Shown piece after piece: positions 1-64,000 of a DNA stretch of 64,000 nt (the stretch's first letter is position 1; each line of letters opens with the position of its first letter). This stretch comes from a virus. Where the stretch lies: the IMG/VR virus record IMGVR_UViG_3300027759_000050, positions 96,680-160,679 of that record; one strand, written 5' to 3'. The position numbers and the translations under genes were made by a program. The notes beneath the pieces are model-generated. The model ran no database searches. It was not told where the DNA came from and saw only the letters and a program-made list of their open reading frames with translations.

Positions 1-218
1 GCCTTGTAGAATGGAAAGAACTCCTTACGCCAATACTTGCGGTTGTCACAACAGAGTACAACTTCACCATATTCGTTACGGAAAGTCTTTAGGTGCATCC
101 TAAGAATATTTAGGACCAAGTGGCGAATTAAGTCTTCTTCCAACTTAACTCCTTTTTGGTTTGATAGTTGAGCCATTAAGCCTGCTAAAAGAACCTGGTT
201 CAGGTCGACAAGAATCAT
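1..218 (-). CDS. rnh: RNase H / 5' nuclease of the FEN-1 family (T4 Rnh-like), C-terminus cut by window edge
   Basis: Only the first 72 codons are inside the window. The start codon ATG is at 218, and the reading frame runs off the left edge. The visible part has the N-terminal pattern of T4 RNase H: an early acidic residue in ILVDLNQV, then RHLVLN, then VVLCCDNRKYWRKEFFP, the conserved acidic and tyrosine-tryptophan segment of the FEN-1 active site. In T4 this enzyme removes RNA primers from the lagging strand. A consensus-like promoter lies directly upstream at 245..273. The missing C-terminus means the helical clamp cannot be judged. Confidence 0.88.
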   Translation of the reverse strand, partial: MILVDLNQVLLAGLMAQLSNQKGVKLEEDLIRHLVLNILRMHLKTFRNEYGEVVLCCDNRKYWRKEFFPFYK

Positions 219-244
219 TATAAATCCATAAGTTATAAAACTAC

Positions 245-273
245 ACTATATCACGTTTCTTGAAATTTGTCAA
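245..273 (-). promoter_or_regulatory. sigma70-type promoter upstream of rnh
   Basis: On the minus strand a TTGACA box (268..273) and a TATAGT box (245..250) are separated by exactly 17 bases. The promoter sits inside the 3' end of the preceding gene and would start transcription about 20 bases before the rnh start at 218. Confidence 0.6.
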
Positions 274-592
274 ATATTCCATCCATAAGTCTACCAGATG
301 TTGTTGTTTTTTTGCAAATGACTCCATAAAAATCCAACGGAATTAACATGGACATATATTCCAACGGTGCGGCCAGAATTGCATCAAATCTCTCTAAATC
401 ATCAATGTCTCCGTCTTCAGTTTCTCTGAACAATATAACATCATAACAATCACCTAAAACACTGCCAGGTACTTTTTCACCAGCTTCTTTCAATTCATTA
501 ACTTCAATGTGAAGTGAATCTTCTTCTTCACCTGGCAGAAACATAAATGTGTGAAAATTTGCCTTATCAAATTTCTTTAAGTAGTCTAGCAT
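251..592 (-). CDS. hypothetical acidic protein, 113 aa
   Basis: Start ATG at 592, inside the 3' end of the gene at 567..998 (26-base overlap), so the two are translationally coupled. The protein is acidic in its middle part (GEEEDS, ETEDGDIDDLERF) and ends in a more hydrophobic C-terminal third (AAPLEYMSMLIPLDFYGVI). No signal peptide, membrane segment or catalytic motif was recognised. Its last codons contain the promoter of the RNase H gene. No family assigned. Confidence 0.6.
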   Translation of the reverse strand: MLDYLKKFDKANFHTFMFLPGEEEDSLHIEVNELKEAGEKVPGSVLGDCYDVILFRETEDGDIDDLERFDAILAAPLEYMSMLIPLDFYGVICKKTTTSGRLMDGIFDKFQET

Positions 593-998
593 TATAATCC
601 TTAATGTGTGATTTTCTTACTCTAACCATAATCCAGCTATTGTAATATTCTTCACTCTCCATAACTTTGTGTGCAAATTGTTCTTTTGCTTCAACATAAC
701 TACATTCACCTTTTGATTTACATAGATGTAGTATTTCTCTTTTGAATTTATCTTTTCCATAGAGTACAACATCTTTTTGTAATTCTTCACTACTTCCATA
801 ATAAGTTGGCCAGTCACTAGCCACTTTATATTTTTTCTTTTTGCCTTTTACTTGTCTTGTTTTGGAGAAATAGAAAAGTTTCTTACCAATGTATTTTCTA
901 TTTGTTTCTAGGTTTGTTATCATGTATACAAACCCGTAACTATCTCCAATCAAATCTTCTGCAAAGTCTGAGTCTTTATATAACCAGTTTATTCCCAT
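567..998 (-). CDS. GIY-YIG-like nuclease-domain protein
   Basis: 143 residues. The segment YGFVYMITN followed by RKYIGKK is the two-strand signature of GIY-YIG endonucleases, here in the variant form VYM...YIG. Lysine-rich residues and a conserved YYGSS follow, then a REIL helix region. Small proteins of this type are scattered through T4-like phage genomes, where they can act as free-standing DNA-cutting enzymes; others have no known target. The C-terminal part (CSYVEAKEQFAHKVMESEEYYN) has the look of the helix carrying the metal-binding glutamate of the fold. Function in this phage is inferred only from the fold. Confidence 0.65.
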   Translation of the reverse strand: MGINWLYKDSDFAEDLIGDSYGFVYMITNLETNRKYIGKKLFYFSKTRQVKGKKKKYKVASDWPTYYGSSEELQKDVVLYGKDKFKREILHLCKSKGECSYVEAKEQFAHKVMESEEYYNSWIMVRVRKSHIKDYNARLLKEI

Positions 999-1177
999 TT
1001 TAAGTCATCTTCATCAATGTCATCATCCTCTATATATTCTTCGGATAATTCTTCGATGGGTTCGCCACAAAATGGACAAAACTCTGGCATTTCTTGTGAG
1101 GTTAGTTCCTCATAAAACTCAACTTCGTATGTTGATTCACAGTTTAGACATTCTCCTGATACTATCTTGTTTTTCAT
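989..1177 (-). CDS. small zinc-ribbon protein, 62 aa
   Basis: Two CxxC pairs (CLNC near residue 11 and CPFC near residue 35) form a zinc-ribbon-like knuckle, followed by a very acidic tail (EELSEEYIEDDDIDEDD). Such small proteins in phages often bind nucleic acid or another protein, but nothing specific can be said here. It overlaps the next gene downstream by 10 bases and follows nrdB in the same transcription direction. Confidence 0.6.
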   Translation of the reverse strand: MKNKIVSGECLNCESTYEVEFYEELTSQEMPEFCPFCGEPIEELSEEYIEDDDIDEDDLKWE

Positions 1178-1198
1178 TTTTATCTCCCATTTTTGTTA

Positions 1199-2185
1199 TT
1201 AGTTTGCCCATACATCACCCCAATCTCCAGACAAAGCACCTTTTGCATAATCGGTTGCTCTGTTCTCAAAAAAGTTTGTATGCGTTGGAGCATTAATCAT
1301 TTCTTCAACCCATGGTAATGGGTTTTTCTTAACTTTAAAGATACCTTTCAAACTCAACGAAATCAATCTACGGTCAGCAATGTAACGAATGTACTTCTTA
1401 ACATCTTCCGCAGATAGACCTTCCATAGCACCCATATTGAAAGCTAAATCAATAAACTTATCTTCAAGTTCAACCATCTTTTCTGCGATAGTATAGATAC
1501 GAGATTTCAGTTCATCATTCCAAATTTCTGGATTCTCACCTATGTATGTTCTAAACAATTTAATCATGTTCTCAGCATGTTGTGTTTCATCAACGATGGA
1601 CCAAGTAACAATCTGACCCATACCTTTCATTTTGCCGTGGCGTGGGAAATTCAATAACATAATGAATGAAGAAAACAACTGCATGCCTTCGGTGAATGCA
1701 GAGAATACAGCAATGTGTGTTGCTGTATTTTGTTTAGTTGTATTCTGTTTAGATATGTCGATTACATAATCATGTTTCTCACGCATTTCAGCATACTCAG
1801 AGAATTCATTGTATGTTGTTTCTGGTAGACCAAGAGTTTCAATCAAGTGTGAGTAAGCAGCAACGTGTAGAGCTTCACGAGCAGCAAAACCCAACAACAT
1901 CATACGCATTTCTGGTTGTGGGAAATATGGCAAGTAGTTGTTTACATAACCACCAGCAACGTCAATATCTCCTTGTGTGAAGAATCTAAAGATGTGTGTC
2001 AAGAATTGTTTTTCTTCGGTCGATAGTTTGTTTTTCCAATCTTTAACATCTTCCGACATTGGAACTTCTGTATGCAACCAATGTGATTGTTCATGTTTCA
2101 ACCATGCATCATAAGCCCATGCGTAGTTGAATGGTTTAAAGTATGTTCGTTCTTGTGTAACGTCTTGTTTTGTTTTTTTAATCAT
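1199..2185 (-). CDS. nrdB: class I ribonucleotide reductase small (radical) subunit
   Basis: 328 residues. It carries the diiron-tyrosyl cofactor that starts reduction of ribonucleotides to deoxyribonucleotides by NrdA. The metal ligands are visible: an aspartate in GDIDVAGGY (residues 72-80), E104 and H107 in REALH, E166 in FTEGMQ, and E200 and H203 in DETQH. The radical tyrosine is Y111, seven residues after E104, so the site looks intact. The C-terminal tail that docks onto the large subunit is present (GDWGDVWAN). The partner nrdA lies at 4805..6589, separated by five accessory genes in the same direction. Confidence 0.95.
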   Translation of the reverse strand: MIKKTKQDVTQERTYFKPFNYAWAYDAWLKHEQSHWLHTEVPMSEDVKDWKNKLSTEEKQFLTHIFRFFTQGDIDVAGGYVNNYLPYFPQPEMRMMLLGFAAREALHVAAYSHLIETLGLPETTYNEFSEYAEMREKHDYVIDISKQNTTKQNTATHIAVFSAFTEGMQLFSSFIMLLNFPRHGKMKGMGQIVTWSIVDETQHAENMIKLFRTYIGENPEIWNDELKSRIYTIAEKMVELEDKFIDLAFNMGAMEGLSAEDVKKYIRYIADRRLISLSLKGIFKVKKNPLPWVEEMINAPTHTNFFENRATDYAKGALSGDWGDVWAN

Positions 2186-2197
2186 TTCTTTCTTTCT

Positions 2198-2908
2198 TTA
2201 ATTCCAGTATTTTGAGTGATTTATGTTGTCCCAGTATTTTTTATTATTTCTATTCCAAAAATTCTTGATTAGGTATAAAGCCATACCAAAGTAACCCATT
2301 TTTTGAAATCTTCTACTATCTTGGCCAACATAATGATTGACTAATTTAAACTTCTTTGTATCATACATCTTTGACAGGAAAAAGTCTTCACTTGTTCCAT
2401 ACTTCTCAGCAAAGCCACCATATTCTTCAAATTTATCTCGGCGTGTAAGCATGAATGCACCAACAGCAAAAGGAACTTTGTAACTCATTATACGGTTTAC
2501 AAAATTGAATGTCATAAATCCAATCTGTGCTGTTTTGTTCTTATCATAACACTTTATATAGAGTCCAACAAGGTCGAGGTTGTTTGATTCCAATTCATCA
2601 ACTGCATCACGAATAACCATGTCACTAAAAAATCTCACATCGGCGTCAATAAACAAAATGTAAGGAGTAGTGACTAGTTTTGCACCATTATTCTTGGCAA
2701 TTGAAACTGGTCCACCTTCAATAACTTCAACATTTAAATTACCTTTATAAAAATCGATAGTATCTCTTGTGGCGTCCGTAGAACAATCAGCAATAATAAT
2801 TCTTGTATTACCTATGTTCTGTCTCTTTAGGTTGAGTAACAGATGAAAAATATATCTTTCTTCATTCTTGCAAGGAATAACAATAGTAATTTTATCACTC
2901 AGCATCAT
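2198..2908 (-). CDS. family 2 glycosyltransferase
   Basis: 236 residues with the GT-A fold start IVIPCKNEERYI, a nucleotide-sugar segment around IIADCSTDATRD and the metal-binding DADVRF motif near residue 90. It should move a sugar from a nucleotide donor to an unknown acceptor, perhaps a phage structural protein, DNA base or host envelope sugar. Two adjacent ATG codons occur at 2908 and 2905. The gene overlaps the LpxH-like gene upstream by 14 bases, which suggests co-expression. No membrane segment is clear. Confidence 0.85.
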   Translation of the reverse strand: MMLSDKITIVIPCKNEERYIFHLLLNLKRQNIGNTRIIIADCSTDATRDTIDFYKGNLNVEVIEGGPVSIAKNNGAKLVTTPYILFIDADVRFFSDMVIRDAVDELESNNLDLVGLYIKCYDKNKTAQIGFMTFNFVNRIMSYKVPFAVGAFMLTRRDKFEEYGGFAEKYGTSEDFFLSKMYDTKKFKLVNHYVGQDSRRFQKMGYFGMALYLIKNFWNRNNKKYWDNINHSKYWN

Positions 2909-3659
2909 TATCTGATCCTTTTGTCCAAGTGATTATTTCCCATTTACCGTCATGGTGTTCTACCAATGCAGTACAACTTTCAACCCAATCACCATCATTC
3001 ATATAAACAACACCATTAATATCCTTAATTTCCGCCTTGTGTATATGGCCACAAATTATACCATCATATCCACGTTTTTTGCAATAGTTAGATAGATTAT
3101 ACTCAAACTTGAACATAAAGTCAACAGCTTTTTTCACACGCTGTTTCAGATACTGACTTAAACTCCAATATCCAAAACCAAACTTATGTCTGAACCAATT
3201 AAATTTGGAATTTAAACTCAAAATTAAATCGTATGCTCTATCACCTAAGAATGCTAACCAAGGAGCCAATCTTGTGATACCATCAAACAAATCTCCATGA
3301 ACAACAAGGTAATGTTTACCGTCAGCACCAATATGTTCTATTTGATTATGTATTTCAACTAGACCAAAACTGAATCCATAGGGAATCATAGGTCTTAGGA
3401 ATTCATCGTGATTACCTGCCACATACACTACTCTAGTCCCGCGCTTGGCATGGCCAAGAATTCTACGAACAACATTAGTGTGGCTTTGTTTCCACCTCCA
3501 TTTGTTCTGTTGTATTCTCCATGCATCAATAATGTCACCCACAAGATAAAGAGTGTCGCAACTATTATGTTTTAAAAAGTTATTCAATCTATCTGCTTGA
3601 CAATCTTTGGTTCCTAAGTGAACATCAGAAATGAATATACTTCTATATGTCTTTTGCAT
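2895..3659 (-). CDS. LpxH-like calcineurin-type metallophosphoesterase
   Basis: 254 residues with all metallophosphoesterase motifs in order: SDVHLG (11-16), GDIIDAW, GNHDEF, HGD, and GHIH near residue 202. The combination with a long helical insert and the C-terminal MNDGDWVES is typical of the UDP-2,3-diacylglucosamine pyrophosphatase (LpxH) family, which makes lipid X in the lipid A pathway of Gram-negative bacteria. Substrate is inferred from family resemblance only; other diphosphates are possible. It is unusual cargo for a phage and sits between a glycosyltransferase and a thioredoxin within the nucleotide-metabolism region. Confidence 0.8.
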   Translation of the reverse strand: MQKTYRSIFISDVHLGTKDCQADRLNNFLKHNSCDTLYLVGDIIDAWRIQQNKWRWKQSHTNVVRRILGHAKRGTRVVYVAGNHDEFLRPMIPYGFSFGLVEIHNQIEHIGADGKHYLVVHGDLFDGITRLAPWLAFLGDRAYDLILSLNSKFNWFRHKFGFGYWSLSQYLKQRVKKAVDFMFKFEYNLSNYCKKRGYDGIICGHIHKAEIKDINGVVYMNDGDWVESCTALVEHHDGKWEIITWTKGSDNDAE

Positions 3660-3668
3660 TTTTTAAAT

Positions 3669-3914
3669 TTATGTTGTTAACCAAATTTCCAAATCGTTCT
3701 TAGTTTTCAAACCGGTCATTCTCTTAACTTCAATATTTTCATTCATCATTACAAGAGTCGGCACAGACCTAATACCAAACTCAACTGCAATATCAGAATA
3801 TTTGTCAATGTCGATTATCTCAATTAAAGTATCTCCTTTGACTTCTTCTAAAATAGCAGCCATTGATTTACATGGCCTGCACCACTCTGCTGTGAATCTT
3901 AAAATTCTTTTCAT
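3669..3914 (-). CDS. thioredoxin / glutaredoxin-like protein
   Basis: 81 residues, close to the size of the T4 NrdC type. The redox active site WCRPC lies at residues 11-15 and the cis-proline loop at SVPTL near residue 51. It would reduce the C-terminal cysteines of ribonucleotide reductase after each turnover, which fits its position between nrdB and nrdA. No signal peptide, so it should act in the cytoplasm. Confidence 0.88.
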   Translation of the reverse strand: MKRILRFTAEWCRPCKSMAAILEEVKGDTLIEIIDIDKYSDIAVEFGIRSVPTLVMMNENIEVKRMTGLKTKNDLEIWLTT

Positions 3915-3915
3915 T

Positions 3916-4560
3916 TTATTTCTCCGTTAATTTATTAACAAATTCCAATAATAACTTATGGTGTCTGCCCTCATGCCAATATTGTTTTAATTTCTTGTTA
4001 TCATACCACCATTCCAAAGAATCTAAACAGGCACCCATAACACCAATTTTACCTTGTCTAATACACATTGGTTCTTTATTATAATATGTGCTTACTATTT
4101 CTGAATGACTAAGGTCTCCTACAAACGTACAGCCGTCACGGAAGAATATTTGTTCTTCTTCACCTTCCCACATACAATGTGCAGCAATGTTAAAACTTCT
4201 CATGATGTCGGCGGTAGGCCTTTTGATATATTGTACAGGTTCTGCACCTTTTAAGATGTCAAAATAGTTTGGACCAGCCCAATAAGCACCAACACATATA
4301 CCAAGATATGCGCCACCATTTTCAACAAATTTAGCTACTGCGTTTGCTCTTTTCCTAGGAAACATATGAAAATAATCATCTGCATCACCAACACCTCCAG
4401 GAAATGCCAACATATCAACACACTCAAATGTTTCTTCTGTACATTGTTCTTTTTTAAAGATTTTAATATTAAAATGTGGTGACAGTGCTTCAATCACACC
4501 ATCAACACAAGATAGTGATTCTTTATTTCGGTCATCTTGGAATAGAGCTATAGTTTTCAT
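3916..4560 (-). CDS. class I glutamine amidotransferase-like (BPL_N) protein
   Basis: The start is set at ATG 4560, giving MKTIALFQDD and 214 residues; a longer reading frame exists upstream but overlaps the preceding gene completely. The fold has FPGGVGDAD and the nucleophile-elbow LGICVGAYWAG with a cysteine near residue 92, like the N-terminal domain of eukaryotic biotin-protein ligases and other amidotransferase-like proteins. A histidine follows in DLSHSE. Substrate unknown. It is 1 base from the thioredoxin gene and overlaps the upstream membrane-protein gene by 4 bases, so it belongs to the nrd operon. Confidence 0.7.
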   Translation of the reverse strand: MKTIALFQDDRNKESLSCVDGVIEALSPHFNIKIFKKEQCTEETFECVDMLAFPGGVGDADDYFHMFPRKRANAVAKFVENGGAYLGICVGAYWAGPNYFDILKGAEPVQYIKRPTADIMRSFNIAAHCMWEGEEEQIFFRDGCTFVGDLSHSEIVSTYYNKEPMCIRQGKIGVMGACLDSLEWWYDNKKLKQYWHEGRHHKLLLEFVNKLTEK

Positions 4561-4802
4561 TTTATTAATCTCCGTCTTAAAATCATACCAACGAAAGTAC
4601 CACAAAATGCACCTGCACCGGCGGGAATTAATAACCAATGGTCAACTGTATAATTTATAACTGCAACACAAGCAATAACGAAAACTATAGAAGCCCATAT
4701 ACTGGCATTAATTACTTTTTCTTCTTGTACCGATTTCAAATAGTAAGTATAAAATATGTCGGTAAAAAATACAGCAAAAAATGTCAGTATATACTCAAAC
4801 AT
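4557..4802 (-). CDS. small membrane protein, 81 aa
   Basis: Three hydrophobic segments are visible (residues about 1-20, 32-50 and 56-76), ending in the basic tail RRRLIK, so it is likely an inner-membrane protein. It overlaps the BPL_N-like gene by 4 bases (ATGA arrangement) and starts 2 bases after the nrdA stop. No family assigned. Confidence 0.6.
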   Translation of the reverse strand: MFEYILTFFAVFFTDIFYTYYLKSVQEEKVINASIWASIVFVIACVAVINYTVDHWLLIPAGAGAFCGTFVGMILRRRLIK

Positions 4803-4804
4803 AA

Positions 4805-6589
4805 TTAACCTTCACAAGCTATACAATCGTTACCTTGTGCAATTTGTGTCATATCTATTTCTTTAATGACTTGTCTTTCAATTCTCTTTGAAACTTTATC
4901 AGCTTTGCCAATCTTCTCTGAACGGCAGTAGTACAATGTCTTCAATCCTTTTTTCCATGCCATAAAATGGATAGCATGAAGATATTTGATGTTAACGTCT
5001 GGCCTGAAGAATAGATTCAGTGACTGTGCTTGGTCAATGTATACCTGTCTATCGGCAGCCAAATCAATTACCCAACGCTGGTCAATTTCCATAGATGTTT
5101 TGAATACCGCTTTTTGATTTTCATCTAAGATATTCAAATGTTGGACAGAACCATCATTAGCAATAATAGAAGACCACACTTCATTATATTCTTCTTCTGT
5201 TTGTGTCAATCCTTTAATGATTATATCAAGCCATCTGTTCTTATTTAAAAATGATCCAGATAAAGTGTCCTGACGGTAAGCGTTAGCACGGTAAGGCTCT
5301 ATACTAGGACTAGTATTTCGCATAATGATAGATGAAGAAGCATTTGGAGCAATAGCCATAAGATGACTGAAACGCTTGCCAGTACCAAGAGCATCTGGAG
5401 CTTCACCACGTTCTTTACCCAAAGTGAGATTAGCTTCATCTAATTTCTCTCTTATTGACTTAAAGATTCTATTGTTTGCGACCTTGGCCATAACTCCTTC
5501 AAAAGCGATTCCGTTTCGTTGGAGGTAGGCATGAAAGCCCAAGGCGCCAACGCCAATAGAGCGTTCACGAGCGGCAGAATACCTAGCACGTTGAATTGTA
5601 TCAGGAGCATTATCAATAAAATACTGCAAAACATTATCCAGCATTTCTGCAACATCTCTGAGAAATAATGGTTCATCTTTCCATTCATCGTAGTTCTCCA
5701 GATTTAACGAGGAAAGGCAACAAACAGCTGTTCTTTCTTTATCTGTCGGTAAAATGATTTCTGAACAAAGATTAGATTGGTGTACTTTTAGTCCTTTGTC
5801 CTTCAACCATTGCGGAAGCATTCTATTACTTGTATCAATGAAGTGGATGTAAGGTTCACCTGTGTGCATACGCAATTCAAGAATCTGTTGCCAAAGGTGT
5901 TTAGCTGAAACAGTTTCACGAATTACACCACTATATGGATCAACTAGATTCCAAGAATCATCCGCTGTTGGATCCAACATACAGTTTTCAATCAACTGCA
6001 TAAAGTCATCTGTGATATTTATTCCGTGATGGAGATTCAAGCAACGAACATTTGGGTCACCTGTGGGCTTACGCATTTCTAGAAAAGCTGTAATATCTGG
6101 ATGAGAAATATCAAGATAAGCGGCATAACTACCACGGCGAGTCCTACCTTGTCTATAAGCGAGAGATGATGCATCATAGATTTTAAGGTGGGGCATAACT
6201 CCAGTAGATTTATCATCCGCTGAGCGAATGCCAAAGCCGATGCCGACACCGCCGCCGAACATTGAGAGCCAATTTGTTTCAGATAGGTTGTCAACTAGAC
6301 CCTCCGCTGTATCATCGATAAAATTAAGGAAACACGATATTGGAAGTCCTTTTTTAGAACGACCATAAGATAAAATAGGAGTTGAATAAGATAACCAGTG
6401 TTTTGAGGAATAGTCGTACAATCGTTGAGTGTGAGCTGGGTCAGTTCCGAAGGCTGCGGAAACGAAGGCAAATCTTTCTTGTGGTGAAGTTTCATCATCT
6501 TTCATGTAAGACTCTTTAAGTCTTTTTATTCCTAATTCATCAAAGAGTTTATCTCTTTCTAAATCTATATTTATACCCATGTATTCCAT
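4805..6589 (-). CDS. nrdA: class I ribonucleotide reductase large (catalytic) subunit
   Basis: 594 residues; it begins directly with the catalytic domain and lacks the N-terminal ATP cone, so overall-activity control by dATP is probably absent. Active-site residues are recognisable: C86 in PISCFL, N273, C275 and E277 in NLCSEI, the second redox cysteine in AVCCLSS (290/291), the tyrosine pair Y553-Y554 of the radical path, and the C-terminal shuttle cysteines in CIAC (589/592). It forms the holoenzyme with NrdB at 1199..2185. The start ATG at 6589 is followed by a second ATG three codons later. Confidence 0.96.
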   Translation of the reverse strand: MEYMGINIDLERDKLFDELGIKRLKESYMKDDETSPQERFAFVSAAFGTDPAHTQRLYDYSSKHWLSYSTPILSYGRSKKGLPISCFLNFIDDTAEGLVDNLSETNWLSMFGGGVGIGFGIRSADDKSTGVMPHLKIYDASSLAYRQGRTRRGSYAAYLDISHPDITAFLEMRKPTGDPNVRCLNLHHGINITDDFMQLIENCMLDPTADDSWNLVDPYSGVIRETVSAKHLWQQILELRMHTGEPYIHFIDTSNRMLPQWLKDKGLKVHQSNLCSEIILPTDKERTAVCCLSSLNLENYDEWKDEPLFLRDVAEMLDNVLQYFIDNAPDTIQRARYSAARERSIGVGALGFHAYLQRNGIAFEGVMAKVANNRIFKSIREKLDEANLTLGKERGEAPDALGTGKRFSHLMAIAPNASSSIIMRNTSPSIEPYRANAYRQDTLSGSFLNKNRWLDIIIKGLTQTEEEYNEVWSSIIANDGSVQHLNILDENQKAVFKTSMEIDQRWVIDLAADRQVYIDQAQSLNLFFRPDVNIKYLHAIHFMAWKKGLKTLYYCRSEKIGKADKVSKRIERQVIKEIDMTQIAQGNDCIACEG

Positions 6590-6601
6590 CTTTATTCCTT
6601 A

Positions 6602-6964
6602 TTATTTTTTCAAAATACTTTTAATATCAGGCGGAGTCCAACCTTCAGGTTTTAGAACTTTTCCATCTGCTCTTTTTAATACTTTTCCAGTTTCATCGTC
6701 AATTTTGGCCAAATTACTTCTTGCAACTTCATTCCAAACATCTTGTTGTGGAATTTGCAAAGTGTGTTCTAATCCCTCAATTACCCATTTTAAATCTGCA
6801 CAACCATCTGCAATATCCACCATATTTCCGCGAAAAAAGGCATTCATTAATTCATCAAACTCTTCCCGAATTAAGGCCATATAAAGGTTTGATTGTTTTC
6901 CAAATCCTGTTTCTTTTTGGTCACAAGCGTCCATAAATCGTTTAACATCATCAGAACTATTCAT
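6602..6964 (-). CDS. MazG-like nucleotide pyrophosphohydrolase
   Basis: 120 residues. The pattern EEFDEL followed by DIADGCADLKWVIEG is the metal-binding EExxE...ExxD-type signature of the all-alpha NTP pyrophosphohydrolase superfamily (MazG / phosphoribosyl-ATP pyrophosphohydrolase-like). It probably hydrolyses a (deoxy)nucleoside triphosphate to the monophosphate, for example feeding dUMP to ThyX; exact substrate unknown. It overlaps the upstream th yX gene end by 8 bases. Confidence 0.75.
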   Translation of the reverse strand: MNSSDDVKRFMDACDQKETGFGKQSNLYMALIREEFDELMNAFFRGNMVDIADGCADLKWVIEGLEHTLQIPQQDVWNEVARSNLAKIDDETGKVLKRADGKVLKPEGWTPPDIKSILKK

Positions 6965-7604
6965 TTGTATACTCCATAATCATTGGGAAAATTGGTTCAA
7001 TTGCGGCCGCACATGCAAGAGCTATTTCTTGGTGTTCTTTCTGTGTTCCGTTTGCGCTTCGGAGTTGTATATAGTGGACCCATGACCTAAGGGTTCCGTT
7101 CATATACATGCGTGATTTTGTCATGCCTTCCGGTAAAATTGCACGAGCCTGTTCCTTTGCAATACCGTTGTCGAGGGCCCATTTGTATGTTTTTTGCACT
7201 TGTTCTAAAAGTTTATTTTGTTGAATTTGCCACATATCATCCAGTGTGAAGTCTGTACTAGGCAAACTATTTTGCCGATTTTTGGTATCTTGCAATCTTG
7301 CTTCACGCAATTCAAAACCAAGTTGTGATGCATCAGCATATCGTTGTGAAAACTCTTGGAATGAAAAAGAACGGTGACGCAAAATCTGCCTTGCAATGTC
7401 ACGGGTTGTTTCAATCTCCAAACACACCGAAACCACCTCCAACGGTGACCAGTGTTGATTGTTAATCAAGTATCTAACCAATTTCTCAGCAGTCTCTGAG
7501 TTGTTCTGGTTCGCTGGATTAGACACACGGGCCGCGTAGGCAACCTGGTCCATTAAACTTTTACCATCTACTCCCTGAGAGTATGAAATCAAATTTACAT
7601 TCAT
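6957..7604 (-). CDS. thyX: flavin-dependent thymidylate synthase
   Basis: The start is placed at ATG 7604, which overlaps the primase stop codon by 4 bases (ATGA). The protein has 215 residues. It contains the ThyX signature RHR-x7-S (R76-H77-R78 to S86), which binds FAD and dUMP, and the downstream R-rich substrate helix near RSWVHYIQLR. It methylates dUMP to dTMP with methylenetetrahydrofolate and NADPH. Together with NrdAB, the MazG-like protein and the dCMP deaminase at 40834 it forms a dTTP supply route. Confidence 0.95.
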   Translation of the reverse strand: MNVNLISYSQGVDGKSLMDQVAYAARVSNPANQNNSETAEKLVRYLINNQHWSPLEVVSVCLEIETTRDIARQILRHRSFSFQEFSQRYADASQLGFELREARLQDTKNRQNSLPSTDFTLDDMWQIQQNKLLEQVQKTYKWALDNGIAKEQARAILPEGMTKSRMYMNGTLRSWVHYIQLRSANGTQKEHQEIALACAAAIEPIFPMIMEYTNE

Positions 7605-8602
7605 ATTTTTTTCCAATTCACAAATTCCATTTTAGCCCTAAGATTCACAAAGGTGTGTTTCTCCATTATATCATGTAATTCTTCAATGTCAAATCCAGTT
7701 AATACCATATCATTAATGTCTTTGTCTGTTATGATTCCTGGCCAGACAACGACATTGAAATGGTTATCGACTGCATGTTCCATCAATTTTACGATTTCTT
7801 TATTCCTAGGTTCATTGTCGAAAACTAGTACAATTTTTGATTTGTCCAAATACTCTGCGGCCGATTCCAGTGACGAACTGGCGACAGCTACAGAATTTTT
7901 AATAAACATTGAATCGATTGGTCCTTCAAAGACATATATTGGTTTGTCTTCGTTTACACGGTTGATACCAAACATGCGTGGAACATCGTCCATGAGTTTG
8001 ATTGTGATGTAACGAATCTTTGACTGTCCAAGTGCTCGGCCTTGAAATCCAGTCAGGTTCCCTTCTTTATCATAGAAAGGGATGATTAGGCGTTTGTCGC
8101 CTTCCATAATATCTTTTTCAACTTCAAACGAATCCACAAAAGCCTTGAAGTCATCCGAATAATATAACTGCGAATACATATTTCTTGGTATCATTCTACC
8201 CATAACATATTTCTTAGCATAGTGTTCATCTGGCAACGATTCAATTGTCGGCAAGTCCAATTTCTTGGAAAATACAGGTTTGACCTTCAGTTCTGAAAAC
8301 TCAGGTTCAGGCGAATTGGTATTTGCAGAGTTTTTATACCGTTCCATCTGGTATTCCTCAAGTAGATTAGGATCAACTTGTTTTAGGAAATTATAGAACG
8401 ATGTGGATACACCACAATTGTGACACATATAGAAGTAGTCATTCTTCTTGCGATAGACATAACCACGGCATTTGCTTTTGTTTTTCTGTGAGTCTCCACA
8501 GAGAGGACACCGAAAATTATAGAGGTCATCTTTCTTCTTGGAGAACTTCTGTAATTTGGGTGATAGTTGTAATAGAAAATTTCTGTCAATGAAGACGCTC
8601 AT
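7601..8602 (-). CDS. 61: DNA primase, T4 gp61 family
   Basis: 333 residues. An N-terminal zinc-binding module is visible (C32xxC35 in CPLCG and C60xxC63 in CHNCG), then a TOPRIM-like catalytic core with the acidic motifs YVFEGPIDS, VLVFDNE and DKDIND. It synthesises the RNA primers for lagging-strand replication and works with the gp41 helicase encoded at 27475..28866. It is translationally coupled to thyX downstream. Confidence 0.93.
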   Translation of the reverse strand: MSVFIDRNFLLQLSPKLQKFSKKKDDLYNFRCPLCGDSQKNKSKCRGYVYRKKNDYFYMCHNCGVSTSFYNFLKQVDPNLLEEYQMERYKNSANTNSPEPEFSELKVKPVFSKKLDLPTIESLPDEHYAKKYVMGRMIPRNMYSQLYYSDDFKAFVDSFEVEKDIMEGDKRLIIPFYDKEGNLTGFQGRALGQSKIRYITIKLMDDVPRMFGINRVNEDKPIYVFEGPIDSMFIKNSVAVASSSLESAAEYLDKSKIVLVFDNEPRNKEIVKLMEHAVDNHFNVVVWPGIITDKDINDMVLTGFDIEELHDIMEKHTFVNLRAKMEFVNWKKI

Positions 8603-8621
8603 AATAAACCAGGAAGTTAAG

Positions 8622-9047
8622 TTACTTTAAATTTCCTAGTAGTATATCAGGTCCTACATGAGAAAGCAACCATGTAACGACAATTATGCCACCAACAATC
8701 ATCCACTTCCAATCTAGAAGTTGTTGGAGCTTTTCTTTTTCCTTGGCATTGTGAGCTTGCATTTCTGCTCGAAGGCCTTTAATTTCATCTAATAAAGTTT
8801 TTTCGGTATGTTGAACTTTATCTAAAACTGTATCAATACGTCCATGTATCTCTTTAATGTCCATATCGGTCTCCACGCGCCTTTTATCAATATCATCATA
8901 GACCTTAGCTATGTGGCGGTCATGTTGATCCACCAATTTTTCTATTACTTGGTCCATTTTGTTACAGAGTGTACAAATAGTTGTGACTTGCGTCTTTAAA
9001 ATGCCCACATCTACTTGGACATTCCTTAAATCGTCTGGTGTTGCCAT
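8622..9047 (-). CDS. coiled-coil protein with C-terminal membrane anchor
   Basis: 141 residues: a long charged helical region (about 10-110) with heptad character and one hydrophobic segment near the C-terminus (MIVGGIIVVTWLLSHVG). The topology suggests a tail-anchored inner-membrane protein. It lies between the lysis genes and primase; a role in lysis timing, superinfection exclusion or membrane remodelling is possible but not shown. It starts 1 base inside the stop of the gene upstream. Confidence 0.65.
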   Translation of the reverse strand: MATPDDLRNVQVDVGILKTQVTTICTLCNKMDQVIEKLVDQHDRHIAKVYDDIDKRRVETDMDIKEIHGRIDTVLDKVQHTEKTLLDEIKGLRAEMQAHNAKEKEKLQQLLDWKWMIVGGIIVVTWLLSHVGPDILLGNLK

Positions 9048-9247
9048 TATTTTTTCTTTTTCTCTGGAACTTTAGTGCCATCCAATTTCTTATGAACTTT
9101 GATTTTTTTGCAAACACTTTTGATTTTTCCTTGAGCATTTTTTACTGTTCTGCAAACTTCTTTGGTTGCAGCCATTGTTGGTGTTACTGTTATAAGCAAG
9201 AAACATGCAAGGAAAAATAAACTGACATAGTGTTTAATATTTTTCAT
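9047..9247 (-). CDS. small secreted basic protein, 66 aa
   Basis: A clear signal peptide (basic start, hydrophobic SLFFLACFLLITVT, likely cleavage after TMA near residue 26) is followed by a short, very lysine-rich mature part with two cysteines and a KKKK end. Likely exported to the periplasm. Position in the lysis region suggests a role at the envelope, but no family is recognised. Confidence 0.6.
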   Translation of the reverse strand: MKNIKHYVSLFFLACFLLITVTPTMAATKEVCRTVKNAQGKIKSVCKKIKVHKKLDGTKVPEKKKK

Positions 9248-9253
9248 AGGACC

Positions 9254-9640
9254 TCAAAGCATTGGTTGACTGGATTCAGGAACTGGACTTTTACGACCAA
9301 CAACTGCTGTTGGTGTTTGATTATTTATAATTGGTTGATTGTTAGGTGTTGGTGGTACAGGCGGAGCAACATAATTTGTTCCGCTTATTTTTTCCTGTGT
9401 TCTACCAAAAGCTGCAACACCTAATACAGCACCCATAGCGAGATGAAACAAACCTGCGCCTTGAAGTGTTAATGGTTGCCATTGACTTGTAACTTGGCCA
9501 TGACTAAATGCTTGTAATAGACTCCAGAGAATTGGAAATATTACAAAGTCACAGGTACACACCAACATGTACATCCATCCCATGGCTGGACGCCATTTAG
9601 CGTTCATCCAATCTTCTTTTTTATGAGTGTGTCGAGTCAT
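9254..9640 (-). CDS. putative 3-TM holin (GTA-holin-like)
   Basis: 128 residues. Two or three hydrophobic helices lie in the first 80 residues, with the sequence WRPAMGWMYML, FPILWSLLQ and LTLQGAGLFHLAMGAVLGVAAFGRT typical of the gene-transfer-release holin family. The C-terminal third is proline-rich and probably cytoplasmic. Holins pierce the inner membrane to let the endolysin (10553..11158) reach the peptidoglycan. Confidence 0.8.
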   Translation of the reverse strand: MTRHTHKKEDWMNAKWRPAMGWMYMLVCTCDFVIFPILWSLLQAFSHGQVTSQWQPLTLQGAGLFHLAMGAVLGVAAFGRTQEKISGTNYVAPPVPPTPNNQPIINNQTPTAVVGRKSPVPESSQPML

Positions 9641-10378
9641 TTAAACCTTCGTGTCTTGTGGTTTTTTTACAGGTGCCTTTTTAGCAACTATTCTTTTAAC
9701 AGGTTTTTTATCAAGTACTTCTTTGTGTTTGATAACCATTACTAGTAAAATTAAACTTAAATTTATAACAATAATCATTGTCCATGCTGCTGTCATATAG
9801 AACAGATATTCCGATTGCAATCTGTTCACTACCATTACATAGAATTCATTTGTAGTGTCAACAATTTCTTTCTTGTATTTTTTGTAATCATCTCCAAACA
9901 TCAACATCTGTGCTTCTGTGTAGTGATGCATCATTATGTCAAAATTTGGTTCGGGTTTACCTTTGTCAATCCATGCAAACGCTTCAACCTCAAGTTTAGC
10001 AAGATTATTGCTTAATTGTTCCGCTTTCAATAACTTATCCAATTCAGTCTGTGAGAACGGTACTTCATTTACTCTGACTTTGAATGATTTTGTGATTCCG
10101 TTGTCATCTGCTAGTTCTCCTTTGCGAATTTTGAGGACATTGTTAAACTCTGTTCTCCATTGTTCGTTCTTGGTTGTTACGAAAAATCTAGCATAATTAG
10201 TTAAATCGTCTGATGATTTAGCCATAACATGACTAAGTGAAGCTGCATGGTTAAGAGTAGTCAGTTGCGTTTCAGCACTTTTGAAACAACTAAGAACAAC
10301 CAAACTGCTTATGAATATAACCCCCGCAATAACATATGGAGTTCTTTTAAATTCTAAAATTTCATCTAATATTTTCAT
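9641..10378 (-). CDS. two-TM membrane protein with a chemoreceptor-sensor-like periplasmic domain
   Basis: 245 residues. A transmembrane helix at about 14-31, a periplasmic helical stretch of about 155 residues (SLSHVMAKSSDDLTNYARFFV looks like the four-helix ligand domain of methyl-accepting chemotaxis proteins), a second transmembrane helix at about 191-216, and a short lysine-rich tail. There is no HAMP or signalling domain. It overlaps the small gene upstream by 4 bases and abuts the holin gene, so it may sense the envelope and control lysis, like an antiholin; this is inference. Confidence 0.65.
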   Translation of the reverse strand: MKILDEILEFKRTPYVIAGVIFISSLVVLSCFKSAETQLTTLNHAASLSHVMAKSSDDLTNYARFFVTTKNEQWRTEFNNVLKIRKGELADDNGITKSFKVRVNEVPFSQTELDKLLKAEQLSNNLAKLEVEAFAWIDKGKPEPNFDIMMHHYTEAQMLMFGDDYKKYKKEIVDTTNEFYVMVVNRLQSEYLFYMTAAWTMIIVINLSLILLVMVIKHKEVLDKKPVKRIVAKKAPVKKPQDTKV

Positions 10379-10548
10379 GTTAATGTCTTCATTATTAAAG
10401 ATAGTATCTGTTTGACTTCTGCTTGATAATTGGTAAGAATAACCATACCCACACCTAGCAACGCGGTTGGGAAACTTTTTGTAGCCGGCGATGGTGCCGG
10501 TGCTGGTTCAACTACTTTTCGTCTAGTAGTAACCTTTTTTGAAACCAT
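10375..10548 (-). CDS. small protein, 57 aa
   Basis: A short gene between the endolysin and the sensor-like gene: ATG at 10548, TGA at 10375, overlapping the next ATG by 4 bases. The product is basic at the N-terminus (KKVTTRRKVV), then alanine-proline-rich, then has a weak hydrophobic stretch (FPTALLGVGMVILTN). Position and coupling support it as a real lysis-region gene, perhaps a small membrane protein; no family is known. Confidence 0.5.
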   Translation of the reverse strand: MVSKKVTTRRKVVEPAPAPSPATKSFPTALLGVGMVILTNYQAEVKQILSLIMKTLT

Positions 10549-10552
10549 TTTA

Positions 10553-11158
10553 TTAACCTAATACATGCAGAGCATGTTCATAGTGTTTAATTCTATCTTC
10601 TAGACCAATAGTTCCTCCATTGATTCTTTTTGTCAGTGTAACAATGTCACCTTTATCTGCCCATTGGTTTAAGTTATTGCTTTCCCAGAACCAGCATGCT
10701 GATTGTACTGCACCTTCAAATGTACCAAGATACTCTGGCAATTCTTCAATATTCATTTCAAGACTATCAGCAAAATTCTGATAGTTATCTTTACCTGTCA
10801 ACTGAATTAGTCCACGGCCACAGTAACGATAACCATCACCAGATTCTTCAGGACCATTACCCATTCTATTTGCGTATACACGATTTGCAATAGCTTCTTG
10901 TTTACCTGCAAATTGTTGAGCTGATGATTCTGTGAAATATTTTGGAAATACTTTGCAAAGTGTTGCAGCTCTATAATTTAGATTCTCTTTTAACGCAGTG
11001 AAACCACCAGACTCATGTGAGCATTGAGCAATAAATGCTGCGATCCGATGTGGTGTATTAATCTCATAGTCAGGCAATAGTTGCTCTAATGCTTCATGCC
11101 ATTGTTGAACATATTGATTGTTTGGAAGAAGTTGTTGTAGTTGTTCTAGTGTAATCAT
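10553..11158 (-). CDS. GH19-type endolysin (chitinase-like lysozyme)
   Basis: 201 residues of a single-domain glycoside hydrolase family 19 fold. Landmarks are AAFIAQCSHESGGF with the catalytic glutamate, LKENLNY, and YCGRGLIQLTGKDNY. It cleaves peptidoglycan glycan chains at the end of infection. No signal peptide, so it depends on the holin. Overlaps the Rz1-like gene upstream by 4 bases, completing a lysis cassette. Confidence 0.92.
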   Translation of the reverse strand: MITLEQLQQLLPNNQYVQQWHEALEQLLPDYEINTPHRIAAFIAQCSHESGGFTALKENLNYRAATLCKVFPKYFTESSAQQFAGKQEAIANRVYANRMGNGPEESGDGYRYCGRGLIQLTGKDNYQNFADSLEMNIEELPEYLGTFEGAVQSACWFWESNNLNQWADKGDIVTLTKRINGGTIGLEDRIKHYEHALHVLG

Positions 11159-11439
11159 TGTAACTCCTCAAATATTTTCTTTTGTTTATTAAACCATTCA
11201 ATCAATCCACTATTATTAGCAGAACAATCTTTGTATTGTTTGTAGTTTTCTGTTATTGTTTTTGAAATGTCACTTAGTTTTGATTCATCTGGTATTTTCT
11301 TCAACGGAGGACATTGTACATTCAGTTCTTCCGGAATAGAAGGAAAATTAACTGTTACAGGAACAGTTGTTGAGCATCCTGTAATAAGAATCAGTATTGT
11401 GATAAAAATATAAATGGTGAATAATCTAACTAAGTTCAT
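11155..11439 (-). CDS. o-spanin (Rz1-like lipoprotein)
   Basis: 94 residues with an N-terminal signal and the lipobox LITGC, then a proline-containing linker (FPSIPEELNVQCPPLKKIP) and a short helical end. Predicted outer-membrane lipoprotein that pairs with the i-spanin to fuse the membranes in the last lysis step. It overlaps both neighbours by 4 bases. Confidence 0.8.
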   Translation of the reverse strand: MNLVRLFTIYIFITILILITGCSTTVPVTVNFPSIPEELNVQCPPLKKIPDESKLSDISKTITENYKQYKDCSANNSGLIEWFNKQKKIFEELQ

Positions 11440-11861
11440 TCTGCGGCCTTATTCAAAGATTCAATGAATTCTTTAGGCATTTCACAAGGTCCACCTGGCA
11501 GAAATTTGGTATCATATTTGACAACTTCTTTGTCAATGTACTTTATAATTTCTGCACCTTTTTGTTTGATGAATTGTTTTTGATAAACAACTTTCTCAAC
11601 AACTTTGACTGTCTCTATTGCAGATTTATTTTCAGCTACAACAACTTTAGCTTCCAATTCGGCGACACGTTCTTTCCATTTTTTGTTTTCAGAAATGCCA
11701 CCAAACATATACACAGAAAACAATAAAACAACCACACAAACAACTTGTATGAGTGTCTTATGCATTGGTGCAAAAATGGATAAGATTAATCCAAATAGAC
11801 TCAGAAAGAATGGAACATAAAAAACCCAATCAGGTAAGAAATCCAATAACCACATAAACAT
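11436..11861 (-). CDS. i-spanin (Rz-like)
   Basis: 141 residues: two closely spaced hydrophobic segments at about 10-58, then a coiled-coil region rich in K, E and V (ELEAKVVVAENKSAIETVKVVEK). This is the usual plan of an inner-membrane spanin subunit. Directly upstream of, and overlapping, the Rz1-like gene. Confidence 0.75.
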   Translation of the reverse strand: MFMWLLDFLPDWVFYVPFFLSLFGLILSIFAPMHKTLIQVVCVVVLLFSVYMFGGISENKKWKERVAELEAKVVVAENKSAIETVKVVEKVVYQKQFIKQKGAEIIKYIDKEVVKYDTKFLPGGPCEMPKEFIESLNKAAE

Positions 11862-11863
11862 GA

Positions 11864-12241
11864 TTACATCCTTGGTGGAGCTCTATGACCCATTGGTTGA
11901 AGGACCACTTTTCTTTTCTTTTTCAGATAAACACCAGGTTCACCACCTTTGCCACCTGAACCTGCAATAGCACCAGTACCTACAACATTGGTAGGACCCG
12001 GAACAGCTATACCGTCTTCTTTCATATAGCTTTCTTTGATGTTTGCAATGTAATTATAATCATCCATTGTTAGAGTTCCTTTATTGCGTATATCAATAAG
12101 TCTCTCTACGACACGGTGTAGGTCCATGTCTGATTTAATATCTTCTCTTGCTAATTCTAAAACACGAATCATCAAAGGAATATCTAATGCGATTGTGTCT
12201 TTCTTGTCAGCTTCAGTTACAAATTGTTTGAATGATTTCAT
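11864..12241 (-). CDS. small head-associated protein with capsid-targeting-like N-terminus
   Basis: The start is placed at ATG 12241 (TAATG junction with the gene upstream), giving 125 residues that begin MKSFKQFVTE. This matches the pattern of the T4 capsid-targeting leader, where the prohead protease cuts after a glutamate at position 10 in an (L/I)-x-E context. The rest has a helical part (residues 20-75) and a glycine-rich, basic C-terminus. Function unknown; predicted to be packaged inside the head. Confidence 0.6.
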   Translation of the reverse strand: MKSFKQFVTEADKKDTIALDIPLMIRVLELAREDIKSDMDLHRVVERLIDIRNKGTLTMDDYNYIANIKESYMKEDGIAVPGPTNVVGTGAIAGSGGKGGEPGVYLKKKRKVVLQPMGHRAPPRM

Positions 12242-12756
12242 TAGCAATTCCATTTTCTTAATGCTAATGCTTTGCGTGAAGGTTCACCATTAGGTTTTTT
12301 CATTGCACCTTTCATACCACCCATTCTAGCACAAAATGATTTACGGCGGTTGGCTGCTTTAGAACCTGGTTTCAATTTTGATGGCTTTGTAGTCACTGCC
12401 ATACTTAACTTTGAACCTGGATTTTCACGGCGGTATGATGCAATACCTTTGCGGTTTAAACCACCTTTTGGATCTTTTCCTTCTTTACGGCGCCATGCCG
12501 CAGATTCATATAGTTCTTCATCCGATACATCTGCAAGTTCTTCCCAAATGATTTCAGGATCAATATGGTGTACTTCTGAGATTTCCATGACCAGTTCTTC
12601 AATAATATCAAACATTGCTTCCACTTCTTCTGGAACACAATTAGGAACTGTTCGACCACCCTTTTCTTTAGTGCCGACTGGATGATAACCAGTCCAACAA
12701 GGGTTTGTGTTTTTTAAGGTCTTTTTTTCTTCCAGGAATTGTTTGAATGATTTCAT
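12241..12756 (-). CDS. DUF6321-like basic protein with capsid-targeting-like N-terminus
   Basis: 171 residues beginning MKSFKQFLEE, with L-E-E at positions 8-10 as in a prohead-protease site. The C-terminal half is highly basic and conserved in marine phages (AAWRRKEGKDPKGGLNRKG, then GSKAANRRKSFCARMGGMKG), suggesting nucleic-acid binding. A cysteine near residue 20, C40, C147 region and the last residue might bind metal. It overlaps the upstream gene by 4 bases. Confidence 0.68.
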   Translation of the reverse strand: MKSFKQFLEEKKTLKNTNPCWTGYHPVGTKEKGGRTVPNCVPEEVEAMFDIIEELVMEISEVHHIDPEIIWEELADVSDEELYESAAWRRKEGKDPKGGLNRKGIASYRRENPGSKLSMAVTTKPSKLKPGSKAANRRKSFCARMGGMKGAMKKPNGEPSRKALALRKWNC

Positions 12757-13142
12757 ATATTTCTTAGTATGTCTGCTATTTTCATGTCTACTGATATTAA
12801 ATCTGTATCTATGTCTTTACCTCTTATACCCTTTACTACCTTTGGCAATATATTTAAGAATAATAAAAATGTCTTTAAGGAATCATAATCCTTTTCATCG
12901 ATTCTAAAAAATAATATTCTGGAGGTTGCTTCAGGTCCAAATACATTATTTAAGAGAATGATATGATTAAGAATTAGTCTTTCTTTTATGTTTTTGGTTG
13001 CCTTGTATCTACGAAATAACCTTTTTAGGTATTTTGTTCTTTTTAAGTCTCCCTCAAACTCAGACATTAAACAACTAGGTGATGTATAACATTTTACTGC
13101 ATACATCACAAAGTTGTCTTCGTTTAGTTCATCAAAATTCAT
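12753..13142 (-). CDS. conserved T4-like hypothetical (DUF7207-like)
   Basis: 129 residues, all-helical by eye. The segment RLILNHIILLNNVFG followed by RILFF is recognisable from cyanophage and other marine T4-like genomes, where the gene lies near structural genes. No catalytic motif. The coupling with neighbouring late genes suggests a virion-assembly role. Confidence 0.65.
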   Translation of the reverse strand: MNFDELNEDNFVMYAVKCYTSPSCLMSEFEGDLKRTKYLKRLFRRYKATKNIKERLILNHIILLNNVFGPEATSRILFFRIDEKDYDSLKTFLLFLNILPKVVKGIRGKDIDTDLISVDMKIADILRNI

Positions 13143-13157
13143 TATAAAGAGAATACA

Positions 13158-13784
13158 TTAGGTATTAGCGAATGCTCTACCCCATGAAGTGTTACCACCA
13201 GCAGTGTTTACGGATGACGCATCAGTCAAACAAACTAGAGTTTCACGCAAATAACGGACTGATCCATCAGCGTTTGTTTTCTTTCTAACGTGAACCCATC
13301 CTGTGTTAACTGATCCAAGAATTTTGTTATTGGCAGCAGTAATTCTAGTATCTGTTGCAAGAACTGTGTCGGCATAGTAAGTAGCAGAAACTTCACCTGT
13401 TGGTCGTACAATAGGTGAATCAAAACCAATAATTGAACCAGCTGCAATATTGCCTGTTGTTCCCGTTGACATAGTTACTAGATTTCCAGCTGAAACAGCT
13501 GTTGTAGTAACATTCGAAAAGAACATACCAGGTGAACCGTTTGATGATAGGTTAGCAACAGCTGAACCACCACTCAAAAGATTTACATATAAACCACCTG
13601 TAACACCGACATTTGCTACGTTTGCAGCATAAGTAAATTTAATGGTTGTAGCGCCGGCGACGGTTAAATTAGCTGTAACTAGTTGTGTGACAGTTCTAAC
13701 TTGGCGTTCATATGGCCATTCAGGATGTCCAAATCCACCTGGTGTTTGTGGGGTGTCGTTATTATTCCATGTTTCGTAAGCCAT
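13158..13784 (-). CDS. virion structural protein, beta-rich
   Basis: 208 residues, poor in charge and rich in T, A, G, V and N, as in phage surface or fibre proteins. The C-terminal motif GWVHVRKKTNADGSVRYLRE resembles a repeated element of marine T4-like virion proteins. It has a strong ribosome-binding site (AAGGAGAAAAA) before the ATG and a near-consensus late promoter (AATAAATA) about 30 bases upstream, which supports late expression. Confidence 0.6.
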   Translation of the reverse strand: MAYETWNNNDTPQTPGGFGHPEWPYERQVRTVTQLVTANLTVAGATTIKFTYAANVANVGVTGGLYVNLLSGGSAVANLSSNGSPGMFFSNVTTTAVSAGNLVTMSTGTTGNIAAGSIIGFDSPIVRPTGEVSATYYADTVLATDTRITAANNKILGSVNTGWVHVRKKTNADGSVRYLRETLVCLTDASSVNTAGGNTSWGRAFANT

Positions 13785-13815
13785 TTTTTCTCCTTGGGTA
13801 GAAAGGTATTCTATC

Positions 13816-13823
13816 TATTTATT
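13816..13823 (-). promoter_or_regulatory. possible late promoter (AATAAATA)
   Basis: One base off the T4 late consensus TATAAATA, on the minus strand, located upstream of the structural gene at 13158..13784 and overlapping the stop of the gene before it. Confidence 0.35.
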
Positions 13824-15024
13824 GTTCTTGTGGTTTCTGCTTGATTTTGTCCATACTCTTGTAGTCTGGCATCTTACTGCGATTCTTCATCATAGGATCA
13901 AGTTCAACGGTATCTCTTGGTTCACCAGTCAATGTTTTACCACCTTTTAGTATTAACCTTGCATTTGGTTTATCGTCACCTATGTTATTTACACCGTCTA
14001 TTTTTTGTACAGTTGGTTTTTTACCATAAGGCTTTGCGGCCTTATCGTCTTTCTCCCAATCATATAAATCTTCCTGTACTTGGCGGGAAGCTGAATGGAA
14101 TTCTTTTACAATTCTCTTAATAGACTTCTTTGGAGGTGCAAGTGTTTCACCACCATTTGCACCATCAGCTGGAGATTGTGTTGCAGCTTGTGGATCAACG
14201 GAATCTTCATTTGTTCTACTTCTTTTTTGACTTGCATAATAAGCAGCAAGAGCCATTTGCATACGTTGTGCTTTAGATTTTCCATCAAACTTTGGATTGT
14301 CTGAATGGACAAAATCATGGATCCAATTGTAAGCAGTTGAATTTTTAGATAAAGCTTCATCTAAACTGATTTCTTCTTCCAATTCATCAGTAGACTTTAA
14401 GTAATCCAATGATGTTGTGATATAGTCTTCAGCTTTTGTGATTTTTGCTTGTACCCATTCTGGAAGATTCTCATCATCTTCAAGCATATCTTTTAGAGCT
14501 TCAGCATTTCTACAAATTGTTTGAAGTTGTGTTTTGGCCATTGCACCTTCATAATCATATTCACCAGAATCTTTGGCTTCAGACACACGTTTATCATCGT
14601 TTGCAAATTGTTTCTTGGTTGCCTTGACAATACCGGAGAAACGCTTGTTAGCTTTCTGAATGTTTTCTCTACCACCAGCTTTATCCAATTCTGATGCTTG
14701 ACTTCCTGCAGCAGTCTTGTAGCGACCTAGTAATTCATTTGAAACTTCATCGATTTGGTCATCTTCATAGATGCCATGGTCTCTTTTCCATTTTTCATAA
14801 TCACCAGTCTTAGATTGAGACACTCTTTTATTCTTAGTAATGTAATTCACATTCCAACCCTTCGACTTGTAAAATTGTTTTAGTAAATCTGAACGCTTTG
14901 ATGTAATATTTTCAGCAACATTAGCCTTTGCTGACCAAGGATCATTTGGGTCAGTAAAACTACTTTTAGGTGAAATGGATGTAGGTTTTATTACATCCTT
15001 GATTACATTTTTTTTACTTTTCAT
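13819..15024 (-). CDS. head-associated protein with GEYDYEG-type module
   Basis: 401 residues, hydrophilic and lysine-rich. The middle segment starting SGEYDYEGAMAKTQLQTI and ending near DYLKS (about 150-215) is a module found repeatedly in marine T4-like phage structural proteins. Before it lies a second module, IDEVSNELLGRYKTAAG, related to the ELSKSTLGSYAKKA element of the neighbouring protein at 15028..15861. Probably a late internal or scaffold-like protein; molecular function unknown. Confidence 0.6.
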   Translation of the reverse strand: MKSKKNVIKDVIKPTSISPKSSFTDPNDPWSAKANVAENITSKRSDLLKQFYKSKGWNVNYITKNKRVSQSKTGDYEKWKRDHGIYEDDQIDEVSNELLGRYKTAAGSQASELDKAGGRENIQKANKRFSGIVKATKKQFANDDKRVSEAKDSGEYDYEGAMAKTQLQTICRNAEALKDMLEDDENLPEWVQAKITKAEDYITTSLDYLKSTDELEEEISLDEALSKNSTAYNWIHDFVHSDNPKFDGKSKAQRMQMALAAYYASQKRSRTNEDSVDPQAATQSPADGANGGETLAPPKKSIKRIVKEFHSASRQVQEDLYDWEKDDKAAKPYGKKPTVQKIDGVNNIGDDKPNARLILKGGKTLTGEPRDTVELDPMMKNRSKMPDYKSMDKIKQKPQEQ

Positions 15025-15027
15025 TTT

Positions 15028-15861
15028 TTATTCCGAAGTTCCTGTTTTTCCCAACATTTCTTTGATTCTCTTGAATGTAGGTTTAACAGCTTTATTGATT
15101 TCTCTGTGTGTTGCAGAATCGGTAACAAAAGGTACAGCAGTATCTGTGCCTTTACCTTCAGCTTTCAATGTTGCTTTTTTACCAGAGAAATGAGCATTTG
15201 CATTTTTCACTTCTGGATCATTGGAGAGTGTAGGTCCTTTAAGTGTATCAACTCTTACAGCTTTCTTTCCTTTGTTTTCTCCAACGACACTTTGCATTGC
15301 ACCAATGTCTTCTTTGGTTAAACGGTCAATTGCTTTTTCAACACCATCTCTGCGTTTCCAAGACGTTTGTTTATATTTACTGGATAGTTGAGTGTTGGAA
15401 TCTTTCATACCTGGACTTCTTGCTCTGTCAGCCCTGTTTTCAAAATCTGCGCCAATTTTACGCATAATTGTAGCATCACGGGATGCTTTCTTAGCATACG
15501 AACCAAGAGTGGACTTTGACAATTCATCAAGTTCTTCAACTTCTTCTTTTTTCATTCTTAGTAATTTGAAATCGTGGGAATCTAATTTACCATTGCGATT
15601 CTTGTCCAACTTGTGTTGGTCGCCTTTTAATTCTTCCGACACATCTTCTTCTTTAACGTCCTTAGGAATAGCCATTTTAGCTAAATGTTTAACTCTAGAA
15701 GCATCACCATGGCCAGGTTTTGTATCTGGTTTTTTGTATGGACCATCAAATGGAGGAGTTTCTTTTTTCTTTCCAGGTTCAAGGAGCAATTTTTTGTCTT
15801 CAGCTAAAACAGATTCAACTGCGTCTATCATTGATTGTGAAACACTATTCTTAGTAAACAT
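15028..15861 (-). CDS. lysine-rich head-associated protein with EF-hand-like loop
   Basis: 277 residues. The segment DKNRNGKLDSHDF has the spacing of a calcium-binding EF-hand or dockerin loop (D, N, N, G, D, D). It is followed by ELDELSKSTLGSYAKKAS, a module shared with the next gene. Very basic overall. Its start forms a TAATG junction with the large gene upstream. Likely a virion or prohead protein; function not known. Confidence 0.6.
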   Translation of the reverse strand: MFTKNSVSQSMIDAVESVLAEDKKLLLEPGKKKETPPFDGPYKKPDTKPGHGDASRVKHLAKMAIPKDVKEEDVSEELKGDQHKLDKNRNGKLDSHDFKLLRMKKEEVEELDELSKSTLGSYAKKASRDATIMRKIGADFENRADRARSPGMKDSNTQLSSKYKQTSWKRRDGVEKAIDRLTKEDIGAMQSVVGENKGKKAVRVDTLKGPTLSNDPEVKNANAHFSGKKATLKAEGKGTDTAVPFVTDSATHREINKAVKPTFKRIKEMLGKTGTSE

Positions 15862-17624
15862 TATTTTGCTCCTGATTTTTTGTTTTGTATTTTAGGTGTA
15901 ATACCTGATTTTATGTATTTATCTGTAGGCTTAACTAGAGGTTCTTTGTTCATTGCACCACCCATAACACCTGCAACTCCCATTTCATTGCCTGTTTCAC
16001 CGGAGTATACGGATTCTTTGAAACCTTTGAGTTTTTTCTTTTCACCTAGTGGATTTGGATTGACATTTTTAGGTCTAGAATCTAAACCAGCACCGGCAAC
16101 ATTTATGTTATCGAATTCTTCCGCTTCACTGTAGGTCTGATTACCCAATCCTGCACCACCAATGCTTGCTGCATCACCGCCGCCGCCACTTCTTGCATTC
16201 GTTGTTTGGCCAATACCAGTTCCGTCAGAAACTCTATTATTTGTTAATGCAGTCTTTTTCTTGCCAGTTTCTTTGTCTTTATTGAAATTGGCTTCCGCAT
16301 AGGTTCTAAATGCGTATGTACTATTTGATTTTACATCACCGTCCCGAACATCATCTTGTTTACCCATCTTATATTGAGCTTGCATAAAAGGACTGTTATT
16401 ATCTTTTAGAATTTTAACTTTTTTAATCTTAGAACTTTCATACAAACCCCTGAAACGATTTCCATTCTGTAGAGATTCGATGATGGAACTAGATGACAGG
16501 AACTCTTTTGTTAGTTTGTAAGTTTCTGTAATATCTTCTTCTTTAGATTCTAAGTCACCGGAATTGTCAAATCTTACAAAATCAGTAAACATTTCTGAAA
16601 GTTGTTCAGCATTATTTTGTGCTTTTTCCCACTTTTGTTGGCGAATAGATTCCATCATCATCTTGGACAACAATGTGTTTCTTTCTTGACTGACTGAATT
16701 GGTTGTATCTACAAAGACCATCATTGTCTTGTAACCCAAATCTTCCAATTCTTCCTTGATTTGACCAATCTTCTCCAAATCATCTGCCGGTCCATTGATA
16801 ATCAATGGTGCGCGGGTGCGTATGGATTCGAATTTTGGACTCATGGATCTCATTGCAAGTTTGTGTTTATCGTTTAGAATATCAACAACTTGTTGGAAAT
16901 TATGTTCAACAATTTTTTGTGAAGCAATACATTCACGAACGATAATGTCTTTACCAGAACCAGGGCCACCAGTTACAAAGATTGCTTTGTGGCGGCCATA
17001 ACTGTAATCTTCATGTAATCCCATTCCTTTGCGGACATCATGCATCAATTCTTTTGCATGGTGTTCAGGTACATGAGAGGGAACACCTTTACGGAATTCT
17101 CCGAAGTTACTATTCTTGGCATGTTCACGCATCTTGGTGCCAGACATTCCTTCTGTACCCTCTGCGTCAGGATCTCTTTGTCCCGCAGAATGAACAGTTA
17201 TCTTCTTGAAATGATACAGAGCTCCAGGATGATTTCCATTGTATTGGTGTAACTTGTCGTGCATTTCTTTCACGCGGTCAGAACCAACAACCATGTGCAA
17301 GTGTGTCACACCTTTTTTATTTAATTCAGCTGCGTGTTGTAGAAAAGTTGGTTTCTCTTTAGAAGAAGCTTCAAAATGTGTACCAGGCGAATATCTTTTC
17401 AGGTGTTTAATCTTCTGTTGAGAAGAAAGTGGGTTCTTTTTTGAATCCTGTGAATGTGAAACAACCACAGCGGAATGATCCGCATGTTGTTTTTTTGCAA
17501 CTTCTTTTACTTTGTCTATAAGCTTTAGATGACCAGTAGTCGGAGGATTCATCCGACCAAAGGACATTACATGGTGAACATCACCAGATGCTTTTTCTTG
17601 TATAACTTCTAAAAAGGATTTCAT
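15861..17624 (-). CDS. NadR-like nucleotidyltransferase and P-loop kinase fusion, capsid-targeting-like leader
   Basis: 587 residues. The protein starts MKSFLEVIQE, with I-Q-E at 8-10. A nucleotidyltransferase domain follows, with the T/HxGH-type motif in FGRMNPPTTGH (22-32), GSDRVKE and SAGQRDPDAEGTEGMSGTK (about 146-164), as in NMN adenylyltransferases. A second domain has a Walker A box GGPGSGKD at 219-226, like the ribosylnicotinamide kinase half of NadR. The last 200 residues are low-complexity, rich in G, N and K. Known family activities would be nucleotide adenylylation and nucleoside phosphorylation; substrate is inferred. The leader suggests packaging in the head and delivery with the DNA. 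Confidence 0.72.
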   Translation of the reverse strand: MKSFLEVIQEKASGDVHHVMSFGRMNPPTTGHLKLIDKVKEVAKKQHADHSAVVVSHSQDSKKNPLSSQQKIKHLKRYSPGTHFEASSKEKPTFLQHAAELNKKGVTHLHMVVGSDRVKEMHDKLHQYNGNHPGALYHFKKITVHSAGQRDPDAEGTEGMSGTKMREHAKNSNFGEFRKGVPSHVPEHHAKELMHDVRKGMGLHEDYSYGRHKAIFVTGGPGSGKDIIVRECIASQKIVEHNFQQVVDILNDKHKLAMRSMSPKFESIRTRAPLIINGPADDLEKIGQIKEELEDLGYKTMMVFVDTTNSVSQERNTLLSKMMMESIRQQKWEKAQNNAEQLSEMFTDFVRFDNSGDLESKEEDITETYKLTKEFLSSSSIIESLQNGNRFRGLYESSKIKKVKILKDNNSPFMQAQYKMGKQDDVRDGDVKSNSTYAFRTYAEANFNKDKETGKKKTALTNNRVSDGTGIGQTTNARSGGGGDAASIGGAGLGNQTYSEAEEFDNINVAGAGLDSRPKNVNPNPLGEKKKLKGFKESVYSGETGNEMGVAGVMGGAMNKEPLVKPTDKYIKSGITPKIQNKKSGAK

Positions 17625-18662
17625 TTAGTTTGTGTGGCCCAAAGTTTTTTTGAATTTTTCCATATGTTCATCGTGGTCTAAATTAACGTGACTGTGATTT
17701 AGACCTTTTTTACCATCTGGATGGAAAGCTACTGTACGAGCTGATTTATTACCTTTTTGTTTTTCTCTAATTCTCCAGACACCTTTGCCTGAAATTTTAG
17801 GCAGGCCATGACCTGTTTCATCATGTTCACCAACTCTATAAGTACCGTGGCCACCAACTTGCAATACGTGTACATGATGGTCTTTTAGATAACCTTCTGC
17901 TGGATGTAGATTTGGATGTTTAATTTCAATAGTTTTAGCACGACCAGATTCTGTTGAAACTGCCTTATCAGGATGTGGTTCATGTTTGTTCATGTGGTCA
18001 AGAATACCTGATTTTTCAATATGTTTTGCATATTCAGGTCTTTTCTTTTTGGCTGCATCACCAACATGCCAACCTTTTTCTTTTGTATGGTGAATTGTCA
18101 ATTGACCCATTGCAGCGGTAACACCGTTCTTTGTTTCACCGTTAAGTAATCCGCCTGTAACTGAACCTGCGTGGAATTTACCTTTTTTCTTATTTTCGAC
18201 AGCAAAATCTGTACCGCCAGTAGAACCTGCACCGGACATATGATGTGGCATAACTCCATGATGTTTTAATCTTGCAACAAATTTATTCTCATAGTCATGC
18301 CCTTTGTTTTCTGGAGCTTCACCTGGCTTATGCAACTTTGAAGCAAGCATTGTGTGGTGATTACCAACTTCATCTTCAACATGAACATGAGTTTGATGTT
18401 TACCCGTAACAAGATTATAATGTTTTTCAACACCATGAATTTTTACCGAAGAACCTTTAGGTAAATCATCATGTTCAGAAGCTAATGTGTGAGTAGGAGT
18501 TTTTGAACCAACATGTGGTAGTATGTACTTTTTTACATGAGCTTCAGCATCTGCACCTGACGCAGAAATTTTACCTCGACCCTCAGAAAGGATTGGTATA
18601 CCATCTTCATCGACTTCTATGCCAGCTCTTTCCCAATAAATTTGTTTTTGTCTATCTATCAT
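17625..18662 (-). CDS. histidine-rich head-region protein
   Basis: 345 residues with very high histidine, glycine and lysine content and no membrane segment. The N-terminus MIDRQKQIYWERAG resembles that of the next gene (MISLQRKIWLDRAG), which points to a shared targeting or assembly signal. A central part (GAGSTGGTDFAVENKKKGKFHAG) has a nuclease-like look, but no full motif can be confirmed. It abuts the NadR-like gene. Function unknown. Confidence 0.55.
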   Translation of the reverse strand: MIDRQKQIYWERAGIEVDEDGIPILSEGRGKISASGADAEAHVKKYILPHVGSKTPTHTLASEHDDLPKGSSVKIHGVEKHYNLVTGKHQTHVHVEDEVGNHHTMLASKLHKPGEAPENKGHDYENKFVARLKHHGVMPHHMSGAGSTGGTDFAVENKKKGKFHAGSVTGGLLNGETKNGVTAAMGQLTIHHTKEKGWHVGDAAKKKRPEYAKHIEKSGILDHMNKHEPHPDKAVSTESGRAKTIEIKHPNLHPAEGYLKDHHVHVLQVGGHGTYRVGEHDETGHGLPKISGKGVWRIREKQKGNKSARTVAFHPDGKKGLNHSHVNLDHDEHMEKFKKTLGHTN

Positions 18663-18664
18663 TT

Positions 18665-19666
18665 TTATGCCCTTTCGTCCGATTTTACATTTCCGGATCT
18701 TCCTTCACCCTTAGGTAGTGCAATTCTAGGACGAGGTCCTTCATAGTTTTGTTGATCCACATGTGAAACTTTTGCTTCTTTACCCGCAGTTGATGATTTT
18801 ACTAAATGAGAAGCTGCTTGAGCTGAACCTTTTCCAAATTTACCTTCACCTGTAGTAGCTTCTTTTCTAACAAAATGGTTCAATTCAGGATGTCTATCGT
18901 GAGCTGAATTCATAGCTTTTTGAGCTTCATCACGATGATGTTCCATTTCTGACCTAGAAGAAGTTTTCATAGAATTTAAATGTTTAGCCACCGAACCCAT
19001 ATCTTTCATAATACCGGAATGGATTTCATCTTTCTTTTTTTGCGGTAAATTTTTATATTTTGGATGGTTGTTTAACATTTCTCTCGCAGCATGGTCATGT
19101 ACTGCATTATTTTCTTCTGGTCCACCTGACATTAATTGTGAACCGCCGCCCTTTTTCATTGAAAGTCTAATTCCTGAATGATTATTATCATTAGGATTAT
19201 GGATTGAAACATCAGCTTTAGATGTTGCACCTTTAGTCGCTCCATGCTTTTTCCATGTATCCGTAACAGTTCCTCTATCACCACCCATAACTTTTGCTTT
19301 ATGTTTTTCTTTTATTGCTTTTTTGAAATCTGGATGATTGGCTAGTGCATGAATTGTATGTACTGCTGTTTCATGTTCTGAATGATAACTATGTTCTGCT
19401 TCTTTTGTTTTTTTGCCGCCGGTGAAACCTTTATCCTCAGCATTGTTGAAATGTAAAGGATGAGTTTTATCGTTTTTTGATTTTTCTAATTCTTTCATCA
19501 TAGAAGGCTTATCATGAGCAATTCCTTTGCCAACCATGTGATTCCATATATTGGCATGAGCGTGTTCATCATTATAACTCACACCACTTTGTGCTTCATC
19601 TAATGGACCAATTTGTTCCATTAGACCAGCTCTATCCAACCAAATTTTTCTCTGTAGAGAAATCAT
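18665..19666 (-). CDS. histidine-rich head-region protein, N-terminus similar to neighbour
   Basis: 333 residues, histidine-, lysine- and serine-rich. Starts MISLQRKIWLDRAG, paralogous at the N-terminus with the gene at 17625..18662. A region around KADVSIHNPNDNNHSG with IRLSMKKGGGSQL could be the core of a nuclease or ligand domain (D...SxKxG pattern), but this is not firm. It overlaps the upstream gene by 4 bases. Probably co-expressed with the other late head proteins. Confidence 0.55.
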   Translation of the reverse strand: MISLQRKIWLDRAGLMEQIGPLDEAQSGVSYNDEHAHANIWNHMVGKGIAHDKPSMMKELEKSKNDKTHPLHFNNAEDKGFTGGKKTKEAEHSYHSEHETAVHTIHALANHPDFKKAIKEKHKAKVMGGDRGTVTDTWKKHGATKGATSKADVSIHNPNDNNHSGIRLSMKKGGGSQLMSGGPEENNAVHDHAAREMLNNHPKYKNLPQKKKDEIHSGIMKDMGSVAKHLNSMKTSSRSEMEHHRDEAQKAMNSAHDRHPELNHFVRKEATTGEGKFGKGSAQAASHLVKSSTAGKEAKVSHVDQQNYEGPRPRIALPKGEGRSGNVKSDERA

Positions 19667-20418
19667 TTTCTCACCTTTAGTCTGTTTTGTTTTGCGAACT
19701 CTGCTCTATTTACTAGCTTTGTTGGTTCAGATTTTCCAGATTCTGGAGTATGATGAACCACAAATCCTTCGGGTTTAGATTTAACACCGCTGATGTGGTG
19801 TTCATAATGGCCTTCGTGGCCCTCTAGATGTTTAACTAGAGTATTCTTAGCTTGTGCTAAATGGTGGTGCATCGTCAAAAGATTCTGATAATGCTCTTTA
19901 TTTTTCTCAATATGGTCGATATGTTCTTGTCCTGCAGCAGTTTTTGCATTCTTTGACGCATCTGTTTTGACTTTATCTGCCATCTTGGCGTGTTGAGACT
20001 TGATGTGATTCTTCAATCCTGTGACATTTGGAACTTCGCCTGTGTCAACGGTTTTGTTGATATAGGTCGTTAAATGAGTATTTTCACCTCTGTGCTTGGA
20101 GGTTGCAGGATACATTTTTGCACCATGTGTGTCATGGATTTCTTTTGCCGCAGCCATGTGCTTGTGAAATTCATCCTGAGCGTGTACTGGGTAATCAACT
20201 TTTGCTGTGTCATGTCCTGCGCCGTGGTGGTGAACATCTTTGTGCTGTTTAAAGTTGTGTAGGTCAACATCATGGTGTGCGGACATATTACTAATGTCGG
20301 AACCATGATATTTTGTGTGGACTACTACGCCGACTTTAGATGCACCAATCTTTTTAGCCTCATCACCGTGTGCGGTGTATGTGATTGTATTTGGAGTAAA
20401 TGATACTTTTTTAGTCAT
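19663..20418 (-). CDS. C-terminal half of split DUF6267-like / ligase-like protein
   Basis: 251 residues. The start SFTPNTITYTA and the later KVGVVVHTKYHG correspond to the second half of a single protein known from cyanophages, whose first half is encoded by 20411..20857. PEGFVVHH (216-223) resembles motif IV of covalent nucleotidyltransferases (EGxV). It has its own start codon ATG 20418 and a plausible Shine-Dalgarno (AGAGG) 11 bases upstream inside the first gene, so it is probably translated as a separate chain. The two frames differ by +1. Confidence 0.65.
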   Translation of the reverse strand: MTKKVSFTPNTITYTAHGDEAKKIGASKVGVVVHTKYHGSDISNMSAHHDVDLHNFKQHKDVHHHGAGHDTAKVDYPVHAQDEFHKHMAAAKEIHDTHGAKMYPATSKHRGENTHLTTYINKTVDTGEVPNVTGLKNHIKSQHAKMADKVKTDASKNAKTAAGQEHIDHIEKNKEHYQNLLTMHHHLAQAKNTLVKHLEGHEGHYEHHISGVKSKPEGFVVHHTPESGKSEPTKLVNRAEFAKQNRLKVRK

Positions 20419-20857
20419 GGTGGTGTAAATCCTCTGAGGAATGCATCATATCGCCTTGGTAAACACCATGTTTTGGTGTGACTTTTGGCAAATGTTTCAA
20501 AGCAGCTTTAAGTTTTGATGCAAGTCCTGGTGCGTGGCCATGGTTCTTGTCAACATCAGCTTCTGTGTGATTGATTTTTGGTGTCTTATTGAACGCGGAT
20601 TTACTTGCGACAAAGAATTTACCTGTTTTTGGGTGGTGTCCAAAGATAATTGCAGGTGAACCATCGTATTTCATGGTCAAATTACTGCTGTTTGCTTTGG
20701 CTTTCATGTGTTCGTGAGCTTGCATCAAAGCACCATGTGCATGTTCAAAACCTTCGGCACCGTGCATTAATGGACGGTCTTCCGCGTGATGAATATGTTT
20801 TAAAGCCGAACCTTCTGGTTCTGCCTCTTCTTTTAAGAAGGAAATAAAAGTTTTCAT
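20411..20857 (-). CDS. N-terminal half of split DUF6267-like / ligase-like protein, capsid-targeting-like leader
   Basis: 148 residues starting MKTFISFLKE (L-K-E at 8-10). Motif MKYDGSPA at 62-69 matches the lysine-x-D-G motif I of ATP-dependent ligases and capping enzymes, where the lysine takes up AMP; GKFFVASKSAFNK and GVYQGDMM follow as in the unsplit cyanophage proteins. The frame stops at HHHD just where the C-terminal half begins. First gene after the late promoter at 20900. Confidence 0.65.
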   Translation of the reverse strand: MKTFISFLKEEAEPEGSALKHIHHAEDRPLMHGAEGFEHAHGALMQAHEHMKAKANSSNLTMKYDGSPAIIFGHHPKTGKFFVASKSAFNKTPKINHTEADVDKNHGHAPGLASKLKAALKHLPKVTPKHGVYQGDMMHSSEDLHHHD

Positions 20858-20899
20858 TGATTGCCCTTAGAATTGTAACACACTCTGGTTACCATCAGT

Positions 20900-20907
20900 T
20901 ATTTATA
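20900..20907 (-). promoter_or_regulatory. T4-type late promoter TATAAATA
   Basis: Exact match to the T4 late promoter on the minus strand, 43 bases upstream of the ATG at 20857 and in a non-coding gap (20858..20959). It would drive the head-protein block 20857 to about 11.9 kb, using the phage sigma gp55. Confidence 0.7.
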
Positions 20908-20959
20908 CAACTTTTTAATTCAAACTCCTAAATCCACAAAGATTGAGGAGAATACATAG

Positions 20960-21631
20960 TCAATCAAATTGAATATAACCGGTTGCCGAAATTTGACATT
21001 TAAACCCCATAACGTCCCATTCAACAAGTTTTTCTTTATCTACCAATTCTAAAATGCAATGTTCCAAGTCTCGGGTTGTGGATAAACAATGTTTTACCAA
21101 TTTACCCATCAATTCTTTTGCTTCTGGAGTAATACTGTGGCAGAATGAAAAAATTCTAGTGTCCAGTACCCGCAAATCATCGGATATCCAAGATGGACCT
21201 CGTTTTTTGAAAACATATTTACCAAATAAGTTTGGATCATCATAATTTTCGATGTGAAAATCATCCGTTAACTCACCCCTACCGGTTAGTTTAAAGATTC
21301 TCTGAATATTTGGTATATTCATTTTTTCAACAGCATCAATCGTCACAAATAAACTATATGCTTCAGCCGGACTCTTTAGGCCCATTTGGCCAAGTTTAGC
21401 CACATCAGGTATGTTTGAGTTGATTAACAAGTAATCGACTTTTTTTGATAAGTCATCCAACATGTATTGTGGAACAGGATTTGGAGAAGATTCAGCCAAT
21501 ACAATTATGGAATTTTTATCTTTTAATCTAATCGATTCCAAATCTTTTAGTGTTTGTTCATATCTGTTTTCTATTGATATAATGCTTGTAAAAGAGTTGA
21601 TTGCCGAAGTTAAAATAAATACATTACTCAT
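20960..21631 (-). CDS. hypothetical protein, possible glycosyltransferase-like
   Basis: The start is placed at ATG 21631 (TAATG junction with the methyltransferase gene). 223 residues. The N-terminus VFILTSAINSF and IIVLAESSPNP look like the first strands of a Rossmann-type GT fold; no DxD motif is certain. It heads the downstream end of a sugar/methyltransferase block, so a role in glycan making is plausible. Family not recognised. Confidence 0.5.
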   Translation of the reverse strand: MSNVFILTSAINSFTSIISIENRYEQTLKDLESIRLKDKNSIIVLAESSPNPVPQYMLDDLSKKVDYLLINSNIPDVAKLGQMGLKSPAEAYSLFVTIDAVEKMNIPNIQRIFKLTGRGELTDDFHIENYDDPNLFGKYVFKKRGPSWISDDLRVLDTRIFSFCHSITPEAKELMGKLVKHCLSTTRDLEHCILELVDKEKLVEWDVMGFKCQISATGYIQFD

Positions 21632-22191
21632 TATTTGTACCAATACCAAACATCACATTCAGTTTCCAAAATTTCTTTACCAACAAGAGCTGCAAATTCT
21701 AAAACGGCTTTGTTGACGCCTGGGATAACTCTAAAGTCGTGACCGGAGAATACACCACCAGGTTTAACTTTTGAATAATAGTTATGACAATCAATTAGTA
21801 CCTGTTCATAGGTGTGTAGACCATCGATGAAAAGTAAGTCTACAGAATTATCATCGAATCTATCAACAACATTGTCGGAATAGTCTCTAATCATTTCAAA
21901 TCGGTTACTATAACCAGAAAGACGATGCATTGTTTCTTCAAAAAATTCTTGGCGGTCGTTTAAAGAAACGCCATTCCAATCAACATAGTTAGCATATGGA
22001 TCAATAGAAACAATTTTCAATTCAGGGTTACATTGTAGTAACCATTCAGTTGTGTGTCCTTCAGAACAACCAATTTCAACAACAAAAGGGTTCTTCATAG
22101 GTTTAACTAACTCACCTAGCCCGTGGCCAGAACTTTTCCTAAAGTTGTAAACATTTTGTGTCATAGTGTTAAATGTGATTGTATCACTCAT
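21631..22191 (-). CDS. class I SAM-dependent methyltransferase
   Basis: 186 residues. Motif I VVEIGCSEGHTTEW (about 37-50), an acidic strand end IVSIDPYA, and LLFIDGLHTYEQV, typical of the Methyltransf_24 group used on sugars and other small molecules. The neighbours are glycosyltransferases and a sugar dehydratase, so it may methylate a sugar. Cytoplasmic. Confidence 0.82.
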   Translation of the reverse strand: MSDTITFNTMTQNVYNFRKSSGHGLGELVKPMKNPFVVEIGCSEGHTTEWLLQCNPELKIVSIDPYANYVDWNGVSLNDRQEFFEETMHRLSGYSNRFEMIRDYSDNVVDRFDDNSVDLLFIDGLHTYEQVLIDCHNYYSKVKPGGVFSGHDFRVIPGVNKAVLEFAALVGKEILETECDVWYWYK

Positions 22192-22221
22192 AGTATTTCT
22201 CCGTTGTATTAATTTAATAGA

Positions 22222-22902
22222 TTATTTCACACCATTTATATGTATCTGTGAAGGATAAACAAATTCCTTATCTGATGTTTTTTGTAGAATACAATGTACA
22301 TAACAAGGCCTCAAAGACATACTATTCATTTCAAAATAATTTTGGAGTGGTGCTTCTTCAAAACTTTCTTTTATATACAATCCTATTATGTTATACTCGT
22401 TATATTTGGCCAAACTTTCAAAGAAAACAGGATTATAACAAAAGAATCCGTGATTGTAATCTATACACGGCAAAACATTTAACAAAGCTCCACCTGGTTT
22501 CGTTAAATCATGCATCAGTTTAAAAGACGTTGCTTGGCCTATCAAGTGTTCAGTTGTTCCATGGTTTGTACATAGGTCATATTTATTTTTATGTTCTTCT
22601 GGGCAACTCTGAACATTTAAGTCCCAGAAGTATGATTTTGGATCTAATGGATCCAAATCTATACAATCATATGTGTGACCCATCATTTCGTGAGCTGAAC
22701 GATTGCTTATGTGATAATAAAATCCATCAGAAAGATTTTCATCCAAATCTAGATGTTTTAAATATTCTTTAACATAACCTTTATCGTCGAAATGGATTGT
22801 TTGAGCTCCCAATTCCATCACTTTAATGTTTTTTCTGAAATCAATAACACCTTCATCTTTTAATTTTTTATAGTGTTTAAATGTTTCTCTAGTTGCACCC
22901 AT
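22222..22902 (-). CDS. putative methyltransferase-fold protein
   Basis: 226 residues. KVMELGAQTIHF resembles motif I of a SAM methyltransferase and CIDLDPLDPKSY a nucleotide-binding strand; TNHGTTEHLIGQ and KPGGALLNVLPC fit the later strands. Motifs are less canonical than in the neighbouring methyltransferase, so the call is tentative. It sits in the sugar block with 1 base spacing to the next gene. Confidence 0.6.
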   Translation of the reverse strand: MGATRETFKHYKKLKDEGVIDFRKNIKVMELGAQTIHFDDKGYVKEYLKHLDLDENLSDGFYYHISNRSAHEMMGHTYDCIDLDPLDPKSYFWDLNVQSCPEEHKNKYDLCTNHGTTEHLIGQATSFKLMHDLTKPGGALLNVLPCIDYNHGFFCYNPVFFESLAKYNEYNIIGLYIKESFEEAPLQNYFEMNSMSLRPCYVHCILQKTSDKEFVYPSQIHINGVK

Positions 22903-22903
22903 A

Positions 22904-23713
22904 TCATTTCTCCAATGTGTTAAAGTTTTTAAAAATTACAAAAGCATCAAGACCAAATTGATGGTCTGGAATTCTATGTTGTTGGAATAAATTAGGATAT
23001 TGAGTTGCACACATCAACATCATTGATTGGTCATCATCTGTCAATCCTTCACTATACAGTTGTTCAAAAGCTTCAAACATTTTAGTTCTCATAAATGGCC
23101 AAAGTTTTTTATCTGCCACCATTTTTGCACCTAAGATATGCACATCATTGGTTACTACAACTTGTTTAAAGGATACATTAGGTTTCAAATCTTTATAAGA
23201 AAACAAATGAATCTTTTCTGGATCGAAATCATAACACCACTCAAGACTTTTTGGTAGTGTTTGTTCACTCCTACAATAACCAAAGTCTAACCAAGCAACA
23301 GTATCATTTGTTACCAAACCTTTATCTATTGCCAGATTTACAAAAGTGGATTTCAACAAATTAACCAAAACATATTTCTCACTCCAATATTCTGGATTTT
23401 TAATTTGACTTGGTTCAATCATCCGTTTATAAGCTTCATTATTATGGATAGAAACTATCTTTTTTGAAACATCTGAAAATTCAGTAAATGGATCGTATTC
23501 AATAACTTTAATCCTGTCACTTACTTTTTTAAGTTTTTCAGCAATGTCAGGTGAAGTTATTACAATGATTTCATTCTTTAACTTAGTTAGATGTGTGAAT
23601 CTTTCAATATATGTGTCTGTTGTTCTATGTAAATAGTGTGGATGACCTTTATCCATAGACCAATCACCACGACCAATATCAAAGAATGCTGTTACAATAC
23701 TAATGTTTTTCAT
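22904..23713 (-). CDS. HtrL/YibB-family protein, putative glycosyltransferase
   Basis: Start ATG 23713 (MKNISIVTAFF), 269 residues; a longer frame upstream begins with TTG and lacks support. ISIVTAFFDIGRGDW and the motif VAWLDFGYCR are characteristic of the HtrL/YibB family, found in surface-polysaccharide loci. Enzymatic role in sugar transfer is generally assumed for the family. Follows the RmlB-like gene directly. Confidence 0.75.
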   Translation of the reverse strand: MKNISIVTAFFDIGRGDWSMDKGHPHYLHRTTDTYIERFTHLTKLKNEIIVITSPDIAEKLKKVSDRIKVIEYDPFTEFSDVSKKIVSIHNNEAYKRMIEPSQIKNPEYWSEKYVLVNLLKSTFVNLAIDKGLVTNDTVAWLDFGYCRSEQTLPKSLEWCYDFDPEKIHLFSYKDLKPNVSFKQVVVTNDVHILGAKMVADKKLWPFMRTKMFEAFEQLYSEGLTDDDQSMMLMCATQYPNLFQQHRIPDHQFGLDAFVIFKNFNTLEK

Positions 23714-23736
23714 TTTATTCCATTTCAAATAATCTA

Positions 23737-24750
23737 TCAATAAGAATTGATTGTATGTGTTATTACTTTTTTCAGGCCTTCTGTGAAATCAATTTTTTTG
23801 GTCCAACCTAAAGATTTCAAATAATCACCGGAAATCAAATACTTAAAATCGTGTCCTGGTCTATCAATGCTAGGGTCAACCATTTCATATGAAGTATCTT
23901 TACCCATGAATGCGGATACTAGTTTAACAATCTCCAAATTATCGTATTCATCATCACTTGAGATGTTGAATTTGAAACAATTTCCACCCCTATGATTCTC
24001 TGGTTGTTTTGGATTTTTCAAGTTAATCAAAAATAACAAAGCATCCGCAACATCAACTGCATGTAAATAACATCTGCTTCCAATTAGACCTGTTTTACTA
24101 TCAAAGTGAACAATAACTTTTTCATTCTTATAAATTTTCTTTATAATCATTGGAATGTATTTTTCATCACTTTGTCTTTCTCCATAAACATTCATTGTGT
24201 GTGTTATGTAAATTGGAAGTTTATAAGTATTTTCATAGGCTACACACAATTCTTCTCCTGCTGCTTTTGAAGCTGAATATGGATTGCAAGCATTGAATCT
24301 ATCCCATTCAGAAAACTTAACATTATCAATTGCTGGACCAAAAACTTCATCTGTGGAAAAATAAATCATTCTTTCTAAGTTTTTTAGTTTTCTAGCATAC
24401 TCAAGTACATTAGCAGTACCAATAATGTTATCATTGATAAATTCCATTGGGTACTTAATAGAACGAGTAACGTGAGATGCGGCCGCCATATGCAAAATGA
24501 TGTTAACATCACCTAGCTTATTGATTATGTAATCATTGAATTCAGCTTTCAAATCATGGTGTACAATACTGACTCTTTTCTTAGTTGCAGTATCAACATC
24601 TTTGAGTATTGAACTCAATCTGTTTAAATCACCAGAAAAATCCAATCTGTCTAAACAGACAATATCATAATCTGTATTTTGTAAAAAATAATAGACTACA
24701 TGATGAGCAATAAAACCGGCAGAACCAGTTATCATAATTTTTTTAGCCAT
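23737..24750 (-). CDS. NAD-dependent sugar epimerase/dehydratase (RmlB-like)
   Basis: 337 residues, extended short-chain dehydrogenase fold. NAD-binding TGSAGFIAHH at residues 8-17, the STDEVFG segment with the T-D-E triad typical of dTDP-glucose 4,6-dehydratases, and the catalytic YSASK. It probably makes a 4-keto-6-deoxy or epimerised nucleotide sugar for the transferases next to it. Closest known activity is that of RmlB; epimerase activity is possible. Confidence 0.87.
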   Translation of the reverse strand: MAKKIMITGSAGFIAHHVVYYFLQNTDYDIVCLDRLDFSGDLNRLSSILKDVDTATKKRVSIVHHDLKAEFNDYIINKLGDVNIILHMAAASHVTRSIKYPMEFINDNIIGTANVLEYARKLKNLERMIYFSTDEVFGPAIDNVKFSEWDRFNACNPYSASKAAGEELCVAYENTYKLPIYITHTMNVYGERQSDEKYIPMIIKKIYKNEKVIVHFDSKTGLIGSRCYLHAVDVADALLFLINLKNPKQPENHRGGNCFKFNISSDDEYDNLEIVKLVSAFMGKDTSYEMVDPSIDRPGHDFKYLISGDYLKSLGWTKKIDFTEGLKKVITHTINSY

Positions 24751-24758
24751 TAATCACC

Positions 24759-25613
24759 TCAGTTTGTTTTGTAAATAAAGAAATTTTGTGGATCTTCTTG
24801 TTTATATTTTTTAGAAATATAATCTTTCCATTCAGGAACCCTATCATACTGATGCACGATAGCAAAAGGTTTTCCTGTTGATGTATAAACAATATTATCC
24901 TTGTAGTAAGGTTCTGCTTCCAACAATTTAGGTCTAAACGAATCTATCTTTAGTGGGTCTGCTACAACACCAGCTTGACAAGCCCATCCATCTTTCTGTT
25001 TAGCAAACAAAACTATGTCTTTATAGGGATGAGTGTGCATTAGTAAGTTGAATGTTCCTTGGTCAAGAGCACCAGGAATTCTTAAAGCTAATAGGTAATT
25101 GTGTAAGAACAAGTCTCGCAAATATTCAATTTTACCTCCAAGAACTCCAACATTAAACACTTCAAAATCTTTAAATTTTTCGTAAATATAAGGTCCAAAA
25201 GTGTCAATTAAATTTTGATTGTTCCAAGGTTCATCTTTGTATTTGATGCATTCAGCACCTGCAACAATTTTTTTGTCACCTAAGTTTTCAGTTAGCCATT
25301 TAAACGGGTCTGTTTGAAAATAAACATCTTTCAAATCAGTCATTATTACATTGTCATACTTGTCGCTGTGTTCCAACAAAAAGTCATAAACAACAATCCA
25401 ACGAGCAATGTGTGGTGGTAAGTTTGTTGTAGGTGGCATTCTTTTTATAATGAATCCCTTTTCTTCCAGTTTGTTTAATGTATCTGGATCGGTTTGACCA
25501 GCAATCATACATCTTTCAGCTGTTATACCTGCATCGTCAATTGATTCAACCCAAGGTTTGAGTTGATTATAATTGTAACCTGAGAATGCACCAATGATTA
25601 AATTTTTTTTCAT
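24759..25613 (-). CDS. glycosyltransferase-like protein (GT-A type)
   Basis: 284 residues. NLIIGAFSGYNYN at the start and VIMTDLKDVYFQTDPF near residue 92, a DxxD metal site followed by the FQ-DP typical of nucleotide-diphospho-sugar transferases. Later GALDQGTFNLLMH fits the acceptor loop. Acceptor unknown. Part of the sugar operon. Confidence 0.72.
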   Translation of the reverse strand: MKKNLIIGAFSGYNYNQLKPWVESIDDAGITAERCMIAGQTDPDTLNKLEEKGFIIKRMPPTTNLPPHIARWIVVYDFLLEHSDKYDNVIMTDLKDVYFQTDPFKWLTENLGDKKIVAGAECIKYKDEPWNNQNLIDTFGPYIYEKFKDFEVFNVGVLGGKIEYLRDLFLHNYLLALRIPGALDQGTFNLLMHTHPYKDIVLFAKQKDGWACQAGVVADPLKIDSFRPKLLEAEPYYKDNIVYTSTGKPFAIVHQYDRVPEWKDYISKKYKQEDPQNFFIYKTN

Positions 25614-25648
25614 TTCAATACTCCAATAGTCTTAGACAAATTCATAAA

Positions 25649-26368
25649 TTATTTCCTCCAAGGTAAATCACCATTATATTTTTGTTTCATCATTTCATTA
25701 CCTTTTATGAAAAACTCAGCTTGAACGGAGTCTGACCGGCTAGCAACTCTATAATTTATTGTGTATTTGAAATTTGTATCAAACTGTTTCATATTCTGCA
25801 TCATAAAAGGTGATAGTATCCTGTCAATTTCCGGTTGGTCATCGGGGTGTCTAGCTCTACGATACCAATAAGGTGAAAAACCTAATGCGGCTCGTTTTGG
25901 AATCATAAAACAGTTAACATCGACAAAATTATCATTAATAACTGAAATCCATTTACCCAATGATTCACAATCATCATTACATATGTATTCACCCTCCTGA
26001 TTAACAATTTTTCGAAATGAGTAAGCCCAGTCATTTCCTTTTCTTATAACATCAACAAGAGTTTCTATGTGATTTTCTTCATACCAATTGTCTTCATCTA
26101 GGAAACAAAAGAAATCACCTTTAGCTAGATATGTCATAGCTCCATAAATTCGGTGACCATTATATTGTTCTTTTCCTGTAGCATACGGCAACTTGATTAA
26201 ATCAATATTGGGATACTCTTGCATTATTGGATTGGCTTTTGCATGGTCACCATCAATCACCACAAGATGTTGTATGTTTTTATATGTTTGATTCTTAACA
26301 CCATCAAGTGCTTGACGGACGCAAGATGCTCCGGTTGTTGGAGTTATCACTGTTATCATAGGATTCAT
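25649..26368 (-). CDS. family 2 glycosyltransferase
   Basis: 239 residues: MITVITPTTGASCVRQALDG at the start, HLVVIDGDHAKANP, and the metal-binding motif FCFLDEDNWYEENH near residue 95, all GT2 features. It resembles the enzyme at 2198..2908 in fold only. Probably modifies a phage or host glycan. Confidence 0.85.
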   Translation of the reverse strand: MNPMITVITPTTGASCVRQALDGVKNQTYKNIQHLVVIDGDHAKANPIMQEYPNIDLIKLPYATGKEQYNGHRIYGAMTYLAKGDFFCFLDEDNWYEENHIETLVDVIRKGNDWAYSFRKIVNQEGEYICNDDCESLGKWISVINDNFVDVNCFMIPKRAALGFSPYWYRRARHPDDQPEIDRILSPFMMQNMKQFDTNFKYTINYRVASRSDSVQAEFFIKGNEMMKQKYNGDLPWRK

Positions 26369-26371
26369 AAT

Positions 26372-27478
26372 TTACCTCATAATGTCAATATTTTTACCTG
26401 AAGTCCAGACCTCAAGTTCCGTTCTGAGTCTAAGTTCATCTGTCAGTGTCAGATAACGATTTGTTGCTTTCTTTTTCCACCATTTAATAATATTTTCAAG
26501 GCTAAACTTATCATAGTTTTCATCTTTAATCAAAATATCAGTTTCACCATTGACAACATCGATAAAATTCTCAAAGCCATAGTTAGATATGTAGTATCTC
26601 TTTTGTTCAGTTAAATTCTTTGCATTCTCAATTACCTCATTGAATCTTTTGAGTTCTTCTGTTCCTTTTAGTCCAGCTTTTGTTAAAGCAATGATTCTCA
26701 TGCTTGTTTTTAGTTTCTTGCTTGATATGTCATCTTCAACAATTTTACCAACTTTAGATTCTACAAAATTACGCAAATTCTCATAAGGTTTTCCGTGCAT
26801 CATTGGCAGAAAATCACTTTCAGTTTCACCTTTATGTCTTATATATGGCTTCATACCATCATACTGTGAAGATGACTTGGAAGAACCATAAAGACTTGTG
26901 GTTTCAAACATACACAAGTTCATATCATACTTTTTGTTAATGATTTCACGGACTTCATGGGAACAACAGATAGCTGCAAGTAACTTTCCTCCCAAGTAAT
27001 TGAAACCAAAAGGTTGTGCAGGTACAATAACAAACCCCATCATTGTGGTGTTATTGAATGCTTTTGCAGTCTCCGGCTTTTGTGTGAATACTTGTCCAAG
27101 CATTTCATTTCTAGGTTTGCAGTTGATAACTGGAGAACCAATGCGAATGAATCCAAGGAACTTGTTTGTCTTTTTCTCTTTGACACCTAAACGAATTTGG
27201 CGACCAACAGGTGAAATGTTAATGTGTGATGAAGTGATATTCAGTAAAGTTTCCCATGTCTTGGTGTTACATTCAATAACATCAATTTCCATGTCATTTG
27301 GATGCATAGAAAAATCAGAGAACAAATCATCTTCAACCGGGAATAATGGGTTTGTTGTCATTTCAGACAACGAGGCCAATTTTTGGTCTCGCATATATTC
27401 ATCAATGCGTTCAAAGTTACTAAAGTAATCTTCAAATACTTTGGCACAATGAATAGCATCTTCCTTAGACAACATCAT
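26372..27478 (-). CDS. DruA-like (DUF4338-like) protein, copy 1
   Basis: 368 residues. The core LGFIRIGSPV...NNTTMMGFVIVPAQPFGFNYLGGKLLAAICCS followed by ETTSLYG and SQYDGM has the pattern of DUF4338 proteins, the family of the Druantia defence component DruA. A second copy lies at 48200..49465. The molecular activity of the family is not firmly established. It starts at ATG 27478, overlapping the gp41 stop by 4 bases, so it is expressed with the replication genes rather than with the sugar genes downstream. Confidence 0.7.
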   Translation of the reverse strand: MMLSKEDAIHCAKVFEDYFSNFERIDEYMRDQKLASLSEMTTNPLFPVEDDLFSDFSMHPNDMEIDVIECNTKTWETLLNITSSHINISPVGRQIRLGVKEKKTNKFLGFIRIGSPVINCKPRNEMLGQVFTQKPETAKAFNNTTMMGFVIVPAQPFGFNYLGGKLLAAICCSHEVREIINKKYDMNLCMFETTSLYGSSKSSSQYDGMKPYIRHKGETESDFLPMMHGKPYENLRNFVESKVGKIVEDDISSKKLKTSMRIIALTKAGLKGTEELKRFNEVIENAKNLTEQKRYYISNYGFENFIDVVNGETDILIKDENYDKFSLENIIKWWKKKATNRYLTLTDELRLRTELEVWTSGKNIDIMR

Positions 27479-28866
27479 ATTTTAAATCCATCAAACGATT
27501 TCTTAGCTTTCAATTCTCGTTCACCAAAAGTGTTAATTGGTTTGTCTTGACCTGCATCAGCCAGTCCATCTTGACCGGATTGTTCTACATCATACAAACG
27601 CATTTTACTTCTGTCAACACCAAGGGTGAACCTCTTGTAATATGTAGGATCGTTGTAACGGTTCTTTAATTGTTTGACCATAATCTGGCCAAGTTCTTCC
27701 AGTTCTTCGGAAGAAATCAAGGCAAACATCAAGTCGGCTGTTGCAGGCAGACCAAAAGATTCACTGGTGTCTTCAAGACCAGGATCGGAACTACTGAAAC
27801 CACTTCTTGTAGTTTGTGTAGCCGAAACAACAGGAACTTTGAATTCAACAGCTAAACCCCTAAGTTCTTCTGCAATAGATTTCACATAAGTGTAAGAGTT
27901 GATGTTTGAACCAGGTTTAATCCTGGAAGAACAACAGATGTTCAGATAATCAATGAAGATAATATCTGGTCTAAATGACTTCTTCAAATATAGTTCATTT
28001 AGCAATGTTCTGAAATGAGTTGCAGATGCTGATGCGGTTGGATACTCTTTGATGATTAGTTTACCAGTTGTTTTAGATTTAACTTTTGCAACTTTCTTAT
28101 CATACATTTCTTTAGACAAATCTGTCAAATCATCCAATGATACATTCAATAAATTAGCATCAATACGTTCTGCTATCTTTTCTTCGGCCATCTCCATTGT
28201 GATATACAATACGTTACGGCCTTGAGACATAGCACCAGCGGCAACATGACACATAAACAAAGACTTACCGACACCAGTACCAGCCAAAGCAATATTAAGG
28301 GTTTTTGCTGGAAGACCACCTTTTGTGATTTTGTTGAAATAGTCGAGGTCGAATGGAATTCTTTCTTCCTTTCGGTGATAGAATTCATATCGTTCATCGG
28401 AATTCTCAAGATAATCGTGTCCAACAGATGTATCAAAGCTTACTCCAAGTGCGTCCGATAGTATCTTGGGAATCTGACCTTTGTCATGCGTTTTGTCTTT
28501 TCCATCGAGTATAGAAATCGACCCCAATACTGCGTTGTATATGGCTTTTTCTTGGCAGAATTTTTCTGTCTTGTCAACAAGCCATTGAATCTGCGATTGT
28601 TCTGACTTAGTTTGCTCAATTTCTTTGAGATATTCTTCGCACTTCTCCACTTCTGCATCTGTGATATTGCGTAGGTCTTTGACGGCCAAACCAAGAGCTT
28701 CAACCGACGGTGGTACATTGTAAGTGCTTGTGAACGATGTAATCTCATTATAAATTGCTTTCTCTGTTCTGTCTGAAAAGTATTCTTCTTTTAAGAATGG
28801 AAGAACTTTCCTAAGATAGTCTTCCGAGTAAATCAGGTGTTTCAGAATCGTTGTCTCTAGTTTCAT
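27475..28866 (-). CDS. 41: replicative DNA helicase, T4 gp41 family
   Basis: 463 residues from ATG 28866 (a TTG just before it is less likely). DnaB-like RecA core with Walker A AGTGVGKS at about 195-202, Walker B IIFIDYLN, and the arginine-finger region KQLKNRYNDP. It unwinds the lagging-strand template as a hexamer and works with primase gp61. The N-terminus overlaps the upstream gene by 56 bases but is conserved in the family, so the start is kept. Confidence 0.94.
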   Translation of the reverse strand: MKLETTILKHLIYSEDYLRKVLPFLKEEYFSDRTEKAIYNEITSFTSTYNVPPSVEALGLAVKDLRNITDAEVEKCEEYLKEIEQTKSEQSQIQWLVDKTEKFCQEKAIYNAVLGSISILDGKDKTHDKGQIPKILSDALGVSFDTSVGHDYLENSDERYEFYHRKEERIPFDLDYFNKITKGGLPAKTLNIALAGTGVGKSLFMCHVAAGAMSQGRNVLYITMEMAEEKIAERIDANLLNVSLDDLTDLSKEMYDKKVAKVKSKTTGKLIIKEYPTASASATHFRTLLNELYLKKSFRPDIIFIDYLNICCSSRIKPGSNINSYTYVKSIAEELRGLAVEFKVPVVSATQTTRSGFSSSDPGLEDTSESFGLPATADLMFALISSEELEELGQIMVKQLKNRYNDPTYYKRFTLGVDRSKMRLYDVEQSGQDGLADAGQDKPINTFGERELKAKKSFDGFKI

Positions 28867-29146
28867 CAATTATTTCCTCATCTATATTGGCAGACATAAG
28901 TTCTACCAACAAATCGCCTGCATATTGTTTGAAATCCGAGTCTTTCTCCAAAAGTTTCGGCTTCATCACAGGACATTCTAACACATAATAAGCAAAAAGT
29001 AAATGGGGCCCTTCGGCATACTCTCTAAAAGATACCTTACCATATTTGAATAAGGTATCCTTATAGTCGCCAGTTAGAATTTTGATATGTGCCGTTTCTT
29101 TATCATCCTTAGGATAAATGAAACAGTAGTCTATTCCTTCAATCAT
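28811..29146 (-). CDS. conserved small protein between uvsX and gene 41
   Basis: 111 residues: a compact N-terminal part (CFIYPKDDKETAHIKILTGDYKDTLFKYG) and an acidic C-terminus (SANIDEEIIDETRDNDSE). Genes of this kind occur at the same place in related marine T4-like phages. The product could help the recombinase or helicase, but no activity is known. Its 3' end overlaps gene 41 by 56 bases; its start overlaps the uvsX stop by 4. Confidence 0.6.
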   Translation of the reverse strand: MIEGIDYCFIYPKDDKETAHIKILTGDYKDTLFKYGKVSFREYAEGPHLLFAYYVLECPVMKPKLLEKDSDFKQYAGDLLVELMSANIDEEIIDETRDNDSETPDLLGRLS

Positions 29147-30177
29147 TCCGATTCTTGCATAATGTCACCTGACGTAACACTATACTTCTCCTCAACGAAT
29201 TTCATAAATGTTGGATCTTCCAAAATAGAGGTCCAGAAATCTTTGGTATCAGTGTCTTTGATTCGGTATTTTTTATCTTCAATTTCACCAGTTTTAGGAT
29301 CAACTTTAGAATACCAACCATTTGTAGGTTTCACTACATGTTTTGATTCAAGGGCAATGTCAAGTAAGCCAGACCACTTGCTAATACCGCCATCAAAAGA
29401 TACAGAAACAGGAATTTTAGATTTTTCTTTAACATAACGTGATTTTTCTACATTGATAATGAAATTGTAACCGACAATCTCGGTGCCTTCTTTTTCTTGT
29501 TGGCGACCAAGAATGAAAATATTATCGGCAGAATAATAAGAACCTGTACCACCACCTACAATATCTTTAGGAAACATTCCAATTTCTTTGTAAGTATGAT
29601 TTACTACAACCATTGGAATATCTTTCAATGACAGGTGTGGAGTCACCATACGAAACAAGGATTTAACTTGTTTAGCACGGCTCATATCTGCTACTGATTT
29701 TCCATCCAATGCATCCTCAACTTCTTTCTTTGAAGCAAGATTACCAATAGAATCGATAACGATGATAAGGTGTTCACCACGTTCCAATTCTGTCAGTTGT
29801 TTCATAATATCAAACTTTAACTGTTCAATGTCGGTAAGAGGAGTATGCAACACCCTATCGGTATCAATACCGAATGAATCAAAGTAAGATTGAGGAGTGC
29901 CAAACTCAGAATCATAAAATAGTAAAGCTGCGTCATCATATTTGTCCATGTAAGATTTTGCCATCAATAAACTGAATGCTGTCTTAAAGTGTTTTGATGG
30001 ACCTGCCCACATTGTAAGACCTGGTGTTAAACCGCCGTCGAGTTTTCCCGATAGTGCAACATTGACAATAGGCACTCCAGTTGGAATCATATCTTTGTTT
30101 AGAAAGAATTTTGATTTTGATAGAATTGCAGAATCTTTGATGCTGCTGTTCTTTTTGATTTTATCTAATATACTCAT
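29143..30177 (-). CDS. uvsX: RecA-like recombinase
   Basis: 344 residues. Walker A in the T4 UvsX form GPSKHFKT (59-66), Walker B IIVIDSIGNL, and the DNA-binding loop DIVGGGTGSYYSAD. It forms filaments on single-stranded DNA and starts recombination-dependent replication with UvsY (56994..57428), gp46/gp47 and UvsW, all in this window. Confidence 0.95.
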   Translation of the reverse strand: MSILDKIKKNSSIKDSAILSKSKFFLNKDMIPTGVPIVNVALSGKLDGGLTPGLTMWAGPSKHFKTAFSLLMAKSYMDKYDDAALLFYDSEFGTPQSYFDSFGIDTDRVLHTPLTDIEQLKFDIMKQLTELERGEHLIIVIDSIGNLASKKEVEDALDGKSVADMSRAKQVKSLFRMVTPHLSLKDIPMVVVNHTYKEIGMFPKDIVGGGTGSYYSADNIFILGRQQEKEGTEIVGYNFIINVEKSRYVKEKSKIPVSVSFDGGISKWSGLLDIALESKHVVKPTNGWYSKVDPKTGEIEDKKYRIKDTDTKDFWTSILEDPTFMKFVEEKYSVTSGDIMQESE

Positions 30178-30185
30178 ATTGTTCC

Positions 30186-32729
30186 TTAATTAAAAAAGTC
30201 ATCTAGTGTCGTTTGTTTCTCTGTTGACCAACCCATGCAATCCAGAATAATCTTAATTGGTTCCAAGAAAGTCTTTTCGAATTGTGTATTGTAATCGATA
30301 TATTTTGAAATGTCAAATTCTTTTGGCAATCTTGTTGGATAGGAGATAACCGTATCTTTGAATGGATTTGGCATAATCAAATATGAAAACTTAATCTTCT
30401 CACCTTCTTGAATCAAAGGATACTTCTTGGTCAACTTCATTTCTCTGAGATAATGATTGTAAAGAATTGCGCCCTTGACATGAATTGGTGTACCAGATTT
30501 GTATAAACTATTACTATCGGAGTATTTACTTAGGCCATTTAATCCGCGAGGGAATGAAATGTCTTCAGGTGGAAGTCCAGTAAAGTATTTTTTAAAGTCT
30601 GCAATAAACTTATGCATGTCCAACTCTGTGCCAGAAATCATAATTTGAATAGACTCTCGCATCTTTGACCGAACGGCCGCAGGCGTGGAAGACTTAATCA
30701 TTTCAAGACCCATAACTTTCAAGTCAGGTTCATTGTAACGAACACCTTCATTATCATATACATTCATAATGTAACGCTTCTTGGCAGTCCAGATACCTTT
30801 GTCTGCAAGAGCTTCACGTTTCATCTGCATCTTCTGTGCATAACCATGGACATATTCGGCCAATTCATTGAATGACTTATCAATATGTGGTTCAATCTTA
30901 TCTTTACAAACTTTGTCCATAAAATCAATAACTTTGGTCTTAGGCATAGAAACTACACCATCAACACCATATACTTTATTGACCAATGGCCCAAGTTTCA
31001 AGTAAATCGAATCTGTGTCGGATGCAATGACATAATCTTTATCTTCCGTTGACAGAATCTTGTTCATGTATTGATTAATTTTGTTTTCAATCCATCGAAT
31101 CGATAACTGACCAGCGGTAGTAACACCCAAAGCCATCCGTAAGTCATAGAATCTAAAATACTGAGAACCAAGGGCACCATAAGCAGAGTTAAGTGAAACT
31201 TTCTTCGCCAATTGTAGATTATTGAATCGTGCAATTCGTTTTTCGATTTCATACTTTTTGGAAACATCTTTTTCATTTTCATAATCCTGCTTGGCATTCA
31301 ACATCATCTTCTTGAATTTTTTGCGGTCTTGATACATTTCATCCATCATCTTCGGCAAGAAACCTTGAATGTCTGTACGAAAGAATTGGCCGTTTGGTGT
31401 GATAGTTACACCAGACAATTTAGATAAGTCTATTTTACGATGCAACATCTTTTCAACATCAACCCCTTGAGAGAGAACCTGACGCATATCGTCTGTGTAA
31501 TCTTCTGGTTCAATCAAAGTTTCTGGTGAAATATTGTATTGCATCATCAAGTGTGGATACAGAGAATTCAAGTCAAACGATGCAACCCAATCGTGAGCAC
31601 CAACTTGGACTTCTTTTACATATGCACCTGCAAACATTCCATCTTTTTCATGTGTCTCTTTTGGAGGAACAATGATATTGTCCTGTAACAGTCGATTATA
31701 TGTAAGTGCATCCCACATGCGGGTCTGTGCAAATATATCTTCGTAGTTACATTTGGTATCGTATGCAAGAGTTAGTCCCAACTCCAGCAGTTTCAACTTT
31801 TCTTCAAGACGGATAATCAGTTCAACGTCTTTAATGTTGTACTCAATAAACTTCTGATAATTCAACCGATACAATTCGTGTAGGTTATCATACTCGTCAT
31901 AAGATAGTTTATTTTCACCAATCTCAGCTGAAGCAATTGCATCCAAACGATAAGACTCCTGTGATTTACCATCAGGAGCATACCATTTGTATAGTTCAAT
32001 ATAATCAAGTGATGAAACACCTGTAATATCATATGCAGTCATAGGACGGCCATTGATAACAGTCTTGCGTTCACCGATGTATTTCCATGGTGACAGTAGT
32101 TTGGTTTCTTCTTCGCCGACGATTTTGCGGAAACGATTAATCAGATATGGAATATCGAAAAACTTTGTATTCCAACCAGTCAAAACATCAGGACAGTTAT
32201 TTGTCCAATGTTTTAAGAATCTTTTGCACAAAGTCCATTCATCTTTACATTTAACGTATACTTCATCACCTTGTACAACATAATCACCGCAGCCGAACAC
32301 CAATGTAAGTCCATTGATATATTTCAAACAGATTGCTGTGATAGGCTCATTCGCAAGATAAGGATCAGGGAAACCGTTTTCAGAACCGACTTCAATATCG
32401 ACCACACCAATAACGACCTTATCTTGTTCCCAATCGACCATACCTGGATGTTGTTCACCGATGAAGGCGTACTCATAACGATTGTTTCCATAGATTTTTG
32501 GCGCACCGGCAACATCTTTAAAGCCCTTGATGTACTCACGAGCTTCATTGATGTTATCAAAACGCTTGCGGTCTAAGGTTTTACCATCAAGTGTTTTATA
32601 CTTGCCAGTTTTACTGCGAATATAGAGTGATGGTGAATAATCAACTCTTTGTTTGACCCTTTTTCCATCAATAACGCCTCGGTAAAGAATACTGTTACCG
32701 ACACATTGTACGTTTGTATAAAATCTCAT
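30186..32729 (-). CDS. 43: family B DNA polymerase, T4 gp43
   Basis: 847 residues in one uninterrupted frame. Proofreading exonuclease motifs: D111-I-E113, TGWNTKFFDIPYL and YNIKDVELI. Polymerase motifs: SFDLNSLYPHLM, KVSLNSAYGALG and ASDTDSIYL. The C-terminal WSTEKQTTLDDFF is the clamp-binding peptide for gp45. The gene starts at the stop of the LSm-like gene (1-base overlap), so both are likely transcribed from the promoter at 33076..33104. Confidence 0.97.
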   Translation of the reverse strand: MRFYTNVQCVGNSILYRGVIDGKRVKQRVDYSPSLYIRSKTGKYKTLDGKTLDRKRFDNINEAREYIKGFKDVAGAPKIYGNNRYEYAFIGEQHPGMVDWEQDKVVIGVVDIEVGSENGFPDPYLANEPITAICLKYINGLTLVFGCGDYVVQGDEVYVKCKDEWTLCKRFLKHWTNNCPDVLTGWNTKFFDIPYLINRFRKIVGEEETKLLSPWKYIGERKTVINGRPMTAYDITGVSSLDYIELYKWYAPDGKSQESYRLDAIASAEIGENKLSYDEYDNLHELYRLNYQKFIEYNIKDVELIIRLEEKLKLLELGLTLAYDTKCNYEDIFAQTRMWDALTYNRLLQDNIIVPPKETHEKDGMFAGAYVKEVQVGAHDWVASFDLNSLYPHLMMQYNISPETLIEPEDYTDDMRQVLSQGVDVEKMLHRKIDLSKLSGVTITPNGQFFRTDIQGFLPKMMDEMYQDRKKFKKMMLNAKQDYENEKDVSKKYEIEKRIARFNNLQLAKKVSLNSAYGALGSQYFRFYDLRMALGVTTAGQLSIRWIENKINQYMNKILSTEDKDYVIASDTDSIYLKLGPLVNKVYGVDGVVSMPKTKVIDFMDKVCKDKIEPHIDKSFNELAEYVHGYAQKMQMKREALADKGIWTAKKRYIMNVYDNEGVRYNEPDLKVMGLEMIKSSTPAAVRSKMRESIQIMISGTELDMHKFIADFKKYFTGLPPEDISFPRGLNGLSKYSDSNSLYKSGTPIHVKGAILYNHYLREMKLTKKYPLIQEGEKIKFSYLIMPNPFKDTVISYPTRLPKEFDISKYIDYNTQFEKTFLEPIKIILDCMGWSTEKQTTLDDFFN

Positions 32730-33037
32730 TAAACGATTAGTTGTTTTGTTGGTGGAAGAACGATACCTGAACCAAAGATTTGGTTATAGTTGGTGATAAA
32801 ATCTTCAGCTGGAGTGTAGTGATATACTACATGTTTCTTAGGTATAGAAATGATACTACCTTTTACTTGTGGTGCATGAATAGGGAATGGTGCGAATCCG
32901 ACATTAGGTTGTCCATTTTGGCCACGAACAACTGCAATACCAACTGGATTCTCTATAATCCATTCTGTTTCTGTAGATGATTGAACTTCTCCAAGAACTT
33001 CTTCGCCTGTGATTAGTTTTAAAACAATTATGTCCAT
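32729..33037 (-). CDS. LSm/Sm-like small protein, copy 1
   Basis: 102 residues, beta-rich, starting with VLKLITGEEVLGEV, an Sm1-like strand pattern, then GIAVVRGQNGQPNVGFAPF. A relative with the same plan is encoded at 55125..55496. Such proteins are common in T4-like phages and may bind RNA or act as small scaffold rings; activity is not known. Directly in front of gene 43. Confidence 0.6.
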   Translation of the reverse strand: MDIIVLKLITGEEVLGEVQSSTETEWIIENPVGIAVVRGQNGQPNVGFAPFPIHAPQVKGSIISIPKKHVVYHYTPAEDFITNYNQIFGSGIVLPPTKQLIV

Positions 33038-33048
33038 TGTATGTCCTT

Positions 33049-33056
33049 TATAAATA
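33049..33056 (+). promoter_or_regulatory. T4-type late promoter on the plus strand
   Basis: Exact TATAAATA on the plus strand, in front of the only two plus-strand genes. It places their expression in the late phase and argues for a downstream start at 33123 in the first of them. Confidence 0.7.
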
Positions 33057-33075
33057 ATGGCTGATTTGATTAGTC

Positions 33076-33104
33076 AGTATACTATTTTTTGTCAGCTTTG
33101 TCAA
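33076..33104 (-). promoter_or_regulatory. sigma70-type promoter of the LSm-gene 43 unit
   Basis: Minus-strand TTGACA (33099..33104) and TATACT (33076..33081) separated by 17 bases, about 40 bases upstream of the ATG at 33037. Lies face to face with the plus-strand late promoter at 33049. Confidence 0.75.
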
Positions 33105-33122
33105 CATTTTATTGGTATACTT

Positions 33123-33365
33123 ATGGCTACATTTTGGTCTATTGCATTAGTTTCTGCTGGGATTATTACACCAAACATTCAATACGTTGGGCATTTCCAA
33201 AATGAAACTCTTTGCCAAAAAGCCGTTGAAGTTTTAAAAGTCCAACAATTTCCACAGCAGTTGAAAACAATATGTGTTGAATTTCCTGTACCGCCGGAAC
33301 TTCCGCCACCAGCACCACCTAAACCACCATCACAATCGCTTAGTTCCAAGGATGCAAAGAAATGA
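33123..33365 (+). CDS. small protein with N-terminal hydrophobic segment, 80 aa
   Basis: The start ATG 33123 is chosen because an upstream ATG at 33057 overlaps the late-promoter start region. The N-terminus MATFWSIALVSAGIITP may be a signal or anchor; two cysteines follow (LCQKAV, TICVEF), then a proline-rich tail with PPAPPKPPSQ. No strong ribosome-binding site is seen. Overlaps the next gene by 4 bases. Family unknown. Confidence 0.55.
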   Translation: MATFWSIALVSAGIITPNIQYVGHFQNETLCQKAVEVLKVQQFPQQLKTICVEFPVPPELPPPAPPKPPSQSLSSKDAKK

Positions 33366-33853
33366 TTGATCCGTTTACCGCCTTTGCGATAGCACAAGCA
33401 ACAGTGGCTGGAATAAAAAAAGCAGTTGCATTGGGAAAAGATATAAACGGCCTAATAAATGAATTTAGCAAATTCTATAATGCTGCCGACGAGGTACATA
33501 CTGCCAGTGTTAAATTAAAAGTCCAAAGCATCAGGATGAGTGATGCTCAAATTAGTTCTCAGGCTTTACAGGTGGCTATGCAATCAAGAGCATTACGCCA
33601 ACATGAAAAAGAACTCAAGGATATTCTGTTTTGGTCTGGTAATGCAGATGTTTATTATGAAATGCAAGCCGAACGCTTGCGTATGATTGAAGAACGCAGA
33701 GCTGAAGACCGTCGAATTGAAGAACAAAAACAAAAAGACCGTGAAGCTAAAGTGAGAGCTGTTATGGCCACTTTATGGATTATGGGTTCTCTTTGTATTA
33801 TTATACCATTGTGTACAATACTATTTCAACTGATAACAGTTAAACACTTATAA
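33362..33853 (+). CDS. coiled-coil protein with C-terminal membrane segment
   Basis: 163 residues. The N-terminus is alanine-rich, the middle is a long charged helix (ERLRMIEERRAEDRRIEEQKQKD), and the C-terminus has a transmembrane helix (LWIMGSLCIIIPLCTILFQL). A good ribosome-binding site (AAGGA) lies in the gene upstream. Late expression from the promoter at 33049. A tail-anchored phage membrane protein of unknown role; the stop codon directly abuts the 3' end of the convergent tRNA-Gly. Confidence 0.65.
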   Translation: MIDPFTAFAIAQATVAGIKKAVALGKDINGLINEFSKFYNAADEVHTASVKLKVQSIRMSDAQISSQALQVAMQSRALRQHEKELKDILFWSGNADVYYEMQAERLRMIEERRAEDRRIEEQKQKDREAKVRAVMATLWIMGSLCIIIPLCTILFQLITVKHL

Positions 33854-33927
33854 TGGAGCGGGATAAGAGAATCGAACTCTTGACCGAAGATTGGAAATCT
33901 GCTGTTTTACCATTAAACTAATCCCGC
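33854..33927 (-). tRNA. tRNA-Gly (anticodon TCC)
   Basis: Full cloverleaf by eye: acceptor GCGGGAT/ATCCCGC, T-loop TTCGATT, anticodon loop TTTCCAA, encoded CCA. The last tRNA of the array in transcription order. Confidence 0.93.
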
Positions 33928-33932
33928 ATATT

Positions 33933-39713: not shown

Positions 39714-39801
39714 TGGCGGAAGCGGTGAGATTCGAACTCACGGACCCTTGCGAATCGCTAGTTTTCAAGACTAGAGCCATAGACCACTCGACCACACTTC
39801 C
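39714..39801 (-). tRNA. tRNA-Ser (anticodon TGA), class II
   Basis: Acceptor GGAAGTG/CGCTTCC, anticodon stem CTAGT/ACTAG with loop CTTGAAA, long variable arm, discriminator G, encoded CCA. Confidence 0.93.
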
Positions 39802-39809
39802 AAAAAATA

Positions 39810-39906
39810 CCATATAAAAACATTCTTATTCTCCATACCTTCTTGGGGATCAATCCAAGGTCTTACTTCACAGAACCTGCGTCCAGTTTAGAATGTTTTT
39901 ATATGG
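39810..39906 (-). repeat. spacer hairpin F (perfect 17-base inverted repeat)
   Basis: CCATATAAAAACATTCT at 39810..39826 pairs with 39890..39906. The latter includes the CCA of tRNA-Gln. A T-arm-like CTTGG...CCAAG lies in the loop. Confidence 0.7.
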
Positions 39907-39977
39907 CAGGGGCACTAGGAATCAAACCTAGACTAAGAGATTCAAAGTCTCCTGTGCTATCACTACACAATGCCCCA
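39904..39977 (-). tRNA. tRNA-Gln (anticodon TTG)
   Basis: Acceptor TGGGGCA/TGCCCCT, anticodon stem GGAGA/TCTCT with loop CTTTGAA, discriminator G, encoded CCA. Confidence 0.9.
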
Positions 39978-39978
39978 A

Positions 39979-40004
39979 CAAATTACACTTACTTTTTAAA
40001 GAAC
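39979..40004 (-). repeat. tRNA leader repeat, copy 2
   Basis: Second copy of the 26-base repeat, one base before the 5' end of tRNA-Gln. On the minus strand it contains TGTTCTTTAAAAAGT (39991..40005), close to rRNA-operon boxA. Confidence 0.7.
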
Positions 40005-40031
40005 ATGATTGATTTCTCAACCGAATAACCT

Positions 40032-40060
40032 AGTGTAACAGAAGTCGATGCATCTGTCAA
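40032..40060 (-). promoter_or_regulatory. sigma70-type promoter of the tRNA-Gln/Ser/Cys unit
   Basis: Minus-strand TTGACA (40055..40060), 17-base spacer, TACACT (40032..40037), followed by GTTGAGAAA and the leader repeat, like the promoter at 39463. Confidence 0.72.
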
Positions 40061-40086
40061 CACGTTTGTTGTATTGGAACAACAAA

Positions 40087-40113
40087 AAACCCCACTTTTT
40101 TAGGGTGGGGTTT
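40087..40113 (-). terminator. intrinsic terminator upstream of the tRNA promoters
   Basis: Perfect 9-base stem AAACCCCAC/GTGGGGTTT followed on the minus strand by a T-run. It ends the transcript of the 40.3-42.3 kb operon. The stretch 40114..40293 behind that operon holds no recognisable gene. Confidence 0.8.
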
Positions 40114-40293
40114 GTGAATTCTGATTTAGTTTTCTTACTCTATTATCGTCCTCCACAACCCCCAACATGCGCCCATGGTTGATTATCGCTACCAATAAAC
40201 GGTGTGCGATACTCACAGGCTGACAATAAGGACTTGAGGAACTGAGACACTATAACTCCGAAAAAAATTTAACTATAACTCTATATATACAAC

Positions 40294-40812
40294 TTATTTA
40301 GTGGTTTCTAAAGTTTTCCACTTTATTTCTTCATATTTTGCAGGATCTTCTGGATTCCTAAATTCTTCAAAGACTTCCCACAACTTTTCTTCAACTGAAA
40401 ATTTTGTAACGAGACTGGTCTCCAGTCCGTATGCTTCTATTTCCCATGGATGAAACCAGTAATCTAAATTATCTGAATCAATTTCTTTCTTATGCCAAAC
40501 ACTCAAAGAAGCATTCGTATGTTGATATGCAAATTGTTTCACATGGACCATTTCATGAGCCATTGTTCTAAACAAAGCTGGCGCGCCGATTCCTGGTTTT
40601 ATGTTGATTAGAAATTCTCTAGGTTTCCTACTTGTTTCATAATCAGCAACTTCACAACTTCCATGACTATCTAATGTTTTATCAAACTTAACCAGAACAT
40701 AAATGTGTGGAGATAATTGAGGTGAGAACAAATTTTTAGCGAAGAAGTGGGCGGCCTTTTTTAGATAAGGTTTGAATTTTTCATCAGGACAACCAACAAT
40801 CTTCAAATACAT
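40294..40812 (-). CDS. SprT-like zinc metalloprotease-type protein
   Basis: 172 residues from ATG 40812 (a GTG two codons earlier is less likely). The zinc-binding motif HEMVH lies at residues 86-90, in MAHEMVHVKQF, with a later HPWEIEAYGLE that could give the third ligand. This is the SprT-like minigluzincin pattern, often linked to DNA-protein crosslinks or to secreted peptidases; no signal peptide is seen. Last gene before the terminator. Confidence 0.72.
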   Translation of the reverse strand: MYLKIVGCPDEKFKPYLKKAAHFFAKNLFSPQLSPHIYVLVKFDKTLDSHGSCEVADYETSRKPREFLINIKPGIGAPALFRTMAHEMVHVKQFAYQHTNASLSVWHKKEIDSDNLDYWFHPWEIEAYGLETSLVTKFSVEEKLWEVFEEFRNPEDPAKYEEIKWKTLETTK

Positions 40813-40833
40813 AGGCACCCCATTTTTTCATAA

Positions 40834-41271
40834 TTATTTATTATTATCAGACCAAACACTAACTCCACATTTCATCAAAAAGGCAACACCAGATTCATCA
40901 CGGTAAGGTTCTCCAAAGTAAACTTTCTTGATACCTGCTGTGTATATCTGTTTAGCACAATGAATGCAAGGAGCGTGCGTTAGGAACATTGTGGCACCAT
41001 CTCCAGATTCTGAAGACTTAGCCAATTTGGCAATCGCATTCGCTTCCGCATGGATAACTTCATCTTTGGTTTTTAATCTTTCATCACCATTTTCATCATA
41101 GAATATGGTTTCACATTCATTTGTCCAACCTGCTGGCATTCCATTATATCCAATAGAAATGATCCGGTCATCTTTCACAACAATGGCACCTACTTGTAGG
41201 CGTTTTGCGGACGATAGTTGTGCAAACCTTCTTGCTACATCCATGTACGCATCAATAAATTTCTGTCTCAT
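40834..41271 (-). CDS. cd: dCMP deaminase
   Basis: 145 residues from ATG 41271. Zinc site HAE (74-76) and PCIHC (101-105) of the cytidine/deoxycytidylate deaminase fold, and a GYNGMPAGW substrate loop as in T4 Cd. It converts dCMP to dUMP, supplying ThyX. Lies 2 bases from the next gene upstream. Confidence 0.93.
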   Translation of the reverse strand: MRQKFIDAYMDVARRFAQLSSAKRLQVGAIVVKDDRIISIGYNGMPAGWTNECETIFYDENGDERLKTKDEVIHAEANAIAKLAKSSESGDGATMFLTHAPCIHCAKQIYTAGIKKVYFGEPYRDESGVAFLMKCGVSVWSDNNK

Positions 41272-41273
41272 AA

Positions 41274-41594
41274 TTAATATACTTCCGGGTATTCTCCTGA
41301 ACCTAAAACACAAGCAAACTTTGCATCATATTCTATTACTGTCCATGATTTTGTTTTCACATTTTCTAGAAAAGCTATCTGTGTAGGTTTCCCATCTATT
41401 GCCAAATCGTTTGGTGCAACCCGAAGTATTTTCTCTCCGTATATTTTTTCTAGTCCCATTAAAAGTGCTTTTGTTTCTGCACACTTTATTGGTTTCTTTG
41501 CATCTATAAATTTGATATTATCCAAACCAGCATCTTGGCCATGACTAATGGCAACAGTCACACATAATAAAAGTCCCGTTACCATCTTCTTCAT
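41274..41594 (-). CDS. secreted small protein, 106 aa
   Basis: Signal peptide MKKMVTGLLLCVTVAISHG (cleavage near residue 19-20), then a compact domain with two cysteines (IKCAETK and FACVLG). The segment KSWTVIEYDAKFACVLGSGE is known to me from marine phages without a function. Probably periplasmic. Located in the same operon as dCMP deaminase. Confidence 0.62.
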   Translation of the reverse strand: MKKMVTGLLLCVTVAISHGQDAGLDNIKFIDAKKPIKCAETKALLMGLEKIYGEKILRVAPNDLAIDGKPTQIAFLENVKTKSWTVIEYDAKFACVLGSGEYPEVY

Positions 41595-41612
41595 GTTATC
41601 TCCTTGAAAGGT

Positions 41613-41687
41613 TGGTGCGCCAAGTAGGAATTGAACCTACACTCAGTCGATTATGAGTCGAACGCTTTACCATTAAGCTATTGGCGC
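41613..41687 (-). tRNA. tRNA with anticodon CAT (Ile2 or elongator Met)
   Basis: Acceptor GCGCCAA/TTGGCGC, anticodon stem TTCGA/TCGAC-type with loop CTCATAA, T-arm GTAGG-TTCAATT-CCTAC, encoded CCA. The CGACTCATAATCG anticodon arm recalls E. coli tRNA-Ile2. Confidence 0.88.
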
Positions 41688-41691
41688 GTAT

Positions 41692-41766
41692 TGGTCCGGC
41701 GTGAGGGAATCGAACCCCCATTGGAAGGGTAGAAGCCTACTGTATTATCCATTATACTAACGCCAG
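41692..41766 (-). tRNA. tRNA-Arg (anticodon TCT)
   Basis: Acceptor CTGGCGT/ACGCCGG, anticodon loop CTTCTAC, T-arm GGGGG-TTCGATT-CCCTC, encoded CCA. Confidence 0.88.
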
Positions 41767-41778
41767 GAGATTTATTTA

Positions 41779-42084
41779 TTACACTTCGTTGCGGTCGTTT
41801 TTATCGTAATCAATTTTGTTTACAAAGTCAAGTTTTTGTACAACAGTCCATTCTTTCAAATAATCATTATCTATATCAAACAATTTCACATATTCTTCTT
41901 GCGAGATTTCACGGGTGCTTGTGATTACCTCATCCACATGGTGTTGTGAAAATTCTTTCAACTCGGTATTTCCAAGTCCAAACACAACTTCATCAGCTGC
42001 ATGTTCAGATTCATTAGCTTCCACAACATAACGCATACGAAACATAGAAATAGTTTCGACAATATAAAGTTTCTTATCAGCCAT
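41779..42084 (-). CDS. conserved T4-like hypothetical, 101 aa
   Basis: Starts MADKKLYIVETISMFRMRYVVEA, a beta-rich N-terminus recognised from related T4-like phages, followed by a negatively charged C-terminal half. No catalytic motif seen. Overlaps the gene upstream by 8 bases and precedes two tRNAs in the same operon. Confidence 0.62.
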   Translation of the reverse strand: MADKKLYIVETISMFRMRYVVEANESEHAADEVVFGLGNTELKEFSQHHVDEVITSTREISQEEYVKLFDIDNDYLKEWTVVQKLDFVNKIDYDKNDRNEV

Positions 42085-42280
42085 TTTTCACTTTCTCCAA
42101 GGAATCTTTACGAATCCGATATAATTGATGGTTTCTTTTATCCGAAGGTTCGAATTTGGTTACAGGTAAAAAATCAACACCGTCAATCTGTTCAACACCC
42201 CAGGTCGAGTATGTCCAATAGAACTCTGTCGGGTTCAATTTATTACGCAATTTGATTGGTTTTTGTTCAAGGTTTTTCAT
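42077..42280 (-). CDS. hypothetical small protein, 67 aa
   Basis: Start ATG 42280 (MKNLEQKPIKLRN); a longer frame begins inside the promoter. Basic, with WTYSTWGVEQIDGVDFLPV in the middle. First gene behind the promoter at 42290..42318, so likely an early gene. Family unknown. Confidence 0.55.
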   Translation of the reverse strand: MKNLEQKPIKLRNKLNPTEFYWTYSTWGVEQIDGVDFLPVTKFEPSDKRNHQLYRIRKDSLEKVKNG

Positions 42281-42289
42281 AATGAACGC

Positions 42290-42318
42290 AGTATAACACA
42301 AAGAGGGGGCTTTGTCAA
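42290..42318 (-). promoter_or_regulatory. sigma70-type promoter, -35 box inside a terminator loop
   Basis: Minus-strand TTGACA (42313..42318), 17-base spacer, TATACT (42290..42295). The -35 box lies in the loop and arm of the hairpin at 42304..42325. Confidence 0.78.
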
Positions 42319-42325
42319 GCCCCCT
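42304..42325 (-). terminator. GC-rich terminator-like hairpin
   Basis: Perfect 9-base stem AGGGGGCTT/AAGCCCCCT with a 4-base loop, then TCTTTGTG on the minus strand. Probably ends the Hsp20 operon (42334..43164) and overlaps the next promoter. Confidence 0.65.
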
Positions 42326-42333
42326 GTCCTAGA

Positions 42334-42504
42334 TTACCAATTTTTTCTGGAATTTCTCTTGTCAAATTGTCTTTCCAACTTTTCCACATCGTGGATACTT
42401 GTTGGATTATTGGCAAGAATGTATTGCTCTAGAGCATTTCCATAATTTTGTAAGTGGTTTAATTCTTGGAGTTTTTCTTGGATAAATTTGAAAAGAGATT
42501 TCAC
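42334..42504 (-). CDS. small protein, 56 aa, GTG start
   Basis: A short gene with GTG start at 42504 overlapping the Hsp20 stop by 4 bases (GTGA). Read with methionine it starts MKSLFKFIQE, then LNHLQNYGNALEQYIL and NNPTSIHDVEKLERQF, a pattern known from small T4-like phage proteins next to the hsp20 gene. The first ten residues also fit the capsid-targeting pattern (I-Q-E at 8-10), which may be chance. Confidence 0.6.
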   Translation of the reverse strand: MKSLFKFIQEKLQELNHLQNYGNALEQYILANNPTSIHDVEKLERQFDKRNSRKNW

Positions 42505-42950
42505 TCTGTTTTCTCCTTGATGCCAATTTTTTTAATGGCATCTTGAGCTTTGACAATGTTTTCCAACCAAATCTTAAGCATACCGTTTACCAGTTCTGCA
42601 TCTTTTATTTCAACTTTGTCATTCAAAGTAAAAGCACGTTCAAATCCACGGTTTGCAATACCTTTGTATAGGAATTGTTCACCTTCTTCATCTTTGGTTG
42701 AACCTTTGACTAGAAGCTTGTTTCCGTCCATAGTAATCTCAAGGTCAGTTTTAGCAAAACCAGCAACTGCCATTTCAATGACGTACTTGTTTTCTTTTAC
42801 TTGCTTGATGTTATATGGCGGATAACCAACAGCCTTCTGTGTTTGTTCGGCAGTTTTACGCAACATATCCATTGTTTCGTCAAAGCCGATTGTGAAAGGT
42901 TGAAGTTTACCAAAAAGGTCATTACCAAATACATCTTTAATATATGTCAT
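42501..42950 (-). CDS. hsp20: Hsp20-type small heat shock protein
   Basis: Start ATG 42950 (MTYIKDVFGND), 149 residues. An alpha-crystallin domain spans about 35-135: YPPYNIKQVKENKYVIEMAVAGFAK, KLLVKGSTKD, and ANRGFERAFTLNDKVEIKDAELVNGML. Such ATP-independent chaperones are common in T4-like marine phages and may aid capsid folding. Part of a late operon with the gene at 42961. Confidence 0.93.
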   Translation of the reverse strand: MTYIKDVFGNDLFGKLQPFTIGFDETMDMLRKTAEQTQKAVGYPPYNIKQVKENKYVIEMAVAGFAKTDLEITMDGNKLLVKGSTKDEEGEQFLYKGIANRGFERAFTLNDKVEIKDAELVNGMLKIWLENIVKAQDAIKKIGIKEKTE

Positions 42951-42960
42951 AATATTCTCC

Positions 42961-43164
42961 TTACTTCTTAGATTTAAAAACATTACCAGCAACTGCACCA
43001 GATACATCCCACAGAGTCTTACAGACTTGTTTGGTATACGCGGATTGTGCTGAAATGAATTCTTGCATAGGTTTGCTGACACTTTCGTTTTTAATGAATG
43101 TGTTGACCCAAGAAGATTTACCGGATTGAATGGCGTCAATAGCCATATTTGCATATGATAGCAT
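42961..43164 (-). CDS. hypothetical small protein, 67 aa
   Basis: MLSYANMAIDAIQSGKSSWVNTF, amphipathic helices, then WDVSGAVAGNVFKSKK; resembles a phasin-like or small structural protein only in general terms. Strong ribosome-binding site AAGGAGC. First gene behind the long structured leader 43165..43425 and the late promoter at 43426. Confidence 0.55.
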   Translation of the reverse strand: MLSYANMAIDAIQSGKSSWVNTFIKNESVSKPMQEFISAQSAYTKQVCKTLWDVSGAVAGNVFKSKK

Positions 43165-43425
43165 TTTTTGCTCCTTTAATAAGCGAGTTAATAATTTGTT
43201 ACCCCGAAGGCGTAACGATAATCCTGCTTACTTAATACAGGGCCAACTAACGGGTGACAGTGCAATTGCCCGGACGCCTTTTACCGTAGCATCAAACAGC
43301 CCTAAGGTGGGATCGTGAGAACCGAGTCGTACATGAATGCAGAGGACTTGGCCATGTTATTCGGCACCGTTGGATAATTTTACTAGCCTTCAACGGTATG
43401 CTAGTTCCCATCCCTGAGATTCCTA
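43165..43425 (-). ncRNA. long structured 5' leader with H-type pseudoknot
   Basis: About 260 bases without an ORF between a late promoter and the next gene. Stem 1 ACTAGC/GCTAGT (43400..43405 with 43382..43387) has ACCGTTG in its loop (43391..43397), which pairs with CAACGGT at 43366..43372, a clear pseudoknot. Further helices: AGGGC/GCCCT and a UUCG-capped GTTAC/GTAAC hairpin at 43198..43216. Confidence 0.6.
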
Positions 43426-43433
43426 TATTTATA
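43426..43433 (-). promoter_or_regulatory. T4-type late promoter TATAAATA
   Basis: Exact match on the minus strand at the end of regA, in front of the structured leader and the Hsp20 operon. Confidence 0.65.
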
Positions 43434-43833
43434 TCTTTTTCTTTGTTCCAATGTTATATTTTGGCGTTAATTGCCACTCATTCTTCTCTTTGTGTGACAG
43501 TATCTTAATCTGTGAAATGAAAATTGGTTCAGGTTGTTGTACTTGCGCTTCATTAACAACTTTGACTAAACCCCAATCTTCTAATAGGATTGCAATAGCG
43601 TTTCTACGGGACAAGTCATTTTCAGATAAATCTGTCGGTTTCCCGTCAAGTGCAAACAACTCTTTAAAATGTACAATGTAGTATTTGCCTTGTTTATGTA
43701 AGATATGGCAAGATTGGAATAAAGTTTTGTCCTTCTTTGAAGCAACACCAATTCTGGTCAATGTCTCTCTTACTTTTAAGAAATCGTCTGGTTGTGTTAA
43801 AATTACTTCAACTAAGTCCTGTATTCCTATCAT
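43429..43833 (-). CDS. regA: RegA translational repressor
   Basis: 134 residues. EVILTQPDDFLKVRETLTRIGVASKKDKTLFQSCHIL and LLEDWGLVKVV align with T4 RegA along its length. RegA binds ribosome-binding sites of early mRNAs and blocks translation. It follows gene 62 with a 26-base overlap, the T4 gene order 45-44-62-regA. Confidence 0.94.
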   Translation of the reverse strand: MIGIQDLVEVILTQPDDFLKVRETLTRIGVASKKDKTLFQSCHILHKQGKYYIVHFKELFALDGKPTDLSENDLSRRNAIAILLEDWGLVKVVNEAQVQQPEPIFISQIKILSHKEKNEWQLTPKYNIGTKKKI

Positions 43834-44215
43834 TATTAATTCCGCCTTTATTTGTTTTTGCTCTTATTTCAGCGATTTGGTCTTCATTAAGAATGCGGAG
43901 AGCTTCTTTGGCCTTTTCATTTGAATAACCAAAATGTATCTTCACGCATTCCAAATCTTTCAAAACCTCTGTTTTTTGCCACGGTTGAAATTTCCGTTTC
44001 ATGGATCTAATAGTATTTAGAAGATAATGATATTGGAGGTCTTTATCAATTCCCGGATTGATGTTCATTTCATTGACATACAGTACACAGTCCATGTGAT
44101 AGGACAGAGAGCGGTTAATAAGGAAAGGTTTGTAATCATCATACCCTTCAGTTCCAAAAACATCTTTCTTGGTTTGAAGGATAGAAGGAATAATCTCTTT
44201 AAATAAGTCAGGCAT
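43808..44215 (-). CDS. 62: clamp loader small subunit, T4 gp62
   Basis: 135 residues, helical: LINRSLSYHMDCVLYVNEMN and KDLQYHYLLNTIRSMKRKFQPW are typical of gp62. It forms a 4:1 complex with gp44 and loads the gp45 clamp on DNA. Starts at the stop of gene 44 (TAATG). Confidence 0.9.
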   Translation of the reverse strand: MPDLFKEIIPSILQTKKDVFGTEGYDDYKPFLINRSLSYHMDCVLYVNEMNINPGIDKDLQYHYLLNTIRSMKRKFQPWQKTEVLKDLECVKIHFGYSNEKAKEALRILNEDQIAEIRAKTNKGGINNDRNTGLS

Positions 44216-45150
44216 TATTTAAACTCACAGTCAACCATGATTTCAGTCAGGCAAGCAATCATATTAATCTCATGGTCTGCAACAAATGCAGACTGATACT
44301 GATACTTAGCCAAATGTAGAACTAATTGTGGAACAGAGTTTGGTTTCAACAAGTCATAGAGACCATCATAGATTTTACGATAGATTTTTGTTGGATCATT
44401 ATCCAAGTTTTGTGTAACCCATTTACGAGCTGATGCAAAGTCTTTATCTCTCAGAGCCTTAATCAAGTCTTTAAGTTGAACATCCGCGACTGCACCAAGA
44501 GCACCTTTGTCAATGACACCGGAGATAGAAAATCTTTGAAGTTCATTCAAGACCCTACGATTATCTGGAAAGTGTTTAGTGATGATTGCAGCAACAACTT
44601 CCTTGTCATACTGTACATTTTCAAGTGTAAGGATGTTTTCAATACGTTTGAAAAACTTGGAAGCCATAGAGGCTTTAGAACCATTCAATTTAAAATCAAT
44701 ACAGGTGCATCGAGAATGAATCGGTTCCATAATCCGATTTTTAAAGTTACAAGTAAAGATGAACGAACAGTTGGATGCAAATTCATCAATCACTCCACGA
44801 AACGCAGGTTGAGTTGAATTTGGATTTAGGTAGTCCGCTTCATCTACGATAACAACTTTGCGTCCACCCATCAAGGACATTGACGAGGCATAGTTCTTAA
44901 TCTTGTTTCTTAGGACATCGATGCCTGAATCATCAGAACCGTTAATCATGATGTAATCACAACCAACTTCCTGACACAAGGCTTTTGCAACAGTAGTTTT
45001 ACCAACACCAGCAGTGCCAGATAACAAGAGATTAGGTATCTCTTTACGATTCACGAATTCCTGAAATGTTGCTTTCAGTGAATCCGGAAGAATACAATCT
45101 TCAATAGTTTTTGGGCGATACTTCTCAACCCACAACATGTGTTCAGCCAT
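44215..45150 (-). CDS. 44: clamp loader ATPase subunit, T4 gp44
   Basis: 311 residues, AAA+ fold: WVEKYRPKTIEDCILP at the N-terminus, Walker A GTAGVGKT near 46-53, Walker B VVIVDEADYLN, sensor FIFTCNFKNRI, and the SRC arginine finger (HSRCTCIDF). Confidence 0.95.
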   Translation of the reverse strand: MAEHMLWVEKYRPKTIEDCILPDSLKATFQEFVNRKEIPNLLLSGTAGVGKTTVAKALCQEVGCDYIMINGSDDSGIDVLRNKIKNYASSMSLMGGRKVVIVDEADYLNPNSTQPAFRGVIDEFASNCSFIFTCNFKNRIMEPIHSRCTCIDFKLNGSKASMASKFFKRIENILTLENVQYDKEVVAAIITKHFPDNRRVLNELQRFSISGVIDKGALGAVADVQLKDLIKALRDKDFASARKWVTQNLDNDPTKIYRKIYDGLYDLLKPNSVPQLVLHLAKYQYQSAFVADHEINMIACLTEIMVDCEFK

Positions 45151-45183
45151 TCAAAAACTCCATAATATAAAAAATTCATTGTA

Positions 45184-45519
45184 TCACACTTTACGCCAAA
45201 TGTCACCCTCCTTGACGTAAAGTTTACCATCCGGTCCTGGTTTCAAACTGACAGTAACTTCTTTTTCCGTTCCAGCCTTATAGTTTGAACCTGTATAAAG
45301 AGCATAACGTGTGTATGGATTATTATCAATTTCTCCATATTTGGCATTTAAAGAAAGAAGACTACCCTCATTAAGTTTTTTTACAATTTCATCCGAAGCA
45401 ACCTTATCATCTTTATAGACAATACGTTCACTAACTTGTTTATAACCTTCTACACCAATAGACAAAAGGCCTAAAAGGCCTAATGATTTTGCAAAACTTC
45501 TACGACCTGTTGATGTCAT
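45184..45519 (-). CDS. Tat-signal-like exported small protein, 111 aa
   Basis: N-terminus MTSTGRRSFAKSLGLLGLLSIG has the twin-arginine plus hydrophobic core of a Tat export signal. The rest is a small domain (YGEIDNNPYTRYALYTGSNYK, then VTVSLKPGPDGKLYVKEGDIW). Function unknown. It is placed between clamp loader and clamp genes and overlaps the next gene upstream by 4 bases. Confidence 0.58.
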   Translation of the reverse strand: MTSTGRRSFAKSLGLLGLLSIGVEGYKQVSERIVYKDDKVASDEIVKKLNEGSLLSLNAKYGEIDNNPYTRYALYTGSNYKAGTEKEVTVSLKPGPDGKLYVKEGDIWRKV

Positions 45520-45791
45520 TTAGCGTCCTTGATACCTTCAATTAGAGCCTCAACTTCTTTGAATTCTGCAAAGTCTGTTGATAGTGACTGTTTGAATTCG
45601 TATACGGCAATTTTACGAATAATCTTTTTTGGAAGATTAAGTTCATCATGTGCCAAATCAATCATGTCTGCAATAGATTCATTGTTGGATTTTGTTCTAT
45701 TCATGCATGTAACAATCTCCTCGACATAACCTTTGAGGCTCTTTAATTGTTTTTCATCAAATGTGCCAAATAGTGTATTTACTGTGGTCAT
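45516..45791 (-). CDS. DsbA-like double-stranded DNA-binding protein
   Basis: 91 residues, mostly helical. NESIADMIDLAHDELNLPKKIIRKIAVYEFKQSL is similar to the core of T4 DsbA, a small DNA-binding protein that stimulates late transcription. Match made by eye; moderate certainty. Confidence 0.6.
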   Translation of the reverse strand: MTTVNTLFGTFDEKQLKSLKGYVEEIVTCMNRTKSNNESIADMIDLAHDELNLPKKIIRKIAVYEFKQSLSTDFAEFKEVEALIEGIKDAK

Positions 45792-45979
45792 TTTAACTCC
45801 GCTTGTAGTTTACCAACAACTTCCAACAAAGGTTCTCTTGTTGCAACATTACCATTCAACAGGTTAATCATTGTCAATTGAATACCTTCAGGATTTTTAC
45901 CTTCAAATACAACAGAAATTTGTTTTGGATTTACAAAAATTGTGCCTTCTGTTTCGGCATCTAGAAATGGAATTAACAT
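45788..45979 (-). CDS. small protein, 63 aa
   Basis: Beta-rich start with TIFVNPKQISVVFEG and a helix at the end (REPLLEVVGKLQAELK). Tightly coupled on both sides (4-base overlap with the DsbA-like gene, 1-base with gene 45). No family assigned. Confidence 0.55.
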   Translation of the reverse strand: MLIPFLDAETEGTIFVNPKQISVVFEGKNPEGIQLTMINLLNGNVATREPLLEVVGKLQAELK

Positions 45980-46650
45980 TACATTACACTTTCATTTTTT
46001 TCAAAAGCGACCCAATATTGAATGTCATCTTTTGTGTTTTTAAAATGTGCGAATCCTTTGAAGGAGATTTGCACTTCATACTCACCTGGTACCATCTTGA
46101 TGTTCTCTGTTTTGAAAACAATCTTATATGATTTACCATTGCCAGCACCAACATTGATTGAGTTGGTGTGTTGTGCATCATCTTTAGCATCATATGCAAC
46201 CAATTCAACAGATTCACCGTCAGATTGCACAGAGATATTTGGAGAAGATAACACAGAAGATGCCTTCATAATGTCAGCATAGTCTTCAGAGGTGAAAGTG
46301 AAAGAACAATCAACTTCATCCAATTTGATTTCTTTATTTGGAGGAGTGACAATCATTTCCTTTGCAGCTTTACGGAACTTAGTCTTACGGCGACCTCCGT
46401 TAAAAATAACATTTGCAGAATCGAATTCCAGTTCTGTTGCATCTTTAAACAAAGAATACACAGACAAGAATTGGTTCAAATCATACACACAGAAATCTTC
46501 AGGAAAATCATCCTTGAGGATCGCCTGTGCAAGTACAGATTTACCTGCGGAAATTGTGGTAAGTTTATTACCTTTTTTAAATTCAATACCCTGATTGATT
46601 GATGAGAAATTCTTCAATACACTTAGGGTTTCATTTGATAGTTTCATCAT
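45979..46650 (-). CDS. 45: sliding clamp, T4 gp45
   Basis: 223 residues. LSNETLSVLKNFSSINQGIEFKKGN at the N-terminus, then DFPEDFCVYDLNQFLSVYSLF, as in the gp45 trimeric ring. It tethers gp43 to DNA and also activates late transcription with gp55. A TTGATG-17-TATAAT promoter lies upstream at 46683. Confidence 0.93.
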   Translation of the reverse strand: MMKLSNETLSVLKNFSSINQGIEFKKGNKLTTISAGKSVLAQAILKDDFPEDFCVYDLNQFLSVYSLFKDATELEFDSANVIFNGGRRKTKFRKAAKEMIVTPPNKEIKLDEVDCSFTFTSEDYADIMKASSVLSSPNISVQSDGESVELVAYDAKDDAQHTNSINVGAGNGKSYKIVFKTENIKMVPGEYEVQISFKGFAHFKNTKDDIQYWVAFEKNESVM

Positions 46651-46972
46651 TTTTCTCCATTACAAAATTTTCATTAGAATACATTATATCATGTTCATAC
46701 AGAAACATCAAGCAGCACATAGCGTGTGCCAAGTGATGTATGCCAGATTCAGGATCATTAATTTCACCTTTTTTCCAGGCCCATACATGTCTTTGTAATG
46801 CATCATAGTACCTGCGTTTTGAATCGGGTACTTTTTTCCAATTATCACGTTCATATTTCTGAGCACCAAAAGTTAAAACTCTAACAGTTTCTTCTAGTGC
46901 TAAAGGTGGAAGTAAACCATATTCTAACTTGTTAGCATCAAATTTACGACCAGCCTCCAACATTTTAGGCAT
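46631..46972 (-). CDS. dATP/dGTP diphosphohydrolase-N-like protein (DUF5664 type)
   Basis: Start ATG 46972 (TAATG with the gene upstream), 113 residues. KFDANKLEYGLLPPLALEETVRVLTFGAQKYERDNWKKV and HHLAHAMCCLMFLYE are typical of the phage family named for dATP/dGTP diphosphohydrolase N-terminal domains. Probably nucleotide-related; catalysis by this single domain is uncertain. Overlaps gene 45 by 20 bases. Confidence 0.7.
   Translation of the reverse strand: MPKMLEAGRKFDANKLEYGLLPPLALEETVRVLTFGAQKYERDNWKKVPDSKRRYYDALQRHVWAWKKGEINDPESGIHHLAHAMCCLMFLYEHDIMYSNENFVMEKNDETIK
46683..46711 (-). promoter_or_regulatory. sigma70-type promoter of gene 45
   Basis: Minus-strand TTGATG (46706..46711), 17-base spacer, TATAAT (46683..46688), about 30 bases before the gene 45 start. 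Confidence 0.65.
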
Positions 46973-47769
46973 TACATTTCTCCAACATAATTGGCAACAG
47001 CCGGCATATCTCCATGGAAATGATAAGTACCAATGTGTTGAGTACGCATCCAAGGACACAGCCAAATTGAACCACCCATGTTTCTCCACCATTGACAGAA
47101 CATATAATCTTCTGATAGATAACGCTCAGAACCTTTATCAATTACTGTATCAAAATATGCATGGATATATCTTGAACCATCAAAGTTTGCCTGACCTACA
47201 TGGTCGGGTTTGTATTTAAGTTCAGGATATTGTGTAGCAAATTTAGGAAATACTTCACGTTTAATCATCATAAAACCTGTACCAATTTCCAACACTTCTA
47301 GTGGTTCATGTACAGAGAATTGCTGAGTTCCTTTAACAGGATTGAAAACGAAATCACCTGCAACTTTTTCTAGTTCTTGTGCTTCAAGTGTTGGGTTTCG
47401 TTCAAGAGCTTTCTTAACTGCTCTCCATTTGATGGCTTTCTTTGGATAAGGACCACCAATAACATCTTTATTCAATGCTAACATTGCGATAACATCTTGT
47501 GGATTGAAATTAATATCCGAATCGATGAACAACATATGTGTACATTCGGAACGATTCAAGAATTCATCCACCAAATAATTCCTTGCCCGTGTAATCAAAG
47601 ATTCATTGAACAAGAAAGAGAACTTTACCTGGACTCCATATTGCATACAGAGACCTTGCAAGTCCAAACACGCTTTCATATACAGACCATGGTTCATACC
47701 ACCGTACATAGGTGTTGCTACAAAGAGACTGTATTTTCTAAGTTCTTCTGTTTTAATATTTATTTCCAT
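46972..47769 (-). CDS. putative glycosyltransferase (GT-A type)
   Basis: 265 residues. YSLFVATPMYGG, then SECTHMLFIDSDINFNPQDV with a D-x-D metal site near residue 83, and GTGFMMIKREVF and HIGTYHFHGD. Common in marine T4-like phages; acceptor unknown. Just upstream (47792..47817) is a terminator-like stem, so the gene may have its own expression. Confidence 0.72.
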   Translation of the reverse strand: MEINIKTEELRKYSLFVATPMYGGMNHGLYMKACLDLQGLCMQYGVQVKFSFLFNESLITRARNYLVDEFLNRSECTHMLFIDSDINFNPQDVIAMLALNKDVIGGPYPKKAIKWRAVKKALERNPTLEAQELEKVAGDFVFNPVKGTQQFSVHEPLEVLEIGTGFMMIKREVFPKFATQYPELKYKPDHVGQANFDGSRYIHAYFDTVIDKGSERYLSEDYMFCQWWRNMGGSIWLCPWMRTQHIGTYHFHGDMPAVANYVGEM

Positions 47770-47791
47770 GTAAACTCCATTAAAATAGGGA

Positions 47792-47817
47792 AAACCACTC
47801 CCGCAGAGAAGTGGTTT
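47792..47817 (-). terminator. terminator-like hairpin after the HTH gene
   Basis: Stem AAACCACT/AGTGGTTT with a 10-base loop, followed on the minus strand by TCCCTATTTT. Confidence 0.5.
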
Positions 47818-47829
47818 ATGATTTGCTTA

Positions 47830-48099
47830 TTAAGCAGTTAGTGAGTAACCTGCGCTCATTGCAGCTTTAACCATTGCTTTGGTTGGGGAACCAAGGCGGT
47901 AAAAACTAATTTTTTCGCCGCTTTCTGTGTAACGGGTGTTAGTGTAGATAACATGGCCTTCTTTACGAAGTTCTTCAACCCGTGCAGAAACATTCTTGAT
48001 GCCGAAACGGCGTTGTGCAGATTTAACCGTGAAGGTGTTGTAACCCTCGGTTTGTTTAAGTGCGTTCAAGATTTTTTGTTTTGCGGAAACTTTTTCCAT
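47830..48099 (-). CDS. winged-helix-like DNA-binding protein, 89 aa
   Basis: Start ATG 48099 (MEKVSAKQKILNALKQ). KSAQRRFGIKNVSARVEELRKEGHVIYTNTRY is a compact HTH with wing. Possibly a phage regulator. It has its own promoter (48149) and a terminator-like hairpin, so it is a single-gene unit. Confidence 0.75.
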   Translation of the reverse strand: MEKVSAKQKILNALKQTEGYNTFTVKSAQRRFGIKNVSARVEELRKEGHVIYTNTRYTESGEKISFYRLGSPTKAMVKAAMSAGYSLTA

Positions 48100-48148
48100 A
48101 ATATAACTCCAATAATTTAAAAAAACCTCACATTGCGTGAGTGTCACC

Positions 48149-48177
48149 ATCATACATTTATATATGACATTTGTCAA
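48149..48177 (-). promoter_or_regulatory. sigma70-type promoter of the HTH gene
   Basis: Minus-strand TTGACA (48172..48177), 17-base spacer, TATGAT (48149..48154). Confidence 0.7.
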
Positions 48178-48199
48178 GCATATTTGTGGTATACTTGTT

Positions 48200-49465
48200 T
48201 TACCTGCCAACTTGTGGCAAATACTTTGCCTTGGTTTCTTCCCAAGACAAATAGATTAGGTCATCATAGAAAAGATTTTCATACGATACCTTATTTTGTT
48301 TCTGTAATTGCCGAATACGGCCTTTTGCATACTTTGTTTTCCAAATATTAGACAAAGTTTCTTCACTTGTATCAAAAGATTTTACCAGTTCTGCATCACC
48401 TATTTCTTTGCGTAGAAATTCGTTGGTGTTATTATACAACGGAGAAAAATAAATTCCACGTTGGTGTTCGGTACGAATCAGTTCTTTAGGAATACCAAGC
48501 TTAGAATATGCATAATTCAATGAACGATTCTTGTGGTCACGCTTCAATGGAAGTCCTTGTGGGTTTTTTGCTTCCCACCACTCAAAGTATTTTCTTGGTT
48601 CATTTTCTTTAATCCAATCAAACACCATATTGCGGGTAGAACGAGAAGGTTCAAATGCAACTGATCCAGAAGAAAATCCCATTTTCTGCCAATGTTCCAA
48701 ACCATCATATTGAGAAAGCCCGTTGGCTTTTGTTTTTCCATATAGTGACGTTGTAGTAACCCCAACAAGAGTGTCTCCATATCTTTCTTTCCAATCTTTC
48801 TGTACTGTATCGGCCAAACACAATAGTGCCAGCAATTTACCACCCATGTAACTGTAACCAAGGGGTTGCAATGGGACAATAGTAGAACCAATTGCTGTAT
48901 GGTTAATCATACTCTGTTGTGTCTTAACATCCCTAGACCATCCAATCGCAGTATCTCTAGGTGTAAGGTCGAGAAAGTCGGAAGATATGCAAATGACGCC
49001 AAGATACTTGTCTGTCACGCCATCTTTGACTGTGTAGAATAGATTACGACCAATGTTTGAGTTGTTCTTCATTGTAGAAGAAAATGTACGGACTGCATTC
49101 CATGTTTCCGCAAGTTCACCATTGGAAAGTTCTAATACAGGTTGTAATTTTTCATAGTCATCAGGACCAGTTGGCATCCAAAAGTTCTTTTTAACTTTAT
49201 CAATTATTTTAGATTGCTCTTTATCAATCAATTGTTGTTCTTCGCCATCAAATAATGTAAAGGTTGTTTCTGTTGGATAACGCTCTTTCACTTCAACCCA
49301 TTTTTGATACAGTGTATACTCTTTTACATCCATTTTAGATGCATAAGTTAAATCTTCAATCAGAATTTTTTTCAGATTGTCAACATCAATGTGTTCATGT
49401 TTTGGATTTTTCTCCAACCAATCATCCCATTGTTTTTCTACAGGATCAATTTGCGGTTTTGCCAT
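48200..49465 (-). CDS. DruA-like (DUF4338-like) protein, copy 2
   Basis: 421 residues. YLGVICISSDFLDLTPRDTAIGWS, LGYSYMGGKLLALLCLADTV, WKERYGDTLVGVTTTSLYG and SQYDGL match the DUF4338/DruA pattern more clearly than copy 1 at 26372..27478. The N-terminal 150 residues are a separate helical region. Overlaps the deformylase gene by 20 bases. Function in phages unknown. Confidence 0.74.
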   Translation of the reverse strand: MAKPQIDPVEKQWDDWLEKNPKHEHIDVDNLKKILIEDLTYASKMDVKEYTLYQKWVEVKERYPTETTFTLFDGEEQQLIDKEQSKIIDKVKKNFWMPTGPDDYEKLQPVLELSNGELAETWNAVRTFSSTMKNNSNIGRNLFYTVKDGVTDKYLGVICISSDFLDLTPRDTAIGWSRDVKTQQSMINHTAIGSTIVPLQPLGYSYMGGKLLALLCLADTVQKDWKERYGDTLVGVTTTSLYGKTKANGLSQYDGLEHWQKMGFSSGSVAFEPSRSTRNMVFDWIKENEPRKYFEWWEAKNPQGLPLKRDHKNRSLNYAYSKLGIPKELIRTEHQRGIYFSPLYNNTNEFLRKEIGDAELVKSFDTSEETLSNIWKTKYAKGRIRQLQKQNKVSYENLFYDDLIYLSWEETKAKYLPQVGR

Positions 49466-50084
49466 CGTTCAGTTTCTCAATTTTTTTCATCATGTTCATA
49501 TAGTTAGCTTGAGCTTTAGAAATTTCTCTAATTGTTTTCTGGCGTTTTTCTTGTCCAGATTTAAGTGCCAAAGGTTTTGCACGGTCAGTATATACTATTC
49601 CGTCCATGTGGTCAAGCTCATGGAGAAAACATCTTGCAGATATACCATTAAGTTTTGTGGTATGTTTTGCACCCACAAAGTCTTGGTATTCTACCACAAT
49701 CTCTTGAGGTCTGGTAATTCTAAGACCTAAAAGTGGAAAAGATAAACATCCCTCAATCATGTGTGATTCACCTTCGGAAGAAATAACCTTAGGATTAAAA
49801 AATGCCACATAATCATCATTTGCACCCATAACAAAAACACGATAATTAAAACCACATTGGTTTGCAGATAATCCCAATCCTTTATTCTTCTTACAAGTTT
49901 CTACCAACGTAGATGCAAACTCATTAGCATTCACGGGAGGATTTTGAAAGTCAAACTCTGGCATTTTTTGCCTAAGAATTTTTGAACTTTCATCAACCAA
50001 ATCAAAAATTTTAGGTTCTTGTTTTGTTGCTGTTGTACTTTTTTTTACAACTTCTTCTGTACTGTATTTAAATACTTCACTCAT
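49446..50084 (-). CDS. def: peptide deformylase
   Basis: Start ATG 50084, chosen by the GAGGAG ribosome-binding site 7 bases away; 212 residues. All three deformylase motifs are present: GLSANQCG (71-78), EGCLS with the metal cysteine C113, and HELDH (155-159). The enzyme removes formyl groups from nascent chains. An N-terminal extension of about 40 residues is longer than in cyanophage deformylases. Confidence 0.93.
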   Translation of the reverse strand: MSEVFKYSTEEVVKKSTTATKQEPKIFDLVDESSKILRQKMPEFDFQNPPVNANEFASTLVETCKKNKGLGLSANQCGFNYRVFVMGANDDYVAFFNPKVISSEGESHMIEGCLSFPLLGLRITRPQEIVVEYQDFVGAKHTTKLNGISARCFLHELDHMDGIVYTDRAKPLALKSGQEKRQKTIREISKAQANYMNMMKKIEKLNDGKTAN

Positions 50085-51219
50085 TTTCATTCTCCTCGTC
50101 ATCAAAATCTGCAATGTTAAAAACTGAATTTAAATTTCTATTTGTAAGATAGTTGTTGTTTATATTTTGGTCCGTTTTACCAAAAATGATAAGTTTATTC
50201 ATATCTTCACAAATTTCTTCAATGTTAGATGGAATACAACCATATAGATAAATCTTATTTGTATTTGGTGTAATTCTTTCAAAAAATGCATTTGACATTT
50301 CATCCAAATGTGTATGGAATTTATCTTTGAAAGAGAGAATGCAAGAGATGTATGATTTCTGCAAATCTTGTCCTGTCAACTTACTCACATAAGGAACAAC
50401 ACGAATCTCTTTGTTTGGATTCTGTTTAGACAATTTTGCAGCATGAGATATTGCTTTCAATGGAGAATTTGAAACATAAGGCATGTATATTACAGTTGGT
50501 GTTTCAATGTAGTTATTTCCTTCTAACCAAGATTGTGCCTCTTTTGAACTTGCAAAAACCACTGGTAAAAGTTTATTATTTTTAAACGAATCGGCACGTT
50601 GATATATCCTATCAGCTAACTCAAATCTTTTTGTTTGAGAGAATTTTCCATTGCCTAGGCATTTGTTGATCCATTTTCTAATGTCTTGGATATTTAATTC
50701 CAAATTACCATTAGTGATTGCTCTAAATGCTCCTTGAAGTAGGTCATCTTCCAATATTAATCCAGCTGTTGGTGTATCTTCACCCGCATTCAGTCGGTAA
50801 GACAGTTTTTCTTCTTCATGCTCATCAATTTTGATAACAGCGCAAATTCTATTTTTAAATTTCTTTTCTTTTAAGATTTTATCTTTGGTTCGGCCATCGA
50901 CTATTAAAAATTTTCCACCAGCGGTTCGTTTAACGAAAATAGGTTTACAATACAATTTCCATCCAGAATCTAAAATATCCGATTTTAAACTAAGATACAT
51001 TGGATTTAAGCCACCAACACGAAATGATTGTGAAGAACCATATCCCTCTCTTTGAATTAAATTATCATCTACTAGAAAGAAACCTTCAAATTGTAATGAT
51101 TCAAATTCTTCATTGCTATAGAATTGGGGAAATGTATTTTTAGAAATGTGTTCTTTTACGAATTTTAAATTTTCTTCCGAAAAAGATCCATATTCTTTAA
51201 TTGTGATGATTGATTCCAT
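50077..51219 (-). CDS. ParB/sulfiredoxin-like domain protein
   Basis: 380 residues. GGKFLIVDGRTKDKILKEKKF with ICAVIKIDEHEEEKLSYRLNAGEDTP has the look of a ParB-type N-terminal domain (DGRxR box and following helix). The rest is helical with an acidic C-terminus. Could be a DNA-binding or nuclease-like protein. Overlaps the deformylase start by 8 bases; only a domain-level call is possible. Confidence 0.55.
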   Translation of the reverse strand: MESIITIKEYGSFSEENLKFVKEHISKNTFPQFYSNEEFESLQFEGFFLVDDNLIQREGYGSSQSFRVGGLNPMYLSLKSDILDSGWKLYCKPIFVKRTAGGKFLIVDGRTKDKILKEKKFKNRICAVIKIDEHEEEKLSYRLNAGEDTPTAGLILEDDLLQGAFRAITNGNLELNIQDIRKWINKCLGNGKFSQTKRFELADRIYQRADSFKNNKLLPVVFASSKEAQSWLEGNNYIETPTVIYMPYVSNSPLKAISHAAKLSKQNPNKEIRVVPYVSKLTGQDLQKSYISCILSFKDKFHTHLDEMSNAFFERITPNTNKIYLYGCIPSNIEEICEDMNKLIIFGKTDQNINNNYLTNRNLNSVFNIADFDDEENENE

Positions 51220-51293
51220 TATAAACTCCTGTTAAAGATTTGAGTATTTTTTAGTTACTCTGTTCATTTTACTGAACATTAAAAAGGTAAATT

Positions 51294-53009
51294 TTACTTT
51301 ACCACCTGTGAAAAATTATTTTTCTTTTCAAATTTTACGATAGACCTAAACTTGTCAAAGAGTTGGTCGCCTTTGTGGGAGATAACAAATATGTTTGTAT
51401 CTTGTCCCATTTCATGTATCAGTTTCAAAAATTCATCTGTACCTACTGTATCTAGGCTAGAATCAAACACCTCATCCAGTATCAATAGATTTGTGTTTGT
51501 TGAATTCTTTAGTTTTGCAATTTGTCTCCATGTGAACAGTAGAGCCAAATCAATACGCATCTTTTCACCTTCAGAGAAGTTGGAATAACTAAACTCATCA
51601 CGGTGCCTAGATTTGATTGTTTCTTCAAAGTTCTCATTCAGGTTAAAGTTAACAAAAAAGTCCATTGCTTTTAGGTACTTGTTGACAAACTTGTTTATGA
51701 TTGGCAAATACTGTTTGATAATCTTAGTCTTGATACCATTATCCTTCAACAAAGAAGCTGCATACTCATGGTAGTGTTTATCTACAGACAGATTTTCTTG
51801 TTCTTTTTCTAATTTGGCCAAATCCAATTTAAGCTCTTTTAACTTTTCATTTTCATCTGTTAAGTTGTCCTTGCGGTCACCCAACTCTTTAATTTCTCTG
51901 TTCAGTTTAATAATGTATTTGTTCACCGCGGAGATTGTGGAGTTGTGTTTAACCACCTCATTGTTGTGTTCTGTTATGTGTTTGTTGATAGCAATTATTT
52001 CATTTGTTCTGGTAGTAAGTTTTGCCATTTCTTCTGTAATGGATTTCAATGCACCTTCTATTTCCGTTTTCTTATTCTGCTTTTCTTGTACCTGAGAATT
52101 TTTCCATTCTGTGGTAATTACTTGTTTACATGTAGGACAGTCATCATTGTGTTCATAGAATTGAACATCTTTTTCCACCTTTAAATATGTGGATGACATT
52201 TTAGCTTCAACCTGTACAAACTTTTTGTATCGTTTTTCAACATCCAATTTGTCAGTGATTTTGGTGGATAATTTTTCAATATGTTTACTAATCAGTGAAA
52301 TATCTTTTGTCAACTTTGAGTTAATTAACTCATTGTCTACAATTTCCTGTTTCTTTTTGGCAATTTCTTCATCATTGTTTTTCTTATGTTCTTCGATGTT
52401 GTGTTCCTGCAACAGTATTTTTTCATTCACCAGTTCAAGTGCATACTTTGTTTTTGTTGTGGATTCTTTGATTGTCGCCATTCTTTCTTTGATTAGACCA
52501 TTCATTGAAGTGAAAATTTGAATATCCAACAATTCTTCTATGATAGTACGCCGGTCAGCTGGTGACAATTGCATGAATGGTACAAAAGATGCCGATCCGA
52601 GTATAACAATTTGAGTAAAAGATTTGAAATTAAACTTCAAAATCGATTTTTCTAAGAAATCTTGATAATCTTTAGCCCTGGCATCTTGATTTACCAGAAT
52701 AGAATTGCAGTAAATTTCGAATGTATTTGGTTTAATACCACGAATAATCTTGTATTGTTTTTTACCAATAGTGAATTCAACTTCAACTACTGCATCAGAG
52801 TTGTTAATTGAATTTACAAGATTTGGTTTGTTAATCTTACGAAAAGGTTTACCAAAAAGACCAAAGCACAATGCATCAAGAATTGTACTTTTGCCTGCAC
52901 CGTTGTTGCCAATAATCAAGGTGTTTGTTGATTTATTGAGTTTGATTTCAGTAAACGTATTGCCCGTGGACAATAGGTTCTTCCATCTAATCGTCTGGAA
53001 AATAATCAT
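51294..53009 (-). CDS. 46: recombination nuclease subunit, T4 gp46 (Rad50/SbcC-like)
   Basis: 571 residues. Walker A GNNGAGKS at 34-41, a long coiled coil interrupted by the zinc hook C291-P-T-C294, signature YSNFSEGEKMRIDLAL and Walker B LLILDEVFDS. Complex with gp47 resects DNA ends. Confidence 0.95.
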   Translation of the reverse strand: MIIFQTIRWKNLLSTGNTFTEIKLNKSTNTLIIGNNGAGKSTILDALCFGLFGKPFRKINKPNLVNSINNSDAVVEVEFTIGKKQYKIIRGIKPNTFEIYCNSILVNQDARAKDYQDFLEKSILKFNFKSFTQIVILGSASFVPFMQLSPADRRTIIEELLDIQIFTSMNGLIKERMATIKESTTKTKYALELVNEKILLQEHNIEEHKKNNDEEIAKKKQEIVDNELINSKLTKDISLISKHIEKLSTKITDKLDVEKRYKKFVQVEAKMSSTYLKVEKDVQFYEHNDDCPTCKQVITTEWKNSQVQEKQNKKTEIEGALKSITEEMAKLTTRTNEIIAINKHITEHNNEVVKHNSTISAVNKYIIKLNREIKELGDRKDNLTDENEKLKELKLDLAKLEKEQENLSVDKHYHEYAASLLKDNGIKTKIIKQYLPIINKFVNKYLKAMDFFVNFNLNENFEETIKSRHRDEFSYSNFSEGEKMRIDLALLFTWRQIAKLKNSTNTNLLILDEVFDSSLDTVGTDEFLKLIHEMGQDTNIFVISHKGDQLFDKFRSIVKFEKKNNFSQVVK

Positions 53010-54076
53010 GCTTGTTCTAAGTTCAATGCCTCAACATAAAGTTCTTTTAACATAGTCTTTAGTTTTGTGTTATCGATGCCAGAGTTTTCCAATGCATCAA
53101 CGTATTTGTTAATGATGGTTATAGTATCCTCTGCTTCATCTATCTTATCATCTTCTACACCTTCTGTCAAGTCTAAAGCGTCTTCAATGATGGTAATATC
53201 GAGTGGATTTACCATGTAGAGTTTGTTCATAAACTGGTCGAACAGATATGGATTGGTCTTATTGACAGCAACCACTTTGACATAAGAACCGGCAAACTTA
53301 CTCAAGTCTTTTGCCATAACTTCTTGGATTGTTTCTGCTTTGTCATCATAGACAATTCTATGAAACATCACATTTGGATTTTTTATGAAAGTAAGTTCTT
53401 TGCTGCCAAAGTCAAAGATGTGAAAGCCCCTGTCATCACCATAATCTTGCCAAGTAAGCTCATACGGGTTCCCGAGATAATATATGTCGTTAGCATTAGA
53501 TTTATGATGATAATGCCCACTAAAAGTGTGTGTAAACTTCCTGAATAATTCACGATTCAATCCTTCTTCAGATGGCATGCCACGATGCATGGCAAAACCT
53601 GCAATTTCAAAATGTCCCATGCATATCTCTGCATCGGTTTCTTTAAGTGTGTCCATACTATCTTCATAATTTTCTGCACAAATCCAAGGCATCATACAAA
53701 CTTTATGAGGACCAACATAGATGTTTGATGGATGGTCAATCACATTAATATTGCCATATTCCCTCAATAACAAATCTACCGAGTTAACGTCATTGGTGTT
53801 CTTGAAATATGTATCGTGGTTGCCCGCCAACATATGTACATTAATACCTAGATTGAATAACTTCTCAAAGAACATTTCTTTTGTTCGTTTGAGTGAGTAG
53901 AAGTTTACATATTTGCGTCTATCAAACGTGTCACCAAGAATAAGGACAGTATTAATACCGGCACTTGCGATAGCAGGAAAAAATGTTTCATTATAAAATT
54001 TTTCATAGTAATCCAAAAAGTGAACGGAGTCATTCCTGGCTCCAAAATGTTGATCCGTGATTATCGCTACTTTCAT
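53006..54076 (-). CDS. 47: recombination nuclease subunit, T4 gp47 (Mre11/SbcD-like)
   Basis: 356 residues. Phosphoesterase motifs ITDQHFGARND, LGDTFDRR, LAGNHDTY and SGHYHHKS. Overlaps gene 46 by 4 bases. A strong promoter (54438) in front likely drives both. Confidence 0.95.
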   Translation of the reverse strand: MKVAIITDQHFGARNDSVHFLDYYEKFYNETFFPAIASAGINTVLILGDTFDRRKYVNFYSLKRTKEMFFEKLFNLGINVHMLAGNHDTYFKNTNDVNSVDLLLREYGNINVIDHPSNIYVGPHKVCMMPWICAENYEDSMDTLKETDAEICMGHFEIAGFAMHRGMPSEEGLNRELFRKFTHTFSGHYHHKSNANDIYYLGNPYELTWQDYGDDRGFHIFDFGSKELTFIKNPNVMFHRIVYDDKAETIQEVMAKDLSKFAGSYVKVVAVNKTNPYLFDQFMNKLYMVNPLDITIIEDALDLTEGVEDDKIDEAEDTITIINKYVDALENSGIDNTKLKTMLKELYVEALNLEQA

Positions 54077-54458
54077 ATTCGCACATTACCCTATCTGTAA
54101 GTCTCGCAATTCTTTTGCGGTATTCAAACCCTAACAAACTTGCCTTGTTGCCCTCTGCGTAAGGAGGATTCTTACCTCTACTTGTATATTGTCCGGCAGT
54201 CAAGTCTATAATCTTGTTTTCTTTGTCCAATGCCCACCAATGCCATACACCTTCATAGTCTAAAGCTTTATAAGTGTGCATTGCTTTATAACCAAATATT
54301 TTATATAAACAACCAGTAGCATTATGGCAATGACCAAATAATGGATTGGTGGAGTTTTTACCCCACCATTTCCTAGGTAACAGGTCATAGGTTAAGTTTT
54401 TAAGGATTAATCCAGAAATTATACCAAGGTTTTTCTCATTATAATCTAAAAGGTCCAT
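54030..54458 (-). CDS. conserved T4-like protein, possible papain/transglutaminase fold
   Basis: Start ATG 54458, 142 residues. TNPLFGHCHNATGCLYKIFG (cysteine after G-H), WHWWALD and KIIDLTAGQY give a C...H...D order as in cysteine peptidase or transglutaminase folds. A recurring small protein of T4-like marine phages, with no known role. Its 3' end overlaps gene 47 by 47 bases. Confidence 0.6.
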   Translation of the reverse strand: MDLLDYNEKNLGIISGLILKNLTYDLLPRKWWGKNSTNPLFGHCHNATGCLYKIFGYKAMHTYKALDYEGVWHWWALDKENKIIDLTAGQYTSRGKNPPYAEGNKASLLGFEYRKRIARLTDRVMCEYESSDNHGSTFWSQE

Positions 54459-54466
54459 GTTGTCAA
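54438..54466 (-). promoter_or_regulatory. consensus sigma70 promoter in front of gene 47
   Basis: Perfect TTGACA (54461..54466), 17-base spacer and TATAAT (54438..54443) on the minus strand. The start point would fall inside the gene at 54030..54458, so it serves genes 47 and 46. Confidence 0.7.
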
Positions 54467-55053
54467 GCAATTTCTTCTTTAGGATTCAAGAATGCCTTTT
54501 CCGCAAGTGTTAATGCCAAATCACCCTCAGGTTCCAAAAATGCCTCGATACCTTTTGGTTTTTTGGCATTCTTTTTATCGGCCTTTTTCTTGGATTGGCC
54601 AAGTTCGTAGACTTCAATAAAATCTGCAATGTTATCGTACAATTCAAACTGCTTAGTGCCTCCTGAATCTAAGTCCTGCATCTCATACTCATCTAGGATA
54701 CCCATCTGAGCTGTAGACTTGTACTTGATATATGTTTGCTTTTTTTCTTTCTGTATGCGTCTTAGGAATGCAAAGTATATAATCTGTGTGAAGTATGCAA
54801 ATGGATTGGAAGACTTAGCTGGATTGAAGTTCTCAAAATACATTAGACAGTTCTCAATACCATCAGAAATCATTTCATCTCTGTAGGAATAACTAATGAA
54901 ATTTGGTTTATGTGATAGACCTTCGGCAATTTTCATCCAGCATTCACCAATATAGTTTGGTATTGGTTCTTTTGGATTTTTAGCTTTGCGTTCTTTGTAT
55001 GCCAAAAGTTCTTGTAGGAAGGTTGCGTTGTTAATGTAATGTTTAGAGCTCAT
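54463..55053 (-). CDS. 55: late-transcription sigma factor, T4 gp55
   Basis: 196 residues. SYRDEMISDGIENCLMYFENFNPAKSSNPFAYFTQIIYFAFLRRIQKEKK is the region 2 like core of gp55. It directs host RNA polymerase to TATAAATA promoters, several of which are seen in this window. The basic C-terminal part includes the clamp-binding end. Confidence 0.94.
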   Translation of the reverse strand: MSSKHYINNATFLQELLAYKERKAKNPKEPIPNYIGECWMKIAEGLSHKPNFISYSYRDEMISDGIENCLMYFENFNPAKSSNPFAYFTQIIYFAFLRRIQKEKKQTYIKYKSTAQMGILDEYEMQDLDSGGTKQFELYDNIADFIEVYELGQSKKKADKKNAKKPKGIEAFLEPEGDLALTLAEKAFLNPKEEIA

Positions 55054-55124
55054 TCAAGTATACCAAAATATGTGTTGACAAAAGGGCTTGACTAATGTTA
55101 GTCTCCCGGTGTTGACCATTGAAA

Positions 55125-55496
55125 TTAATGTAATACCTTTTCTTCTGGATCAAGGGCAATAAATGCCTTAATCATCAGGTCTTTAATTTTCTCAGGCAAA
55201 GGTTCTTCTTCATTCGCATTCTCAAGGAGTTGTTCCACAGAAGTTTCATAGTATTCGGCAAATTCTTCTTTTGGTGTTGTCATAAAAACAACATCTTTGG
55301 AGTAAATAATAACTTCATTTTTTTCTACAAATTGAAAGGGTAAGTACGGAGCTAAGGTAATGTGAGATGCTTGCCCACGAACTTGAACTTGAAATTCCAT
55401 AGGATTAATTAAAAGAAATACACCATTTCTAATTTCATCAATGATGGATACAATGTCTGTACCGTCTAATAATCTGACTACTTTGATGTTATTCAT
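55125..55496 (-). CDS. LSm/Sm-like small protein, copy 2
   Basis: 123 residues, starting VVRLLDGTDIVSIIDEI, then GQASHITLAPYLPF, same plan as copy 1 at 32729. An acidic tail follows. Overlaps the UvsW stop by 4 bases. Confidence 0.58.
   Translation of the reverse strand: MNNIKVVRLLDGTDIVSIIDEIRNGVFLLINPMEFQVQVRGQASHITLAPYLPFQFVEKNEVIIYSKDVVFMTTPKEEFAEYYETSVEQLLENANEEEPLPEKIKDLMIKAFIALDPEEKVLH

Positions 55497-64000: not shown

Follow-up and report, generated by a model that had tools for sequence, protein, structure and literature searches.

A gene on the minus strand of the window (the whole 64,000-nucleotide stretch of viral DNA analysed here) encodes what we read, at a probability of roughly 0.6, as a capsid-packaged nucleotidyltransferase (NTase) of the cyanophage-core 'cytidylyltransferase' family (T4-GC190), targeted by a leader and carrying a kinase domain that has lost catalysis and is still under selection. 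The gene is a single open frame of 587 aa with an ATG start, running from 17624 to 15861 (15861..17624; all features given below are on the minus strand). The open frame, Pfam, and PHROG together delineated a leader, an HxGH-type NTase, a degenerate P-loop kinase, and a Gly/Lys/Asn-rich tail. An earlier sequence-only reading had placed an NTase and a P-loop domain on one chain, and Pfam, PHROG, alignment, and model agreed; the motifs it quoted, FGRMNPPTTGH and GGPGSGKD, occur in the frame exactly as written. The variable C-terminal tail (residues 383-587, 15864..16478) was defined by composition. G/N/S/K/T make up 49% of residues 381-587 vs 34-36% of both domains, so the low-complexity label given to the tail in that reading is fair but mild. 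The full-length predicted structure had a pTM of 0.48, so it does not define how the NTase packs against the P-loop domain.

Fused relatives were found with window-derived seeds, and for this reason the 131/131 and 57/57 counts below describe relatives and not all phages. The 160 loci comprised 134 with an NTase-motif frame and 26 without, five of the latter being the other strand of the window record, and several contigs were represented by two loci. Frames of at least 380 aa numbered 131 of the 134; once HTVC008M and DLP6 had been taken out and the rest thinned at 92% identity, there were 56 members, or 57 with the window protein.

Residues 1-12 (MKSFLEVIQE.., 17589..17624) form a capsid-targeting-type leader in which M1, K2, F4, and E10 were invariant in 57/57 aligned members. 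Start codons in these members were picked by a rule favoring MK[STNLI], so the invariance of M1 and K2 is partly by construction, while F4 and E10 are not so affected. The exact [LI]xE form occurred at residues 8-10 in 25/57 members and [LIV]xE in 52/57. According to reviewed T4 work, positions 4 and 7 serve targeting, positions 8 and 10 serve processing, and the head protease cleaves after L/I-x-E; the window protein has F4, V7, I8, and E10 at these T4-type positions. The T4 gene starts matching the leader pattern were ipII, ipIII, and 61.1. The T4 internal proteins IPII and IPIII share the ten-residue leader with the window protein but are not enzymes of its kind. Across the 160,679-base record, the DNA form of the pattern marked four genes, all at 12.2-20.9 kb of the window, vs one match for a reversed control pattern. 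The peptide form marked five window ORFs, with none in the reversed sequence and none in each of 20 shuffles. Two leader-bearing neighbors are located at 11864..12241 (MKSFKQFVTE) and 12241..12756 (MKSFKQFLEE, with a Pfam match to DUF6321). The window also encodes the major head protein (58279..59616), the head scaffolding protein (59654..60820), and the head maturation (prohead) protease (60858..61502), the predicted processing enzyme for the leader.

The leader pattern corresponded to virion content in relatives. In cyanophage S-CREM2, it marked four annotated genes (gp6, gp13, gp14, and gp154), including the NTase homologue, and a loose form had two further matches in frames outside annotated genes. 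All 4/4 leader genes were in the published virion proteome, which contains 52 virion proteins among 219 CDS (hypergeometric 0.0029), though the S-CREM2 authors noted that non-structural virion proteins might be co-purified contaminants. The gene-start match in S-SM1 was T4-GC190, which is reported in the S-SM1 virion. The leader is not universal, since the HTVC008M NTase (40.6% identical) begins MKTLKELLRK and has no Glu10. By analogy, head packaging of the window protein via its leader appears well supported, as carried over from virion homologues sharing only the NTase and leader. The sequence-only reading had proposed a capsid-targeting leader and injection; the leader was upheld by the 57/57 conservation and the T4 match and virion carriage by the homologues' proteomes, while ejection is a step that we infer.

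T4-GC190, the cyanophage 'cytidyltransferase', includes S-SM1 SSM1_190, Syn9 gp184, S-CREM2 gp154, and S-SCSM1 NMNAT ORF91 (the last by its authors' naming). The three compared here (S-SM1, Syn9, and S-CREM2) share the NTase with the window protein (35.5% identity and E 1e-29 for S-CREM2) and have an M-K leader ending in LxE, as in the leader type seen here. The S-SM1 and S-CREM2 copies are in virions, as is S-SCSM1 ORF91 per its authors, and a virion-borne 'NMNAT-like' protein is already published. The S-SM1, Syn9, and S-CREM2 proteins are far shorter than the window protein (286-387 aa vs 587 aa): the P-loop motif GxxxxGK[STD] was absent from the S-SM1 and Syn9 proteins, and no P-loop family matched S-CREM2 gp154. 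Both modules are present in Pelagibacter phage HTVC008M (gp129-gp130; 26% identity for the kinase and 41% for the NTase), but there as two adjacent genes in the order kinase then NTase, whereas the window has one fused chain. Similarity to the NTase was found in 523/50,697 phage records and the P-loop domain in 8/50,697; among the latter, HTVC008M, Melnitz-3, and Atu_ph07 were inspected and none had the domain fused to an NTase. Among the literature matches listed, none appeared to tie a capsid-targeting leader to a phage cytidylyltransferase, and the main text of PMC9146016 (S-SZBM1) contains no NMNAT or adenylyltransferase. Judged from the literature search and the P-loop survey of 50,697 phage records only, the fused pseudokinase and the correspondence of leader to virion look new.

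NTase half. The HxGH-type domain (residues ~16-204, 17013..17579) was identified by Pfam, PHROG, and fold search. Residues 22-167 matched Pfam CTP_transf_like (PF01467; E 1e-6, 29.4 bits vs a cut-off of 21), as did 57/57 members at E<=0.01, and PHROG 3041 (E 1.9e-61) and 395 (E 6.7e-43), both 'cytidyltransferase', matched the protein as well. The HxGH motif is present in TxGH form (GRMNPPTTGH, residues 23-32, 17529..17558). The second nucleotide-binding motif is SGTKMR (residues 161-166, 17127..17144), which we take to be of the ISSTxxR type; its form SG[TS]K[ML]R was absent in 9/56 thinned members. The NTase motifs were retained in phages of hosts from Synechococcus to Stenotrophomonas, and the domain had a low dN/dS. 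The close folds listed included phosphopantetheine adenylyltransferase (Z 14.2), NadM (Z 13.1), and NadD (Z 12.5); with only ~1-2 Z units between phosphopantetheine and NMN adenylyltransferases, the substrate is not readable from the fold. Against solved structures, phmmer with the whole protein and hmmsearch with profile A1 gave no useful match; an NTase-only profile had its best match, a weak one, in UPF0348 MJ0951 (E 0.00037), with archaeal NMNAT at E 0.51. The domain is probably active in nucleotidyl transfer, with ATP-derived AMP as the likeliest group and a small phosphorylated metabolite, or some other molecule, as acceptor.

That acceptor could be NMN. The NTase half alone would then act as a packaged NMN adenylyltransferase converting host NMN to NAD+ early in infection, as already published for cyanophages. 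Virion papers naming the homologue NMNAT or NMNAT-like, the place of NadM and NadD among the close folds, and weak matches to an archaeal NMNAT model (16.5 bits vs a cut-off of 127) and PHROG 3462 (E 0.0059) are all consistent with this. However, the fold is no better for these enzymes than for phosphopantetheine adenylyltransferase, and the NTase profile prefers UPF0348 over archaeal NMNAT. In addition, the products named for NADases are nicotinamide and ADP-ribose, and a search of the record for a phage enzyme that makes NMN found none. We consider a packaged NMN adenylyltransferase rather unlikely.

P-loop half. The kinase-like domain (residues 205-382, 16479..17012) was defined by alignment, a residue table, and model folds. 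Family search gave AAA_19 at 21.5 bits, under the cut-off, and Zeta_toxin at E 0.044, with Zeta_toxin matched in 41/57 fused members. The domain aligned to the standalone HTVC008M kinase (E 1e-13), which itself matched Zeta_toxin (E 3.1e-13) and AAA_33 (E 3.8e-11). The best folds for the P-loop model were polynucleotide kinase (4gp7, Z 13.2) and PSTK (3adc, Z 12.8), and T4 PNK (1ly1) matched at E 1.6e-5. By both fold and sequence relation, the P-loop half groups with polynucleotide kinases, PSTK, and zeta toxin.

While the fold is common to polynucleotide kinase and zeta-type (AAA_33) kinases, those enzymes keep the Walker A Ser/Thr, Asp244, Asp277, and lid Arg319, all of which are replaced in the window protein. 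All 57/57 fused members had D226, no D244, N277, and L319, vs T/S, D, D, and R in 8/8 standalone kinases. The eight were drawn from 13 (thinned at 85% identity); of the five set aside, four were frames of the adenylate-kinase type (195 aa) and the fifth was an unrelated P-loop protein. In the window, the Walker A is GGPGSGKD (residues 219-226, 16947..16970), with Asp replacing Ser/Thr, and NGPADD (residues 277-282, 16779..16796) has Asn277 where the standalone kinases carry Asp. The HTVC008M kinase is canonical (GKT, NSD, and DSTG), while the Walker A ended in GKD in 131/131 fused frames. Asp at this last position is present in some active kinases, so it is the changes taken together that point to lost activity. 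The P-loop dN/dS was 0.026-0.163 in 9/10 finite comparisons and 0.364 in the tenth (undefined in 3/13). A search of the record for a standalone canonical kinase of the same type found none, both matches being inside the fused gene. The domain is a probable pseudokinase kept under purifying selection, and given the lost catalytic residues and retained selection it is more likely binding or regulatory than phosphorylating.

In our preferred reading of a packaged NTase with a pseudokinase domain, the first ten residues would act as a T4-type capsid-targeting sequence, drawing the protein into the scaffold core, and the head protease would cleave the leader after Glu10 (L/I-x-E). The mature enzyme would exit the head with the DNA at infection, a step extrapolated from packaging in homologues. 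The HxGH domain, its motifs kept, would probably modify an acceptor by nucleotidyl transfer, most likely adenylylation with ATP. The second domain would derive from a kinase of the polynucleotide-kinase/zeta type, which Pelagibacter-type phages retain as a canonical gene of its own adjacent to the NTase. Its likeliest role here is to bind a nucleotide or the end of a nucleic acid, or to regulate or anchor the NTase. If so, a ten-residue pattern in phage genomes would predict enzymes arriving with the DNA, before transcription, and such leader-marked enzymes would be the protein class best placed to blunt host defense. The protein would also show clearly how the kinase half of a virion enzyme can be stripped of catalysis yet still selected, and would caution against assigning the names NadR or NMNAT to such fusions by domain order alone.

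A conserved neighbor raises another use for the same parts. DUF6267 is encoded by a naturally split gene, with the N-terminal half (20411..20857; Pfam and pattern) carrying a leader (MKTFISFLKE) and a KYDG motif and the C-terminal half at 19663..20418 (Pfam). In HTVC008M, DLP6, Melnitz-3, Syn9, and S-SM1 the family is encoded upstream of the NTase, the T4-GC190 genes of S-SM1 and Syn9 adjoin it downstream of replication genes, and its blocks (KxDG, QGD, EG[FY]V, and KLVDR-like) resemble a ligase by eye. The two proteins could form an injected kit for nucleic-acid or tRNA repair or modification, with DUF6267 as a ligase-like partner, the PNK-like domain as an end-binding module, and the NTase activating the acceptor. 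PHROG 455, a single profile, matched both DUF6267 and the window NTase, and the nearest relatives of the kinase half are polynucleotide kinase and the tRNA kinase PSTK. UPF0348, the best PDB match of the NTase profile, is presumably the family to which TmcAL, a tRNA-acetylating enzyme, belongs, HIGH_NTase1_ass was matched by 2/57 members, and the window contains 28 tRNA genes. Against this, the DUF6267 profile found no ligase among solved structures, we know of no HxGH enzyme acting on RNA ends, and the kinase half lacks the catalytic residues. We found no paper on phage DUF6267. Such a kit is unlikely in our estimate. Its more specific form, in which a head-borne, leader-marked kit of freshwater T4-type phages has the NTase-pseudokinase see damaged or cleaved RNA or DNA ends (e.g. 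defense-cut tRNAs) and act with the leader-bearing, ligase-like DUF6267 before phage gene expression, is quite improbable.

A protein of the head interior that mainly serves structure or DNA compaction, its enzyme domains vestigial, would suit the Lys/His-rich composition and long basic tail, but the NTase motifs kept from Synechococcus- to Stenotrophomonas-host phages and the low dN/dS of that domain make it very unlikely.

The sequence-only reading had proposed a NadR-type enzyme, its kinase converting nicotinamide riboside to NMN and its NTase making NAD+, that rebuilds NAD at once in a drained cell; we set this aside as the main reading, and consider it extremely unlikely, on family models, kinase type, lost residues, and missing partners. 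NadR likewise joins an HxGH-type NTase to a C-terminal P-loop domain on a single chain, and Iyer et al. count phage NadR and NadM among NAD-rebuilding enzymes. However, the NadR model TIGR01526 (NCBIfam) scored 12.7 bits vs a cut-off of 341.15. The NadR kinase is of another family, while the P-loop half here is of the PNK/PSTK/zeta type and has lost the four positions kept in 8/8 standalone relatives. A kinase half lacking its substrate residues is the observation that the earlier reading itself had named as refuting, and with such a second half an NAD-rebuilding NadR role is unlikely. PF13521 (AAA_28), which we take to be the NadR-kinase family, had no match in the record (a positive control matched in 14/14 genomes) and was absent among the 14 families found for the 57 members. 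The 160,679-base record, possibly only part of a genome, had no match to NAPRTase, Prs-like, or Nudix families, nor to the NARP1 (Adps + Namat) genes searched as PF04095 and PF13793, presumably Nampt-like Namat and Prs-like Adps, respectively.

The best rows of the fold searches with two models belonged to other families, and no NadR-titled entry was among the 50 matches listed, a list that does not test NadR. The record has one further PF01467 gene (G000:89651-90022, L231), located outside the window; it has the HAGH form and was set aside as sugar/glycerol-type by eye.

The 160,679-base virus contig is a T4-type phage, because the window holds head protease, scaffold, major head protein, tail tube, helicase, and DNA polymerase families and 28 tRNA genes. 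The tRNA genes lie in a single stretch (33854-41766). The ATG-started frame at 15861-17624 (-) has a product of 587 aa with a leader (residues 1-12), an HxGH-type nucleotidyltransferase (NTase, residues ~16-204), a P-loop domain (residues 205-382), and a variable Gly/Lys/Asn-rich tail making up the remainder after residue 382. The sequence-only reading was right about this one-chain layout, but its identification of the chain as NadR was not supported: the NCBIfam NadR model scored 12.7 bits vs a cut-off of 341, the P-loop half was of zeta/polynucleotide-kinase/PSTK type, and four residues were lost from it.

The P-loop half is not of the NadR kinase type. In HTVC008M its relative (26% identity, E 1e-13) is encoded separately by gp129, which directly precedes the NTase gene gp130; in the window, kinase and NTase are fused in one chain. 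gp129 matched Zeta_toxin (E 3.1e-13) and AAA_33 (E 3.8e-11), and its nearest relative in both NCBIfam and PDB was PSTK. Searching with gp129 returned 69 IMG/VR loci, and an NTase frame came directly after the kinase frames in most of the distinct loci listed. Zeta_toxin also matched 41/57 aligned fused members. Modelled alone (pLDDT 88.7, pTM 0.85), the P-loop domain was closest among the matches listed to polynucleotide kinase 4gp7 (Z 13.2, 2.6 Å over 142 residues) and PSTK 3adc (Z 12.8), guanylate kinases (12.8) being tied within 1.

The 57 fused members differed from 8 standalone kinases at all four of positions 226, 244, 277, and 319. Residue 226 was T (6) or S (2) in the standalone kinases and D in 57/57 fused members, with GKD in 131/131 frames examined. 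Residue 244 was D in 8/8 standalone kinases and most often I, T, V, or Q in the fused members, D being absent from these four commonest residues. Residue 277 changed from D (8/8) to N (57/57), and residue 319 from R (8/8) to L (57/57). Because some active kinases also end Walker A with Asp, Asp226 alone proves nothing; the four changes combined point to a probable pseudokinase. P-loop domain dN/dS was 0.026-0.163 in nine of ten comparisons with finite values and 0.364 in the tenth, and new residues, including Q245, D252, E266, R269, N277, and R328, were fixed in at least 56/57 fused members. The domain is therefore not decaying, and the same observations make a rewired active site possible as well. 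We found no description of an NTase fused to a degenerate kinase in the literature searched.

Pfam CTP_transf_like was above cut-off in the window protein and matched 57/57 aligned members (E ≤ 0.01), and PHROGs 3041 and 395, both named cytidyltransferase, matched the NTase. With tblastn, 523 of the 50,697 phage records held relatives of the NTase; the great majority were Synechococcus and other cyanophages, and none of the 523 reached 80% query coverage. The motifs GRxNPP[TH]xGH and (SGT/SAS)xxR were common to S-CREM2, DLP6, HTVC008M, and the window. Among the matches listed for the AlphaFold2 model of the whole protein (pLDDT 79, pTM 0.48), phosphopantetheine adenylyltransferase (Z 14.2) and NMN adenylyltransferases (NadM Z 13.1) matched nearly equally, and the fold therefore gives no substrate name. 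The best PDB sequence match of the NTase-only profile A6 was UPF0348 MJ0951 (E 0.00037), and HIGH_NTase1_ass was matched by 2/57 members; together these make a faint link to a tRNA-acetylating family (TmcAL). Three members (L102, L104, L116) had a divergent NTase beside an ordinary P-loop domain, with the RDPDAEG stretch missing, and L102 shared 48% identity with the window in the NTase and 69% in the P-loop domain; this points to module replacement. The record has a second PF01467 gene outside the window (G000:C1:89651-90022); it is short, carries an HAGH motif, and probably encodes a sugar or glycerol nucleotidyltransferase.

The protein had also been proposed to restore NAD in a drained cell. 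PF04095, PF00293, PF13521, and PF13793 had no match in the record, which is possibly a fragment, while controls were found in 6, 14, 14, and 14 of 14 genomes. NADases produce nicotinamide and ADP-ribose, and NMN must first be made before NMN adenylyltransferase can act (PMC12774641), so a lone NMNAT is not obviously able to refill such a cell. A virion NTase with an NAD reading is already known in print: an early influence of virion-borne NMNAT-like proteins on NAD appears as speculation (PMC10665884, PMC9602691), and phage NadR/NadM have been presented as counter-depletion enzymes (PMC9503650).

Packaging of the protein in the virion is likely, given its leader and the presence of homologues in virions. 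M1, K2, F4, and E10 were invariant in 57/57 members, whose frames were chosen with a start-codon rule favouring MK[STNLI]. In T4 IPIII, 10 N-terminal residues are enough for packaging, positions 4 and 7 act in targeting and 8 and 10 in processing, and the head protease cleaves after L/I-x-E (PMC9026906); the window leader has F4, V7, I8, and E10. Across the whole record the DNA form of the pattern had four matches, each at the start of a gene lying at 12-21 kb in the window (DUF6267, the NTase-fusion gene, and two neighbours), vs one match for the reversed control. The T4 positive control gave six matches, three at the starts of ipII, ipIII, and 61.1 and three inside genes 43, 12, and e.5; ipII and ipIII encode annotated internal virion proteins. 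Gene 61.1 (NC_000866 18966-19130; 54 codons, function not known) starts with an IPIII-like leader, making its product a candidate packaged peptide. HTVC008M and DLP6 had no match to the pattern, which is therefore not universal.

Three peptide patterns, fixed together and run once over the S-CREM2 genome, matched 1 (strict), 4 (middle), and 6 (loose) ORFs. The four annotated leader genes, gp6 (SAM hydrolase), gp13, gp14 (APH/ChoK-like kinase), and gp154 (homologue of the window NTase), were all in the published list of 52 detected virion proteins (PMC10665884), out of 219 CDS (hypergeometric 0.0029). Peptide support was one for gp13 and three for gp154, and the authors did not exclude co-purification (PMC10665884). 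We found no description of this correspondence in the literature searched. The SAM hydrolase and APH/ChoK-like kinase from these virions bear the same leader as the window NTase. One of four S-SM1 matches was a gene start, that of SSM1_190, the T4-GC190 cytidyltransferase reported in the S-SM1 virion and as part of the cyanophage core (Sullivan et al. 2010, PMC3037559). Syn9 had three matches, one at the start of cytidyltransferase gp184 and two antisense within other genes. The S-SCSM1 NMNAT ORF91 has also been reported in virions (PMC9602691).

In HTVC008M, DLP6, Melnitz-3, Syn9, and S-SM1, DUF6267 preceded the NTase on its upstream side, and PHROG 455 spans both DUF6267 and the window NTase. 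Its HxEH, KxDG, QGD, EG[FY]V, and KLVDR-like blocks resemble, by eye, ligase-type nucleotidyltransferase motifs; its profile found no ligase among solved structures. In the window (19663-20857) it comprised two frames with a stop/start overlap, a split we consider natural because 9/13 relatives with readable frames share it (four had a single frame; one further locus had none). Upstream of the NTase gene, 17625-19666 encodes two His/Lys-rich proteins that by eye resemble PD-(D/E)xK nucleases, and the product of 18665-19666 aligned with HTVC008M gp126 (E 7e-10). In marine loci the NTase was one module of a long chain that also carried PAP2, pol-beta NTase, and DUF5824 domains. DUF6267, the NTase, and these chains together look like a set of injected enzymes assembled from interchangeable modules, and in this they resemble the host-injected polyvalent proteins that PMC9503650 mentions. 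On the marine IMG/VR contig L184, a 1130-aa chain (L184:4441-7833) matching PAP2, pol-beta NTase, HxGH NTase, and DUF5824 is likely an injected multi-domain protein. The same contig encodes an adenylate kinase (L184:3184-3771; PF00406 E 4e-38) with the capsid-targeting-type start MKSFRDFIFE, upstream of a zeta-type kinase and the NTase.
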